Shown piece by piece: positions 1 to 64,000 of a DNA stretch of 64,000 nt. The position numbers were made by a program, and so were the translations under genes. Origin of the DNA: an archaeon (GTDB taxonomy: Archaea > Thermoproteota > Nitrososphaeria > Nitrososphaerales > Gagatemarchaeaceae); contig JAKASL010000001.1 in assembly GCA_021819035.1 (NCBI GenBank), positions 434,001 to 498,000 on the forward strand, read 5' to 3'. The notes beneath the pieces are model-generated. The model did no database searches, had not been told where the DNA came from, and saw only the letters and a list, made by a program, of their open reading frames with translations. Every line of letters starts with the position of its first letter. The stretch's first letter is position 1.

Positions 1-1
1 A

Positions 2-3000
2 GACGGATACTGCGTTTCACCATCTTCGAGGACGCTCGTCATCAACGGGAGCGATGTGTCGCAGACGATCCAGTTCACTAACTCTGGCTGCCACACGGTC
101 ACTTTCGACGAGTCAGGTCTACCGGACGGTGAGCTGTGGGGGGCCACCCTGAGCGGTTTCAATTCCTCCGCGACGGCGCCGTCCACCGTATCCTTCACAG
201 AGCCCGACGGGAACTACACCTACTCCGTATCATACGTCGGGAATTTCGGCGAGATAGGTGTCATAGATTACTGCCAGTCGCCATACGGCGGTAGCGTTGG
301 GGTTCAAGGCGCCGACGTCTCTGTCCCCGTCCAGTATTCGATATGCGGAGGGGCAGGCCTGTGGACAGTGAGCGTCCGCACCAACTCTGTCTTCTACTCA
401 GGCACCGAGACGGTACTTGTCAACGGGAACGTGACGACGAGCCCGCGCGTCAACTTCACCACGTTCGCTACGGTCACCCTTACGGACCCGCTGGGCGGGG
501 TCATCCGTTCGGACACCGTCGCAGTAAACGCCACCACGGGTCTCTTCCAGGACAACTTCACCACTGGAGGTCAGGGCTGGATAGGCGGGACATACACCGT
601 CACCGCTTACTGGCCGACCGGTCCTGGCTGCACCTCGTCCTACTACGAGTGCTCTTTCTCTCAGCCGACATATCAGTTCGGTTACCTACCCTCCGGCCCC
701 ACCTACCAGGTGACATTCGTCGAGGGGGGCCTACCCCAGGGGACTCCGTGGACAATGACGTTCGCCAACGTCACGAAGACATCGACGTCGAGTACGATCA
801 GCTACAGTTTCCCCGACGGCTACTATCCGTACACTGTGCGCGACTTGGGGCCGTACGTCCCCCAGCTCCCGCCCCGCACGCAGATGGTGCTAGTCAATGG
901 TTCAGGTGTCACAGAGGACGTCGGCTTCACATATTCGGAGCAGCTGCTGCTCTACAACGACACCTTGTACCCTGGTCCTGTCCTGACTTCATACGGAGCG
1001 TATAACCAACAGATCAGGCAGATGGCATACGACTCCGTCGATGGAATGCTCTACGTCCTGACTTCCAACGCACCCAACACCATCCTGGGAGTGAACGTGA
1101 CGGTCAAGCACATAACCCAGGACTTCGCGGTCACGGGTAACATCGGCACGTTAACAGTGGACCCGTTGAGCGGCGACCTCTTCGTCACGAACAGCTCCGT
1201 CCTTTCTAACACTGTCCTTTCTAACACTGTCAACAGCTATTACCTTGGTGAAACCATCACAATCATAGACCCGGTAACGGGTGCTGTGGTGGCTGTCGTC
1301 CCGCTCCTCCCGCATCCTTCTGCCAGCGAATATATCAACGGAGTCCTGTCCGCAGGCTTCGCGGGCTCGACTGACACCTTTTATGCGCTCGCCGACATAA
1401 TCAACATCAACTCTTCTTATACATATTCTACACAGGTGGTCTACGCGATTTCAGGCACGAATGGCGCTGTCGAATCCAACTTCACAGTGTCCGTCAGCGG
1501 TAGTGGGGCCTCTTCGTACTTCTCTTCCATGTCGGTCGACCCGGTGCACGGCACGGTATACCTGGGAGGCTCGTTCCGGAACAGCACATTCTCCGGGTCA
1601 TCCATCCTCGTGTTGAAGCCCTCGCCCTGGACGGTGATCTCGAATGCCACGCTGAGCCTCAGCCTCAACTCGATATCATACGACAGCCGCAATGGCTTGG
1701 CGTACCTTGCGTTTGGGGACTACTCCTTTGGTTGCGGTAGTGGTGGCGGATTATACTCATTCGACGCGAACACGTCGGTTTTCGCCAAGGTGGGGAGCAT
1801 GGTATGTGCAGCTAATGCAACGTTCAACCCTGCGAACGGTGACCTGTACGTCTCCAGCCCAGTGTTCTCCTCTACCTATGAAATTTCGTACGGGATGTCG
1901 GTGGTCGACCCAGCCACAAGCACCATCATTGCTAACATCACCAGGTTAACTGGGTTTCAGGGAGGCGCGGTCGACACCATCACCAGCGTCAACACCATCA
2001 CCAGCGTCAACACCGTGAACGGAGACGTGTACATTGCGTCCTCCAACTCCTACGCTGTCTCAGTCGTCGGCTCGTCGAACACCGTCGCGTCTGAAATCCT
2101 GCTCGGGGCAACTCCAGGCGCGATGGCGTACTCCAGCGACGGCATGGTCTTCGTCGCGGACCAGCAGACGAACACCCTGTGGGTCCTGAACGCCACCACG
2201 GGCCAGGTGGAGGGTAACGTGCCTGTTCCGACAGTTTCGATCGGAGGGATGGTATATGACCCCACCAACGGATACCTCTACGTCGTCGACAGCCGGAGCA
2301 GCGTGGCCTCGGTCCGCTGTACTCCGTTTCCTGGCGGCGGAGGATACACGTGCAATTCCTTCACATACGACAACGTCACCGTGTTCAACACAAGGACGGA
2401 CACGGTCGTCACGACGATACCCGTCAACACCACCACCGGCAGTCCGTTTGAGGGAGTGAGCCTGGTTTCGGCAGCATACGACCCTGTGAGCAACAGGATA
2501 TTCGTCACTGGGAGCAACGCCAATGAGGGATTCGTGTTCGTGATAGACGCATCCTCCAACGCCTTGGTGGGGAACATAAGCCTTGGCGCCCACCCTTCGG
2601 CGACGGGCGCAATTGCTTACGATTCCGTCACCGGGTATGTATATTCCCTCGGGGGAGAGGAATGTATCGGCTACTGCCAGGTAGAGAGTAGTGACAGGCT
2701 CTACGCAATAAACGGCTCCACTGACGCTGTCGTGACCAATTCTAGCGTTCCACTCTCCAACGCCATGGCGATAGACAGCAAGACGGGGACGATATACACC
2801 GTGGGTGATGGCTTCTCCTCCTCTTTCGAGCTGGCCGCAGTCAATGCGACCACCGGGAACGTCATAGCAGTCACACCCCTGCCCTGCTCCTCCGTGCCGA
2901 ATGCCGTGTACTGCGGCACTACGGCTGCGGTCTACGACCCGGTTAACGGCGAGGTCTACACCGCCGTGAGTATGGGTGGGTATCCTATCCTCGCTTTCTA

Positions 3001-6000
3001 CGACACTGTGACGGGGGCGGTCGGCGATATCTACGACGGAACCAGCTTCCACTACGGCCAAGGCACCGCTGGACAGCAGATAATGATCTACGACCCGTCC
3101 GCAAACGAGCTCTTCACCTCAGTGGGCTACCTGACTTACGCGGAGGTATTCGGCGCCATCTCCATTGTGCGCCCGCTCAACGTAACGTTCGTCCCTGTCT
3201 CCTCGTCATCGCTCCAGGTCAGCACCTTGCTCCCCGACGGGAACCCAGTTTCAGGGGTGTCGGTGTCGGTGGCGGGGCTTGAATTTATCACAGGAACGGC
3301 TGGAACCCTGACCTTCACGGGCCTCCCCTCGGGGGCGAGCGAGTCCGTCCAGGCGTGCATCGCAGGCCTATGCACCACGAAGACCATGACGCTGGCCCAG
3401 GGAACCAACACTATCTCCTTCGAGGTTCAGCCCGTCCAGGTCTCCGTCGTAGACCCGCAGGGGGGACCCGTGGGAGGCGTGCAGCTGACCTACTCGGGCA
3501 CGGGCGGAGTCGCAGGGCTCTTCACCACGAACTCCAGCGGCCTCGCCCCGTCAGTCCTCTCGCCGTCAGGCGCGATTCTCACGGTCTACACAAACCTGTA
3601 CGGCACCGGTCTCCCCTACGCGACGCCTCCTGTCGAGTCGTTCACAGCCAACGGCACCATTCCGGTGATAAGGCTGCAGCCCATGCCCACCGGGACGCTT
3701 CAGGGTCTCGTAGCCTACACAAACGGGACTCTGGTGGCTGGCGCCCGCGTCACTTTGAACGAGCAGGTCAACGGCCTGACGCTCACAGACAGCACGTCGA
3801 CGAATTCCACCGGCGGATACTCGGCCACCTTCTACGCAGGCCAGATCACGGCGTCGGCAGTCTCGCCTCTCTACTATTCGTCCTCACCAGAATACGCCTC
3901 CATCCAGCAGGGCGGAGTGACTACACTGAACCTCACGATACCAGTGACAGGGACTGGGTACATCAACCTCCAGCTCTACACCCAGTACCTCGGAGGCACG
4001 CTGCAGGGGCCGCTCCCTGTCGACTGGAGGGTCGGAGTCCACTACGACATCTACGCACAAAATCCCGAGGGGAACACATTCTCCGTCTCAGGAGCCACGC
4101 TTCCGTCGGGTCAGCTCGTGGAGAACATAATCCCTGTCACAGGCTACGCGGGCGAGCGGTTCACAGTCTGCGCGGACGGCTACGAGGCGAACCTCCCCTC
4201 CGTGTGCGTGCCCGTCGCGCTCGACGCCTATAGGAACGCCACCGCGGTGATCAAGCTCATCCAGCCGGGGGTGTTGAGTGGCACCGTCGTAGACGCGGCG
4301 ACGGGCTCCCCCGTCTCGTCATGGAGCGCCAACGTCTATTCGCTGAACGCGACGGGCTACGCCAGTTACGTGACGGGCATAGGGAACTCCACGTCGTCCC
4401 TCTATTACGGCGTCCCGCAGCTCGGCGAGTACAGGCTCGACGTCTTCAGCTACGTGGGCTCTGACGAGCTCTGGGGGGAGGTGACCGTCAACGCCTCGGC
4501 TTCGCAGGTCTACCAGCTCGGGAACGTCTCCCTCTACATGGGTGCAGGGGACCTCTTCACGGGGAAGGTCGGTAACACGCTGAGCGTCATCCCCGGCCAG
4601 TCCGCGCCCGGCGGGACCCTCTTCCTGAGGGCGACGTACAACTACACGGGCTCGTTCGCCCTCGGCAACGTTTCGGTGCTCTTGCCGGCCCCCGCGGGGA
4701 CGACGGCGGTGGCTGGAGGCTTCCTCTTGGACGGGAAGCCTGTCAACGCCTCGCTCTCCTCGTCAGGGTACTACTCCGTCCCGCTCGGGAACATCTCTTC
4801 GGGCGCGTCGGGGGAGGTGAGGTACGAGCTCCAGATAGGGGACGGTTACAACGGGTCGTCTCTCGCCCTCCTCGCGCTCGTGAACTATACTGTGGGAGGG
4901 AAGGCGTACGAGGAGGCGCTCGCCACCGCAGTCGAGACCGTGGAGCAGGTCACGCTCTCGGCCCCCCTCTCGCTCTCCACCCTGAACACCACAGTCTCGG
5001 GCCAGGCGCCCCCTGGGAGTGCGCTCGACCTGTATTCTAACGACACGCTGCTCGGCACCACGGTCGTCCCCGCGGGGGGCTACTGGGGGCTCGACGTCAC
5101 GCTCCCGAGCGCTGGGAACCAGACCACCTACCAGCTGCACGCCGTCGCACTCACCGCGTCTGGCGTCCACGTCTACTCCCCTTCCGTCTCCGTCGCCTAC
5201 GACAACACGGAGCCGCAGCTCGTCAGGATATGCATGGAGCAGACCGACGGGAGGCTGATGTGCTGGGACCCGCAGGACGGCATACCCCACTTCCCATACG
5301 TCTTCGTGCCAGGGATGCCTATGACATTCACGATGTGGTTCAGCCGCCCATCTTATGTGGCGGATGTCGAGGTCATAGCCCCAGGCGCCGGCAGCGCAAA
5401 CGCCACGCTGACGTCGTCCGGGGCTTTCAGCGCCACGTTCATCCCTCAAGGGGGATGGGACGGAAGCGTGTTCGTGTCGTATGCCGCTCTTGTTTCTCCT
5501 ATTGGCGACGGAAGTGTAACACCACCGTCAGCAACGCAGGTCCGCAGCGAAACTCCTTCCATCTGGAGCAAGTCGAACGTAACTCTTACGAACTACAGTG
5601 TAACGAACATCACAGGAACAGACACCACGTCTGTCACGATAAACGCCACCGTTACACCGCCGAATGGAACCCTAGGAATCCCCAACAGCACTCAGATGAT
5701 CATGTCCAGCGACATCAACATCACCGGCAATGTCTATTACATCCCGAACGCGACCGATAGGCAGTTCTTCCTGACCACAGGCTACCCTATCTTCAACCTA
5801 AGTTATGCTGTCGTGAAGAATACTAGTAGTTCGGTGTGGACGCGCGTGAGCTTCTTCGTTCCTTACGGGAGCCTACCGGCCAACATTGCGAAGCGTTTCG
5901 ACAGCCCATCTGATTACATAGCTCCTGGTTACGGGCTTACTTTAACCGTTCTTGATAAAATCGGCATTGGAGCGTTAGGGCGCGCTATCCCAGCTGCGGG

Positions 6001-8359
6001 TTTCCTCCTCTCACTCTACGGTTTCTATTCGGACGGAAAGTTTTCCGTGGACACACTGGCATCGGCTAATCATCTCATCGCATGCGCAGGCGGCAGCCTG
6101 GGCGTCTCAGGGGATTTGGCGCTCGGTTCCTATCTGTTCTTGGGAGCTGCGGCAGAGGCTGCGGGCCTCAATAACGACGCGTTCGGAGCTCTGTCTAACC
6201 TTGCGGAGTTCACAGGGCTGCCAGTTTCATTCGTAGCATCTATCGTATCGGGCGTATTGAGCGTAGGACTGACGGCTGCGGAGAACTGGGTCACCGAGGG
6301 GGTTTCACAGCTCACCGCGCAGTACTGCCCACCAAAGGTAGGCAATACCACCCCGATAGTGGACCCGAGCGGCGTTGTCTACGCCGGCCTCCTCACCAAC
6401 CCGGTGGCGAACGCCACTGTCACGGTCTTCCAGTTCAACTCCACCACGAGCCAGTGGGTCCCGTGGGGCGCCTCGGGCTACGGCCAGCTCAACCCCCAGC
6501 AGACGGACCCTGAAGGGAGGTACGCCTGGTTCGTCCCGGCGGGCAGGTACATGGTGGTCGTTGAGGCGCCTGGCTTCTCCACAGCCAGGAGCATAGTGGT
6601 CTACGTCCCGCCTCCTGCCACGGGGGTGGACATCAACCTGCTCCCGCTTTCCTCGCCTGAGGTGAGCGGAGTGTCCGCCTTCTCGAACTCCACGGGGAGT
6701 TACATCGAGCTCTCGTTCGACCAGCTGATGAAGGCGTCACTCCTCAACGGGAGCACGATAACGGTCAGCGCTCCAGGGGGGCAGACTGTCTCAGGGAGGG
6801 TCGTGCCCGTGGCGCCGCAGACCGCCCCAGACGGGGACCCGCTCACGTCAGAGGTGGTCTTCGTCCCGAGCTCACCTCTCACCGCTGGGACCAACTACAC
6901 TGTCGCCGTCTCTACGACCGTCTCGAACTACGCTAACATGACGATGTCTGCTCCATACACTGCGTCAGTGAGCCTGGCTGTCAGGAGCTACTCCCTGAGC
7001 ACGAGCGCCCTCGACTTGGGCGTGGGCGAGCCCGTCAATGCGACGGCCGCGACGAACGACCCCCTGGCCAAGGAGGTCCAGTTCACCTGGATCTCGCCCA
7101 CAGGTGAGCTTGTCTCTTCAACCACCGCGACCCTCCTCTCGTCGGAGAGCTCTGCTTCGATCACCCCCAACTCGAACGGGACTTGGGTGGTGGAGGCCTC
7201 GTTCACAGACGGGACGAACGTGATCAAGACTATCTCGCGCGCCTTCTACGTCGTTGAGCCAGCTCCCCTGTCCGGCGTCTTCGCCACGGCCACCGCCAAC
7301 AGCAGCGGCTCGGCGTCCGTCGACGACGCGCTCATAAACGGCGTCAGCGTGACCGTCACAGGCCTGGCTCCTGGGATAGGTCTGTCGGTTAACTCGTTCG
7401 ACTACCAGACGGCCCCGCCTGGGACGCCCAGCCTGGCAGGCACGGCCACGTACTTCGACCTGGAGGTCTCGGGGGCGTCCACCGGTACCGCGACTGTCTG
7501 CTTCAGCGGCGCGGCCGTCACCTCCTCCTATCTCCTCTACTACTACTCCTCTTCCACGGCCCAGTGGCTGCTGGCTTCCGGCATCGCGTTCAGTCCGCCC
7601 GACACAGTCTGCGGCGCAGTTCCTGCATCGGAGCTGAGCGGGACGCCGATGGCCACGGTCCTCCCACCAGCAACGCCCCCTCCGCCGCCACCTGCCTTCA
7701 GCTTCTCCGTCGGCGTGACGCCTGCGACGGTGACCGTGCAGCAGGGGAGCGCCGTGACTGCGACTGTAAGCGTCTCGCTCGTCTCCGGGAGCGCGCAGCC
7801 CGTCACGCTGTCGTCGAGCGGCCTTCCAAATGGAACATCGGTCTCCTTCAGCCAAGCCTCGTGCACACCAGGGTGTTCTTCAACGCTGACGATAGACGCT
7901 TCAGCCTCTGCGCCGCCTGGGAGCTACACTGTCACAATCACAGGGAGCGGCGGGGGGCAGAGCGAGTCTGCCATGCTGACACTCACTGTTACACCCGCCA
8001 CAACAACCACGACAACGACCACCACGACAAGCGCGGCCACCTCAACAACGACGACCACGTCGACAACGACCACCACGACAAGCGCGGCCACCTCAACAAC
8101 GACGACCACGTCGACAACGACCACCACGACAAGCGCGGCCAATACGACTCCGACCTCGACCACGACGGCATCCGCGACGACCTCCCAGGCGGCCCAGTCG
8201 ACTTCGGCCACATCGTCAGCGACGACTTTCGCAGCTCTTCCCCTCTCAGCGAATTATACGCTGGTCCTAGTCGCGATAATCATCATCGTCCTCGTCGCCT
8301 CGTCCATACTAGTCGCGGCAAGGAGAAGAAGCGCATCCGCCTACCATCTGAAGTATTGA
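2..8359 (+). CDS. Giant surface protein with YVTN beta-propeller and Thr-rich stalk (5'-truncated)
   Basis: The frame is open to the first base of the window, and the residues before the first GTG (56) belong to the same repeat type, so the gene starts upstream. About 2,785 residues are visible. Near the N-terminus are repeats of the form VTFxExGLPxGxxW, common in archaeal surface proteins. Residues about 320-1060 form YVTN-like beta-propeller repeats (D-x-x-N/S-G-x-x-Y/F-V). These are followed by carboxypeptidase-regulatory-like and Ig-like modules, an unusual hydrophobic Ala/Gly/Leu-rich stretch near residues 1970-2090, more Ig-like domains, a Thr-rich stalk, and one C-terminal membrane helix (nt about 8254-8320) ending in basic residues. 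N-x-S/T sequons are abundant. It is probably a glycosylated, membrane-anchored adhesin or S-layer-associated protein; the ligand is unknown. Confidence 0.88.
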   Translation, partial: DGYCVSPSSRTLVINGSDVSQTIQFTNSGCHTVTFDESGLPDGELWGATLSGFNSSATAPSTVSFTEPDGNYTYSVSYVGNFGEIGVIDYCQSPYGGSVGVQGADVSVPVQYSICGGAGLWTVSVRTNSVFYSGTETVLVNGNVTTSPRVNFTTFATVTLTDPLGGVIRSDTVAVNATTGLFQDNFTTGGQGWIGGTYTVTAYWPTGPGCTSSYYECSFSQPTYQFGYLPSGPTYQVTFVEGGLPQGTPWTMTFANVTKTSTSSTISYSFPDGYYPYTVRDLGPYVPQLPPRTQMVLVNGSGVTEDVGFTYSEQLLLYNDTLYPGPVLTSYGAYNQQIRQMAYDSVDGMLYVLTSNAPNTILGVNVTVKHITQDFAVTGNIGTLTVDPLSGDLFVTNSSVLSNTVLSNTVNSYYLGETITIIDPVTGAVVAVVPLLPHPSASEYINGVLSAGFAGSTDTFYALADIININSSYTYSTQVVYAISGTNGAVESNFTVSVSGSGASSYFSSMSVDPVHGTVYLGGSFRNSTFSGSSILVLKPSPWTVISNATLSLSLNSISYDSRNGLAYLAFGDYSFGCGSGGGLYSFDANTSVFAKVGSMVCAANATFNPANGDLYVSSPVFSSTYEISYGMSVVDPATSTIIANITRLTGFQGGAVDTITSVNTITSVNTVNGDVYIASSNSYAVSVVGSSNTVASEILLGATPGAMAYSSDGMVFVADQQTNTLWVLNATTGQVEGNVPVPTVSIGGMVYDPTNGYLYVVDSRSSVASVRCTPFPGGGGYTCNSFTYDNVTVFNTRTDTVVTTIPVNTTTGSPFEGVSLVSAAYDPVSNRIFVTGSNANEGFVFVIDASSNALVGNISLGAHPSATGAIAYDSVTGYVYSLGGEECIGYCQVESSDRLYAINGSTDAVVTNSSVPLSNAMAIDSKTGTIYTVGDGFSSSFELAAVNATTGNVIAVTPLPCSSVPNAVYCGTTAAVYDPVNGEVYTAVSMGGYPILAFYDTVTGAVGDIYDGTSFHYGQGTAGQQIMIYDPSANELFTSVGYLTYAEVFGAISIVRPLNVTFVPVSSSSLQVSTLLPDGNPVSGVSVSVAGLEFITGTAGTLTFTGLPSGASESVQACIAGLCTTKTMTLAQGTNTISFEVQPVQVSVVDPQGGPVGGVQLTYSGTGGVAGLFTTNSSGLAPSVLSPSGAILTVYTNLYGTGLPYATPPVESFTANGTIPVIRLQPMPTGTLQGLVAYTNGTLVAGARVTLNEQVNGLTLTDSTSTNSTGGYSATFYAGQITASAVSPLYYSSSPEYASIQQGGVTTLNLTIPVTGTGYINLQLYTQYLGGTLQGPLPVDWRVGVHYDIYAQNPEGNTFSVSGATLPSGQLVENIIPVTGYAGERFTVCADGYEANLPSVCVPVALDAYRNATAVIKLIQPGVLSGTVVDAATGSPVSSWSANVYSLNATGYASYVTGIGNSTSSLYYGVPQLGEYRLDVFSYVGSDELWGEVTVNASASQVYQLGNVSLYMGAGDLFTGKVGNTLSVIPGQSAPGGTLFLRATYNYTGSFALGNVSVLLPAPAGTTAVAGGFLLDGKPVNASLSSSGYYSVPLGNISSGASGEVRYELQIGDGYNGSSLALLALVNYTVGGKAYEEALATAVETVEQVTLSAPLSLSTLNTTVSGQAPPGSALDLYSNDTLLGTTVVPAGGYWGLDVTLPSAGNQTTYQLHAVALTASGVHVYSPSVSVAYDNTEPQLVRICMEQTDGRLMCWDPQDGIPHFPYVFVPGMPMTFTMWFSRPSYVADVEVIAPGAGSANATLTSSGAFSATFIPQGGWDGSVFVSYAALVSPIGDGSVTPPSATQVRSETPSIWSKSNVTLTNYSVTNITGTDTTSVTINATVTPPNGTLGIPNSTQMIMSSDINITGNVYYIPNATDRQFFLTTGYPIFNLSYAVVKNTSSSVWTRVSFFVPYGSLPANIAKRFDSPSDYIAPGYGLTLTVLDKIGIGALGRAIPAAGFLLSLYGFYSDGKFSVDTLASANHLIACAGGSLGVSGDLALGSYLFLGAAAEAAGLNNDAFGALSNLAEFTGLPVSFVASIVSGVLSVGLTAAENWVTEGVSQLTAQYCPPKVGNTTPIVDPSGVVYAGLLTNPVANATVTVFQFNSTTSQWVPWGASGYGQLNPQQTDPEGRYAWFVPAGRYMVVVEAPGFSTARSIVVYVPPPATGVDINLLPLSSPEVSGVSAFSNSTGSYIELSFDQLMKASLLNGSTITVSAPGGQTVSGRVVPVAPQTAPDGDPLTSEVVFVPSSPLTAGTNYTVAVSTTVSNYANMTMSAPYTASVSLAVRSYSLSTSALDLGVGEPVNATAATNDPLAKEVQFTWISPTGELVSSTTATLLSSESSASITPNSNGTWVVEASFTDGTNVIKTISRAFYVVEPAPLSGVFATATANSSGSASVDDALINGVSVTVTGLAPGIGLSVNSFDYQTAPPGTPSLAGTATYFDLEVSGASTGTATVCFSGAAVTSSYLLYYYSSSTAQWLLASGIAFSPPDTVCGAVPASELSGTPMATVLPPATPPPPPPAFSFSVGVTPATVTVQQGSAVTATVSVSLVSGSAQPVTLSSSGLPNGTSVSFSQASCTPGCSSTLTIDASASAPPGSYTVTITGSGGGQSESAMLTLTVTPATTTTTTTTTTSAATSTTTTTSTTTTTTSAATSTTTTTSTTTTTTSAANTTPTSTTTASATTSQAAQSTSATSSATTFAALPLSANYTLVLVAIIIIVLVASSILVAARRRSASAYHLKY
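1199..1230 (+). repeat. 15-bp in-frame tandem duplication
   Basis: Two identical copies of the unit GTCCTTTCTAACACT stand head to tail, with the start of a third. The duplication is in frame and repeats a VLSNT peptide in a beta-propeller region, consistent with replication slippage. Confidence 0.85.
1974..2009 (+). repeat. 18-bp in-frame tandem duplication
   Basis: Two perfect copies of an 18-bp unit beginning ACACCATCACC repeat a TITSVN peptide in the beta-propeller. A third, diverged partial copy follows. Confidence 0.85.
8011..8141 (+). repeat. 51-bp tandem repeat coding the Thr-rich stalk
   Basis: Copies of a 51-bp unit start at 8011, 8062 and 8113. The first two are complete and identical, and the third matches for about 29 bp before diverging. 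Each unit codes 17 residues, mostly Thr with Ser and Ala. Such stalks are usually O-glycosylated spacers before the membrane anchor. The perfect identity suggests recent expansion and possible length variation. Confidence 0.9.
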
Positions 8360-8538
8360 AATCTGTGACCGCGTCCGGGCTCGGAACGGACGCCCCAACG
8401 CTGCGGCCCCGCGATGCTCTGGCTTGTAACGTCAGCCTGAGGCCTCATTCCGGGCGCGTTTCGACTTCGACGGCACGCCGACGCAGAGATTCTAGTCGGC
8501 TCATCTGACCGGCAGAAATCAGCCCAATGGCTGAGCCA

Positions 8539-8560
8539 GGTTTCCTGTTCCAGGGAAACC
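8539..8560. other. Stem-loop between the two surface-protein genes
   Basis: A 7-bp perfect inverted repeat (GGTTTCC / GGAAACC, 8-nt loop) sits 38 bp before the next start codon. A weak TATA-like GCTTAACT at 8564-8571 lies about 31 bp upstream of the next ATG. The rest of the 239-bp gap (8360-8598) shows no gene. The hairpin could be a terminator of the giant gene or an operator. Confidence 0.4.
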
Positions 8561-8598
8561 CAGCGCTTAACTGGACCTACCTTGCCTAAGCGGCGAAG

Positions 8599-9981
8599 AT
8601 GAAAAGACACACCATCCACGCGGCTCTCCTTCTTGGCACGCTCCTTCTCGGCGCGCTCATCGGCGCCGTCTCCGTGGCATCGCCGGCCGCGCAGGCCCAG
8701 CAGGCGCCCCCGCGGATCTACGTCAGCCCGTCTGGCAGCGATGCGACTGGAAACGGCTCGATTGCGAACCCATACGCGACCATCTCTCACGCCGTTGCCC
8801 TGGCACCGCCTCACGCGATAGTCATCGTCATGCCCGGCGTGTACAATGAAATGGTGAACATAACCAGGCAGTTGACCCTCGAGTCGCTCACCTCCCAGCC
8901 TTCGAGCACGGTCATCAACGCGATTGGCCAGACCTACGGCATAGAAGTCCTGGGTAGCGGCGCAAGCGGGACCGTCATAGAGGGGCTCACCGTGGAGCAC
9001 GCTAACAACCACGGGGTCTTCGTCCAAGACGCTTCGGACGTGACTGTCGAGAACAACGCCGTGGTCAGCAACGGCCTACATCCAAACGCCTGTCCCGCAG
9101 CACCGGCTCCTCCCTCAGGCCCCTGCATCGAGGAAAACAAGGCAATCGAGCTCAGCGGGACCTCCTACTCTACGGTGGTGGATAACACGGTGGTCAACAA
9201 CGTGGCGGACGGTGGCATAGGCGTCAGCGACGAGGGCCAACTGAACCCTGGCGGCCTCGAGAGCGGGGCGCCGAGCCCAGGCCTCGGGAACGTCATCAGC
9301 GGCAACACCGTGATAGGCAACACCATCGGGTGCGGCATAGTCGTGGCGGCGTACAACCCAGGTGAAGGGGTCGTCGACAACGTCGTCAGCAACAACTACG
9401 TGGTCAACGGGCTACCCGGCGGTATCGTGGTGGCGGCGGACGTCCCTCACACTTCTGCAGTTAATAACAGCGTGATATACAACACAGTGCTGAACAACCT
9501 CATCCCAGGCATCATCGTCCACAGCAACACCCCCGGGGACGTCGTCCAGGGGACCAAGATAGTCGGGAACACAGTCAGCGGCAACGGAGGCTTTGGCCCG
9601 AAAACCACGGGCATAACCCTGATCGGCAACATAAACGGCTCGACAATCGTGACAGACACCACCATCTCAGGCAACGTCGTGCACAACGAGTTCTTCGGCA
9701 TCCTCGCCTCGAACGCGACCGACACGTCGGTCCTCTCCGACAACAGCTTCGACGCCTCAGTCACGGTCCCCGTCCAGGGGGCTGCTCCGTCTCAGCTGTC
9801 ACTCGCTGCGCTCGGCGGCGAGATGAGCACCATCAGCCAGCTCCAGTCGTCCTCGGCCTCAACCGTCAGCAGCCTGAACGCTCAGGTCTCCACCCTCAGC
9901 GCCGTCTCATATGCAGCCCTAGGAGTCGCAATAGTGCTCGGCCTCGCGGCCATAATCCTCTCTGTGAGGAAGCGTGGCTAG
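8599..9981 (+). CDS. Secreted right-handed beta-helix (NosD/pectate-lyase-like) protein, C-terminally anchored
   Basis: The 460-residue product begins with a signal peptide (residues 1-34: basic start, Leu-rich core, AQAQ end). It then has the DUF1565-type entry motif YVSPSGSDxxGNG and long arrays of short N-x-V/I-x-x-N strands typical of a right-handed parallel beta-helix (NosD/PbH1 repeats). A Ser/Gln-rich coiled-coil-like stretch (about 395-430) and a final membrane helix with basic tail (about 432-460) follow. It is exported and surface-held. The fold suggests polysaccharide binding or cleavage, but no catalytic residues can be assigned. It follows the giant surface protein on the same strand and may act with it. 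Confidence 0.85.
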   Translation: MKRHTIHAALLLGTLLLGALIGAVSVASPAAQAQQAPPRIYVSPSGSDATGNGSIANPYATISHAVALAPPHAIVIVMPGVYNEMVNITRQLTLESLTSQPSSTVINAIGQTYGIEVLGSGASGTVIEGLTVEHANNHGVFVQDASDVTVENNAVVSNGLHPNACPAAPAPPSGPCIEENKAIELSGTSYSTVVDNTVVNNVADGGIGVSDEGQLNPGGLESGAPSPGLGNVISGNTVIGNTIGCGIVVAAYNPGEGVVDNVVSNNYVVNGLPGGIVVAADVPHTSAVNNSVIYNTVLNNLIPGIIVHSNTPGDVVQGTKIVGNTVSGNGGFGPKTTGITLIGNINGSTIVTDTTISGNVVHNEFFGILASNATDTSVLSDNSFDASVTVPVQGAAPSQLSLAALGGEMSTISQLQSSSASTVSSLNAQVSTLSAVSYAALGVAIVLGLAAIILSVRKRG

Positions 9982-10121
9982 GGGCCGGCCATCCCCATTT
10001 TGACCCGTGTAGTATGCCACTCGGCGTCTTTCACAATCACTCGAGGCCACGATCGATTTCGGCGGGTGCCAAAGCCCAGCCGCGCTCCATACGGATTCGC
10101 TCTGCGTCGTGGGAGGCGGGC

Positions 10122-10277
10122 ATGAAAGAGGCCGAGTATGTGAACGTGAAGATCAGACGCGAGCTGGCTTCGAGGCTCGACGACATCGCCTCCAGGCTAG
10201 GGTACAGGAGCAGGGACGAGGTGGTGGACGACGCGGTGCGGCGGTTCATGGACACCTTGGGACCACGACGGGAGTGA
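10122..10277 (+). CDS. CopG/ribbon-helix-helix DNA-binding protein
   Basis: This 51-residue protein has the ribbon-helix-helix pattern: a short strand (EYVNVKI), helix (ELASRLDDIASRLG), turn (YRSRDE) and second helix (VVDDAVRRFM). The ATG at 10122 is chosen because a purine-rich GGGAGGCGGG lies just upstream and it gives the usual family length; longer in-frame extensions look non-coding. Such proteins act as dimeric repressors. Its target is unknown; the next gene, 60 bp downstream, is a candidate. Confidence 0.72.
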   Translation: MKEAEYVNVKIRRELASRLDDIASRLGYRSRDEVVDDAVRRFMDTLGPRRE

Positions 10278-10337
10278 GCGAAGCGCCCCCACTCTCCAGG
10301 CACGGAGACAGGTCGAGTTGAGAGTGGATACGGAGAG

Positions 10338-10820
10338 TTGAGCCCTCTCCTCATCGCCGCGGTGGCATGGTTCCATCTGTTTTTTGCTGTCGTATGGATC
10401 GGGTCCTCGATCATGTTCTTTGTGGTGCTCGGGCCCGTGGTATCTCGGCTCACCCCCGTGTCGAGGGCGGAGTTCACGGTCATGTTCTTCCCTAAGATGG
10501 AACGGTTCCTGAACCTCGTGGTGCCCCTCCTCCTGCTCTCTGGTGGAATCCTGTTCGCCGCCATGTCCTGGAGCGGTCCGTTGGTCTTGGACACCTGGAG
10601 CGTTTCTGTCCTGGCTGGAGGGTCTCTGGGCCTGGTGACATACTTCTTCGCGCTCGCGAAGCTGGTCCCCGCAGCCAGGAAGGTCACGCTCCTCCTCCAG
10701 AGCGGCGGCCCCGAAGAGGAGCTAATGCGCGCTCAGAAGTCGGTCGGCCAGGCCTCCATGATGGAACTCGTCCTGATGATTGCGGCATTTACCGCCATGA
10801 TTGCTGCGGGTTTTCTGTAG
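10338..10820 (+). CDS. CopD-like four-helix integral membrane protein
   Basis: The 160-residue product has four hydrophobic segments (about 3-30, 55-80, 85-108, 138-160). The first contains the pattern WFHLFFAVVWIG, where a His sits in a membrane helix as in CopD/DUF2269-type proteins that bind copper or heme. The start is a TTG; an internal GTG is possible. It is followed tail-to-tail by the STAND regulator. A transport or redox role is inferred from the family only. Confidence 0.65.
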   Translation: MSPLLIAAVAWFHLFFAVVWIGSSIMFFVVLGPVVSRLTPVSRAEFTVMFFPKMERFLNLVVPLLLLSGGILFAAMSWSGPLVLDTWSVSVLAGGSLGLVTYFFALAKLVPAARKVTLLLQSGGPEEELMRAQKSVGQASMMELVLMIAAFTAMIAAGFL

Positions 10821-10830
10821 GCCACAGCAG

Positions 10831-13473
10831 TCACCATACAAGGGCCAGAGTCTCGTGCGCGTTGCTCGGAGGCGACGTCTCGATCTTCGCTCGGACTGAG
10901 TCCACCTGCAGGACGTAGCCGCCCGCCCCCACCCCATCGAAAGCCCTCTTAGCTTCCGTGAGCCGTCTCCTAGAAGACTCCATGTTCCCATCTTGGGCAT
11001 CGACGACTCCACGCCACCAGAGGACTCTCGCTCTCGAGACGGCGTCGCCTGAGAGTAGCCGACCAGCTCTCCTGAGGTGCCTTCCACATTCGTTCAAGTC
11101 CCCGTCCACCAGCGAGAGGCCAGCCTGGGCCAGCTCGAGGACCCCGAGCGAGTACTTCCGCTCAGTGACACGCTTCAGCTCCAAAGCCTCCTTCAGCTCC
11201 TTCCTCGCCCCCTTGAAGTCGCCGAGCTTGGCCCTCAACAGTATCCGCTCAGAGAGAACTTCGAGCAGGACGAGCCTGTTCGCGGACTCCTTTCCCAGTC
11301 GTAGCCCTCTGTTCAGGTGCGCCAGCGCCTGCTTCCTCCTGCCGGTGCGCTCGAGCGCCAGGCCTGTCGCTTCCTCGACGTATTCCGCTATGACCTTGTT
11401 CCCTGGGGGTACCCTCGGTCTCGCCTTGGCGAGGAGCGAAAGGGCGTCGTCGAAGTCGCCTTTCATGTAATGGTAGACGCCGAGAGCGGCGAGTGCCCCG
11501 GCGATGTTCCTCGCATCGCCATTGCCCTCGAATATCTCCGCTGCCGACGACCCGAGCCGGACCGCCTCGTCAAACCTGCCTTCGGTGGCCATCATGTCTG
11601 CGAGGTTCTCCATCAGGTAAGCAGCCACCGTGGGGCCCTCACGCCGGATGCCAGGGATGTCCAGGGCTATCCGACAGGCGCGCGCCGCGCCTTCAGTGTC
11701 CCCACGGGCTGACAGCACGTATGACTTGTTCAGGAGCGCGCAGGCTATGAGCACGTTGTCTCCGCACCGCCTGCCCACTGCCTCGGCCTCTCTGATGTTT
11801 CTGAGCACGAGAGCGTACTGCTTCTGCATCCTCCAGAGCGCGTACGCCCTGACGACCATCAGCCACCCTCTGACCCTGCTCCCCCCGTCGGCCGACGGCA
11901 GCGGGCCGGCGAGCAGCTCCTCCGCGAGACGCAGCAGAGGCTCGACATACCCCTCGTCTACGATCCTGGTGTACGCGTCGTCATCACGGATCACATGGAC
12001 GGCCGAGGCCGTCTGGCCGCCCTTCACAAAGTGGTAGATCGCTTCGAGGGACGAGCGTCTGTCCCCTCTCGACGCATAGTAAGAGCCAGCCTTCGCATGG
12101 GCAGCCGCCATCGGGCCAGGGATGACGGACAAGGCATCCCGAACTGCGTCGTGGACGGCGAAGCTGCCCTCCAACCCAGTCACCACTCCAGCACGTTCGA
12201 GCGCCCCTAATCTCTGCGCCAGAACTTCGTCTCTGACGTCAGAGGATTCGACCGCCCGTGCTGCGTCTAGGGGGACAGGCCCCCTGAACACCGACACCCG
12301 CTGCAGAGTCGCCAACTCTGGCGGACTAAGGACGCTTTCTAGCCAGACTGAGATGTGGTCCCTCACTTCAGACAGCGCCGTCTTCAGCGCCTTCTCCCTC
12401 CCCATCGCCTTCACAGACTCGCACATCAGGTTCAGCGCCAAAGGGTTCCCCTTGAGCGTCGCGTTGACGCGGGCTACCTCGTCCCTTGCGAGGCGCACGC
12501 TGTTCTTTTCGAAGAGTTCCGCCGTCTCTGCGTCGGTGTGCCCCTCCAGATTCAGCACGGGCACGAGACGGCTGCCGATGTAGAGCTCGCTCGGCTTGGT
12601 CCTGGACACCACGATCGTCCTGACCACCGTCGAATCGCCAAGTCGCTGCAGTAGATGCGTGATCCCGGTGTCCCTGCAGTAGTGATAGTCGTCGAACACC
12701 ACGAGCGCATTGACCCGCTCGAGCCCCTGTTGGACCTCGCCTATCAGCGTGCCCTCTTCTGAAACTCCTTTTTTCATCATGCTGGAGAGCGCGGGATAGC
12801 CATGCGCGCTCAGGAAAGCGGCAACCTTGGCAGTCACATACCTCAGGCTATCGGATTCTCTGATGCCGTGCCAGAACAGACAGGACGGGCTTCCGCCCTT
12901 CTGTCCCCTCTCTGTGGCTTCGCTGGCGAACCTGGAAACGAGGGTCGTCTTACCAATGCCAGCTAAGCCAGTGACTACGTTGAGCCCTGCCTTGCTCTTC
13001 AGCAGGAACCTGAGCTCCCTCTTCCTCCCCACGAACGCGCCGACGGGAGGGACTTTCACCCGGTAAATCTGCTGTCCCACTTCGAACGACTCGTTCCAGC
13101 CCTCGCGCTTCTCGATGCCAAGCTTCAACCCGCTCCCGTCCAGGACCACGCTGACCGAACTGACCGCCGACGAGAAGACCTTCACGTTCTTCCCAGTCTC
13201 CTTCATTCGAGCCCATCGCCCCCTGACGAGTCCGTGTCGTTCTAGCCTCTTGAGCCTCTCCGAGACATGCGACTCCCGCATGCCGAGCCGCCTTGCCAGC
13301 TCGCGGGGATACGACTCGGTCCCCATCAGGGCTGACAGGATCGATGCGTTGGCCGGGTTCGAGATGAGGTACATCGTGCTCGCAGAAGTACCAGGCGCGG
13401 CCCCCCCTGTGGCGTACGCCCGTGATGGCCCATCCTTGGCTTCTGCATTCCGTGCACCAGATTTTTCACGCAT
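10831..13473 (-). CDS. STAND-family regulator: winged-helix DNA-binding, P-loop ATPase and TPR repeats
   Basis: The 880-residue protein starts with an ArsR-like winged helix (residues about 33-105; LARRLGMRESHVSERLKRLERHGLV). An NB-ARC/AAA-type ATPase follows (about 140-480), with Walker A GLAGIGKTT and Walker B ALVVFDDYHYC. Residues about 560-865 are helical TPR-like repeats. This is the MalT/AfsR layout but with the DNA-binding domain at the N-terminus and no LuxR-type C-terminal helix-turn-helix. It is the last gene of a minus-strand set with an ABC exporter, 24 bp after the permease stop. It likely senses a ligand or protein through the TPR region and controls the transporter or distant genes. 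Confidence 0.82.
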   Translation of the reverse strand: MREKSGARNAEAKDGPSRAYATGGAAPGTSASTMYLISNPANASILSALMGTESYPRELARRLGMRESHVSERLKRLERHGLVRGRWARMKETGKNVKVFSSAVSSVSVVLDGSGLKLGIEKREGWNESFEVGQQIYRVKVPPVGAFVGRKRELRFLLKSKAGLNVVTGLAGIGKTTLVSRFASEATERGQKGGSPSCLFWHGIRESDSLRYVTAKVAAFLSAHGYPALSSMMKKGVSEEGTLIGEVQQGLERVNALVVFDDYHYCRDTGITHLLQRLGDSTVVRTIVVSRTKPSELYIGSRLVPVLNLEGHTDAETAELFEKNSVRLARDEVARVNATLKGNPLALNLMCESVKAMGREKALKTALSEVRDHISVWLESVLSPPELATLQRVSVFRGPVPLDAARAVESSDVRDEVLAQRLGALERAGVVTGLEGSFAVHDAVRDALSVIPGPMAAAHAKAGSYYASRGDRRSSLEAIYHFVKGGQTASAVHVIRDDDAYTRIVDEGYVEPLLRLAEELLAGPLPSADGGSRVRGWLMVVRAYALWRMQKQYALVLRNIREAEAVGRRCGDNVLIACALLNKSYVLSARGDTEGAARACRIALDIPGIRREGPTVAAYLMENLADMMATEGRFDEAVRLGSSAAEIFEGNGDARNIAGALAALGVYHYMKGDFDDALSLLAKARPRVPPGNKVIAEYVEEATGLALERTGRRKQALAHLNRGLRLGKESANRLVLLEVLSERILLRAKLGDFKGARKELKEALELKRVTERKYSLGVLELAQAGLSLVDGDLNECGRHLRRAGRLLSGDAVSRARVLWWRGVVDAQDGNMESSRRRLTEAKRAFDGVGAGGYVLQVDSVRAKIETSPPSNAHETLALVW

Positions 13474-13497
13474 GAACTCGTCAGACTCGGACCGTGG

Positions 13498-14235
13498 TCA
13501 TCTCCATCGTGTGAGTATCTCTTCCCTTTGGAAGGTCGCCTTCGCGACGAAGAACGTCCCGACGCTTATCGCCGCGAGCGCGCCCGCCAGGATGGTCAGG
13601 TCGGTGTCGTTCATCACGAAGAGGCCGACCTCGGACGCTAGGAACAGGCCTATGAACGGCAGCATGAGCAAGACCCCAGTCTGCTGCGCGCTTCTGACGT
13701 CGGTCATCCTGGAAGAGATGACGACGTTCACCTCCACGCTGAGGAGCGCGGCCAGGGGGGCGGCCAGGAGGATCGCGCCGATGTGCCAGTTCGGATAGTA
13801 GTAGTACCCCAGCGTGCCGCGCGTGAAGTAGTCCATGAGCGCCATGTACGAGATGGACCCCGCATAGAGCGCCGCAACAGGGAGAAGAAGGGCTGATATC
13901 GTCTTCCCCAAGAGTATGTCCCCATCTGACATCGGGGTGGCGAGCATCGGCTCGAGGCTCTTCTGCATCTTCTCCCCTACAAGGCTGTAGGAGGCGATAG
14001 CCGTCGGGATTACGGCCGCTCCTATTACGAACCAGATCGAAAAGGCGTCCATCAGCCCCGGGGCTCTCGCCGCGCTGAGGGCCTTGGCTGACTTGTGGAG
14101 GGAGTAATCAAGGATGAGCGGGAAGACGACGCCCACGATCAGGGGCATGGCGACGGTAGCGTAGATTACAGAGGGCTTTCTTGTGTATATCTTGAAGTCC
14201 TTCAGGGCGACGTTCCACGCATTCCCAATGTCCAT
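13498..14235 (-). CDS. ABC-2 type transporter permease
   Basis: The 245-residue product has six hydrophobic segments. The N-terminus (NVALKDFKIYTRKPSV) and the motif YSLVGEKMQKSLEPMLATP are typical of ABC-2 permeases such as NatB or drug and lipid exporters. It begins 6 bp after the ATPase gene stops, so the two are co-transcribed and form an exporter. The substrate is not evident. Confidence 0.85.
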   Translation of the reverse strand: MDIGNAWNVALKDFKIYTRKPSVIYATVAMPLIVGVVFPLILDYSLHKSAKALSAARAPGLMDAFSIWFVIGAAVIPTAIASYSLVGEKMQKSLEPMLATPMSDGDILLGKTISALLLPVAALYAGSISYMALMDYFTRGTLGYYYYPNWHIGAILLAAPLAALLSVEVNVVISSRMTDVRSAQQTGVLLMLPFIGLFLASEVGLFVMNDTDLTILAGALAAISVGTFFVAKATFQREEILTRWR

Positions 14236-14241
14236 GCGCTT

Positions 14242-15169
14242 CTACCCCTCCCTCATCAGCTTCAGATACACGTCCTCTAGGCTGGACCCGACCTCGGTGA
14301 CGAACACCACGTCCGCACCGGCGCTTTGGAGGGCCCTCAGGATCGCCGGGTTCTCCTTCTCCGGCTCCCTAAGGTCCACCACGAAGCTGTTCGCTGTGAC
14401 ATCCCCTATCCGATGCCCTAGCTTCCTTACCGACTCGACCATCGAGTCGTCGACGCGCTGAACCTGGATCTTCACCTTCCTCCCAGAAAGCGATCGCCTC
14501 AGATCCTGCGGGCTACCTATCGTGATCAGCCTCGTCTTGAGTATGGCCACACGGTCGCATATACGCTCCGCCTCGTCGAGGAGGTGGGTGTTGAGGAAGA
14601 TCGTCCTCTTCTCCTTCTTCAGCTCAAGGATGAAGTCTCTGACCGTCTTTGAAGCCTCAGGGTCCAAGTTCGCCGTCGGCTCGTCAAGGAAAAGAAGCTG
14701 TGGGTCGTGGATCAGAGCCCTCGCGATGGCCAGCTTCTGCTTCATACCCTTGGAGAACGTCCCCGCCGGTGCGCCCCTTCTGTCCCAGAGCCCGAGCATT
14801 TCGAGGAGGTACTGGATCCTCTCGCGCCTATTCTGCTCTCCCATCTTGTAGTAGCGGCCGTAGAAGTCCAGGTTGTCGTAGGCGCTCAGCTCCTCATAGA
14901 GCCCCACGTTCTCAGTCAGCAGCCCGATCATCCTCCGTATCTTCGGCTGGTCCGCGCGGTTCGAGATCTCGTACCCCCCTATCGTGGCGGTTCCAGAACT
15001 TCTCGAGACCAGGCAGGCCAGCATCCTGACCGTGGTGGTCTTCCCGGCCCCGTTGGGCCCGAGGAACCCGAACACCTCTCCCTCCTCCACGTGCATGGTG
15101 ACCGACTCGACGGCAGTCGTGTTGTCGAACTTCTTCGTAAGGTTCTCTGTGTCTATCGTGTTGTATCAC
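14242..15169 (-). CDS. ABC transporter ATPase (5' end out of frame)
   Basis: Walker A (GPNGAGKTT), signature (FSKGMKQ) and Walker B (LLFLDEPTANLDP) are present, and the C-terminal part resembles the NatA/CcmA-type DUF4162 region. The first in-frame ATG is at 15096, but the upstream in-frame sequence still codes the family N-terminus (IDTENLTKKF). No ATG, GTG or TTG is available there before an in-frame TGA (15166-15168). A GTG at 15167-15169 would read MIQ and join this sequence if one base were removed near 15157-15160. Either an assembly indel, a non-canonical ATA start (15154-15156) or a real mutation explains this. It pairs with the downstream ABC-2 permease. Confidence 0.85.
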
Positions 15170-15260
15170 GCTCGCCTGCTGACGCTCCGGCACCTCTCGC
15201 TCGACCGCGCCCATCCATACGCGTACGAGCGTATACCGAGCCGGAGCCGGAAGGGCTCGG

Positions 15261-15386
15261 TCAAGCCTCGCCGGGGTCGTCCCCCGGTTGCTTGCGGCGG
15301 GAGAATCTCCCGAGGCGCAAGAAGTACGCCAGGATGATGATTATGACGGTGACACCGACTATGAGGATGGCCTTGTCCGTAGTCAT
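15261..15386 (-). CDS. 41-residue single-pass membrane peptide
   Basis: The ATG at 15386 opens a small frame: a short N-terminus, one strong Val/Ile membrane helix (residues about 6-22) and an Arg/Lys-rich then acidic tail ending at a TGA (15261-15263). A TTTATC TATA-like box lies on the same strand near 15437-15450. It is first in line before the ABC ATPase, about 90 bp away, and may be part of that operon. No family is recognised. Confidence 0.55.
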   Translation of the reverse strand: MTTDKAILIVGVTVIIIILAYFLRLGRFSRRKQPGDDPGEA

Positions 15387-15490
15387 GACTACCAATCTCG
15401 CATGCTCGCCTTGGAACTGTGGGCGGGGAAGGGTAGTGATAAAGACGTTTGCGGCGTACAGAACCTGCGCCCGCGGCCCCTCCTGTAAGG

Positions 15491-16310
15491 ATGCTCTTCG
15501 GAGAATCTCTGACTTCGACCCTGATGTGGGTATCTCTCCAAGTGCTCCCCCCCAGCCAGCGGAAAGTGAGGGGGAAGAAGGTCTTCGGCGACCGCTCGAG
15601 GATCAGAGGGGAGGGACCCCGACGCCTTCGCTCGGCTCTCCTCGTCCTGGTAGTTACCCTGCTGGGGGCCCTTGCCTTCGCCTATTTGTCGGTGTCTTAT
15701 CTGGCCGGCCTAGGCGTCGGGAAGGGCGTCGCAGGCTCTGCCATCAACTTCGCTGCCCGCTCCTTGTTCCTTCTTGGAGGCATCGTCACGATCCGGGCCA
15801 GCGGCTTGAGGATGCCGAGGCTGTCCAGGTTCCCAATGACGAGAGAGGGGAGCAACCTCCGATGGTTCGCGATCATAGCGACCATGTTCGCCCTCGTCGC
15901 GGTGACCACAAACCCTGCCCCGCCATTCAAAAAGGCGTCCATGTCTCCCCTGGGCTGGGCGCTTACGCTCCTTTTCCAAGGGTTCTTCGTAGGCTGGAGC
16001 GAAGAATTCCTATTTCGTGCGGCGCTTCGGAACATCCTGAACCAGAGGTTCTCACGTGGGCGGACAATCCTCCGGATGCGCCGGGGGGACCTTCGTCGCA
16101 TCGGTCGTCTTCGGCGCGGTGCATCTCGGCAACGCGTTCCTAGGCCAGTCGGCCTCGTCCGCAGACGGCGAGGCGGTCTTCGCGTTGGCCTTCGCCTTCG
16201 CCCTCGGGTGGTACTACGAGAGAACGCAGGACCTCGCAGGGGCGGCCTGGATACACAACGCCACTGACGGGCTTGGCACCCTCGCGGCCTTCGTCATGTC
16301 GGTTCTCTGA
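15491..16310 (+). pseudogene. CPBP (CAAX protease/bacteriocin-processing) family membrane protease, frameshifted
   Basis: Motif 1 (EEFLFR, near 16003-16020) is read in the frame opened by the ATG at 15491, which follows a GTAAGG. Motif 2 (FGAVHLGN) and motif 3 (WIHNATDG) lie in the next frame, which ends at 16310. The switch falls at or near a run of six G at 16083-16088. Removing the frame change restores one multi-pass CPBP glutamyl protease of about 270 residues with all catalytic motifs. Because the motifs are intact on both sides, a sequencing error or a very recent mutation is likely. Substrates could be prenylated or small peptides; unknown here. Confidence 0.8.
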
Positions 16311-16447
16311 GCCACAAGGCTGAAGGTCCAGTCGCAGTAGCTTCCCCCGCAGTAGCCTGCCGCGGCCTCGGAGATGGACCGCTTAAATCGCGCACCTGCT
16401 TGGCCCTGTCTGACGGCCGAGCGTGACCCTAAGGTGACCAGCCAGGG

Positions 16448-17239
16448 ATGAAGAATCAGACGTTTCACAGGCACAGGGCGAGGATACAGGAGTCACCGGA
16501 ACTAGGCTTAGGCCAGCTCAGGGCCAGGACCATCAACGCCCTGAACAACCTCGGGCGGCAGAGGTTCTCCGCCGAGCCGGGCGGATACGCGCTTGAGAAC
16601 TGGGTCAGGGGCGTGAACGTCCTCCTCGACGAGTTCGAGGAGAGGACCGGCGAGGGAGGGCTGTCCCAGGATTACCGCGCCAGGCGCCAAGAGTTGACCG
16701 ACGTCGTATCGAGGCCCGTCCCGCTCGCGTCGATAGACGAGGAGATATCGAGGCTCAGGACGACCATCTCAGGCATCGAAAATGAGATAGGGGCGGAGAG
16801 GGGGAGACTGGCCGCGAAGATAGCCGAACTCAAGGCCGAGCGTGCGGAGTGTTCCGGCGAGCTGGACGCAGAGAAGGCGCGGGCGTCAGAAGCAGCCGAG
16901 GCATATAAGCCGGACTCGTTTCTCAGTCGCCTCCTCGGCAGGAAGAGCTCCCCGGCGGACGAATCCGCCGAACGCATCGAGACCCTGGAAGCGAGGCTGG
17001 CAACCCTCTCCGCTGAGGTCCTCGACCAGCAGAGGTTGCTGAAAGACGTCGACGTCCGCACCCCCGAGGGGAGGTTCGCGGGGGAGTGGGAGAGGCTCGG
17101 GACTGCACAGGCGCGGCTGGAGGCGCTAGAGACTGAAAGGAAGGAACGAGCCGACCTGGTCAAGGAGCGGGCGGAGCTCACGGCTTCCATAGCCGACGCT
17201 ATCTCCCGGACCCCCGATCTGGGAGCCCGAGCGGCCTAG
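16448..17239 (+). CDS. Coiled-coil protein of unknown function
   Basis: The 263-residue product is highly charged. It has a helical N-terminal part (residues 1-75, with an NLGRQRFSAEPGGY patch) and two long coiled-coil segments (about 90-150 and 175-260) separated by a PDSFLSRLLGRK linker. No membrane segment or catalytic motif is visible, and no family is recognised. A TTAAATC box about 65 bp upstream (near 16383) may be the promoter. Codon use matches neighbouring genes, so it is probably real. Confidence 0.7.
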   Translation: MKNQTFHRHRARIQESPELGLGQLRARTINALNNLGRQRFSAEPGGYALENWVRGVNVLLDEFEERTGEGGLSQDYRARRQELTDVVSRPVPLASIDEEISRLRTTISGIENEIGAERGRLAAKIAELKAERAECSGELDAEKARASEAAEAYKPDSFLSRLLGRKSSPADESAERIETLEARLATLSAEVLDQQRLLKDVDVRTPEGRFAGEWERLGTAQARLEALETERKERADLVKERAELTASIADAISRTPDLGARAA

Positions 17240-17308
17240 CAAGGCCCGCCGCGGTGGACCAAGCCTCAGGCACGGATCCCAGGCCCGACTTTGGCCCTCT
17301 CCACGGCG

Positions 17309-18045
17309 TCAGGGGCGCGCCTTGACCATGTACCAGTGCCGGTGCGCCTCGGAGAAACCAACGTCCGGATAGAGGACTATGGCCGGACCGTTGTCGGGCT
17401 CCACCTGGAGACGCCTCGTGTCAGCCCCGCCCTGCTCCTCTCACCTGAGCAGGCTCAGCACTACTGCCCCTGGCGTGGCCGCGGCGGCGGTGGTCGGGGT
17501 ACGTGACGACGTCGAAGACGCCGAAGTGCGCATCCTCAGCCACCCCCATCCCGCAAGCGACGACCTTCCCCTCTTCCGTGACAGACGCGAAGACCTTCCG
17601 TGGGACGGTGTTCAGCAGCATCTTCCTCGCTGTCTTGCGCATACGCGGGTCGACCCCTCTCATCTCGAAGTGGGCCGAGAGCCACCGTCCAGAGAACGCC
17701 TCCGAGGTCACGACCGCTCCAGAGCTCGGCACTCCCTCCCGCGGAGGCGGACAGTCCGCACCGACGTGCCACCGATGCGCCGGCGCCCTCTCTCCGAGAG
17801 GACGCGGTGGAGGTTGGCAGGGACCGACGCGGGGGTCACCTTGAAGACCGTATCCAACCCGCGGTTGGAGTATGCCTCCTCGCAGATAGAGACCTTACTC
17901 TCGGCCCCGACCGCCCCTCGATGAGGGGGCTGACCGAGTTCCCCCTCTTGGCGTACCCTTCTGAGAACCGTAGGGCCCACCCATCCAGCAGCATCGTCTG
18001 GAGCTAGGGGCAGGCGTTCTGCGACAGCTCCTCGACGCGACTCAT
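17309..18045 (-). pseudogene. Decayed GNAT N-acetyltransferase
   Basis: Read on the minus strand, GNAT-family pieces appear in order but in different frames. An N-terminus with LDGWALRFSEGYAKRGNSV follows an in-frame TAG soon after the ATG at 18045. Next comes a middle part (GLDTVFKVTPAS), then acetyl-CoA motif A (VVTYPDHRRRGHA, near 17500), and finally a C-terminus (LQVEPDNGPAIVLYPDVGF...WYMVKARP) ending at 17309. At least one nonsense codon and two or three frame changes are needed to join them. This is a genuine pseudogene rather than a single error. It fills the gap between the coiled-coil gene and moeB. Confidence 0.8.
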
Positions 18046-18152
18046 CGCCCCCCTCCCTGGCACAGGTGGACGTCCACGCACCGGGCCTCGATGAAACGCC
18101 ATAACCGGCCCTACGCTGCTCTTAAGACAGGGCAAGGGCTCCCCAGGCAGGT

Positions 18153-19301
18153 TTGACAGCCACCGAGCCGGTCGGCTTCTCCAAGAAGGAGCTCGAGAGG
18201 TACAGCAGGCAGCTGGTCCTCCCCGAAGTCGGCGTGGAAGGCCAGCGGAGGCTGAAGTCGTCCAAGGCCCTGGTCGTCGGGGTTGGGGGGCTCGGGATCC
18301 CAGCTTCGACCTACTTGGCCGCGGCCGGGGTGGGGAAGGTCGGCATCATCGACCAGGACGTGGTCGAAGTGAGTAACATCCACAGGCAGCCTCTGTACTC
18401 CGAGGGGGACGCGGGGAGGCGGAAGGTGGATGTCGCCCGGGAGAGGCTGCACGAGACCAACCCAAACGTCGTCGTGGAGGCATACGCCGCCAGGCTGGAC
18501 AGGACGAACGCGATGGAGGTTATCCAGGGGTACGACGTGGTCCTGGACTGCACCGACAACTTCCCCACGCGCTACCTGGTCAACGACGCATGCGTGATGA
18601 CAGGGAAGCCGGACGTCTACGCCAGCGTCTTCAGGTTCGACGGCCAGTCGTCGGTCTTTGCTGCGAAAGCAGGGCCGTGCTATCGGTGCCTCTTCCCTGT
18701 CCCTCCCCCTCCTGGCGCGGTCCAGGACTGCGCCGAGTCTGGGGTGATGGGGGTCCTCCCGGGGCTCATGGGGACCATCCAGGCGGCCCAGGCGCTGAAC
18801 ATCCTTCTGGGGAACGGCAGGGCCCTGGTCGGGAGGCTGCTGCTGTTCAACGGGTCGGAGATGACCTTCGACGAGGTCAGGGTGCGCAAAGACCCTGGTT
18901 GCCCTGTCTGCTCCCCGTCCCCGCGGATAAGCGAGCTGATAGACTACGACGAGTTCTGCGGCCTGGGGAGGAAGAGGGAGCGCCAGGAGGAGCTCGGCCC
19001 ATCTGAGCTCAAGCGCCTCCTCGACTCGGGCGCGGGGGTCGTCCTGCTAGACGTCCGCCAACCCTACGAGCGCCAGCTCTGCAGCCTCCCGGGTTCGAAG
19101 CACATCCCCCTGGGGGATCTCGCTGCGAGGGCAGGGGAACTGCGCAGGGAGGATGAGCTGGTGGTCTATTGCCATGTGGGGATAAGGAGCGCTTCCGCGG
19201 TCAGCCTGCTGAAGTCGCTGGGGTTCGGGAAGGCGAGGAGCCTGGCAGGCGGGATAAGGGCGTGGGCTGAAGAAGTGGACCCATCAACCCCCGTGTACTG
19301 A
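18153..19301 (+). CDS. moeB: MoeB/ThiF-type adenylyltransferase fused to rhodanese domain
   Basis: The E1-like domain (residues about 10-255) has the nucleotide-binding GVGGLGIP, DNFPTRYLVND, zinc-binding Cys pairs (CYRC and CPVC) and the reactive Cys in DCAESGVMG. A C-terminal rhodanese domain (about 280-382) has an active-site loop with Cys (YCHVGIRS). MoeB-rhodanese proteins adenylate and sulfurate the C-terminal Gly-Gly of ubiquitin-like sulfur carriers (MoaD, ThiS, SAMP). With MoaB next door and molybdenum hydroxylases downstream, a role in molybdopterin sulfur insertion is likely; tRNA thiolation is also possible. The start is a TTG. Confidence 0.9.
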   Translation: MTATEPVGFSKKELERYSRQLVLPEVGVEGQRRLKSSKALVVGVGGLGIPASTYLAAAGVGKVGIIDQDVVEVSNIHRQPLYSEGDAGRRKVDVARERLHETNPNVVVEAYAARLDRTNAMEVIQGYDVVLDCTDNFPTRYLVNDACVMTGKPDVYASVFRFDGQSSVFAAKAGPCYRCLFPVPPPPGAVQDCAESGVMGVLPGLMGTIQAAQALNILLGNGRALVGRLLLFNGSEMTFDEVRVRKDPGCPVCSPSPRISELIDYDEFCGLGRKRERQEELGPSELKRLLDSGAGVVLLDVRQPYERQLCSLPGSKHIPLGDLAARAGELRREDELVVYCHVGIRSASAVSLLKSLGFGKARSLAGGIRAWAEEVDPSTPVY

Positions 19302-19853
19302 ACGCCGGCGTCTCCTGCCGTCGGCCCGCCCCTGGCCCCCGGCGATGAACACCACGTGCGAGAACTCACCTGCGAAGGCCCCGAGGCAGGTCTTCACGGC
19401 CCCCGGCGAGCCCGGCATGCAGGCGACCAGCCTCCCTTGCACGACCCCGGCGGCGGCCCTGGACAGGACGCCGGCCGCGCCTATCTCGTCGTAGCTCAGC
19501 CTCCGCAGGAGTTCCCCAAAACCCTCCAGCTCCTTCTCGAAGTATGGCCTGACCGACTCGATGGTGACGTCCCTCGGGGATACGCCGGTCCCACCCGTGA
19601 ACAGGAGGACGTCGTCCTCCCCTGACAGGAAGTCTTCCACCGCATGCCTGATCATCTTCGGGTCGTCGGAGATCAGGTCCCTCCCGCGCACCCTGTGCCC
19701 CGCCCTGCGGACCTCGGCGACTGCCGTGTCCCCGCCCTCGTCAGTGTACTCCTCCCCCGCGTCCTTCTTGGCGAACCTGCTGGAACTGACGGTGACTATC
19801 CTGACCCTGACCCCCCCGCCTGCGTGTGCCCTGTGGTCTTCGTGCGGCTTCAT
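19284..19853 (-). CDS. moaB: MoaB/MogA family molybdopterin adenylyltransferase
   Basis: About 189 residues carry the family signature TGGTGVSPRDVTIE and the later CMPGSPGAV loop. The enzyme adenylates molybdopterin before molybdate insertion. The ATG at 19853 is preferred; a TATA-like ATATAA on the minus strand near 19936-19945 puts the transcript start about 60 nt before it. The 3' end overlaps that of moeB by 18 bp, tail to tail. The C-terminus is Arg/Gly-rich (about 15 residues) and unusual for the family. Confidence 0.85.
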   Translation of the reverse strand: MKPHEDHRAHAGGGVRVRIVTVSSSRFAKKDAGEEYTDEGGDTAVAEVRRAGHRVRGRDLISDDPKMIRHAVEDFLSGEDDVLLFTGGTGVSPRDVTIESVRPYFEKELEGFGELLRRLSYDEIGAAGVLSRAAAGVVQGRLVACMPGSPGAVKTCLGAFAGEFSHVVFIAGGQGRADGRRRRRSVHGG

Positions 19854-28255: not shown

Positions 28256-29980
28256 GTGTTCGACTACGGGAAGCTGCCGAGGGAGTTCAGACGGAGATAC
28301 GTCCCCGAGGGCATCAAGTTCGAGTGGGGGGACGTCTCCAAGGTGTTCGAGGAACTCTCCTCCAGGGTCATCGCCAGCCCGCAGGAGTTCGAGAGGTGGG
28401 TCCTCGACGCGTCAGAGTTCGACGCCTACCTCTACGAGCAGAGGGCGATCCGCTACATCAACAGCACCAGGCAGACCGACAACACGGAGTTCACGAAGGC
28501 CTATGAGGACTACGTGGAAAGGCTGGAGCCGAGGATCAAGGTCGCCTCCTTCGAGCTACTGAAGAGGTACGCGGCTTCGCCGTTCCGGAGCGCCCTCCCA
28601 AGGTCCTATGCCATGGAGGAAAGGCGGCGGGACGCCGCCGTCAAGACCTTCAGGGTCGAGAACGTCGAGCTGGAGAAGCAGGACTCAGCTCTCTCCCAGG
28701 CCTACCAGCGGACCATGGGGGCGATGACCGTACAGTATCGCGGCCAGGAGCGGACGCTCCAGCAGATGGCGAAGTTCCTCGAAGAAACGGACCGCGGGGT
28801 CAGAGAGGAGGCCTGGCGCCTTGCGAACGAAAGGGTCATCAGAGAAAGCGGGGCCCTCGACGACCTCTACACCAGGATGGTGAGCCTGCGCGACGCGGAG
28901 GCGAGGAACGCGGGGTACGGCGGCTTCGAAGACTACGTGTTCGCAAAGAAGAACAGGTTCGACTACACCCCCGCCGACTGCGTCAGCTTCCACGATGCCG
29001 TCGAGGAGTACATAGTCCCGCTGAGCAGGGAGCTAGACAGGGCGAGGGAGGAGAAGATGAGGGTGGACGTGCTGCGGCCCTGGGACCTCAACGTCGACCC
29101 CGATGGGCTGCCTCCGCTCTCCCCGTTCGCCGACATAGACGGCCTCGTCGTGGGGGCAAAGAAGGTGGTGGCCGAGGTCGACGCGGAGCTGTCTGGCTAC
29201 TTCGACAGGATGGCCGGGCTCGAACTCCTCGACCTCGACAGCAGGAAGGGGAAGGCGCCCGGCGGCTACCAGGACGAGCTCGCGGAGCTCAGGCTCCCCT
29301 TCATCTTCATGAACGCTGCGAAGCGAGACAGCGACGTGCGGACCCTGTTGCACGAGGCGGGGCACAGCTTCCACACCTTCCTCATGAGTAAGAGCGGGCT
29401 CCCTTTCTTCAACGCGGGCGAGAACCTCCCCCTCGAGTTCGCCGAGGTGGCTTCGATGTCCATGGAAATCGTCTCCGGGGAGCACTACGGCGGGGTCTTC
29501 TACGACCAGGACGGGGCCCGCCGCTCCAACTGGTGGGAGGCGGCGGCCAACATCAAGCTGTTCGCCTGGATAGCCACCATAGACGCCTTCCAGCACTGGG
29601 TGTACCACCACCCCGACCACTCCCCTGAGGAGCGCGCCCGGGCCTGGCTCGCGACACTCGACAGGTTCTGCGGACAGGAGAGCTACGAAGGCGTCGAGGA
29701 CGCGAGGAGGTACCGATGGCAGAGGCAGCTCCATCTCTACGAGTCCCCGTTCTACTACATAGAGTACGGCGTCGCTCTCACCGGTGCCCTGGGGGTCTGG
29801 GCGCGGTACAGGGAGGACAGGCGGGACGCCATCGAGGCTTACAGGGGTGCGCTCTCGCTGGGGGCGACGAAATCCCTCCCTGAGCTCTTCGAAGCCGCGG
29901 GGCTCAAGTGGGGCTTCGGGGACACGGCCGTGAGGCGGTGCGCCGGCGTGCTCCGCTCCGCCATCAGGGAGTACGGCTGA
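28256..29980 (+). CDS. pepF: M3 family oligoendopeptidase F
   Basis: The 574-residue protein has the zinc site HEAGHSFHTF (about residue 365), followed by the second ligand region (FAEVASMSME) and an IEYGVALTGALGVW C-terminus, all typical of oligoendopeptidase F. It is predicted cytosolic and degrades short peptides. The GTG start lies about 30 bp after a CATAAGTAT TATA-like box near 28218. It is followed after 6 bp by a membrane-protein gene. Confidence 0.92.
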   Translation: MFDYGKLPREFRRRYVPEGIKFEWGDVSKVFEELSSRVIASPQEFERWVLDASEFDAYLYEQRAIRYINSTRQTDNTEFTKAYEDYVERLEPRIKVASFELLKRYAASPFRSALPRSYAMEERRRDAAVKTFRVENVELEKQDSALSQAYQRTMGAMTVQYRGQERTLQQMAKFLEETDRGVREEAWRLANERVIRESGALDDLYTRMVSLRDAEARNAGYGGFEDYVFAKKNRFDYTPADCVSFHDAVEEYIVPLSRELDRAREEKMRVDVLRPWDLNVDPDGLPPLSPFADIDGLVVGAKKVVAEVDAELSGYFDRMAGLELLDLDSRKGKAPGGYQDELAELRLPFIFMNAAKRDSDVRTLLHEAGHSFHTFLMSKSGLPFFNAGENLPLEFAEVASMSMEIVSGEHYGGVFYDQDGARRSNWWEAAANIKLFAWIATIDAFQHWVYHHPDHSPEERARAWLATLDRFCGQESYEGVEDARRYRWQRQLHLYESPFYYIEYGVALTGALGVWARYREDRRDAIEAYRGALSLGATKSLPELFEAAGLKWGFGDTAVRRCAGVLRSAIREYG

Positions 29981-29986
29981 ACAGGC

Positions 29987-30673
29987 ATGTTCCTGGACGC
30001 AGGGATCCTGCTCGCCGCGCTGGGTATAACCACCCTGGAGCTCGCGGAGGCTGCGGCGGTCGGGCTGGCACTGTTCGCCGAGTCACGGAGCGCTCTCGCA
30101 TTCGCCTACGTCACGGCAGGGTGCACGGCAGTCTTCGTCCCCGCTTTTCTGGCCGCCGACGCGATATCGTTGCTCCCAGTGGTCTACATCCGGCTCGTGG
30201 GGGGCGTCCTGCTGTTGTACTTCGGGCTGAGGCTGGCGAGGAGCGCCAGGAGGTCGGTGGTGAGGAGCAGGACGACAGGCTTCAAGCCAGAGACGTTCGA
30301 TAGGGGGGTGATGTACACCGGGTTCTCGGTGGGGGCGGTCGAGGCGTTCGAAGCGTCCATCGTCCTCGTCGGCCTCCTCCCCCAGAGCTTCCCCTCCGCG
30401 GGGGCTGGGTTCGCTGCCGGGGTGGCGCTCGTGATAGTCGCCACGTTCGCCCTGCGGTCCCAGGTCAGGAAGGTGAAGCAGGCTGTCATGAAGGTCGCGG
30501 TATCAGCGATCCTGCTCACCTTCTCTGTCTTCTGGTTCGGCGAGACCGCGCTCATGCTCAACGACATCCTCCTCGTCCCGATCTTCCTGGCCTTCGCCTT
30601 GGGTGTCTACACCTTCGCCAACCGGCCGGTCCCGCCCCCCAACAGTCCCGGGGAGCCCCTCCAGAAGACATAA
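29987..30673 (+). CDS. Six-helix membrane protein, COG4280/TMEM165-like
   Basis: The 228-residue product has six or seven hydrophobic segments in two related halves. Each half has an acidic residue inside a membrane helix (TTLELAEAAAVG near residue 14 and GAVEAFEASIVLVG near 120), as in the UPF0016/COG4280 cation transporter group. It begins 6 bp after pepF. An ion or metabolite transport function is inferred from the fold only. Confidence 0.7.
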   Translation: MFLDAGILLAALGITTLELAEAAAVGLALFAESRSALAFAYVTAGCTAVFVPAFLAADAISLLPVVYIRLVGGVLLLYFGLRLARSARRSVVRSRTTGFKPETFDRGVMYTGFSVGAVEAFEASIVLVGLLPQSFPSAGAGFAAGVALVIVATFALRSQVRKVKQAVMKVAVSAILLTFSVFWFGETALMLNDILLVPIFLAFALGVYTFANRPVPPPNSPGEPLQKT

Positions 30674-30844
30674 GTTGTCTGGGGCTGACATGGGACCCTT
30701 GCGCCTCCCAGTGGGAGCCCTGGGCTCACGCCACACGGTGCGGTCCGGAAATATGTCACCACCGGACGGCAACGGAAGGACCCCCTCGGCCGTCGGACCT
30801 CCCAGCCGCTCGCCATACCCGGAGGCAGGGCAAAGGGAAGCTCG

Positions 30845-31804
30845 ATGGACGGTATAACGGTAGGGGTGTTCGGCACCGACCAGGGAGCGAAGTCCTCCTT
30901 CGAGAGCTCGGTGGCGAAGAAGAGCGAGGCGGAGGGCATCGCCGTCTATTCGAGGACCGAAGGGGGACGTCGCTACTCGTTGTTGGACACGTCAGACTAC
31001 CCGGAGAAGATCCAGGGCTACGCCAGGATCGCATCCCTGGCGGACCACGCCCTCTACTTCTACCCTAGCTCGGGGCGGCTGGCAGCCCCTGACGGCGAGC
31101 TCGCCATCCTGATAGGGGCGTTCGGGCTCCGCGGGACGCTGGAACTCCTGGACGGGGCCGTCCCAGCCGCCGCTGCAGTGTCCGCGCTGAAGGGGACTCC
31201 CGTCGCGGGCTTCAGGCAGGAGGAGCGCCTCTCAGGCTCCTCCGCCATAGACCTCAGTTCCGCTGCCCCAAGGGAAGACTTCGCCCTGGAAAGGACCCTG
31301 GTCTACGTCGACAGGGCCTTCACGGTGAAGGGGGTAGGGACCGTGGCTCTGGGGTTCGTCCTCTGTGGGACCGTTTCGGTACACGACCAGCTCCGCCCAG
31401 TCCCTAGCCCGCCGGAGACGCGGGCGGACGTGAAGGGGATACAGGTGAACGACGTTGACTTCCAGTCGGCCGGACGGGGGATCCGGGTGGGGCTCTCGCT
31501 CAGGGGGGTCGAGCCAAAAGACCTCGAAAGGAGCCACTGGCTGGACGACGGATCCTTCGCGCTCGCTGACACGTTGCGCTTCGGTTTCACGAAATCCCCC
31601 TTCTACAGACAGGAGGTCGCCCCCAGGGACCTCCACATCCAGCTCCCAGGGGAGATGGTCCCGGCCAGGGTGACTCAAGAAGGGGGGGTGGTGTCTGCGA
31701 AGCTCCCCTGGCCAGCCCCGGCCTGGGAGGGGATGAGAGGGGCCCTGGTCGACCTCAACGGAGGGGCCCTGAGGGTGGCCGGGGGGCTTTCATGCAAGCT
31801 TTAA
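30845..31804 (+). CDS. SelB/EF-Tu-like pseudo-GTPase
   Basis: The 319-residue protein has a translation-GTPase order but a damaged G domain. The first loop reads GTDQGAKSS instead of GxxxxGKT/S, and the DxxG and NKxD motifs are not recognisable. Residues about 155-240 form an EF-Tu domain-2 barrel (AFTVKGVGTVALGFVLCGTV), and the C-terminal part is domain-3-like. This matches archaeal SelB-like proteins found in organisms without selenocysteine. It may bind tRNA or ribosome without hydrolysing GTP. Confidence 0.72.
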   Translation: MDGITVGVFGTDQGAKSSFESSVAKKSEAEGIAVYSRTEGGRRYSLLDTSDYPEKIQGYARIASLADHALYFYPSSGRLAAPDGELAILIGAFGLRGTLELLDGAVPAAAAVSALKGTPVAGFRQEERLSGSSAIDLSSAAPREDFALERTLVYVDRAFTVKGVGTVALGFVLCGTVSVHDQLRPVPSPPETRADVKGIQVNDVDFQSAGRGIRVGLSLRGVEPKDLERSHWLDDGSFALADTLRFGFTKSPFYRQEVAPRDLHIQLPGEMVPARVTQEGGVVSAKLPWPAPAWEGMRGALVDLNGGALRVAGGLSCKL

Positions 31805-31828
31805 TCCCGGGGCTGCGCAAACAACCAG

Positions 31829-32386
31829 ATGCCAAACTCTGAGGTCGCAGTCTTCGGGAGCGGCTGCTTCTGGTGTTCGGAGGCTGTCTTCTCGGAGCTA
31901 CAGGGGGTGCTCGGCGTTACACCTGGCTACGCCGGGGGGAGCAAGCCCAACCCCTCCTACGAGGAGGTCTGCAGCGACGCCACGGGGCACGCCGAAGTCG
32001 CGAGGGTGACGTTCGACCCGGCGGCCATCAGCTACAGGGAGCTGCTCGAGGTCTTCTTCTCCACCCACGACCCGACCACCCTCAACAGGCAGGGGGCCGA
32101 CGTGGGGACCCAGTACAGGTCAGTTATCTTCTACGCGGACGAGCGGCAGAGGTCAGAGACGGACGCGATGATCCGGGAGCTCTCCAGCGAGGGGGTCTTC
32201 CGGAACCCCATCGTCACAGAGGTCGCCCCACTGGGTGCCTTCTATCCTGCCGAGGACTATCACCATGGATACTTCGCGCGCAACCCCTCCAAGCCTTACT
32301 GCCAGGCGGTCATCGCCCCGAAGCTAGCGAAGTTCAGGGCCCACTGGAAGGCGAAGCTGAAGGCCGCCCAGGTCCGCCCCGCCTGA
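31829..32386 (+). CDS. msrA: Peptide methionine sulfoxide reductase A
   Basis: The 185-residue product has the catalytic GCFWC motif (Cys13, Cys16) and the family segments [29 protein letters not shown] and [10 protein letters not shown]. It reduces methionine-S-sulfoxide in oxidised proteins. It starts 24 bp after the pseudo-GTPase gene and ends 5 bp before the kinase gene. Confidence 0.95.
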
Positions 32387-32391
32387 GCCGA

Positions 32392-32964
32392 ATGCCAGGT
32401 GGGATGTTGAAGGGGATCCTCGGCATCACCGGGACCCCGGGGTCCGGCAAGAAGTCAGTCGCCCCCCTTGCGGCCGAACTACTAGGGGTGGGGTCTTTCA
32501 GCATCAACGAGCTCTCCCTGGCCCTCGGCTCTGCCAAGGCGGACGGTGACGGATACGAAGTGGACACCGCGATGCTCCGGCGGGAGATCCGTTCTATTGT
32601 CCCGAGGCCCTCGGTCCTCTACGGCCACCTCCTCCCTTCCGTCCTCGACCCTTCGCTGGCCGAGCGGGTGGTGGTGCTCAGGTGCGAGCCGAGGGTCCTG
32701 GGGGGGCGGCTCAGGGCCAGGGGATACCGGGGGGAAAAGGTGAGGGCGAACCTGGAGGCCGAGCTGATAGGCCTCATCGCGTCTGAGGCTTACAGGGCCT
32801 TCGGCGCACGGACGCGCGAGCTAGACACGACGTCGACGACCCCGGCGGAGGCAGCGGCCGCGGTGGTCACGCCATCGAGGGGCAGAGCGGGGGGGAGTCG
32901 CATCGACTGGACGCGGAGCTACGACTCCGCGCCGAAGCTGAGGTCGCTGCTCCCGACCGAATGA
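32392..32964 (+). CDS. AK6/Fap7-like adenylate kinase
   Basis: About 190 residues start with the P-loop GITGTPGSGKKS. The SINELSLALG segment, VVVLRCEPRVLGGRLRARGY and ELIGLIASEAY then match the archaeal AK6/Fap7 nucleoside kinase family, which also acts in small-subunit rRNA maturation. The Thr after GK is a Lys. The ATG at 32392 or 32404 are both possible; neither has a convincing ribosome site. The 3' end overlaps the convergent HerA-like fragment by 46 bp. Confidence 0.82.
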   Translation: MPGGMLKGILGITGTPGSGKKSVAPLAAELLGVGSFSINELSLALGSAKADGDGYEVDTAMLRREIRSIVPRPSVLYGHLLPSVLDPSLAERVVVLRCEPRVLGGRLRARGYRGEKVRANLEAELIGLIASEAYRAFGARTRELDTTSTTPAEAAAAVVTPSRGRAGGSRIDWTRSYDSAPKLRSLLPTE

Positions 32965-33710
32965 ACCCCTTCGGGGGCCACTTGGACCAGCATGGGCTTC
33001 TGGACGCGGGAGAGCCCCACCACTGCCTCGCCGACCTTCAGCCTGGTCAGGTGCCCCCGCTGCTTCTGGTCGAGCCCGAGGGAGTCGCCGACGAGGGAAA
33101 CGTCGTCAGGCCAGGCGAGCCTGTGGACTATCTTTGTCCCCGAGTTCTTGACAACCTCTGCGGCGACGTGGCTCGGGAACTGGGCGACGAACATCATCGC
33201 CTCCCCGAACTTCCTTAGCTCGGAAACCATCCTCTCCCCCACGGCGGGCGGGTCCTCAGCCCTCCTGGCGGGGGCGACGTTCCGGGCCTCCTCGACAACG
33301 GTCATGTGGTCAAGCGGCCCCTTCCGCTTCACCTTCTCCTCATAGACCATCTTGAGCAGGACGTCGCAGAAAACGGCCCTGGACTGGACGTCCCTGAGGT
33401 GCCCCAGCTCGACGCAGACCACTGTCCCGAGGAGCTCCTCCAGCCTTAAGGGGCCCGACCCACCCAGCGCCCTCCCGGACTGGCCTTCCGTCAGTGGGAC
33501 CAGCCTCCGCAGCAATGCCACCTTCGTCTCGTTGTCGTAGGCCGACCTCAGGGGATAGGACTCGATAGTCTTCACAAGGGCAGAAATGGTCGGGACCTCG
33601 TCGGTGGACAGCTCCGAGAGTCGCTTCTGCAGCGCGTTCCGGAACATGTATGCCTGAGGGTGGGTGAAGTGATAGATGTCGGAGAACCTAGAAGTTAAAC
33701 TTGACAGTAT
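32919..33710 (-). pseudogene. HerA/VirB4-like ATPase, C-terminal fragment
   Basis: From an ATG at 33647 the frame codes 242 residues with a Walker B-like MTVVEEARNVAP and the later PSHVAAEVVKNSGTKIVHRL region of HerA-type DNA translocases. The N-terminal half with Walker A is missing. The family-like sequence continues in frame upstream of the ATG (SRFSDIYHFTHPQAY) up to a TAG near 33711, so the gene was cut there. The break coincides with direct repeats and an integrase fragment. A residual short protein could still be made, but ATPase activity is not possible. Confidence 0.7.
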
Positions 33711-33739
33711 GTCCAGACTCTAAGCAGTCAAACTTGACG
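33694..33739. repeat. Two 12-bp near-palindromic sites at the truncation point
   Basis: GTTAAACTTGAC (33694-33705) and GTCAAACTTGAC (33728-33739) differ by one base. They contain the inverted repeat GTCAA/TTGAC and are 34 bp apart. They lie exactly between the truncated HerA-like gene and the integrase fragment, as recombinase core sites or repressor operators would. Confidence 0.5.
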
Positions 33740-33765
33740 GCTATTTCGGCCGTTGTCAACCAGGC

Positions 33766-33990
33766 TTGGTCGATATGAGGCGTATTCCTGTCACCCGGTC
33801 TGGGCGTAAAGGGAGTCTCACGCACGCCCACGACTTCAGGAAGTTCCGCAAGATGCAGCTCAGCGGGGCTGGGCTGAGCCGGGAGGACCAGGAGGTGCTG
33901 CTGGGGCACAGGATGGCGTACTACAAGCCGACCCTGGAGGCGGAGCTTGGGGGGGTCCTGAGGAGGCAACGAGCTCCCGGAGCGCCGTGA
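33766..33990 (+). pseudogene. Tyrosine recombinase (integrase), C-terminal catalytic fragment
   Basis: The frame codes a short tail with three catalytic elements of tyrosine recombinases in order and correct spacing: HDFRKF (His and Arg), LLGHR (second His) and the nucleophile Tyr in YYKPT. The sequence LSGAGLSREDQEVL resembles archaeal integrases. The upstream part, with the first catalytic Arg and the core-binding domain, is missing. It is a relic of an integrated element. Confidence 0.72.
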
Positions 33991-34166
33991 TTTCCTCGAG
34001 CCAGCGCTCCAGCTGGCTACACGGAATACGAACTGATGGCTTCGGTGCCTCCTCTGTCCCGCCCTTGGCAACCGAGTCGGCTTCCCGATTTAAGGCGGGA
34101 GATGCGACGAGGGGTTCGGGTCCGGTGGGACCCGCCCCCAAACAGGTTTGAAAAGTGGATTCCGAG

Positions 34167-34225
34167 TGCCGCGAGTCGGATTTGAGCCTACGTAGGTAGA
34201 CTCAAATGCTTTACGAATTCGCTAA
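34167..34225 (-). other. tRNA 3'-half-like sequence (attachment-site remnant?)
   Basis: On the minus strand an acceptor-like TCGCGGC plus A follows a T-arm (GTAGG-CTCAAAT-CCGAC, four of five pairs) and, further 5', an anticodon-loop-like TCGTAAA. No matching 5' acceptor strand (GCCGCGA) occurs upstream, so only a 3' half is present. Archaeal integrases commonly duplicate a tRNA 3' half, and an integrase fragment lies 180 bp away. The remaining bases of 33991-34255 hold no supported gene. Confidence 0.4.
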
Positions 34226-34255
34226 ATGACGATGGTAGCTATGGCAACTGACGAT

Positions 34256-34501
34256 TCAGGCATTTGTTTTCAAGGCCACTTTTTTCGTTGTAGCCAAAAC
34301 TCGGTCTATCCGATTCTGGATATCCTCTATCAATTCACCCATTTCGTCGTCGCAACTCTCGAACTGATCCATCAAGTCTGGGAAATTTTTATGGGCATTT
34401 TTGGCGTCCACATGTCTACGGTGCTTGGCGTACCAGTGCCTAAAAGGCTCGGGACAAGAGATCAGCGTCATCTCGATTTTTTCTCTTAGACATAGTGACA
34501 C
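34256..34501 (-). CDS. Small AT-rich hypothetical protein
   Basis: The 81-residue product is charged and helical with Cys, His and Trp residues. It is coded in DNA visibly poorer in GC than its neighbours. It starts with GTG and shares its upstream region with the divergent GYD gene. No family is recognised. Its position beside integrase and tRNA relics suggests a passenger left by a former element; it may not be expressed. Confidence 0.4.
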   Translation of the reverse strand: MSLCLREKIEMTLISCPEPFRHWYAKHRRHVDAKNAHKNFPDLMDQFESCDDEMGELIEDIQNRIDRVLATTKKVALKTNA

Positions 34502-34514
34502 TAACTTCGAGCCG

Positions 34515-34524
34515 TCTTAAATAA
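34515..34524. promoter_or_regulatory. Shared TATA region between divergent genes
   Basis: TCTTAAATAA on the plus strand is about 30 bp upstream of the ATG at 34550, consistent with a leaderless GYD transcript. The reverse strand reads TTATTTAAGA, suitably placed for the leftward small gene. Confidence 0.5.
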
Positions 34525-34549
34525 CTCCGATTGGCCCTTGTCGTCTGCC

Positions 34550-34816
34550 ATGTTGTTCATACGTCTGATCAGGCTGAAGAGCCCGTACGACAAGGAGCAG
34601 AAGGCGTGGTTCGACAAGAAGCATGACGAGGCGCTGGCGTGGGGCGTGAAGTTCACGCGGACATACTTCACCCTTGGCAAGTACGATGTGGTGTCCATCA
34701 TCGAAGCTCCCGACGAGAAGGCGGCCATGAGATACGCCATGGCGACCTCGGAAGTAGCTTCGTCAACGACCCTAGTCGCGGTGGGCAAGGAAGAAGTCGA
34801 CACCTGGCTATCATAG
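34550..34816 (+). CDS. GYD domain protein
   Basis: The 88-residue product has the GYD ferredoxin-like pattern, with YFTLGKYDVVSIIEAPDEKAAMRYAM as the core followed by a T-x-T-like ending. GYD proteins are small dimeric stress-linked proteins of unknown biochemistry. The ATG at 34550 is preferred over a TTG at 34538 because of the TATA spacing. It opens a long set of plus-strand metabolic genes. Confidence 0.82.
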   Translation: MLFIRLIRLKSPYDKEQKAWFDKKHDEALAWGVKFTRTYFTLGKYDVVSIIEAPDEKAAMRYAMATSEVASSTTLVAVGKEEVDTWLS

Positions 34817-34911
34817 CCGCGCAAGTCGCTTCGCCGCTTCCAACCGAGCAACCGGAATGCAAGGCGTCATAGGATAAATAACGGGACGGAAAATCCAACA
34901 AAGCGAGTGAC

Positions 34912-35934
34912 ATGAAGCAGAAGGAGTTCGCCGAAGTCGTGGAGTCGCTCACCAGCGCGAGGGAGCCATTCGCCGTAGCGACGGTGGTGAAGACAGAAGG
35001 GTCGTCCCTGGGCAAGCCGGGCTTCAAGGCCATCGTTTCAGGCGCGGGCGAGATCCTCTACGGCACGATGGGAGGCGTCTGCCCCGAGACCGCCATAGTG
35101 GCGGCGGCCAAGATGACCATGCGGACGAGAAATCCCAAGGTTGTCAAGGTCTTCCTGGAAGGGCCAGACAAGGCCGTGGGAGCCGCACTCCGAGGTCATG
35201 GTGATGACGAAATCTACGTCGAAACCAACTGCGGCGGTATGATGGAGATCTATGTTGAGCCTTACCTCCCACAAGAGAGGCTGATCCTCATTGGCCAGGG
35301 CGGCAAAGACGAGGTCGAAGAAGCCCTCGTCCGGATCGCCAAGGTCCTGGACATCACCGTCGTCGTCATCGACCACAGCCCGATGCTATCTGAGAAACCC
35401 GACCAGTTGATCCAAGACCCCGCCTACGACATCAGCTCGTTCGGCTTCACGGACTCGGATTCCGTCGTCGTCCTGACCAAGGGCGAAAGAGACGTTGAAA
35501 CACTGCAGGCTCTCTCGAAGTCCAAGCCTAGATTCGTTGGTATGGTGGCGAGCCTCCAAAGAGCGAAAGAGGACTTTGCCAAGCTCAGGAAGGCGGGAGT
35601 CAAGGAATCGTTCGTAGCATCCATCAAGGCACCGGTGGGGGCCGACATAGGCGCTGTGTCTGCGGGAGAAATTGCGGTCAGCATATTGAGCGAGGCCATA
35701 GCTACCAAGTACAACAAGGACATCATCAGCAGGGCCCACCAAGGGCAGGACAGTCCGCCCGTCGAGAAACCACTCGGCGAACCGGGGGACACGCAGGTCA
35801 AGGCAAGGAGGACCATGCTCCTCTTTGCTGGCTACACCGAAGCCGAGCTCGCAGAGATGGGAGACCTCTCAGCCATGACCTCCCAAAGGTTCAGCGAACT
35901 TGTGAAGAGATGGAAGAGGCCCGGGGACGCCTAG
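34912..35934 (+). CDS. xdhC: XdhC/CoxF-type molybdenum hydroxylase maturation factor (copy 2)
   Basis: This 340-residue protein is closely similar along its length to the product at 20050-20874: EPFAVATVVKTEG, YVEPYLPQERLILIGQGGKD and APVGADIGAVSAGEIAVSI. It carries an extra C-terminal tail of about 60 residues ending in a helical SQRFSELVKRWKR segment. It likely delivers sulfurated Moco to the second hydroxylase (40679-44420). A TAAATAA box lies about 35 bp upstream of the ATG. Confidence 0.87.
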   Translation: MKQKEFAEVVESLTSAREPFAVATVVKTEGSSLGKPGFKAIVSGAGEILYGTMGGVCPETAIVAAAKMTMRTRNPKVVKVFLEGPDKAVGAALRGHGDDEIYVETNCGGMMEIYVEPYLPQERLILIGQGGKDEVEEALVRIAKVLDITVVVIDHSPMLSEKPDQLIQDPAYDISSFGFTDSDSVVVLTKGERDVETLQALSKSKPRFVGMVASLQRAKEDFAKLRKAGVKESFVASIKAPVGADIGAVSAGEIAVSILSEAIATKYNKDIISRAHQGQDSPPVEKPLGEPGDTQVKARRTMLLFAGYTEAELAEMGDLSAMTSQRFSELVKRWKRPGDA

Positions 35935-35972
35935 GGATAGCCACATCTAGGAGCCTGCGCAGAAACTTCCAA

Positions 35973-36503
35973 ATGGAACTCTTCGAGTCGCTACAAAGAC
36001 GCAGAGCAGTCAGGGATTTCACAACGGCGCCCGTGCCAGAAGATATTCTGAAGAAGCTGGTCTATGCAGCTAGGAGGGCACCGACGGTGGGCAACGCGCC
36101 TTACAGGAGAATTCTCCTGGTGAACAACCCCGCAACGATAAGGCTGGTCAAGCAGGTCTCGCCCGGCATCAGAGGGTCCCCGGCCGCGCTCATAATCATG
36201 ATTACCGACCTTGACGCGGCGAAGCAACTCGGTAGGCTGGGTGCCATCTGCTCGCCCATGGACGCGGGTGCAGCTGCGGAGAACGTCTTGTTAGCTGCTG
36301 TGGACCTAGGCCTAGGTGCATGTCTTGCGAAATCCTATTCAGAGGAGGGCCTGAAAGAGATTCTCGATATACCGGCGAACTGCAGGACCGAAATCATTGT
36401 CCAGTTGGGGTACCCCAAGAAGGAGCTGCCCCCCTCTGTCAAGCCAAAGGCGGACGCCGATGCCATTTATCTCGACAGGTATGGCAGGACTTGGGAAGCA
36501 TGA
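35973..36503 (+). CDS. Nitroreductase family flavoprotein
   Basis: The 176-residue product has the FMN-binding N-terminal motif RRRAVRDFTTAPVP, then ARRAPTVGNAPYRRILLV, and GAAAENVLLAAVDLGLGACL in the second half, all typical of NADH oxidase/nitroreductase enzymes. The ATG at 35973 starts at MELFESLQRRRA, the family N-terminus. The stop overlaps the next start (ATGA), indicating coupling. Confidence 0.9.
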   Translation: MELFESLQRRRAVRDFTTAPVPEDILKKLVYAARRAPTVGNAPYRRILLVNNPATIRLVKQVSPGIRGSPAALIIMITDLDAAKQLGRLGAICSPMDAGAAAENVLLAAVDLGLGACLAKSYSEEGLKEILDIPANCRTEIIVQLGYPKKELPPSVKPKADADAIYLDRYGRTWEA

Positions 36504-36817
36504 CCGAAGAAGGTTCGATGGGACCCAACGATTACGTGTATGATTTGGCGATGTTCCTTCTCGCGAGTGCGCGAGGTTGTCTGGACGAGCCTCCTCACTA
36601 CGGGCCGCTCAGGCTCATGCAGGCCCTGAGCAGGCTCGCGACCGCGTCCCGACAAGTGCCGTGCATCAGCGCGGACGAGTTCCTCCTTGCGGCGAAGAAG
36701 AAGATAGACGAGAACGAGCATATCGCGTTCCAGTCTGAAGAGGAGTTCACAAAATTCCTGGATTCAATGATAAGGGAGTTCACGGCCGAGCTTAAGCGCC
36801 GAAACAAAGCCAAATAG
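36500..36817 (+). CDS. DUF6092-like small protein
   Basis: The 105-residue helical product contains YDLAMFLLASARGCLDEPPHYG and GPLRLMQALSRL, the pattern of DUF6092 proteins. Function is unknown. It overlaps the nitroreductase stop by 4 bp and so belongs to that operon. Confidence 0.75.
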   Translation: MTEEGSMGPNDYVYDLAMFLLASARGCLDEPPHYGPLRLMQALSRLATASRQVPCISADEFLLAAKKKIDENEHIAFQSEEEFTKFLDSMIREFTAELKRRNKAK

Positions 36818-36920
36818 CCAGATTTAGTTGGCGCCGACTATTCTGGGGCCCGAACTTAGCTGATAAGATTCGCCTTCTCGTATCAACTCTTAAATCATTG
36901 ACACGGCCCGTTCCCAAGTC

Positions 36921-38153
36921 ATGTCTTTCGGAAGAAACTCCTACGACTGGAGAATAGGGGTCAACATTGAGAGGATGAGGAAAGAGCGCCTCGAGCGCGC
37001 CAAGAAACAAATGAAAGAGAAGGATCTCGATGCGATGATCCTCCTCGACCTGGCGAACGTGAGATACACTACAAGCACCGCCACGCCGCCATGGATGATC
37101 CGTGTGCCCGGCTGGAGGTACGCCGTGGTCACACGAGACCAGATTCCACTGCTCTACGAGCACGGGGACATCAAGTACACCATGCTCGAAGAGGCTCCAT
37201 GGTTGGAGGGCAACATCAAGTCGGCCATCGTATGGCTGAGAGGCTCCACCGGAGTCTGGCCCGAGACCATCGCCAAGCGCTGGGCTGAAGACATCAAAGA
37301 AGAGATCAAAGCTAGGGGACAGCTCAACGGGCGGATCGGAATGGACGTCCACGACTTCTACGCGGTCCAAGGACTGAAGAGCGTCGGCATAACCCCGGTA
37401 GACGCCCAGACTGCCATGGTCGACGCCAGGAAGATCAAGACCGAGGACGAGATAGAGTGCCTAAGGATCGCCTGCGCCATATCCGAGGCTGTCTTCAACG
37501 AGGTCGCCAAACAGATCAGGCCAGGAGTAACGGAAAGGGAACTTGTCGGCTACGGGTCGAAGGTGGCCTGGGCCCTCGGAGCGGACGACAACATCGGTTT
37601 CACCGTCACCTCCGGGCACTACGGGTGGCCTAACTTCAAGTTCCATACCGACAGGATGGTGAGGCCCAACGAAGTCGTCAACTACGACATAGGAGGGCTC
37701 GCGTGGAACGGCTACTTGGCAGACTGGTACAGGGTCTTCAGCTGTGGACCGCCGAGCCAGAGAATGAAGGACTACTACAAGCGCACCTACGACTGGCTCT
37801 ACGCCGCAATCAGAAAGATCAAGCCGGGTGCCACGACGGACCAGCTCGCAGCGGAGTGGCCTGACTCCACCAAGGAGTGGGGCTACAAGAGCGAGTGGGA
37901 GGCCATCGCCAACCAATGGGGCCACGGCATCGGGCTGTCCCTGTACGAGCCTCCAAACGTGAGTAGGGCCTTCTCCTTCGAGTTCCCGCAGAAGATCGAG
38001 GAGAACATGACCTTCTCAGTGGAGACCCAGGACGGCAGGCCGCACGACGGTGGAACCCGTATCGAAGAAATGATCCGGGTGACCTCAGGAGGGTACGAGA
38101 TACTCTCCAAGTGGCCTTCCGACGAGATGACAGTCCTCCCCCTGACGAACTAG
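36921..38153 (+). CDS. M24 family metallopeptidase (Xaa-Pro dipeptidase/creatinase-like)
   Basis: The 410-residue product has a creatinase-like N-terminal domain (residues 1-170) and a pita-bread catalytic domain. The metal ligands are visible as NYDIGG and YLADWYRVF (Asp residues), GHGIGLSLYEPP (His), SVETQD (Glu) and GTRIEEMI (Glu). It could be a proline peptidase or a creatinase-like amidinohydrolase. Its place in a purine or N-compound cluster makes the latter worth testing. Confidence 0.87.
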   Translation: MSFGRNSYDWRIGVNIERMRKERLERAKKQMKEKDLDAMILLDLANVRYTTSTATPPWMIRVPGWRYAVVTRDQIPLLYEHGDIKYTMLEEAPWLEGNIKSAIVWLRGSTGVWPETIAKRWAEDIKEEIKARGQLNGRIGMDVHDFYAVQGLKSVGITPVDAQTAMVDARKIKTEDEIECLRIACAISEAVFNEVAKQIRPGVTERELVGYGSKVAWALGADDNIGFTVTSGHYGWPNFKFHTDRMVRPNEVVNYDIGGLAWNGYLADWYRVFSCGPPSQRMKDYYKRTYDWLYAAIRKIKPGATTDQLAAEWPDSTKEWGYKSEWEAIANQWGHGIGLSLYEPPNVSRAFSFEFPQKIEENMTFSVETQDGRPHDGGTRIEEMIRVTSGGYEILSKWPSDEMTVLPLTN

Positions 38154-38275
38154 AATCGACGGAGAGAGAGCACGGCGGCCGCCTCACGCGGGCCGACCGC
38201 CGCGCAACCGGTTTTTGACAACCGAATATTGTCCTATCATTTATAGACCGGCCCCCAAGCACCGAACAACAGAGT

Positions 38276-38716
38276 TTGTCGGACAAAGATTCCGTCGAAG
38301 AAGTCATGAGCAAAACTGTCCGGACTGTCGACTCCACCGGGACCGTGGGCCTGGCCCTTGAGGTGATGGCGAACTACGACATCGGTTCGGTGGTCGTTGT
38401 CGATGGGAAGAAGCCTGTGGGAATTGTCACCGAGCGCGACTTCGCAAGGAAGTACGCCAAGGACAAGTCGGTGGACATGGGGCTGAAGATTGGAGAAATC
38501 TCCTCCAAGCCCGTAATCTGCGTGAGCCCCGACACCAAGGTCTGGGACGCTCTGGACCTAATGGTCAATAAGAAGATCAGACAGCTCCCGGTGGTGAAAG
38601 ACGGGCTGCTGGTGGGCATTACCACGGAGCGTGATATCTTCAAGTGGATAGTCCGAGTAATTCATTCGCCCAACATGCCTAGCGACCTGCAGAAGGCCAT
38701 CGAACAGAATCTCTGA
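38276..38716 (+). CDS. Stand-alone CBS domain pair protein
   Basis: The 146-residue product has two CBS motifs (about 8-65 and 75-135), each with the VGIVTERDFARK or VGITTERDIFKW signature. Such proteins bind AMP, ATP or SAM and regulate partner enzymes. The TTG start keeps the first CBS strand (VEEVMSK); an ATG at 38306 would cut it. A TTTATAG TATA box lies near 38240. Confidence 0.88.
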   Translation: MSDKDSVEEVMSKTVRTVDSTGTVGLALEVMANYDIGSVVVVDGKKPVGIVTERDFARKYAKDKSVDMGLKIGEISSKPVICVSPDTKVWDALDLMVNKKIRQLPVVKDGLLVGITTERDIFKWIVRVIHSPNMPSDLQKAIEQNL

Positions 38717-38774
38717 GACAAGGCACTGACTGAACGATTACAGTTTAATTCCTCCATCCCCCAGCGAGCCATCC

Positions 38775-40619
38775 ATGGGCCCATCGGTGGGACCTGGCTT
38801 CAGGGGGCGCAAACCCTCGACGAACCTCGTCAACGATGGATTCAACGAAGTCCGCGAACGCCACCGGCTGGTCGACCTGCTGGAGTCTGGCAGGTTGAGG
38901 GCTGACCTTGTCATCAAGGGCGGGAAGCTCGTCAATGTCCATTCCTCAGAGATCTACGAAGCAGATGTCGCGTTGTCTGGGACAAGGATTGCGGTGGTGG
39001 GAGAGGACGCGAAAGAGTTCACTTCCTCGAAGACCAAGGTCGTGAACGCGGAGGGGGCTTTCCTCTCTCCGGGCCTCATTGATGTGCACTACCACGTGGC
39101 AGGCACCTACCTGACCATGACAAATCTTGCCATGAGCCTGCTGGCAAGAGGGACCACAGCCATCGCCTCGGATTTCTACGAATACGGCGCGGTGGCCGGA
39201 CCCAGGGCCATCGAGGCGGGTCTGGCAGAGGCGCTCAGGACGCCGCTGAAGGTCCTGTTCAATGTCCCGCTCTTGGCCTACATACAGAACGACCCATTCG
39301 GCAACAGCGGCATGGTCAAGCCGGAAGACCTGATGGAGATGCTCGACTGGGACGCAGCCGTAGCCCTGGGGGAAGTGCAGCCTGAGACAGGCTCAAACCC
39401 TCACGTCAGGTCCCTGATTGAGAAGACGGTCAAGTTGAGGAAGACGGTCGTGGGCCACTACGTCGGCTTCCACGAGATCGGCGTTGCATCATGGCTCTCC
39501 CTCGGCGCCACCTCCGACCACGAATCGGTCAACTCTGAAGAAGCTTTGCAAAAGGTGAGGAGCGGAGTCAGAATCGTAGCAAGGGAAGGCTCGGCCGCGG
39601 TGGACCTGAGGAACGTGCTGCGGGCGGTAACCGAGCATGGCCTGGACCCAAGGAGGTTCATGTTCTGCACAGACGAGGTCGACCCTCTTGAGTTGAAAAC
39701 CCTCGGCCACATGGACTACAAGGTGCGGAAGGCCATCGGAATGGGAGTCCCACCCATCTCGGCCGTGCAGATGGCGACCATCAACGCCGCAGAATACTAC
39801 AGGGTCGACAACGACATCGGCAGCATATCGGCAGGAAAGATCGCAGATATCATGATTGTCAAGGACCTGCGGGACTTCAGGGCACACGCAGTCGTAGCCA
39901 ACGGCAAGCTTGTGGCCGAGCGGGGGAAGTACATCATGCGGCTGCCGCAGCCTAGGTTCCCCAAGTTCATGAGGAGGACGATACACCTCAGACCTGCGCT
40001 CGAAGGAACTGATTTCGCAGTCCGTACCAGAAACGCGAAGGCCACCCAGGTCAAGATTAACGTCATCAAGGCCTATGAGGGGAGTCTGATTTCTGGACGC
40101 GGGGTGGCAACCCTCGACGTTGACAGAGGAGTCGTCGTCCCCGACCCGAAGAAGGACGTCCTCAAGGTCAGCGTAATTGACAGGTACGGCTCGAACCAGA
40201 TCGGAAGTGGCTTCATGAACGGATTCGAACTCCTTCAGGGCGCCGTGGCCGAATCCTTCGCACCAGTCCCCGAGTATCTGGTGGCCATCGGCTGTTCCGA
40301 CGACGAAGTGGCGTTCGCGGTCAACAAGGTCAGGGACATGCAAGGCGGTTTCGTGGTCTCAGTTAACCGGACGGTGATCGCAGATTTTCACCTCCCCGTC
40401 CTGGGTCTGATTTCTGAGGACCCGCTCGACAAGGTCACGGACACTCTCCAGAGGGCGACCGACGCCTTCCGGAGACTCGGTTGCAGGTTCAAGTCTCCAT
40501 TCCTATCTCTGATGTTCATGACGTATCCGTTAATCCCGACTCTGAAGATCACGCAGGCGGGTCTCGTGGACGTCGAGCTGATGAAATACGTTGATGTCGT
40601 CGTCGACGACGAAGAGTGA
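38775..40619 (+). CDS. Adenine deaminase-like amidohydrolase
   Basis: The 614-residue product follows adenine deaminase order. An N-terminal barrel strand leads to IDVHYHVAGTYLT (metal His-x-His). ARGTTAIASDFYE, a bridging Glu region, GHYVGF, GATSDHESVNSEEAL and VREGSAAVDL-like segments follow, then TDEVDP (catalytic Asp) and a C-terminal AdeC-like domain with a conserved HLPVLGLIS. The DPHE segment of classical AdeC reads DFYE, so the substrate may be a different aminopurine or pyrimidine. It precedes the second molybdenum hydroxylase by 60 bp. Confidence 0.82.
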   Translation: MGPSVGPGFRGRKPSTNLVNDGFNEVRERHRLVDLLESGRLRADLVIKGGKLVNVHSSEIYEADVALSGTRIAVVGEDAKEFTSSKTKVVNAEGAFLSPGLIDVHYHVAGTYLTMTNLAMSLLARGTTAIASDFYEYGAVAGPRAIEAGLAEALRTPLKVLFNVPLLAYIQNDPFGNSGMVKPEDLMEMLDWDAAVALGEVQPETGSNPHVRSLIEKTVKLRKTVVGHYVGFHEIGVASWLSLGATSDHESVNSEEALQKVRSGVRIVAREGSAAVDLRNVLRAVTEHGLDPRRFMFCTDEVDPLELKTLGHMDYKVRKAIGMGVPPISAVQMATINAAEYYRVDNDIGSISAGKIADIMIVKDLRDFRAHAVVANGKLVAERGKYIMRLPQPRFPKFMRRTIHLRPALEGTDFAVRTRNAKATQVKINVIKAYEGSLISGRGVATLDVDRGVVVPDPKKDVLKVSVIDRYGSNQIGSGFMNGFELLQGAVAESFAPVPEYLVAIGCSDDEVAFAVNKVRDMQGGFVVSVNRTVIADFHLPVLGLISEDPLDKVTDTLQRATDAFRRLGCRFKSPFLSLMFMTYPLIPTLKITQAGLVDVELMKYVDVVVDDEE

Positions 40620-40678
40620 TTACAATCTTCGGAATTTGCGACAAGGCTTAAATCGGTTTCAAACCTCCGAATTCTTCA

Positions 40679-41581
40679 ATGCCTAGGGTATACGTCAAAC
40701 CCTACTCGGAATTCAGACCTGACGAGTACATCAGAGCGAAGAGCAAGGAGGAGGTGGTGTCTCTGCTCAAGCAGTACGGCGAAGCGGCCCGGGTCGTCGG
40801 GGCAGGAATCACAATTCACGAAATGGGCGTACTCGGGTTTCTCCCTCAGGTCAAGAAACTGATTGATGTCAGGGCCGTCGGCCTGGATTACGTCGCGGTG
40901 ACCGGCAAGTGGATCAAGGTCGGAGGCTCGACAACCGTGGGCAACATGGGCGACCACGAAATCTTCAGGAACCAACCAATTTATCAGACGGTGTCAGAGG
41001 CAGCCGACTCATTCCCACTTCAGGTGGCGAATGCGGCGACCATAGCCGGGAACATATGCTCGGCGGTCCCCATCGTAAGCATGCCCCCTGTGCTGATGAC
41101 GCTCGACGCGCAGGTCGTACTTCTCGGCAGCTCGGGAGAGCGAATACTCCCTGTCGATAGTTTGTACGAAGACTACTTGATCACCAAGATGAAGCCCGAC
41201 GAGTTCCTGACAGAAGTCCAGATTCCCCTCCGTGATGGCAAAGGCGCTTCGGTCTACGTGGCAGAGAAGACCGTGGCCGCCGACTACCCCACTGTCAGCC
41301 TGTCGGCTTCGGTGTTTCTGGATGATGGGGGTAAGGTCAAGGACTGCAGGATAGCAATGGGTTCAGTTGGGAGGACCGCAAGGAGGCTCCCAGAAGCTGA
41401 GAAGACTCTACGCGGCGCAAAGATGGAGGCACAATCCTACGCAAGAGCAGGCGAGGCAGCGGCGAAGGAGATCGATCCCTCGGCCGACCTCCGTGCGTCG
41501 CACGAGTACCGGCGCATCCTGACAAGGTATCTGACCAAGAAGGCCTTGGGAAGGGTGGCGGAGAAGCTGGGAGTGAAATGA
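40679..41581 (+). CDS. Molybdenum hydroxylase FAD-binding subunit (set 2)
   Basis: The 300-residue product has the FAD motifs VVGAGITIHEMGV and NAATIAGNICSAVPIVSMPP, plus the C-terminal FAD subdomain. It is the first of three overlapping genes (FAD, Fe-S, Mo), an order found in xanthine dehydrogenase and hydroxybenzoyl-CoA reductase types. Its stop overlaps the next ATG by 4 bp. A GCTTAAATC box lies about 30 bp upstream. Confidence 0.92.
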   Translation: MPRVYVKPYSEFRPDEYIRAKSKEEVVSLLKQYGEAARVVGAGITIHEMGVLGFLPQVKKLIDVRAVGLDYVAVTGKWIKVGGSTTVGNMGDHEIFRNQPIYQTVSEAADSFPLQVANAATIAGNICSAVPIVSMPPVLMTLDAQVVLLGSSGERILPVDSLYEDYLITKMKPDEFLTEVQIPLRDGKGASVYVAEKTVAADYPTVSLSASVFLDDGGKVKDCRIAMGSVGRTARRLPEAEKTLRGAKMEAQSYARAGEAAAKEIDPSADLRASHEYRRILTRYLTKKALGRVAEKLGVK

Positions 41582-42045
41582 ACACGGACCTGGAAATGAC
41601 GGTCAACGGCTTCAAGACGATCCTGAAGGCGGAGCCATACGAGAATCTCCGTGACCTGCTGAGGAAGAGCGGGTATACCAGCGTGAAGAAGGGGTGCGAC
41701 GTGGGTGGGTGTGGGGCCTGCACGGTCCTCGCCAACGACAAGCCGGTGTACTCCTGCTGCGTCCTGGCTGCCTGGGCCGACGGCAAGACCATCGTCACCC
41801 TTGAGGGGCTAGCCAAGGACGGCAAGCTCGACCCGATTCAGAGGACCTTCATGGAGAAGGGAGCGGCGCAGTGCGGATTCTGCACGCCTGGGTTCATCAT
41901 GGTCAGCAAATACGTCGTGGAACACAAGCCGAACGCGACGGAGGCTGAGGTCAGGAAGGCCCTGGGAGGAAACCTCTGCAGGTGCACAGGCTATGTCAAG
42001 ATTGTCGAAGCGGTTATGGCGGCCAAGGAGCAGGGGTTGAAATGA
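41578..42045 (+). CDS. Molybdenum hydroxylase [2Fe-2S] subunit (set 2)
   Basis: The 155-residue product has CDVGGCGACTVL plus a later Cys for the first cluster, and CGFCTPGF and CRCTGY for the second. It transfers electrons between the molybdenum and FAD subunits. It overlaps both neighbours by 4 bp. Confidence 0.94.
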   Translation: MNTDLEMTVNGFKTILKAEPYENLRDLLRKSGYTSVKKGCDVGGCGACTVLANDKPVYSCCVLAAWADGKTIVTLEGLAKDGKLDPIQRTFMEKGAAQCGFCTPGFIMVSKYVVEHKPNATEAEVRKALGGNLCRCTGYVKIVEAVMAAKEQGLK

Positions 42046-44420
42046 GCCAGGTAACAATAGAGAAGATAGCTGAGACTGTAGTCGGCAAGCGTCTGCCTAA
42101 GATCGATGCCAGGGCCAAGGTGACCGGGGAGGCCGAATACGGCCTCGACATCCATCTTCCAGGTCAGCTTGTTGGAAAGATCCTCCGCAGCCCCTTCCAA
42201 CACGCGAAGATTCTGAAGGTCAACACAGCGAAAGCCCGGGCTCTTCCGGGTGTGAGAGCTGTGCTTACCGGAGAGGACATCCCGGTAAGATACACCTTCA
42301 ACTTCGCTGAATTCGAGGACGGACGGAAGGTGCCTCCAGAGAAGGGCGGTGAATCAGCGCTGAGAGGTCTGATGCCTCCGCCGAGGGCTGACAAACATCC
42401 TCTGGCAAGAGGGAAGGTCAGGTTCGTGGGAGACGAGATTGCTGCGGTCGCAGCGGTCGACGAGGACACGGCGATCAGGGCCCTGTCGCTCATCGAGGTA
42501 GAATACGAGACCCTTCCTGCCGTAACAGAGATAGACGAGGCCGTTAAGCCCAAGGCGCCTCTAGTGCATGACGAGATCGAAGACAACCTTGCCGCTCACC
42601 TCCACGGGACGTGGGGCGACTTCGACAGAGCCCTCAAGGAATCTGACCACGTCTTCGAGGACACCTTCAGCACGCAGCACCAGCACCAAGCGTGCATGGA
42701 GACCCACGGCTGCGTGTGCAAATGGGACTCCGAAGGGAACCTGACGGTTTGGTCTGGGGTCCAGACCCCTCATACCATCAGGCTCGAGCTGGCCAAGGTC
42801 CTCGATATGCCCGAGAGCAAGATTAGGCTGATCTCCAAGTGGGTCGGAGGTGCGTTCGGCTCTAAGAACGAACTGGAGCCGTTCATGATTATCTGCTCCC
42901 AGCTCTCGAAGGTCGCCCGCGCTCCGGTCAGCCTGATACTGTCCAGAGAAGAGGAGTTCATGGCGACAGGCTGCCGCCACCCGTACAGGGTGACCATCAA
43001 GACAGGCCTGAAGAAGTCAGGTGAGATAATGGCCAGGGAAGTGAAAATCCTCGTAGACAAGGGGGCCTACATGTGCCAGGGAGCCGCAGTCGCGTTCTTC
43101 GCCATCTGTTATCCGTCCGCCAGCCTGTACAGACCCAAGGCCGTCAAGTTCGACGCGAAGCTGGTCTACACCAACAAGCAGCCGCCGTCAGCTTACAGGG
43201 GCTTCGGTAACCCCCAGGCGTCCTTCGCCATCGAGTCCCAAATGGACATGATTGCTGAGAGGCTCGGCCTTGACCCGGTCAAGCTTCGTCTCCTTAATGC
43301 CAACAGGCCTGGTGACACGACTGCGCACGGCTGGAGGATGCCCCAGAGCACAGCCCTCACCGAGTGCATCGAGAAGGCCACCGAGGCAATCGGCTGGTAC
43401 GAGAAGAAGCAACACCCGGTGCCGAACAGGGGCTTGGGCCTCGCATGCCTGATACACAGCACGGGGGAGAGAGGGGCCTACGGCAACATCGAAGGTTCGT
43501 CATGCACACTCAAGGTTAACGACGACGGGAGTGTCACGATATTCGCAGGCTCCCAAGATCTGGGGACAGGGGCCTGGACGATTCTCGCGCAGATCTGCGC
43601 AGATGCATTGGGGGCGAAATTCGAAGAGATCAGGGTCGTGGCTGGTGACACTGACCTGCCTGCCTTCGACCTCGGCGCCTATGCCAGCAGGTCAACTTTC
43701 ACTGGGGGCAACGCAGTCTGCATAGCCGCGGAGAAGATGAAGGAAGACATCTTCTCACTGGCTTCGGAGCTGCTCAACCTGCCAGCTGAAGATCTCGGCA
43801 TCAGCAACTCTGTCGTCTTCTCAAAGAGCGACCCTGACATCAAGGTCTCCCTCCGCGAGGTCGCCAAGTACGCTTACTACGGCGCTGGGAAGCCGAAGAA
43901 CCTGATTACAGTCGGAATCTACGACACCCCATCGACCCTCATCGACACGAAGACCGGGATGTGGAAAGAGCCCGGCCCCAGCATCGCCTACACCTTCGCC
44001 TGCCACGCGGTCGAGGTCGAGGTCAACCCAGAGACTGGCAAAGTCAAGATCATCAACCTTGTCGCGGCCCACGATGTGGGTAGGGTCATCAACCCTACGA
44101 CCGCAGAGGGACAGATCGAGGGCGCCGCCCTCCACGGCTTGGGCCTCGCCCTGTGGGAGGACGTGCGAATCGAGAAGGGGGTCACCTTGGTCAAGGACTT
44201 CCGAGACTACTTCATCCTGAGGACCCCTGACATGCCCCCGGTCAAAGTAATCTTCGTCGAGAAGAAAGACCCCAACGGGCCTTTCGGGGCGAAGGGGATC
44301 GCCGAGGCGGCCCTGGTCCCTGTTGCGCCTGCGGTCGCCAACGCCATCGCCGACGCTGTCAAGGCCAGGGTCACTTCCCTGCCGATGACCCCAGAGAAAG
44401 TGCTAAAGGCAATCAAGTAG
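42042..44420 (+). CDS. Molybdenum hydroxylase catalytic subunit, xanthine dehydrogenase-like (set 2)
   Basis: The 792-residue product has full-length XdhB/CoxL domain order: KVTGEAEYGLDI near the start, GGAFGSKNELEP, AYRGFGNPQA in the Moco loop and the active-site Glu in GAKGIAEAAL near the C-terminus. The AYRGFG loop is that of xanthine dehydrogenases and related N-heterocycle hydroxylases, not CO dehydrogenase. The ATG at 42042 overlaps the previous stop. Neighbours suggest a purine or similar substrate. Confidence 0.93.
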   Translation: MSQVTIEKIAETVVGKRLPKIDARAKVTGEAEYGLDIHLPGQLVGKILRSPFQHAKILKVNTAKARALPGVRAVLTGEDIPVRYTFNFAEFEDGRKVPPEKGGESALRGLMPPPRADKHPLARGKVRFVGDEIAAVAAVDEDTAIRALSLIEVEYETLPAVTEIDEAVKPKAPLVHDEIEDNLAAHLHGTWGDFDRALKESDHVFEDTFSTQHQHQACMETHGCVCKWDSEGNLTVWSGVQTPHTIRLELAKVLDMPESKIRLISKWVGGAFGSKNELEPFMIICSQLSKVARAPVSLILSREEEFMATGCRHPYRVTIKTGLKKSGEIMAREVKILVDKGAYMCQGAAVAFFAICYPSASLYRPKAVKFDAKLVYTNKQPPSAYRGFGNPQASFAIESQMDMIAERLGLDPVKLRLLNANRPGDTTAHGWRMPQSTALTECIEKATEAIGWYEKKQHPVPNRGLGLACLIHSTGERGAYGNIEGSSCTLKVNDDGSVTIFAGSQDLGTGAWTILAQICADALGAKFEEIRVVAGDTDLPAFDLGAYASRSTFTGGNAVCIAAEKMKEDIFSLASELLNLPAEDLGISNSVVFSKSDPDIKVSLREVAKYAYYGAGKPKNLITVGIYDTPSTLIDTKTGMWKEPGPSIAYTFACHAVEVEVNPETGKVKIINLVAAHDVGRVINPTTAEGQIEGAALHGLGLALWEDVRIEKGVTLVKDFRDYFILRTPDMPPVKVIFVEKKDPNGPFGAKGIAEAALVPVAPAVANAIADAVKARVTSLPMTPEKVLKAIK

Positions 44421-44438
44421 GCGGCGAGTCAGCTCCAA

Positions 44439-44822
44439 TTGGCAGCCATCGGGCTTGAACGGGCGCTTAAGATGTTCGTGATGCTCGCCAACCGGAGGAA
44501 GGACCTCAACGAGTTGATGCCCGACAACACCACCATCCAGTTCGAGATCGACGACGGCAGGGAGTTCTTCCTCGACTTTGGTGGCGGCAAGCTCTCCGTG
44601 CATGACGGGAGGAAGGAATCCCCGACCGCGACGATAAGATCCGACAGCGAGTCGTTCATCCAGATCATGAAAGGAGAGCTGAAGCAGGACGAGGCCTTCT
44701 TCATGAGGAAGGTTGAGGTGTCTGGGCCTATTACCTACCTGGTGCGGCTAAACAAGATGTCCCAGCAGATTGTCAACAGCGGCGGACTCTTTACGAAGTT
44801 CATGCTGAGGTTTGTAGGCTAG
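44439..44822 (+). CDS. SCP2-like lipid-binding domain protein
   Basis: The 127-residue product has the SCP2 fold pattern: an N-terminal helix, strands with IQFEIDDGREFFLDFGGGKLSV, then SPTATIRSDSESFIQIMKGEL and a final helical part. SCP2 domains bind hydrophobic ligands. It begins with TTG 18 bp after the hydroxylase gene. Confidence 0.75.
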   Translation: MAAIGLERALKMFVMLANRRKDLNELMPDNTTIQFEIDDGREFFLDFGGGKLSVHDGRKESPTATIRSDSESFIQIMKGELKQDEAFFMRKVEVSGPITYLVRLNKMSQQIVNSGGLFTKFMLRFVG

Positions 44823-44860
44823 AACACTTTTTAGCATCTCAGGAACTCGCCCTTTCATCT

Positions 44861-45694
44861 TTGTCACTCGAGCGCAGCCCAGTCAAGATTCCGGCCGAGC
44901 AGTTGCTCGCCGAATCGATTTCAATCGTCGAGGCCGCCAAGGAGAAAGACGTCATCCTCAGGATAATGGGAGGCCTGGCAATCTACGCCCATTCGGCCGA
45001 AAGCGAGGAGTGCAAGAAGCTGCAACTCTCCCTGGGGAGGCTCGGGGAGAACAAGCCTCCCTTCACCGACTTGGATCTAATAGGGTACAACAAACAGTGG
45101 AAACAGATCCGGGACATTCTTGAGAAAGGATGCGGCCTCAAACCGGACAGAATGGTCAACGCTTTGTTCGGGGACAGGAGGCTTGTCTACTTCCATCCGA
45201 AGTCGCGATTTCCGATAGACGTATTCTTCGAGACACTGGAGTTCAGCCACATCCTGAGGTTCGGAGACTACCCAGGGCACGCCCGGCTCCAGCTTGACTA
45301 CCCTACTCTGACCCTCGCAGATTTAGTCTTGGAAAAGTTGCAGATTCACCAGATCAACAGGAAAGATCTCATCGATCTGATGGTCCTCTTTTTGGGTCAC
45401 GATGTAGCCCAGGGAGCGCAGCCAAACGCGGTCGACGCGAAGTATATCGCAGCCGTACTTGCGGACGACTGGGGTTTCTGGTACGATGCTACAAACAACC
45501 TCTCCCATCTGATGAATCTGGGCCCGAGCCTGGTGCAGGGGAACAAGCTGAGCCCCGAACAGTGGGAGACGATAGGCCGGAAGGTCAACGCACTGACAAG
45601 CGCCATCGAAGCTGAGCAGAAGACACCCGACTGGAAGATCAGGGCCGCGCTAGGGACTTCAAAGCCTTGGTACCGCGAAGTCGACGACCTCTAG
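44861..45694 (+). CDS. Nucleotidyltransferase-fold protein
   Basis: The 277-residue product resembles uncharacterised nucleotidyltransferases. It has a GGLAIYAHS helix, a catalytic-type FTDLDLIG (two Asp) and IDVFFE as third acidic position, followed by a helical C-terminal half. This is the AbiEii/MNT-like arrangement, but no toxin or antitoxin partner is seen. Its substrate is unknown. TTG start. Confidence 0.62.
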   Translation: MSLERSPVKIPAEQLLAESISIVEAAKEKDVILRIMGGLAIYAHSAESEECKKLQLSLGRLGENKPPFTDLDLIGYNKQWKQIRDILEKGCGLKPDRMVNALFGDRRLVYFHPKSRFPIDVFFETLEFSHILRFGDYPGHARLQLDYPTLTLADLVLEKLQIHQINRKDLIDLMVLFLGHDVAQGAQPNAVDAKYIAAVLADDWGFWYDATNNLSHLMNLGPSLVQGNKLSPEQWETIGRKVNALTSAIEAEQKTPDWKIRAALGTSKPWYREVDDL

Positions 45695-45768
45695 ATAAGC
45701 GTAGAGAGTAGTTCTCGCCGAGACATCGAGCCGGGATAAAGGCTTAAGTCCTTAAACCCTGAAATGGT

Positions 45769-47397
45769 GTGCTGGTCTTGGCCGAAATCCACGGGGCTTT
45801 CGCAAGGAAGACGTCGGGCGTTGTCCGGGACGTATCATTACGCGATGCTTTCATCTTTGGAATAAGTCTCGCAATTCCATTCGCGGCTAACTTCTTCCTG
45901 TTCCCACTCTACGAATTTCTGCTTCCAGGAGCTGACTGGACAACTGCAGTGATCATTGGATTCGCCCTATCCTTCGCTGCCTATGCCTTGTACGCCAGCT
46001 TCGGTTCAATGATGCCGAGGTCCGGCGGGGATTATGTGTTCCAAAGCAGGGGAGTTCATCCCATTCTTTCATTTCTCAGCGTCATCTCATTGGACGTCTT
46101 CTTGCAGGCGCCGGTCTTCTTGGTAATTCTCATGTTGTCCTCCGCTGAACTTGGATTCTCCCCATTCCTTACCATGGCAGGGGCAGCGACGGGAAACACT
46201 TGGCTGATATCGGCTGGAACCTGGGCCGGTTCCCCTTGGGGACTCTTCACCATAGCGGTCATATTTGTCCTGTTGGCCTTGGCTGCTAACGTGGCCGGCT
46301 TGAAGTGGGTTGGCCGCTCGCAGAGGTATATCCTGTTTCCAATAATCATCATTTCTGGAGTGGTCATAACAGCTCTTCTGTTCTCGTCGACTCCGTCATC
46401 ATTTGAAACCAACTTCAATAACTACGGCCTCATTCTCAACGGGACTGCAAACACTTATGGCAACCTCATCAACGCTGCAACATCCGCGGGGTTCACTGCG
46501 CCCGCCTTCAGTTGGCTGCATACAATCTACCTAGCGATAATCATCGCGACTTCCTTCTTGTTCTGGACCGTCTGGACCGCACCATTCTTTGGGGAAATTA
46601 AAGGGGCGAACAATTTCAGGAACCTGTTCCTAACATTCGTAGCAGGGGGGGCTTTCCAGGCGTTCTTCCTGATGATACCTGAACTCGCCGGGTTCCAACA
46701 CGGTCTCGGGTCATCATTTCTAAGCGCGGCGGCGTTTCAGGGCATAACCTTCACACCGACTCTCAGCTTCTATCCATCGTTCGGGATTCTCACGTTAATG
46801 ACAACTAACAATGTAATCGTGATGTTCCTTGCATCGGTGGGGTTTATGGTCGCGGGGTACTTCATGGCTCAGCTTTTCCTCACCAACATGAGCAGATACC
46901 TGCTGGCCGGATCGATCGACGGCGCCTTACCGCTCTCTCTGTCCTCGCCTAGCAGGAGGTTCAAGACACCGTTGACCGCCCTAGTGCTGTCGTCAATTGT
47001 GGTCTTGGTCTGGGCTGCCATAGTAGACTTCACTCCGACTCAGATTGCGTTCTGGACCGACGTGGCAGTCTGGACCGGGCCTGTCATATTCTTCGGCACA
47101 AGCTTATCCGGTATTTTATTCCAATGGACTAACCCGTCAATCTACAAGAACTCACTGATTGCCAAGTACAAAGGGCTGCTTCTCATAGCCTCGTTAATCG
47201 TATTCGCTTTGGTCATGTTCGTCTTCGTGGGATATGTCATCATACCCGAGCTAGAGGTAAGCCTCGGATATAACGGGTTGGGGATCATCTTTGGTGTCGC
47301 ACTAGCAGGGCTCCTTTGGTACTTCGGCTTCAAGTGGTACCAGAAGAAGAGGGGTATAGACATCGGCCTTGCTTACAAGGAAATTCCGCCCGAGTGA
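45769..47397 (+). CDS. APC family permease (amino acid or nucleobase transporter)
   Basis: The 542-residue product has about 12-14 membrane helices. The first is preceded by a conserved REVSL-like segment (RDVSLRDAFIFGISLAIPF), and the SMMPRSGGDYVFQSR signature of APC transporters follows. It is a likely uptake system for the nitrogen compound handled by the surrounding enzymes. GTG start. The gene is noticeably less GC-rich than the first half of the window. Confidence 0.87.
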   Translation: MLVLAEIHGAFARKTSGVVRDVSLRDAFIFGISLAIPFAANFFLFPLYEFLLPGADWTTAVIIGFALSFAAYALYASFGSMMPRSGGDYVFQSRGVHPILSFLSVISLDVFLQAPVFLVILMLSSAELGFSPFLTMAGAATGNTWLISAGTWAGSPWGLFTIAVIFVLLALAANVAGLKWVGRSQRYILFPIIIISGVVITALLFSSTPSSFETNFNNYGLILNGTANTYGNLINAATSAGFTAPAFSWLHTIYLAIIIATSFLFWTVWTAPFFGEIKGANNFRNLFLTFVAGGAFQAFFLMIPELAGFQHGLGSSFLSAAAFQGITFTPTLSFYPSFGILTLMTTNNVIVMFLASVGFMVAGYFMAQLFLTNMSRYLLAGSIDGALPLSLSSPSRRFKTPLTALVLSSIVVLVWAAIVDFTPTQIAFWTDVAVWTGPVIFFGTSLSGILFQWTNPSIYKNSLIAKYKGLLLIASLIVFALVMFVFVGYVIIPELEVSLGYNGLGIIFGVALAGLLWYFGFKWYQKKRGIDIGLAYKEIPPE

Positions 47398-47446
47398 CGC
47401 TCATTAACCTTTATTGCGCCAGAATACATAGAGTGACGGAGTTAGT

Positions 47447-48397
47447 ATGGCGAAGCCTGTCAGGATACTCTTCGTGACCGACCTCCATGGGTCGCGGAGG
47501 GCTTTTCTCAAGTTCCTCAACGCCCTGAAGCTCTACAAGGCGGACGTGGGGATAATCGGGGGAGACCTGACTGGAAAGGTTGTGGTACCAGTCGTCAAGT
47601 CCAACGGTATAGCGACGGCAGAATTCAACGGTCAAGTGCATACAATCGACTCGGATGCCAAACGGCAGGAAGTATGGAAAGCGATCGAGGATTGCGGATA
47701 CTATCCTGTGGACCTCTCCGAGGAGGAAGTCGCCAAGCTTGGGACTGACTTGGAATATTCGACCTCGCTCTTCCACGACGCAACAGCGGAGAGGTTGAAG
47801 GAATGGAGCAGGATTGCGAAGGAAAGGCTCGCCGGAATCGGTATCGACGTCTACGTCACTGGCGGGAATGATGACTACCTCGAACTCGACGAAGTGTTAG
47901 CAGCGTCAGAGTCGTTAATCTTCGCGGAAGACAAGGTCCAGATGATCGGAGGGACCCACGAGATGATCTCCTCGGGTTACACCAATATCACTCCTTGGAA
48001 ATGTCCGAGGGACATCACAGAAGACGAGCTTTACTCCAAAATCGACTCGATGGCCCAGAAGGTGCAAAACAGAGAGTCTGCGATATTCAACCTTCATTGC
48101 CCGCCCATCGATACTATGCTCGACCGATGCACCAAACTGGACACCTCGTTCGACCCACCAAAACCGATAGCCGGGGTAGACGCTGCCGGAGGAAGCACAG
48201 CGGTCAAGAAGGCAATTGAAACTTACCAACCCGCACTTTCGTTACACGGCCACATACACGAGTCGAGAGGCGTAGACCGAATCGGAAGGACGGTCTGCCT
48301 GAATCCCGGGAGCGAGTACTCAGAGGGTATTCTGCGCAGTGTGCTCGTGACAATGGGAGAAAAGAAGGTTGATTCGTTCCAATTCCTTTCGGGCTAG
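47447..48397 (+). CDS. Calcineurin-like metallophosphoesterase
   Basis: The 316-residue product has the metallophosphoesterase motifs in order: VTDLHG, GGDLTG, TGGNDD, NLHCPP and LHGHIHES, followed by NPGSEY. Binuclear metal phosphoesterases of this type act on nucleotides or cyclic nucleotides, among others. A CTTTATTG box lies about 35 bp upstream of the ATG. Confidence 0.88.
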   Translation: MAKPVRILFVTDLHGSRRAFLKFLNALKLYKADVGIIGGDLTGKVVVPVVKSNGIATAEFNGQVHTIDSDAKRQEVWKAIEDCGYYPVDLSEEEVAKLGTDLEYSTSLFHDATAERLKEWSRIAKERLAGIGIDVYVTGGNDDYLELDEVLAASESLIFAEDKVQMIGGTHEMISSGYTNITPWKCPRDITEDELYSKIDSMAQKVQNRESAIFNLHCPPIDTMLDRCTKLDTSFDPPKPIAGVDAAGGSTAVKKAIETYQPALSLHGHIHESRGVDRIGRTVCLNPGSEYSEGILRSVLVTMGEKKVDSFQFLSG

Positions 48398-48413
48398 CGG
48401 CCTGTCTCGCGAC

Positions 48414-48920
48414 CTATGCGACCGGTTTCCCGTTCAGAGAGACGATAGCCGTTATGATGACGCCTGCCCGCCTCAGCGTGTTGTTGGCGTAGCACATTCC
48501 AAGCGCCTCCTTGGAAATCCTGCGAATTTCGTCCGCAGGCGCGGTGCTTTCCAGCTTGATGTCGTATTCAATCGACTCGAAGGACCCTCCGAGCCTCCTA
48601 TCGAAGTTGGCCTTGGCAGACAACGTCCCACGCAACCGAATGTCCCTCCCCATGGCCAACATGGAAAACTGATTGAGAAGGCACGACGCGGCCCCTGCAA
48701 CGAAGTAAGCCAACGGACTAGGGCCAGCGTCTGTTCCTCCCCTTTCCGGGGGCTCATCAACGTAGAAGGTGAATTGCCGCCTGTGGGCCTCGAACTTGAG
48801 CCCGCTTACTATTCTCAAATCGGACCGTTCTGTCGCCAGCAGGAACTCCTTGTCGGTGGCCTGGCTCCTCTTCTGCAGATATTCCTTGACTACCTTTGTG
48901 AGCTCTTCTTCGCTAGGCAC
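48414..48920 (-). CDS. OsmC/Ohr family peroxiredoxin-like protein
   Basis: The 168-residue product has the two OsmC-type cysteine segments, AASCLLNQF and MCYANNTL, and the GPSPLAYFVAG helix. OsmC proteins reduce organic peroxides with paired cysteines. It is the only minus-strand gene in this stretch and is convergent to the phosphoesterase gene, 16 bp away. Confidence 0.87.
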   Translation of the reverse strand: MPSEEELTKVVKEYLQKRSQATDKEFLLATERSDLRIVSGLKFEAHRRQFTFYVDEPPERGGTDAGPSPLAYFVAGAASCLLNQFSMLAMGRDIRLRGTLSAKANFDRRLGGSFESIEYDIKLESTAPADEIRRISKEALGMCYANNTLRRAGVIITAIVSLNGKPVA

Positions 48921-49072
48921 AAACGAAATTAGCTAGCGGCGATATAAACGGGTTTCAGGCCGAACGACCAATCTGAAGTGGAACGAAGGTTGACAGCATT
49001 GTAAGGATCGGCTTATTTTGACAAGATTCTATTTCAGAATCCATTAATAACTTGGAACGGGGAACAAATCGA

Positions 49073-50251
49073 ATGAACGCAGACATCTCGCAAGATCTTG
49101 GACACATCGCTACCAGAAAGAAGAAGCTACCATCTTCAGTGAGCGACCTGGAAGGCGAGATCAGGGGTGTCTCGCGCTTCGTTTACATGCATCCAGAACT
49201 CGGGAGCGAGGAGTTCCAGGCATCGAAACTACTCGCTTCGAAACTAGGAGACAATGGTTTCAAGGTGACAAGCGACTTCCTCGGAATGGAGACGTCCTTT
49301 CTGGCCGAGATAGGGAGCGGGGAGCCAAAGGTCGCGATCTTCGCCGAGTACGACGCCCTCCCCATCGGCCATGGCTGCGGCCACAACCTGATGGCCGCAT
49401 GGGCTTTCGGCGTCGCAGCTTCGCTGGCCAAGGAAGGGCTCCCGCGCGGGACGCTCTACGTGGCGGGGAGCCCGGCAGAAGAGGGATACGGCAAGTACGC
49501 CCAATCCAAGATCGTCATCGGCCCTAGGCTCAAGGAGCTCGGCACGGAGGCCGTCTTCTCGATGCACCCAATGGGAATGTGGGGGGTGGGGTGGCGGATG
49601 CTTGCGTCAACAAGAATCTCATTCGTCTTCCATGGGAGGGACTCGCACGCAGCGCTTTCGCCGCAGGACGGACTGAATGCGCTGGACGCTGCCGTGCAGT
49701 TCTACATGCAGGCGAAGATGCTGCGTAATCTTGTTAGGAGGGACAAGGACGTGATTCTGAGCGCCATCATAAAGGACGGAGGCGCTCTGCCAAACGTAGT
49801 TCCCGGAAGATCGGAGGTCTGGATGGACATCCGGGCGAACGAAACGTCGTATGTGCTCGAACTCGAAGGGAAGGTACTGCAGATTGCCCAAGGGGCGGCG
49901 ACCATGACCGGATGCACGATGGAATGGACAAGGCTCGGAAAGTTTCTCGACTCCTTCAAGCGACACACCGAACTCGAAGGATTGTACTACAAGCACGCAC
50001 TAGAGTACTTGGGCAAAGTGGGCTCCCCGGACGAGTCTTGGTCGAGCCTCGCCGTCGCTTCCAGTGACATTTCGAACGTTTCGCAGATAATCCCGACGGT
50101 GCACCTCTCGGTCAAAATCGGGCGGGAAGGGCTTCCAGGGCATTCGGAGGAATGGAAGAATTGTGCCGGCACGGTGGAGGCTGAGGAGGCTTTGCTCACC
50201 TCGATTGCAATAGCCAACGACTCCATCATCGAATATCTCTCTCAGCGATGA
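49073..50251 (+). CDS. M20 family peptidase/amidohydrolase
   Basis: The 392-residue product has the M20D signatures MHPELGSEEFQASK, GHGCGHNLM (metal ligands), GSPAEEGYGK and SMHPMG, followed by the dimerisation domain. AbgB-like enzymes hydrolyse aminoacylated or N-acyl compounds. The ATG at 49073 is chosen because an ATTAATAAC TATA box is about 27 bp upstream; a TTG at 49052 would lie upstream of the transcript start. Confidence 0.9.
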   Translation: MNADISQDLGHIATRKKKLPSSVSDLEGEIRGVSRFVYMHPELGSEEFQASKLLASKLGDNGFKVTSDFLGMETSFLAEIGSGEPKVAIFAEYDALPIGHGCGHNLMAAWAFGVAASLAKEGLPRGTLYVAGSPAEEGYGKYAQSKIVIGPRLKELGTEAVFSMHPMGMWGVGWRMLASTRISFVFHGRDSHAALSPQDGLNALDAAVQFYMQAKMLRNLVRRDKDVILSAIIKDGGALPNVVPGRSEVWMDIRANETSYVLELEGKVLQIAQGAATMTGCTMEWTRLGKFLDSFKRHTELEGLYYKHALEYLGKVGSPDESWSSLAVASSDISNVSQIIPTVHLSVKIGREGLPGHSEEWKNCAGTVEAEEALLTSIAIANDSIIEYLSQR

Positions 50252-50319
50252 GAGATTGGAATACGAAGACACAACGCTGTGCTATGGGTATATAGCCCCC
50301 CGCCCATTCCAAGCGTCTA

Positions 50320-51606
50320 ATGCAGAATGCTGAGACGCTGTCCGGGATTCCGGTCAACAAGGTTGCAAACGATTTCCCGACTTTGACAAGCACCGGGGTC
50401 ACCTACCTCGACAGCGCGGCAACCTCACAGACTCCACGGCAGGTTCTCGATTCGATGGCCAAGTACTACGAGCATTACCGATCCACTGTCCACAGGGGGC
50501 TGTATCTTATCGCCAACGAAGCCACGAAGGAATACAATTACTCCCACGTCGTCGTCGCAAAGTTGGTTGGGGCCGAAGCTGTCTGGGACGAGGACGAGAA
50601 CGATGTCGAGAGCGAGCTCATTTTCTCTTCGGGTGCTACTCAGTCGCTGAACCTTGTGGCCGAATCATTCGCAAGGACCAAGATCAAGCCCGGCGACAGA
50701 ATCGTGATAACCACGATGGAACATCATTCGAACCTGGTCCCGTGGCAACGAATCGCTGCAGAGAAACATGCCGAGCTCAGGTACGTCGAATTCGATGATG
50801 AGGGTCGTTTAGACCTCGCCCAAATGGAGGAGTTGATGAACGACCGAACCAAAGTGGTCGCCGTGGCCCACACTTCCAACTTCCTGGGCACGATCAACGA
50901 CGTCAAGGCCATTGCTGGAATTGTTCACAAGAGGGATGCTTACCTGGTGGTGGACGGCGCCCAAGGAGTTCCGCACATCCCGACCGACGTCAAGAGCGCC
51001 GACTGCGATTTCTTGGCCTTCTCCGGCCACAAGATGTGTGGTCCTACAGGCATCGGGGGCCTCTACGGAAAGAAGGAGCTCCTGCAAAGAATGGAACCCT
51101 ACGAATACGGCGGAGATATGATCTTGACCGTACATCGCGACCAAGCCACGTGGAACCATCTGCCGTGGAAATTCGAAGCTGGTACGCCCAAGATCGCGGA
51201 GGGGATAGGGTTTGCGGCCGCGTGCAGATACCTCGAATCCTTCGGGATGGAAGAAATTAGACGCCATGAAGAAGAGACGACGCGATACGCCCTGAAGAGG
51301 CTGTCCGAGGTTCCAAGACTCAGGATATTCGGACCTTTGAAGGCCGAAGAAAGGTGCGGCCTTATCTCCTTCGTCTTCGGAGGGAAGTTCGGCAAGGATT
51401 CCTACCCACACGCCCACGATGTGGGCGACGCCCTGGGCAGGAGAGGAATATGCATCAGGGTCGGTCATCATTGCGCCATGGTTGCCCATGAAGAGCTCGG
51501 GATCAGCGCTTCAGCGCGCGCGAGCTTCTACCTTTACAATACCAAAGCCGATGTTGACCGCCTGGCCGATGCCCTGCTGGAATTCGAAAGGTCCCCTCCA
51601 GTCTAG
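50320..51606 (+). CDS. sufS: SufS-like cysteine desulfurase
   Basis: The 428-residue PLP enzyme has YLDSAATSQTP at the start, TMEHHSN, VDGAQ, the PLP-binding Lys in SGHKMCGPTG (near residue 237) and the catalytic Cys in RVGHHCAM (near 385), the group II (SufS/CsdA) type. It provides sulfur for Fe-S clusters and possibly for molybdenum hydroxylase sulfuration. A GTATATAG TATA box lies about 31 bp upstream. No SufE or SufU is adjacent. Confidence 0.92.
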   Translation: MQNAETLSGIPVNKVANDFPTLTSTGVTYLDSAATSQTPRQVLDSMAKYYEHYRSTVHRGLYLIANEATKEYNYSHVVVAKLVGAEAVWDEDENDVESELIFSSGATQSLNLVAESFARTKIKPGDRIVITTMEHHSNLVPWQRIAAEKHAELRYVEFDDEGRLDLAQMEELMNDRTKVVAVAHTSNFLGTINDVKAIAGIVHKRDAYLVVDGAQGVPHIPTDVKSADCDFLAFSGHKMCGPTGIGGLYGKKELLQRMEPYEYGGDMILTVHRDQATWNHLPWKFEAGTPKIAEGIGFAAACRYLESFGMEEIRRHEEETTRYALKRLSEVPRLRIFGPLKAEERCGLISFVFGGKFGKDSYPHAHDVGDALGRRGICIRVGHHCAMVAHEELGISASARASFYLYNTKADVDRLADALLEFERSPPV

Positions 51607-51896
51607 TGTAGCCGATTACCGACGCTCAGCATTGGGGGGAACCGCTTCCTCGACGAAGTCTCTCTGACAACTATCGAAGAGCCCCTCCCCAAGACTTCCC
51701 CGCCATACAGGTAGAGGCACTTCCTCGCGGCCTGAGCGCTGCAAACGAGTTGGCCACAAGAAGGGCATACCGGACGCAATCCAGTTCTCACTTGCCTCAG
51801 GTAGCCTCTCAGGAAATATATTTCGCAGTGAGTGCACCCGTACTCGATTGCTTGTTTGGTGCTGTATGGTTTCACACAGACCCCCTGCAAGGCCAC
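51603..51896 (-). CDS. Small zinc-ribbon-like protein coupled to parB
   Basis: The 97-residue product has two Cys pairs, CTHC and CPSC, spaced like a zinc ribbon, and a basic C-terminal part. Its GTG start overlaps the parB stop (TAGTG), which implies translational coupling with ParB. No known family is recognised. Its 3' end overlaps the convergent sufS gene by 4 bp. Confidence 0.6.
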   Translation of the reverse strand: MALQGVCVKPYSTKQAIEYGCTHCEIYFLRGYLRQVRTGLRPVCPSCGQLVCSAQAARKCLYLYGGEVLGRGSSIVVRETSSRKRFPPMLSVGNRLH

Positions 51897-52798
51897 TAGC
51901 CGGCTCTGAGTGCGATTGCCGGAGCCGAACGCGGTTGGTAGATTTTACTCATCTTCATCTGAATCAGATCATCGAGTATGCTGTTCAGTGCAGACTTCTT
52001 CGTGAGCAGGACTGTCTTCAACTGAGCATCTGAGACTTTCGTTACCAGCAAGTCGAGCCTTGCCAGAGAGATTCTCATGATCAGGACGGCCTCTTCTATG
52101 AAGTTCTTCCCATGGCTGCCGCTGAATTCGTCGGGGGAAACCTCGAATCCAGTCCCTATTCGGGAGGACTCCTCCGCATTGAGGTCGCGGACTAGCCTCC
52201 TTACCGATTTGGTGTTCAGCTCGGTTTCCTTCAGAAAGCCAAGAGCGGCGATGCATCTGTCATCCGATTTCAGCCAGACAAGCTCTTGAGCGGCCGTCGG
52301 GCTCAGCCTGCCGCTGAGCAGCTCCTGTTTTGCTTCTTCCGGCAGTTCAAGGAGCTTGAGCCGATGCGAGATGTATTCCTGACTTTTTCCCAGCTTCTTC
52401 GCAAGCTGGGTCTGGCTCCCCCAGCCGAACTCCTTGCAGTATTTCTTGAAGGCCTCCGCCTCCTCGAGTGGGTTGAGGGTCCGTCTTTGTACGTTCTCAA
52501 TTAGAGAGACCTCAAAGGCATCAGCATCGTCAAGGTTGGAGACAACGCAATTTACCCTGCGGAACCTAAGAAGCCGGCATGCCTTGAGGCGCCGGTTGCC
52601 GGCAACTACTTCGAACCCGTTCCCCTTCGGCCTGACTATGATCGGCTCCAGGAGACCGTGCTCCTGGATTGAAGCAGTCAGGTCAGACAAATCATCCTTG
52701 TACTGCCTTATCGGATTGGGAGAAAATGAAATCAACCCAATTTCGAGACGCTCAAAAACGCTGATGGCGTTGAGGTAGTCATTAAGGCGAGTAACCAC
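51896..52798 (-). CDS. parB: ParB/Spo0J-like CTPase and DNA-binding protein
   Basis: The 300-residue product has the ParB N-terminal domain (SPNPIRQYKDDL; AGNRRLKACR in place of GERR; IENVQRRTLNPLEEAEAF). A helix-turn-helix follows (TQLAKKLGKSQEYISHRLKLLELP), then a helical C-terminal region. It would bind parS-like sites and spread with CTP. No ParA is visible nearby. GTG start, divergent from the TrmB-type gene. Confidence 0.87.
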   Translation of the reverse strand: MVTRLNDYLNAISVFERLEIGLISFSPNPIRQYKDDLSDLTASIQEHGLLEPIIVRPKGNGFEVVAGNRRLKACRLLRFRRVNCVVSNLDDADAFEVSLIENVQRRTLNPLEEAEAFKKYCKEFGWGSQTQLAKKLGKSQEYISHRLKLLELPEEAKQELLSGRLSPTAAQELVWLKSDDRCIAALGFLKETELNTKSVRRLVRDLNAEESSRIGTGFEVSPDEFSGSHGKNFIEEAVLIMRISLARLDLLVTKVSDAQLKTVLLTKKSALNSILDDLIQMKMSKIYQPRSAPAIALRAG

Positions 52799-52836
52799 GA
52801 TAGCCTAGAAGTTCGTGCCGGATAAAAGGATAAGTG

Positions 52837-52847
52837 TGTGTTACACA
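52837..52847. promoter_or_regulatory. Palindrome in the parB/trmB intergenic region
   Basis: TGTGT-T-ACACA is an 11-bp perfect dyad between the GATAAAAGG box (52821-52829) and the ATG at 52859. It lies at the likely transcription start of the TrmB-type gene, so it is a good autoregulation operator and could also affect parB. Confidence 0.5.
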
Positions 52848-52858
52848 ACATACACAAC

Positions 52859-53674
52859 ATGAGCGGTGAGCTTCTGACTGCTCTAGTAGACATGGGCCTG
52901 ACAAGCTCAGAAGCCAAAGTGTACCTCGCGGCCGCAAGACTTGGCGTCGCCACCACGACGGAGGTAGCAACCCTGGCGGAAAAGGAGCGAAGCAACACGC
53001 ATCACCTCTTGCAGAGGCTTCAGCGGCTCGGGCTGGTAGACCCGACCGTCGATTCACCGACGAGGTTCAAACCAATCGATCCCCGGGACGCAATCGACCG
53101 CCTGTTCGAACTTCAGACTGCCAAACTTAGAAAACTCGAACAGACGAGGGACTCGGTCCTGTCAAGTCTTTCTCTCTCGGAATTAGTGACCCCTCCCAAG
53201 GCGGAAACCTTCTCCGTGATGAAGGGAAGGGTCAGGACCTATCTCCGTATGATAGAATCGATGTCAGGATGCACCTCCGACATGTCACTTTTTATGTCAT
53301 CCAATGGCCTCATCCGGCTCAGCAGGTTCAGGGACTTCGTCTCTCTCATGAGCCAGAAAGCGAGGGAAGGTGTGAGGTTCAGAGTGATAACCGAAATCAC
53401 CAGAGCGAACGCCAAAGACATTAGAACGCTGAGCAAAGTAGCCGAAGTCCGTCACGTAAGAAATCAGTCGACCAATGCATCGATCTACGACATGAAGGTT
53501 GGCTCAGTGGCTCTCGCGATCAACGATGCCCTGGAAGAGGACATCTCTGAGCACGTCTCACTCTGGTCAAACGGCGAATCATTCGTGAAAATGCTCGCGG
53601 CCTCCTTCGATTCGGCCTGGTTCCTAGCCGCACCCGCCATCCCGACCATGAAGTCCATGGGTTTGCGAACCTAG
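52859..53674 (+). CDS. TrmB-family transcriptional regulator
   Basis: About 271 residues begin with the TrmB winged helix (DMGLTSSEAKVYLAAARLG ... TEVATLAEKERSNTHHLLQRLQRLGLV). A coiled-coil dimerisation stretch and a phospholipase-D-like sensor domain (about 120-265) follow. TrmB proteins bind sugars or other ligands. The ATG at 52859 fits a leaderless message from the TATA-like box at 52821-52829; a GTG at 52838 is the alternative. Confidence 0.87.
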   Translation: MSGELLTALVDMGLTSSEAKVYLAAARLGVATTTEVATLAEKERSNTHHLLQRLQRLGLVDPTVDSPTRFKPIDPRDAIDRLFELQTAKLRKLEQTRDSVLSSLSLSELVTPPKAETFSVMKGRVRTYLRMIESMSGCTSDMSLFMSSNGLIRLSRFRDFVSLMSQKAREGVRFRVITEITRANAKDIRTLSKVAEVRHVRNQSTNASIYDMKVGSVALAINDALEEDISEHVSLWSNGESFVKMLAASFDSAWFLAAPAIPTMKSMGLRT

Positions 53675-53799
53675 CCAAGACCGTTCGCGGCTCGGCTAAT
53701 CGTGCTGTTGGCGGTAATGACGGCCCTGGGTGGGATGCGAGTCCACATATGTGGGTTCGAATCCTTCACAAACCATTCCCGGGCACTGCAAGTTCACGT

Positions 53800-54075
53800 A
53801 CATCCCGCCCCTTGTTTTCTTCGCGATGTAGAACGCGTTCCTGTAGGGTATCCCCACCGTCTTCGATACCTCGAGGACAGAGATGTTGAACTGAATCAGG
53901 AAGGCCATCAGGAACCACTTCCTCAGCGGGACCTTGTGTCCTAGAAGATCGTCCCACTCCTGTCGTTGAACCCTAAGTTGCACTTCTTGCACCAGTACAT
54001 CTGGTAGCGCCTCCTCGAGCCGTCCTTCACCACCCTGCCGGACCCGCATCCGGGGCAGGCTCCTCCGACGCCCAC
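53800..54075 (-). pseudogene. IS1595-type transposase remnant (5' part)
   Basis: Starting near a GTG at 54075, the minus strand codes a zinc ribbon (CPGCGS ... CKKCNLGFNDRSGTIF). A TAG and frame change interrupt it. The next frame continues with LGHKVPLRKWFLMAFL and ISVLEVSKTVGIPYRNAFYIAKKTR, the start of an ISXO2/IS1595 transposase. The catalytic DDE domain is missing. The relic overlaps the end of the mutS2-like gene. The bases 53675-53799 carry no gene but include a tRNA-3'-end-like stretch. Confidence 0.77.
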
Positions 54076-55844
54076 GGGAATGCGATGGGCGCCTGGACAG
54101 GAGCTCCCGCCTCCCCTTCGAGGGAGGACAGGACCTCGTCGTAGAGCGCCCTGACGGCTTCTTTCCTGCTGCTCTTCGAGAGCTTCATGATTATCAGCTT
54201 GGGCGTGCTGGAGCCTATGTGGTCGAACCTGGGCTGCCTGTCGACCACCAGCTCCCCCTTCTCGTCGAGCCCGCTCGCCTCGATGCCGTCCACCCTCACC
54301 GGGAATTTCACGTGGGGGAGGGTCTCGTTGGCGAGGTGCGTCACCAGCAGGAAGAGGCTGCTCGTCGTCGCTGCCCTGTTGACGATGGAGGCTATGATCC
54401 TTCCGGCAGCGCCGGGCTCGGTGAGCGCCTCGAGCTCGTCGATGAGGACGAGCTTCCTCTGCCTCACCGCGAGCACGGGGATGATGGATTTGAGCACGTG
54501 CTCGAGGCTCCCCGTCTTCCTCGCGGCCCTCTTCCTGAAGAGATAGATGGGCATGGGGACCGTCTCCGCCTTCTCTGCGGGGACAGGGAGCCCCAGCAGC
54601 GTCAGGACGTGTATGGCCGCGAGCGTGTTGAGCAGCGTCGTCTTCCCTCCGCTGTTGGCCCCTGTGAGCATGACAGCGTTCCTGGGCCTGGCCTTGGGGA
54701 GCTTGATGGACGACGGCTTTCCTACCGAGTAGCTGACGGGCTGCAGGGAAGAGGGAGAGTCGTGGTCAAGATGGTCTCTGGCTAAGAACGGGTTCCTCCC
54801 CCCGACGAAGCCTATCCCCGCCTGCCCGATTTCCGGGATGGTGAGAGAATACTTCTCCGTAGCGGAGGCGATCGCGAGCATCTGGTCCAGGAGGACGGCC
54901 TTCCCGACAGCGTCGTTCACCATGCGCACACGCTGCCTGAGGTTCCTCTCCGCCTTCTCCGTCCTGGCCGCGAGCTCCTGCTCCTTCCGCTCCCTCCACG
55001 CCTCCACGAGCCTCCTGGTCGCCGCCCTGTCGAACTCGAACGGGAGAGAGGAGACCCCGAGCGCCGCCCTCTTCAGCGCCTCCTCCTCTTCCCAGTTGAA
55101 ACCAAGAGACGATACAATCTCTTCGACTTTCGCCTCGATGGTCGAAATCGCCTTCTCCCTGTCCCGGACGCCTCTCCTCAGCGCGTCGTTTATCGAAAGT
55201 TCGGCGTCGGAGATCGCAGCTTCAGCATCCTCGATCTTGAGGGCCCCCAACTCCTCGAGCGCCGCGAGCGATCCATGGACGTCCCTGGGGTCTATGCCTT
55301 CGAAGAACGACTCCACGGCCGGGTCGGAGAATTCGGTCAGCACCTGGTGGACGACGCCAAGCATCTCCTTCCTCGAGTCGAAGAACTGCAGCGTGGGGGA
55401 CATGGCCGCCTTTGCTTGCACGAAAGAGAGCCGCCTGAGCGCGCCCCTCAGCTTCTCCAGCTTGCCCGTGCGCTTGAGCGCGTCCGAAACCTCCTTCCCC
55501 TTCGTCCAGAGCTCAAGCCTGTTCCGTAACACCTTCCTGTCGAGGGAGGGTGCGGAAAGGAGGACGCAGTTCTTCCCGATGTCAGACGAAGCCTCGCTGG
55601 CGAGGAGCTCGAGGAGGTCGCGCTTGAGCCTCCTCGCATCCGCAGTCCTCAGGGCCTTCCTCTCCGTCGTCCCGGAGTCCTTCTCCCTCCTCCTTGTTAT
55701 GAGGCGAAGCGCATCACGTTTCGACATGCCGCCAAGGGCAGACACCCCTTCAACGTCGCAGACAGCGACCCTGGCCTCCAGGTCGGCGCGCTTCTCAGCA
55801 GGGAGGTCGGCAGACCCCCTTCCTTCTTCGAACTCGGCCTTCAT
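54027..55844 (-). CDS. MutS2-like ATPase
   Basis: The 605-residue protein has an N-terminal helical clamp-like region, a lever domain (about 180-330) and a MutS-type ATPase. Walker A is TGANSGGKTTLL and Walker B is VLIDELEALTEPGAAG, with a later VTHLANETLP. It lacks the mismatch-recognition domain, so it is MutS2/MutS5-like and probably acts in recombination control or ribosome rescue. No Smr domain is present. The last about 17 residues are read through the IS1595 relic in a different frame, so the native C-terminus was replaced. Confidence 0.82.
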   Translation of the reverse strand: MKAEFEEGRGSADLPAEKRADLEARVAVCDVEGVSALGGMSKRDALRLITRRREKDSGTTERKALRTADARRLKRDLLELLASEASSDIGKNCVLLSAPSLDRKVLRNRLELWTKGKEVSDALKRTGKLEKLRGALRRLSFVQAKAAMSPTLQFFDSRKEMLGVVHQVLTEFSDPAVESFFEGIDPRDVHGSLAALEELGALKIEDAEAAISDAELSINDALRRGVRDREKAISTIEAKVEEIVSSLGFNWEEEEALKRAALGVSSLPFEFDRAATRRLVEAWRERKEQELAARTEKAERNLRQRVRMVNDAVGKAVLLDQMLAIASATEKYSLTIPEIGQAGIGFVGGRNPFLARDHLDHDSPSSLQPVSYSVGKPSSIKLPKARPRNAVMLTGANSGGKTTLLNTLAAIHVLTLLGLPVPAEKAETVPMPIYLFRKRAARKTGSLEHVLKSIIPVLAVRQRKLVLIDELEALTEPGAAGRIIASIVNRAATTSSLFLLVTHLANETLPHVKFPVRVDGIEASGLDEKGELVVDRQPRFDHIGSSTPKLIIMKLSKSSRKEAVRALYDEVLSSLEGEAGAPVQAPIAFPWASEEPAPDAGPAGW

Positions 55845-55848
55845 CTGT

Positions 55849-56085
55849 CTAGGCCCCTTCCGTCTGCGTCGGCGCCTTCTCCGGGAGCTCGGAGTAGGCC
55901 CCCTCCTTCGTCCTGTAGAGGGCCACCCTCCCCAGGGTCTTCCAGTCGCCGTCGAACCTCCTCAGCTGGACGCTCACCACCTCGTCCTGCGGGTTCGACC
56001 TCCCGGGCCACACCGCGACGTTGAGGAAATCACCCCCCTCGAGCCTCTTGGAGAAGCTGTACTTCGGGCGGTTCTTCTCGCTCAT
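55849..56085 (-). CDS. Small conserved-looking protein upstream of mutS2-like gene
   Basis: The 78-residue product starts MSEKNRPKYSFSKRLEG and contains a beta-rich central part (FLNVAVWPGR ... VVSVQLRRFDGDWKTLGRVALY). No family is recognised. It ends 4 bp before the mutS2-like ATG, so both form one operon. The ATG at 56085 is favoured over a GTG at 56094. The mobile element begins only 15 bp upstream of this ATG. Confidence 0.65.
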   Translation of the reverse strand: MSEKNRPKYSFSKRLEGGDFLNVAVWPGRSNPQDEVVSVQLRRFDGDWKTLGRVALYRTKEGAYSELPEKAPTQTEGA

Positions 56086-56094
56086 GAATAGCAC

Positions 56095-56100
56095 GACTTC
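56095..56100. repeat. Target site duplication, left copy
   Basis: GACTTC, identical to 59161-59166 just outside the right inverted repeat. The six-base length is supported because the next outer bases differ. Confidence 0.88.
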
Positions 56101-56153
56101 GGGCTCTGGTAAGTTGGCGGTTGATTCAGGGCGGTGTTAAGCCTCGGTTGATG
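56101..56153. repeat. Left 53-bp terminal inverted repeat
   Basis: Exact reverse complement of 59108-59160. The first mismatch is at 56154 versus 59107. It begins GGGCTCTGGTAAG and ends GGTTGATG. Confidence 0.95.
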
Positions 56154-56156
56154 ATT

Positions 56157-56711
56157 TCACTCGGTACGCCAAAGTTTCTCCTCATTGAGGAGACGCAGAA
56201 CCCTTCTATAATGAGACGCACTCGTCGTAACTATGAACAGAATCATCATGAGGACGAACTCTACCACTAATACCAAGACAGCCGAACTAACCGACGCAAG
56301 AATGTCGTATTCGAGACCGTATAAGAGAGCTACCGCCCCTGAGATTACTACTACCAATGCTCCAATATCTCTGATTCTACGCATTGCGGGAATCAAAATT
56401 GCTTTTGCTTGTGTTATGGTCTCAAGTTCGTCCAAGCTATCGCTCATTCCGTCCAACTTTTGATTCAGTTGGTGAATTATGTCAGGGTCTTGCCCGAATT
56501 GCTGCGCTACTTTCGTCGCTTCGTCCGCCTCCTTCTGAATCTTGGGGAACTGTTCAGTGACGTACTTCTCTCTGACCGCTTGTCCTGCCGCCAAATCGCG
56601 CTTCTTTTCCTCAATCCAGCCATTCATCATTTGGAGCCAGATGAGAGCGGAAGCGGTAGTGACGCTTGGAACTCCGAGGAGTATTTCCAGAGCCAGGTCG
56701 GTTGAGACCAA
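56157..56711 (-). CDS. Element-borne membrane protein with coiled coil
   Basis: The 184-residue product has an N-terminal hydrophobic helix (residues about 5-27), a charged coiled-coil region (30-110), two strong membrane helices (about 115-165) and a basic C-terminus. Its stop is 3 bp inside the left inverted repeat. TTG start, 2 bp after the preceding 53-residue gene, so the pair is one operon. No family is recognised. It could be an immunity, entry-exclusion-like or defence cargo protein. Confidence 0.65.
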   Translation of the reverse strand: MVSTDLALEILLGVPSVTTASALIWLQMMNGWIEEKKRDLAAGQAVREKYVTEQFPKIQKEADEATKVAQQFGQDPDIIHQLNQKLDGMSDSLDELETITQAKAILIPAMRRIRDIGALVVVISGAVALLYGLEYDILASVSSAVLVLVVEFVLMMILFIVTTSASHYRRVLRLLNEEKLWRTE

Positions 56712-56713
56712 GC

Positions 56714-56875
56714 TCAGTTCAGAAGATAGAACCCAGCCGCTGATGCAGCCGTGAAGCCCACGAGAGCTATTGGCAGAACAGCCTCTCCTAACAGTGCTGC
56801 CGCTACGACTGCGCCGATGATACCGACTCCCAGCGACGCGAAGACCCCTCCGTTAACCGTCATCCGATGTGACAT
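56714..56875 (-). CDS. 53-residue element-borne membrane peptide
   Basis: The ATG at 56875 opens a small frame with two Ala/Val/Gly-rich hydrophobic segments (about 10-30 and 33-52), ending at a TGA (56714-56716). A TTTTAATAAAC box (56898-56909) is centred about 28 bp upstream, so the message is leaderless. It resembles small holin-like or toxin-like peptides in size only. Confidence 0.6.
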   Translation of the reverse strand: MSHRMTVNGGVFASLGVGIIGAVVAAALLGEAVLPIALVGFTAASAAGFYLLN

Positions 56876-56897
56876 CACGGCAAGCAGCACGAGTCCG

Positions 56898-57016
56898 TTT
56901 ATTAAAACGTTGAGTCATCTTCTGTGATACAGTCACAGAACAATGTTTCATGTTTCTCCACGTCACGTGCTATCCACGTGGATAACCGGAGGGTTAATAT
57001 AATATCCACGTGGATA
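56898..57016. promoter_or_regulatory. Central divergent promoter/operator region of the element
   Basis: Leftward TATA is at 56898-56909. An inverted repeat CTGTGA-N5-TCACAG is at 56922-56938. Two identical 14-bp perfect palindromes TATCCACGTGGATA are at 56971-56984 and 57003-57016, 32 bp (about three helical turns) apart. The rightward TATA (TTAATATAATAT, 56994-57005) sits between the two palindromes, and the second palindrome lies between TATA and the leaderless ATG at 57025. A repressor bound here would block transposase expression. Confidence 0.75.
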
Positions 57017-57024
57017 CTGGAGCC

Positions 57025-57126
57025 ATGAGCCGGGAACAACTCCGGATGGAGATGGACACGGATAGGTTCGAGGACTATCTTTCGACCCTCGAAGCCAGAT
57101 ACGATTCGGGCGAATCGTGGGACTAA
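57025..57126 (+). CDS. 33-residue leader peptide before the transposase
   Basis: A short acidic peptide (MSREQLRMEMDTDRFEDYL...) ends at a TAA that overlaps the transposase ATG (TAATG, 57124-57128). The start is about 27 bp from the TATA box. Translational coupling to the transposase is likely. It may be only a leader or a small regulatory peptide. Confidence 0.5.
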   Translation: MSREQLRMEMDTDRFEDYLSTLEARYDSGESWD

Positions 57127-58313
57127 TGAAGGAACAACCGCCCCACGACTTTCGAGAACTGAAAGGTGAGGCAATCGCCCGACAATTCGGATGGGTGAGA
57201 CGGTTGAGCGACAGCCAATACAAAGTTCACAGCCAGAGGTTGGACAAAGAGTATGACGTCGTTTCTACCGAGACGGGTTGGTATTGTTCATGTCAAGATT
57301 CTGTCTATCGCGGTGTCAGGTGTAAACATCAAATCGCAGTTGAACTGAGCTTCATACTGAGGAAAATTGTCGCAAAGGAGCCGATTAGGATTCATCCGGT
57401 CAGTATTCAGGAATGCATTTTCTGCCGTTCTGTGAATCTGAGGAAGTTCGGAGTGAGGAAGACGAAGGCCGGAGGGATTCAGAGGTTCCTATGTGCTGGC
57501 TGCGGGAGGACGTTCAGCGTGAACCTCGGCTTTGAGGGGATGAGGGCGAGTCCGCAGGCGATAACCTCAGCAATGCAACTCTACTTCACAGGCGAAAGTC
57601 TGAGAGGCGTCCAGAAGTTCCTCAGACTCCAAGGTGTGAACATCTCTCACATTTCGGTTCTAAACTGGATTCGAAAGTATGTCGGGTTGATGCACACCTA
57701 CCTCGACAGCCTGGCTCCTCAACTTGGCGATACATGGAGAACGGACGAGTTATTCTTGAAGGTGAAGGGCAATATGAAGTACCTGTTCGCTATGATGGAC
57801 GATGACACTCGATTCTGGATTGCTCAACAAGTCAGCGACACCAAAGGAACCTCTGATGTTCGACCGATGTTCAAAGAGGCCGAGGCAAAGGCTGGCAAGA
57901 GGCCGAAAGTTCTCATTTCGGACGGAGCGTTCAACTTCGGAGAGGCGACTATCAAGGAGTGGTGGACGCAAAGGAAGGAAACTAGAGTTCAGCACATCCG
58001 AGACATTCGCTTAGACGGGATGGTTCACAACAACAAAATGGAACGTCTGAATGGCGAAGTCCGTGACAGGGAGAAAGTGATGAGGGGTGTTAAAAGGGCA
58101 GACACCCCTATTCTTAGGGGGTATCAGATTTACCACAACTACTTGAGGCAACACGAGGGTCTGAACGGCCAGACGCCATCAGAAAGAGCCGGAATCAGAA
58201 TCGAAGGACAGAACAAATGGCTGACCATTATCCAGAACGCAACTCGTATCAATATGGATACAAGGAGGTGTGGCGTTAATGCCAAAATGGAAAAAGGACA
58301 CCAAACGGTTTAG
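57126..58313 (+). CDS. DDE transposase with SWIM zinc finger and zinc ribbon
   Basis: The product has about 395 residues. The N-terminus has a SWIM-type motif (YCSCQDSVYRGVRCKH, near residue 60). A zinc ribbon follows (CIFC ... CAGC, about 100-140), then a helix-turn-helix (SLRGVQKFLRLQGVNISHISVLNWIRK) and an RNase-H-like catalytic core. The acidic triad is D in WRTDEL, D in LISDGAFNF (59 residues later) and E in HNNKMERLNGEV (40 residues later), with IS6-like spacing and NN-x-x-E-R pattern. The ATG at 57126 overlaps the preceding stop; a GTG at 57117 is an alternative. The SWIM domain is unusual for IS6-type enzymes and may recognise the long inverted repeats. Confidence 0.85.
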   Translation: MKEQPPHDFRELKGEAIARQFGWVRRLSDSQYKVHSQRLDKEYDVVSTETGWYCSCQDSVYRGVRCKHQIAVELSFILRKIVAKEPIRIHPVSIQECIFCRSVNLRKFGVRKTKAGGIQRFLCAGCGRTFSVNLGFEGMRASPQAITSAMQLYFTGESLRGVQKFLRLQGVNISHISVLNWIRKYVGLMHTYLDSLAPQLGDTWRTDELFLKVKGNMKYLFAMMDDDTRFWIAQQVSDTKGTSDVRPMFKEAEAKAGKRPKVLISDGAFNFGEATIKEWWTQRKETRVQHIRDIRLDGMVHNNKMERLNGEVRDREKVMRGVKRADTPILRGYQIYHNYLRQHEGLNGQTPSERAGIRIEGQNKWLTIIQNATRINMDTRRCGVNAKMEKGHQTV

Positions 58314-58494
58314 AGTGACTGTAAATACTCATCCGACAAGAGGATACCAGTTGAACGTCCCTAAGCCGATAATCGAGCATCTCGGCAAGGGAAAGACTGT
58401 GGATTCGTTGGAATTCGCCATAAGAGGGAACCGAGTCGAACTCTGTCTCCCGACAGAGAACTTGACGAAGGAAATGTCTAAAGAGGAGAACTGA
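58279..58494 (+). CDS. AbrB/SpoVT-like small DNA-binding protein
   Basis: The 71-residue product has the swapped-hairpin AbrB pattern (FRVTVNTHPTRGYQLNVPKPIIEHLG ... SLEFAIRGNRVELCLP). The start ATG follows a strong Shine-Dalgarno AAGGAGGTG (58262-58270), rare in this window, and the gene overlaps the transposase end by 35 bp. It is the best candidate for the repressor of the palindromes at 56971 and 57003. Confidence 0.75.
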   Translation: MPKWKKDTKRFRVTVNTHPTRGYQLNVPKPIIEHLGKGKTVDSLEFAIRGNRVELCLPTENLTKEMSKEEN

Positions 58495-58498
58495 GTAA

Positions 58499-58870
58499 TT
58501 GGAGAGCTTGTCCCTGAACCTCAGATGGCATGGACTCTTCAACTGTGACGTAGACGTAGTTAGGCAGGAAGTCGAGCCGAGGGGTGGTGTGTATCGATTG
58601 ATGTCTCGGGGTGAGGATGGAAAATTCCGCACGTTCTATGTCGGGGAGTCTCAGAACCTACAAGAGCGCTTAGTCGCGCATTTCTTCGGGAGCGAACCCA
58701 ACAAGCGACTGAGAAAGATTCTGGAGACAAAGGATTGCAGATTCAAGTTCGCATACGTCGATACAGAGCAAAGACGTTTGGGCGTTGAGCGTTATTTGAT
58801 TGACTTGCTTCCGGATTTGGTCAACGACCAAACCCCAGAAGAGGCTCCAATCGAGGTTAATCTGACTTGA
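58499..58870 (+). CDS. GIY-YIG nuclease-domain protein
   Basis: The 123-residue product has GGVYRLMS, then FYVGESQNLQERLVAHF (the YIG-equivalent YVG and the catalytic Arg) and a conserved Glu in GVERYLIDLLP. This is a minimal stand-alone GIY-YIG fold. It could nick DNA during transposition, act as a homing-type endonuclease or restrict competing DNA. TTG start with GAGGAG upstream. Confidence 0.8.
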   Translation: MESLSLNLRWHGLFNCDVDVVRQEVEPRGGVYRLMSRGEDGKFRTFYVGESQNLQERLVAHFFGSEPNKRLRKILETKDCRFKFAYVDTEQRRLGVERYLIDLLPDLVNDQTPEEAPIEVNLT

Positions 58871-58872
58871 CC

Positions 58873-59106
58873 ATGTCCGGCCCCGATAAGCTGATGAAAC
58901 TAAAGACCACCGTAGAGGTTTACGAAAATGAACTCAAGGAAGCTGCGCAGGCCTTTCAAAGCTTGAGAACTGCTGCAGGTCAGCAGAGTCCAACCGATGC
59001 TGGAATCTTAGTTGCAGGCCTTGGACGGTTCTTCGATATCAATGCCAAGCTCGTTATCGCTTACCGCGAGTATGTTGCAGAATTAGAAAAGCTCGTTCCC
59101 CGTTAG
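58873..59106 (+). CDS. Small helical protein at the right end of the element
   Basis: About 77 residues, predicted entirely helical (LKTTVEVYENELKEAAQAF ... NAKLVIAYREYVAELEKLV). It follows the nuclease gene by 2 bp, or overlaps it if the TTG at 58867 is used. Its TAG ends 1 bp before the right inverted repeat. No family is recognised; a partner or inhibitor of the nuclease is conceivable. Confidence 0.6.
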   Translation: MSGPDKLMKLKTTVEVYENELKEAAQAFQSLRTAAGQQSPTDAGILVAGLGRFFDINAKLVIAYREYVAELEKLVPR

Positions 59107-59107
59107 C

Positions 59108-59160
59108 CATCAACCGAGGCTTAACACCGCCCTGAATCAACCGCCAACTTACCAGAGCCC
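59108..59160. repeat. Right 53-bp terminal inverted repeat
   Basis: Exact reverse complement of 56101-56153, ending CCAGAGCCC next to the second GACTTC copy. Confidence 0.95.
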
Positions 59161-59166
59161 GACTTC
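59161..59166. repeat. Target site duplication, right copy
   Basis: GACTTC, matching 56095-56100. The following 143 bp up to the polymerase gene contain no gene I can support. Confidence 0.88.
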
Positions 59167-59173
59167 GAGGCTT

Positions 59174-59182
59174 CTATTTATT
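59174..59182 (-). promoter_or_regulatory. Displaced TATA box of the mutS2-like operon
   Basis: The minus strand reads AATAAATAG. If the element and one target copy are removed, this box lies 23-27 bp upstream of the ATG at 56085, the usual leaderless spacing. The element therefore separates the box from its gene by about 3 kb. Confidence 0.65.
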
Positions 59183-59309
59183 GGCATGAACCCTCATGCC
59201 ACTAGGAGACGACCGCAGCAGAACACCGTCCACAAACGGGCCCGAAGCAAGCAGGCCTGCTTGGCTTGGCTAGGACGCCATGACGCACGCTCCGCTGGGT
59301 GCCTCGGAT

Positions 59310-61445
59310 TCAACAAAAGCTGGCCTGGAGCGGGTCCGCCTTCGGGAAGAGTTCCGCCCCGGCCGCGTTGAACACCGTCTTGGCTGCCTCTTCGACGAGC
59401 CTGCGATACGTCCTCCTGTCGTACTGGTCCGAGCTGCCGGGGAGGGCCACCCTGCAGAGCGGGTTCGAGTGCTCGGCATTGGAGTAGACGAACCCGACGC
59501 TGTCGCCGGCTTCGACGTCCTGTCCTATGGCAAGGAGCTGGATGGCGGCAGAACGATGGGCCACGCTCGCCTTGTACTCGGCCACCGGCTTCCTCAGCGT
59601 CCTGGTCACAACCAGCGCGTCGTTAGGGACACTTCCGCTCTCCAAAATCGTGATGGCCCTCCGCGTGACCTCCCTCCCCCTCTCCAGGCCTTCTGAAAAC
59701 AGCTCGGCAAGGCTCCTGCAGTCGAGCATCTGGCTGATGAGGTAGGTCTGGAACTCCCTGACGAACTCCGGCGTGTCGGACCTCCTCAGCTCTATTCCCC
59801 TGGCCTCCACCTCGCCGTCGAAGGTCAGCCCGAAGTATCTCTTCAGGGCAGAGGAGTTCGCGTCGCTCCTCAGCGGGAGGAACCCCACGAACCGGAAGTG
59901 CCTGTCGAGGGACATGGGGAGCCTGCTCGCCTGGGCGATCCTAGCCGCGAGCGCCTCGTAGTCCTCCCTGGTCGCCCCCGCTTTCTGGACGAAAAGCGAG
60001 TCCACGTCCCCGTAGACGACCCTGAACCCCTCCGACTCCGCCCTCTGCTTCGCCCTGACCATCGCCTCCCTCGACGCCCTGTTTATCGCCTCGAAGGTAA
60101 GCACGTTGCCGAGCCTGTTCCAGCAGCAGCCGGAGATTCCGTACTGGGTCACAGCGATCATCTTCAGCGTCTCAATCCTCTGCTCACAGTAGCGCCGCAG
60201 GTCGCTCCCCTTCGGGAGCGTCTTCTTCAGCCTCTTGAGCCAGAGCCTCCTGTTCGTGAACGGTGCGATAACTGTGGGGATGAGCCTGAAGGCCCGGTCC
60301 TCGCCGTCGTCGTCGTACCCGTTCCCCTCGTAGCTTAGGCCGTCCCGCATGATTATGTTGGGGAACTCGGAGTCGAAGTCGAGCGCGGCCACGTTCTCGT
60401 GGATCCCGGGCTCTGGGGTGATTGTGATGCCTCCCCTGTCATTGCGGACGAGCTCCATGAGGCTCCTGGCCGACTCGAAGTAGTTCTCCCGGGGTATCAC
60501 ATAACCGCGCTCCATAAGCTCGAAGGAGTTCCTGGAGTCGATGCTCCTGTTGCTCTTCCAGCGGGTGGCCAGCCCGATTGGGAGGAAGGCGAACCTCGAC
60601 CGCTCCACCAGCCCGGCGACCCCCCAGTCGTCTGACGTGTAGCCGTAGAACACGTCCCCGAGCACCGCCCTCCCCCCGAAAGAGCCCTGAGCCCTCGCCT
60701 GTTCCCCGTCCGGGGACCTCCCGAGCCGCAGCCCGACGCCGTTAGCGCGGGCCCTTTCCTGCAGCAGGGGGAAGGTGAGCTCGTCGCACTTGGGACAGAA
60801 GAGGATGTCGGGGTCGGTCTGGTTCACGTGCTCCACGAACGAGGCGATGGCCTCCGACTCCTTCCCCTCGAAGGACTTCGCCTCCCTCCTCCAGACTGTG
60901 TCTATCCTGGTGATTCTCTTGCCCCCGCTCTCCGATTCGTATCCCACCCTGAACCGCATCATCGTGAAGGGCGGGGGGACGAGCTCCTTCGAGTCGTCCG
61001 CCTTCTCCATTCTCACCAGCCGCCCGCCCTCGTGCTCCACGACGACCTTGCTTGTCGGCTCGACCTTCAGCTTCGCCAGGAGGTACCTCTGGGAGTGGCG
61101 GAAGTCGACCCCGTAGGTCTGTTCGACGAACCTGCTGGCCTCCAGGGAGCCGACGAGGGCCTTGAACGACTGGGGGCCGTCCGTCTCTATGCGAATCAGG
61201 GAGCTTTCGGTTCCAGTCGCGAGCGACGTCTTCTTCCGTTCCAGGGATGCGCCACGGACGCCTACGCACTCGGGAAGGTGGAAGAGCAAGTGCGTCTCGG
61301 ACTCGGCGTCAACCGCCCTGACGTGGAAGAACGGGACGTAGGTGTCTGTGAGCCTGAGCATGCTGCCGTCTTCGCGCTTTACCCAGAGCACGGCCTGGCT
61401 GCCGGAGACGTAGACGTCGAAGAGCCAGCCGCTATCTTGCTTCAA
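59310..61445 (-). CDS. Family B DNA polymerase with degraded exonuclease motifs
   Basis: The 711-residue product has polymerase motif A (ALDFDSEFPNII), motif B (KMIAVTQYG) and motif C (VVYGDVDSLFV), with both catalytic Asp residues of motif C kept. The 3'-5' exonuclease part lacks a DIE motif, and the Exo II region reads DPDILFCPKCDELTFPLL. Proofreading is therefore probably lost, as in PolB2-like enzymes, while synthesis may remain. It is shorter than replicative PolB (about 780). The TTG start overlaps the RadA-like stop by 14 bp, so the two are coupled. A translesion or accessory role is inferred. Confidence 0.87.
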   Translation of the reverse strand: MKQDSGWLFDVYVSGSQAVLWVKREDGSMLRLTDTYVPFFHVRAVDAESETHLLFHLPECVGVRGASLERKKTSLATGTESSLIRIETDGPQSFKALVGSLEASRFVEQTYGVDFRHSQRYLLAKLKVEPTSKVVVEHEGGRLVRMEKADDSKELVPPPFTMMRFRVGYESESGGKRITRIDTVWRREAKSFEGKESEAIASFVEHVNQTDPDILFCPKCDELTFPLLQERARANGVGLRLGRSPDGEQARAQGSFGGRAVLGDVFYGYTSDDWGVAGLVERSRFAFLPIGLATRWKSNRSIDSRNSFELMERGYVIPRENYFESARSLMELVRNDRGGITITPEPGIHENVAALDFDSEFPNIIMRDGLSYEGNGYDDDGEDRAFRLIPTVIAPFTNRRLWLKRLKKTLPKGSDLRRYCEQRIETLKMIAVTQYGISGCCWNRLGNVLTFEAINRASREAMVRAKQRAESEGFRVVYGDVDSLFVQKAGATREDYEALAARIAQASRLPMSLDRHFRFVGFLPLRSDANSSALKRYFGLTFDGEVEARGIELRRSDTPEFVREFQTYLISQMLDCRSLAELFSEGLERGREVTRRAITILESGSVPNDALVVTRTLRKPVAEYKASVAHRSAAIQLLAIGQDVEAGDSVGFVYSNAEHSNPLCRVALPGSSDQYDRRTYRRLVEEAAKTVFNAAGAELFPKADPLQASFC

Positions 61446-62448
61446 GCCTCGCCAGCCTCTCCTCGATCTCTTCCACGCGCCCCTTCAGCTGCGCGAGCTG
61501 GCCCTTGTTGTGGACGTTCGCCATCAGGTTGAGCGCGTCCAAGAGGAGGACGACCTCCGAGTTGCTCATGGCCGCCCGCTCCCTGTCCCACGCCTCCCTC
61601 AGGAGCGCCTCGAACGCCTCCCTGTGGCGGGCGTCCCTCATCATTGGGACGAAGTCTCTCCTCAGCCTCTCGACCAGCTCCTGGTAGACCTGGGTGAACG
61701 ACGGGGTCACCCGCCCCATCAGCGGCTCGCCTCCCTGGAACAGCTCGACCGACTGGGGCGTCGGCTTCGTCGGATGCTTGACGAGCGTGGCCTGGACCGG
61801 GCCGCCCGCATCGGGCTCACGAAAAAAGACAATCACGTTGGCGAGGTGCCAGAGCATGTGGCTCCCGGAGGGGCGCGGGACGCTCCGCCTCTCCACCCTC
61901 GAGGCGTGGACTGTGATGACCACGACGATGCTCCTCTCCGCGGCCAGCTGCCAGAGGGGGGCGAGGGAGCGGTTCAGGCTCTCGATGGCCTTCTTGCGGT
62001 CCTTCGCTCCAGGGATGAACCGCGCGAGGTTGTGGATGACCACGAGCCGGGTGTCCTCCTCCTGGCGCATCATCCGCGTGAGGGCGTCGACGGCCTTCTC
62101 CTGCCTGAGCTCGTTGTAGGCCGCCACGAAGTAGATCCTGGAGAGGACCGACTCCGGGTCGAGGCCCTCCCTCTTCGCGTAGAAGGCCAGCCTGTCGGGC
62201 TGGACGAGGGTCTTCTCGGAGTAGTAGTCTGTGTTGTTCATGTACGCCACCTTGCCCTGGATGGTCGCCCTTACCATCAGGGGAGGGACGAGGCCGTGCA
62301 GGAACCCTCCCGCGTCGTAGAAGAGGTACGAAGAGCCGCCCCTCAGCTCCCCTACTAGGTCGTCCAGCGCTGCCACTCCACTCGAGAGGCTCGGTCCGGT
62401 CCGGTCCAGCAGGTCCAGGGCCCTGACGAAGCGAGGCGGGGTCGTCAC
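61432..62448 (-). CDS. RadA/RecA-like protein lacking Walker A
   Basis: The 338-residue product keeps the RecA-core order: SSGVAALDDLVGELRGG, an IRNTDYYSEKTL-like strand, HNLARFI at the Walker B place and an L2-like HASRVERRS region. The P-loop is replaced by FYDAGGFLHG without Lys-Thr, and the Walker B Asp is His. The C-terminal 90 residues are helical with a coiled coil. It should not hydrolyse ATP and probably serves as a RadA- or polymerase-binding adaptor, similar in logic to ImuA. Confidence 0.8.
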   Translation of the reverse strand: MTTPPRFVRALDLLDRTGPSLSSGVAALDDLVGELRGGSSYLFYDAGGFLHGLVPPLMVRATIQGKVAYMNNTDYYSEKTLVQPDRLAFYAKREGLDPESVLSRIYFVAAYNELRQEKAVDALTRMMRQEEDTRLVVIHNLARFIPGAKDRKKAIESLNRSLAPLWQLAAERSIVVVITVHASRVERRSVPRPSGSHMLWHLANVIVFFREPDAGGPVQATLVKHPTKPTPQSVELFQGGEPLMGRVTPSFTQVYQELVERLRRDFVPMMRDARHREAFEALLREAWDRERAAMSNSEVVLLLDALNLMANVHNKGQLAQLKGRVEEIEERLARLEAR

Positions 62449-62469
62449 TGGCCTTTCGCCTCTGCCGGG

Positions 62470-62655
62470 TCAGCGGAAGAGCCCGCCCAGCCCCAGCATC
62501 TCGGCCCTCTCCTCGGTGGACAGCCCCTCCACGAGCCTCTTCACGTCTGAGAGTATGAGCCCCCTGAGCACCTCCTCCAGCGTGACGTCCCTGGCGGCCG
62601 CGTACCGCTCCAGGAACCCCTTCACTCCGTCGTCCACGTCGACTGCGATTTTCAT
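62470..62655 (-). CDS. Small ribbon-helix-helix-like protein
   Basis: The 61-residue product (KIAVDVDDGVKGFLERYAAARDVTLEEVLRGLILSDVKRLVEG) has a strand-helix-helix layout typical of CopG-type proteins. It ends 21 bp before the RadA-like gene. The ATG at 62655 is about 35 bp from a CATATATT TATA box (near 62686-62693). It likely regulates this polymerase operon. Confidence 0.65.
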   Translation of the reverse strand: MKIAVDVDDGVKGFLERYAAARDVTLEEVLRGLILSDVKRLVEGLSTEERAEMLGLGGLFR

Positions 62656-62829
62656 TGGATGCGTCACGTCTCCATGCTGCAATATATGCCGAGACGGTGA
62701 TTCAGCATTCTGCGGAGGGGAGAGACCCGTCCCTGAATCTGTTCGCGCGCCGGCCGTAGGGAACGGAGCACGTGGAACCGCGCTCCCACTATGGCAGTCG
62801 TGCAGGCAGTCGTCCGCGTCCCGACCTCC

Positions 62830-63186
62830 CTACCGTCTCGCGGCGTTCAGCACCTGGGGGAGCGCCGCGGCGAACGCGGTGTGGGGGCAGTAGTCGGTCC
62901 TGTCGAAGTCGCAGTACAGCTCGACCTTCCCGCTGGCCCCCTTCCTCACCCTGACGTCCGCGATCTTGTCCTTCTTGTTGTCCCTGATGATCACCTGGTC
63001 CGTTTCAAGCGCGACCAGATCCAGCAGGGGGACGTAGTTCGCGAACCTCTCGTCGACGTAGAGCATGTTGACGAGGATGTCGCTGACGAAGACGGCCAGG
63101 GGCTTCTTCTCCTTCTTGGCTCTCTCCTGGACATGCTGGTAGAGCTGCGCCGAGACGGTGATCGTCCGGAAACGTCTCTCTGGCAT
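62830..63186 (-). CDS. Putative DNA-binding protein with ribbon-helix-helix N-terminus
   Basis: The 118-residue product has an RHH-like N-terminus (FRTITVSAQLYQHVQERAKKEKKPLAVFVSDIL) and an unknown C-terminal domain with a Cys/His cluster (ELYCDFDRTDYCPHTAFA). An ATTTAAGTATAAC box (about 63207-63219) is 20-30 bp upstream. The gap 62683-62829 shows nothing else. Confidence 0.68.
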   Translation of the reverse strand: MPERRFRTITVSAQLYQHVQERAKKEKKPLAVFVSDILVNMLYVDERFANYVPLLDLVALETDQVIIRDNKKDKIADVRVRKGASGKVELYCDFDRTDYCPHTAFAAALPQVLNAARR

Positions 63187-63408
63187 ACTCCTACGGTCGG
63201 GCTACGTTATACTTAAATGCTTGGCGAGCGAGCAAGCTGGAGGGATTGCCTATAAGGACCACCGTGCGTTTTCCAAACCAGTCTGCGCCGGCAACGCCTT
63301 CACCTCCCTCGGCTCGGAGCGGCGTTCTTGAGCCCGGGTTGCGCGACGGACGCTGCTCTCTCCTGGGGGACGGCCACGGGCCCCTCACGGGAAGGGTGCT
63401 GTAGAGGT

Positions 63409-64000
63409 TTGTCGGCCGTCGACGTCCCGGACGAGAAGACGAGCATCCCGAAGCTGGAGCGGATGAACAGGATGCTCGACGCCGTCTACAGGACTGTGAT
63501 GCAGAAGGGGACGGACTACGACACCCTCCCGGGATCCTCCAAGCCCGTCCTGCTGAAGCCGGGGGCGGAGCTGCTGGCGCGCCACTTCAACCTGGTCGCC
63601 GACACGAAGATAGTGAGTAGCGTGGAGAAGACCGACCAGGAGGTCCCGTACTTCGAGTACATCGCCGAGTGCAGGCTCTACAACGCCAGGGGGGAGTTCG
63701 TCGGGAACGGGGTCGGCTCCTGCAACACAGCCGAGTCCGAGTACGCATACGTTTGGGTGCCTGTCGAAAGCCTGCCTGATAACGTCAAGAACCCGGAGGA
63801 CCTCCAGACAAGAGAGGCTGAAGGAGTCAGGCAGTACAGGATCCCCCTCTCCAGGAGCGAAGCATTCAGCCTGGCCAACACCGCCGTGAAGAAGGCGAGC
63901 AAGAGGGCGTTCGTCGATGCCATCCTTAAGGTCACGGCGGGGAGCCGACTCTTCACCCAGGACGTGTCAGGTAAGGATGGATCTGCGGGCGAGGACGGAC
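63409..64000 (+). CDS. Phage-type protein resembling single-strand annealing proteins (3'-truncated by window)
   Basis: At least 197 residues. Features are LLKPGAELLARHFNLV, a beta-rich middle (YIAECRLYNARGEFVGNGVGSCNTAE) and NTAVKKASKRAFVDAILKVTAGSRLFTQD, the pattern of a widespread phage/provirus protein family that I associate, tentatively, with single-strand DNA binding or annealing. TTG start with AGAGG just upstream. It is divergent from the RHH gene. The 222-bp gap before it (63187-63408) holds a TATAAG near 63249-63255 but no gene. Confidence 0.65.
   Translation, partial: MSAVDVPDEKTSIPKLERMNRMLDAVYRTVMQKGTDYDTLPGSSKPVLLKPGAELLARHFNLVADTKIVSSVEKTDQEVPYFEYIAECRLYNARGEFVGNGVGSCNTAESEYAYVWVPVESLPDNVKNPEDLQTREAEGVRQYRIPLSRSEAFSLANTAVKKASKRAFVDAILKVTAGSRLFTQDVSGKDGSAGEDG

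Follow-up and report, generated by a model that had tools for sequence, protein, structure and literature searches.

In the window, the whole 64,000-nucleotide stretch of archaeal DNA analysed here, seven ORFs including a transposase gene lie between two long inverted repeats. The locus raises the question of whether one transposase mobilises the whole set, how it would recognise its ends, and whether the companion genes belong with it. The explanation that we consider highly probable is a unit transposon in which an IS6-like DDE transposase would act on two-box ends read bipartitely by its HTH and zinc ribbon, an AbrB-type protein would repress, and the cargo would serve the host. At the level of sequence it is carried by the ends, the 8-bp duplication, the element-free site in a relative, the two boxes per end, and the co-variation between box bases and transposase residues.

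The element extends over 3058 bp (56102-59159; Table 1). Its perfect inverted repeats of 52 bp both start with GGCTCTG, and it is flanked by two copies of the 8-bp target-site duplication CGACTTCG. An earlier note on this DNA had described inverted repeats, a flanking duplication and tightly packed genes, all of which the window sequence confirms. It had nevertheless placed the outer limits differently, with a 6-bp duplication (GACTTC) and 53-bp repeats. GACTTC is the inner six bases of CGACTTCG, and one extra G had been included in the repeat; with a duplication of 8 bp, the length known from IS6, in place of 6, the limits and the repeat length follow. The 6-bp version is ruled out by the relatives. 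For 35 family members taken by perfect 18-nt terminal repeats, duplication not being required, the flanks are identical over exactly 8 bp in 27 cases and exactly 9 bp in one, while the remaining seven show no identity of lengths 4-12. Of 124 transposase loci, 63 have GG....G ends together with an exact duplication of 8 bp, versus 5 of 2520 mispaired controls, in which the left flank of one locus was joined to the right flank of another. Thus the ends and the duplication of the window element are not due to chance. The end finder demanded a GG start and a G at position 7; ends of this type were also recovered by a repeat search free of that rule. Its own genome contains just one copy of the element. 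As the earlier note had proposed, we looked for an empty site in a related strain: in G024, a relative of the same genus, the site is free of the element, with a 3-base gap at the junction that leaves the target copy incomplete there.

Table 1. Coordinates of the features of the window element (position 1 is the first base of the window).
Feature	Position	Strand	Basis or remark
Left target-site duplication CGACTTCG	56094..56101	.	sequence; 8-bp rule in relatives; element-free site in G024
Left terminal inverted repeat, 52 bp, starts GGCTCTG	56102..56153	+	sequence
Left recognition box 1 (putative), core GGTAAG, tail CGGTTGAT	56108..56125	+	
Left recognition box 2 (putative), core GTTAAG, tail CGGTTGAT, 28 bp inward	56136..56152	+	
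184-aa protein, hydrophobic segments and coiled middle, read as membrane protein, cargo	56157..56711	-	
58-aa hydrophobic protein, read as membrane protein, cargo	56714..56890	-	
Palindrome TATCCACGTGGATA, putative operator	56971..56984	.	
Palindrome TATCCACGTGGATA, second copy, 32 bp further	57003..57016	.	
33-aa conserved mini-ORF; stop overlaps transposase start	57025..57126	+	cluster CL0 in 11/56 elements
Transposase, 395 aa; possible GTG start 57117; SWIM, zinc ribbon, HTH, DDE	57126..58313	+	
Zinc-ribbon region, residues 91-135; inferred reader residues 108 and 129	57396..57530	+	
HTH recognition helix, residues 175-194; inferred reader residues 176 and 180	57648..57707	+	
71-aa AbrB/MazE-like putative regulator	58279..58494	+	fold model weak
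GIY-YIG nuclease, 123 aa, cargo	58499..58870	+	
77-aa protein, read as helical, cargo	58873..59106	+	
Right terminal inverted repeat, 52 bp	59108..59159	-	sequence
Right recognition box 2 (putative)	59109..59125	-	
Right recognition box 1 (putative)	59136..59153	-	
Right target-site duplication CGACTTCG	59160..59167	.	sequence; G024 site; 8-bp rule

The transposase carries, in this order, SWIM, zinc ribbon, HTH and an IS6-like DDE domain. The IS6-like core with SWIM and zinc ribbon, in an architecture unlike that of ordinary IS6 elements, had already been recognised in the earlier note and is borne out. The DDE triad (D207, D266, E306) is invariant in 29 sequences, D266 being kept at 90% or more in 74, and structure comparison matches the DDE/RNase H fold with retroviral integrases and ISCth4. 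The Pfam model DDE_Tnp_IS240 is passed (45.2 for a cut-off of 27), and the NCBIfam IS6 model NF033587 gives 95.8 bits (E 2.8e-27), below its curated cut-off of 125. C-terminal transposase fragments also occur in relatives.

It could be argued that the locus is an ordinary IS6-family IS that once captured its neighbours, i.e. a chance composite. The 8-bp duplication, the GG start with G at position 7, the IS6-like DDE domain and the NCBIfam match are indeed likenesses to IS6/IS26, but this reading is very improbable: the 78 delimited elements of the family, mostly archaeal by database labels, measure 1970-6533 bp, all 56 that were gene-called hold at least one other gene of 90 aa or more, and they are bounded by the repeats themselves and not by two IS copies. 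Loci without delimited ends may be transposase-only. According to the excerpts of two accounts of the family (PMC7986276, PMC6807381), a typical IS6 element has about 800 bp, one gene and short repeats; the elements described here are larger (2.0-6.5 kb), have long ends with two boxes each, a SWIM domain and cargo, and the window transposase scores under the curated NCBIfam threshold for IS6. As the one IS6 member with a passenger, the excerpt of Varani et al. 2021 names ISDsp3 of Dehalococcoides, whose single passenger is hypothetical. It has in common with the present family an IS6-type transposase, a passenger gene and an 8-bp duplication, and differs in having 1456 bp and that one passenger; its description in the excerpt does not mention a SWIM domain. 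The clostridial long IS6-like elements (clades VII/VIII of Harmer and Hall, h/i of Varani) resemble the present family, in the portions of those sources available, by a zinc finger before the IS6-like core and an 8-bp duplication where recorded; they differ by a length of about 1.2-1.8 kb and recorded repeats of about 12-23 bp among the rows listed, and SWIM is not mentioned in those portions. Thaumarchaeal IS-like transposons hold one or two genes in the excerpt of Krupovic et al. 2019. We found no earlier description of the family in the searchable literature. To judge by this family, IS6-like transposases appear able to drive archaeal transposons of several genes. One such enzyme would mobilise everything between two long two-box ends, its DDE chemistry joining the element ends to staggered target cuts, and insertion would duplicate 8 bp of target.

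Each long repeat contains two copies of a motif, with spacings mostly of 26-28 or 37-39 bp, i.e. about a helical turn apart. A box-2 score of at least 10/14 was reached by 107 of 112 ends versus 1266 of 6160 mispaired ones, and in a permutation test the observed value was 11.26 for a null mean of 8.69 and a maximum of 9.19 in 10,000. The box offsets are 26-28 in 56 ends, 37-39 in 40, 46-49 in five and other in six. Scores below 10 occur in 5/112 training ends and in 5/30 ends of the first held-out set, where two elements with weak boxes (L209 and L236) were still counted. The clear result for box 2 was obtained with variable spacers, allowed only after the ends had been inspected; an ungapped search for the second box was weak (at least 11/18 in 41/112 ends versus a mispaired fraction of 0.131). 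Two boxes per end would load two protomers on one DNA face for synapsis. In IR/DR transposons such as Sleeping Beauty, each inverted repeat also has two transposase-binding sites, widely spaced and bound by a transposase of an unrelated group; in the family described here the spacing is mostly 26-39 bp.

The boxes co-vary with the transposase. Divergence of the 8-base tail correlates with that of the zinc ribbon (Mantel r 0.234, p 0.0005), and among 1308 mutual-information (MI) tests over 55 elements the top pairs were residue 129 with base 20 and residue 108 with base 22. At residue 129, T or F goes with a T at base 20, R, K and mostly H with G, and W or Y with C; at residue 108, H, R or K goes with a C at base 22, and D, N, F, Y or W with G. 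The window transposase has T at residue 129 and F at residue 108, alongside T at base 20 and G at base 22. In held-out elements, 46-83% identical to their nearest earlier element, each rule gave the correct base in 21 of 22: 15/15 and 6/7 in sets 1 and 2 for base 20, 14/15 and 7/7 for base 22, the remaining element having no rule. Misses in training were 3/56 and 5/56 respectively, and taken box by box at either end, both rules hold in 66-76 of the 78 elements. A rule for base 19 is weaker (12/15 held-out). Bases 9 and 11 vary with HTH residues 176 and 180 (5/6 each in held-out set 2), and at both ends the top partners of bases 8-12 are HTH residues 174-180. In a scan along the end, base 12 reached z 8.8 and 6.5 and base 21 z 5.5 and 7.2; these signals are close to the largest background values, which reach z 7.9 (base 25).

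Common descent alone might produce such agreement: related elements would have inherited their zinc ribbon and their ends together, and nothing would be read directly. All the elements are homologous, and the held-out ones too have earlier elements as relatives, at 46-83% identity. We regard this explanation as quite unlikely. The tail does not correlate with the other transposase domains (Mantel r -0.06 to 0.004), and the signals sit on two residues instead of being spread over the protein. Moreover, on a tree built without the zinc ribbon, separate pairs with differing predicted bases actually differ in 18 cases out of 18 for each rule, whereas among all pairs of the 71 elements the proportion with unlike bases is 1679/2485 (0.68) at base 20 and 1374/2485 (0.55) at base 22.

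The co-variation thus argues strongly for a two-headed recognition code, zinc ribbon plus HTH. Each transposase arm would bind one box bipartitely: bases 8-12 would be read by residues 174-180 of the HTH helix, and bases 19-22 by residues 108 and 129 of the zinc ribbon. Probably, these transposases read their ends by a compact modular code (129/base 20, 108/base 22, 176 and 180/bases 9 and 11) in which single-residue changes would retarget. If so, such retargeting would explain the coexistence of many mutually blind elements within archaeal lineages. The question bears on how transposases and ends remain matched while diverging; here a handful of residue/base pairs accounts for the matching and predicts elements not seen before, which makes it directly testable at the bench and might allow retargetable transposases.

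The earlier note had also taken the AbrB-like, nuclease, helical and membrane proteins for fixed companions, a functional module conserved with the transposase. The search of other genomes that it called for did find related elements with cargo, and one of them, L130, has the transposase, the AbrB-type gene and the GIY-YIG nuclease in common with the window element. But L130 is the only other element of 56 with this nuclease, the membrane and helical proteins share a cluster with none, and sister elements carry different genes in that space; we therefore reject the fixed module, to which we give hardly any credence. Direct searches of 276 loci agree: for the 184-aa protein they gave a single weak relative (L072, 27%) and for the 58-aa protein nothing; the 77-aa protein has one weak match, inside the L130 locus but outside the L130 element. 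Of the earlier interpretation as a whole, the transposon and its domain architecture stand; the 6-bp duplication and the fixed module do not. With the GIY-YIG gene in 2/56 elements and the membrane and helical proteins shared with no other, the window's companion genes look like exchangeable cargo.

At the core of the family stands the transposase. A small divergent gene, AbrB- or RHH-like, usually goes with it; by our gene calls the expected slot has no such gene in 13/56 elements. AbrB- or RHH-like genes of this kind, along with a tiny ORF lying upstream of the transposase, are the commonest companions in the 56 delimited elements; a methylase-type cluster occurs in six, and the remaining clusters in two or three. 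The cargo of Tn7-like and Tn3 transposons is likewise exchangeable, with genes for defence or toxin-antitoxin systems among it, in the excerpts of PMC8649781 and PMC7157771, but their machinery is of Tn7 or Tn3 type where this family has one IS6-like transposase.

GIY-YIG nucleases have conserved residues Y, Y, R, E and N. The window protein (PF01541, 3.3e-5, 24.5 bits for a cut-off of 22.6) shares Y32, Y47, R57, E97 and N109 with that of L130. A search for viral copies found none. Its relatives in G054 and G029 have no transposase in the neighbouring stretch examined, nor element-like ends among the repeats listed (25/41 for G054).

Some family elements carry restriction and other defence-like genes. 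Because restriction-modification genes and, by family tally, AbiV are found in sister elements, the GIY-YIG nuclease and the small membrane proteins may plausibly be antiviral or anti-plasmid and so repay the host, the more tentative part of our explanation. It is possible, if less favoured, that the cargo serves the transposon alone, by regulation or immunity to a second insertion. The proteins are small and have no assigned role, the AbrB/RHH slot looks regulatory, and for the five window cargo and regulator proteins PADLOC gave a single weak match, GIY-YIG to PDC-S14 (1.7e-5); the restriction-modification genes of several sister elements speak against it. No excess of membrane proteins was found in cargo by crude hydropathy (36/124 cargo versus 38/140 flank proteins).

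The AbrB-type protein would bind the twin palindromes and repress the mini-ORF/transposase operon. AbrB/MazE regulators have a swapped-hairpin fold; the window protein has no Pfam match, a weak NCBIfam match to PrlF (E 0.095) and a poor AlphaFold model (mean pLDDT 54). Next to the same AbrB type, no perfect palindrome was found in L026 and L027, while L130 has one and L155 twin palindromes; some elements with other regulators also show palindromes, figures that come without a chance control. The tiny ORF that precedes the transposase is itself kept among relatives.

The earlier note had described inverted repeats of 53 bp and a flanking duplication of 6 bp. Both structures are present but their edges differ: the perfect terminal repeats, starting GGCTCTG, are 52 bp long, and the 8-bp target duplication is CGACTTCG. 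The element exists in a single copy in its own 1.67-Mb genome. Its left flank is matched in 6 of 61 genomes (own included), and the empty site to be sought in relatives was found in one of these six, the same-genus genome G024, which aligns at 87% over 241 columns across the joined flanks and lacks the element. This alignment has a 3-base gap at the junction, the target copy of G024 being CGACTT only. The insertion adjoins the start of an 81-aa minus-strand ORF, whose promoter may lie in the AT-rich right flank.

The duplication was assayed in a non-circular way on family members picked by perfect 18-nt terminal repeats, duplication not being demanded. Of the 35 unique pairs, 27 have abutting flanks that agree over exactly 8 bp and one over 9 bp; the other seven show no identical flank at any length from 4 to 12 bp. 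In addition, 63 of the 124 loci carrying at least 200 aa of transposase are bounded by GG....G ends plus an exact 8-bp duplication, against 5/2520 mispaired-flank controls; the remaining 61 are undelimited, many being diverged or at contig ends. Removing duplicates and adding L039 (9-bp duplication; L numbers denote transposase loci from other genomes or contigs) gave 56 elements of 2095-6533 bp, with a GC content below that of the flanks in 47/53. Later sets added 15 (1970-4573 bp) and 7 elements (3085-5316 bp), i.e. 78 in total.

Transposase matches occur at E ≤0.001 in 38/61 relatives (own genome included), many being C-terminal fragments; at E ≤1e-90 in 51/250 genomes of the class and 25/398 of the phylum; and at 1e-80 in 16/256 genomes in the class of G533, another compared genome. 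Among the named contigs with matches (80 retained of 163), titles include Thaumarchaeota and kin, Bathyarchaeota, Methanoperedens, Methanoregula, Thermoplasmata and Asgard, and one reads Gammaproteobacteria. Several matching contigs come from one MAG titled "bacterium", whose contigs match G017, of the genus of the window genome. L083 and L085, from IMG/VR, are elements with 8-bp duplications within contigs classed as viral; viruses may carry such elements, or the contigs may be misclassified. Many partial matches in relatives of the window genome are confined to 60-90 C-terminal residues (roughly 300-376), and some of these contain stops, while pieces from the N-terminus alone are fewer; this surplus may reflect decay together with the high conservation of that region.

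Coordinates of the window element and of features in other genomes and contigs
Feature	Sequence	Coordinates	Remark
Cargo transposon	Window	56102-59159	
C-terminal transposase fragment	G000:C3	604160-604354	
C-terminal transposase fragment	G000:C1	27299-27445	
Element	L032	5931-12463	Perfect 94-bp repeats; cargo includes ParA-like ATPase
Element	L144	4796-10458	HsdM- and HsdS-like genes aboard
Cargo protein	L090	3734-4543	Same cluster as L155 protein; proteasome-like by eye
Cargo protein	L155	6758-7687	Same cluster as L090 protein; proteasome-like by eye

The window transposase matches Pfam SWIM (4e-5) and DDE_Tnp_IS240 (1.4e-11), and the NCBIfam IS6 model at 2.8e-27 (95.8 bits, under its 125-bit cut-off), with weak matches to IS1/IS1595- and IS256-type zinc domains. 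All 29 homologues compared share D207, D266, E306 and the SWIM and zinc ligands; in a set of 74, conservation is 90% or more at D266 and H68 and complete at the remaining catalytic, SWIM and zinc-ligand positions. In the structure model (mean pLDDT 82) the predicted HTH helices are 143-155, 159-168 and 175-194, and the modelled core has fold matches in retroviral integrases and in the ISCth4 transposase.

IS6 members average ~800 bp, with 8-bp repeats and one passenger-carrying member, ISDsp3 (Varani et al. 2021, PMC7986276), whereas the window element measures 3058 bp with its cargo and 52-bp repeats; an 8-bp duplication is common to both. Archaeal members among the table rows listed by Harmer and Hall (2019, PMC6807381) range from 696 to 853 bp, many starting GG with G7, and these authors propose splitting them off from IS6/IS26. 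Thaumarchaeal IS-like transposons generally hold 1 or 2 genes (Krupovic et al. 2019, PMC6563490), and SWIM does not occur in the available text of that article. The window element is not classed as an IS6 member, because its length, its number of genes, its long repeats and its model score all fall outside that family; from its sequence, it would work like an IS6-type DDE transposon expanded into a cargo carrier. In the accessible parts of the open-access literature we found no earlier description of this family or of the recognition code.

Each end contains box 1 (bases 7-24 from the element end) and an inner copy, box 2, scored in a gapped form adopted after trying an ungapped one. A score of at least 10/14 is reached by 107/112 ends, versus 1266/6160 mispaired ends and 6% of shuffles (mean 11.26; permutation null 8.69, sd 0.13, maximum 9.19 in 10,000), and by 25/30 and 14/14 ends of two held-out sets. 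In these 107 ends the boxes are offset by 26-28 (56 ends), 37-39 (40 ends), 46-49 (5 ends) or other distances (6 ends); the main classes thus lie about one helical turn apart. By eye, the 93-bp repeat of L144 seems to contain a third box.

Divergence of bases 17-24 correlates with that of the zinc ribbon (r 0.234, p 0.0005) and with no other transposase domain (-0.06 to 0.004); that of bases 8-12 correlates with all domains, the HTH highest (0.377). Over 55 elements, residue 129/base 20 (z 20.7) and residue 108/base 22 (z 14.7) head the 1308 residue/base tests. Along the end, bases 8-11 pair most strongly with HTH residues 174-180 (z 10-19), and bases 19, 20 and 22 with residues 129 and 108 (z 8-33). 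The same partners recur for bases 12 and 21 with z 5-9, close to the background maximum of 7.9.

The rules fit 53/56 training elements for base 20 and 51/56 for base 22, and were fixed in writing before new loci were fetched. The first held-out set (134 loci, 46 element calls, 15 kept at <85% identity, all from newly fetched loci) gave 15/15 for base 20 and 14/15 for base 22 (permutation p 1e-4 for each); the one exception carries A108, which the rule did not cover. The second (33 loci, 15 calls, 7 kept), for which HTH rules were also frozen beforehand, gave 6/7 and 7/7, and 5/6 for both base 9 and base 11, where one element in each case lay outside the rule. A tree that omits the zinc ribbon yields 18 separate pairs whose predicted base 20 differs; the actual base differs in all of them, and in 17 both bases are as predicted. 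For base 22, A108 being already added to the rule, the figures are 18/18 and 15. For scale, random pairs differ in 1679/2485 and 1374/2485 cases. Box by box, the base 20 rule holds in 73, 74, 75 and 74 of the 78 elements and the base 22 rule in 70, 76, 66 and 75. The window element fits all four rules (T129/T20, F108/G22, I176/T9, N180/A11).

Besides the transposase, 56/56 gene-called elements have at least one further called gene of at least 90 aa. Clustering recovers a ~35-aa mini-ORF preceding the transposase (11 elements), four clusters of small RHH-like proteins (10, 5, 4 and 2 elements) and five of AbrB/MazE-like proteins (5, 5, 4, 3 and 2), both named by reading the sequences, and a methylase-type cluster in 6; remaining clusters count 2-3 each. 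In 43/56 elements a small divergent gene lies upstream of the transposase, at most 260 bp away; unlike this usual arrangement, the AbrB-type gene of the window element is downstream.

Twin 14-bp palindromes, TATCCACGTGGATA, 32 bp apart, lie upstream of the mini-ORF and transposase of the window element. Similar palindromes are present in two elements whose AbrB-type protein belongs to the same cluster (TATCCGTACGGATA twice in L155, TATCTACGTAGATA once in L130); no perfect palindrome was seen in two others, L026 and L027. Other palindromes occur beside other regulators, and some may be there by chance. The twin palindromes of the window element are putative operators.

Pfam was run on cargo only, covering the products of 124 of the 246 cargo genes, each 90 aa or longer. 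Among 25 of 51 families listed are N6_N4 DNA methylases (5), D12 (3), N6_Mtase (3), HSDR_N_2 (2), AbiV (2), ThaI, Tsp45I and GmrSD (1 each), proteasome-like proteins (3) and other transposases, among others. PADLOC gave 195 families for these 124 proteins versus 62 for a sample of 140/510 flank proteins; these are counts of families, not proteins, and the excess in cargo is indicative only. Twenty cargo proteins from 15 elements, chosen mainly by size, were examined singly. Restriction-modification genes appear in 9/15 elements (L026, L027, L030, L050, L110, L123, L137, L144, L163), and the remaining proteins are a ParA-like ATPase, a RelA/SpoT protein, two transposases of other kinds, a weak TrmB match (L026) and four, one of them in L144, that had no hit. 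No transposase was seen near other relatives of the GIY-YIG nuclease (G054, 31%; G029). Within elements, the single counterpart of this nuclease is that of L130, where the GIY-YIG residues are retained; L130 also has the AbrB type of the window element.
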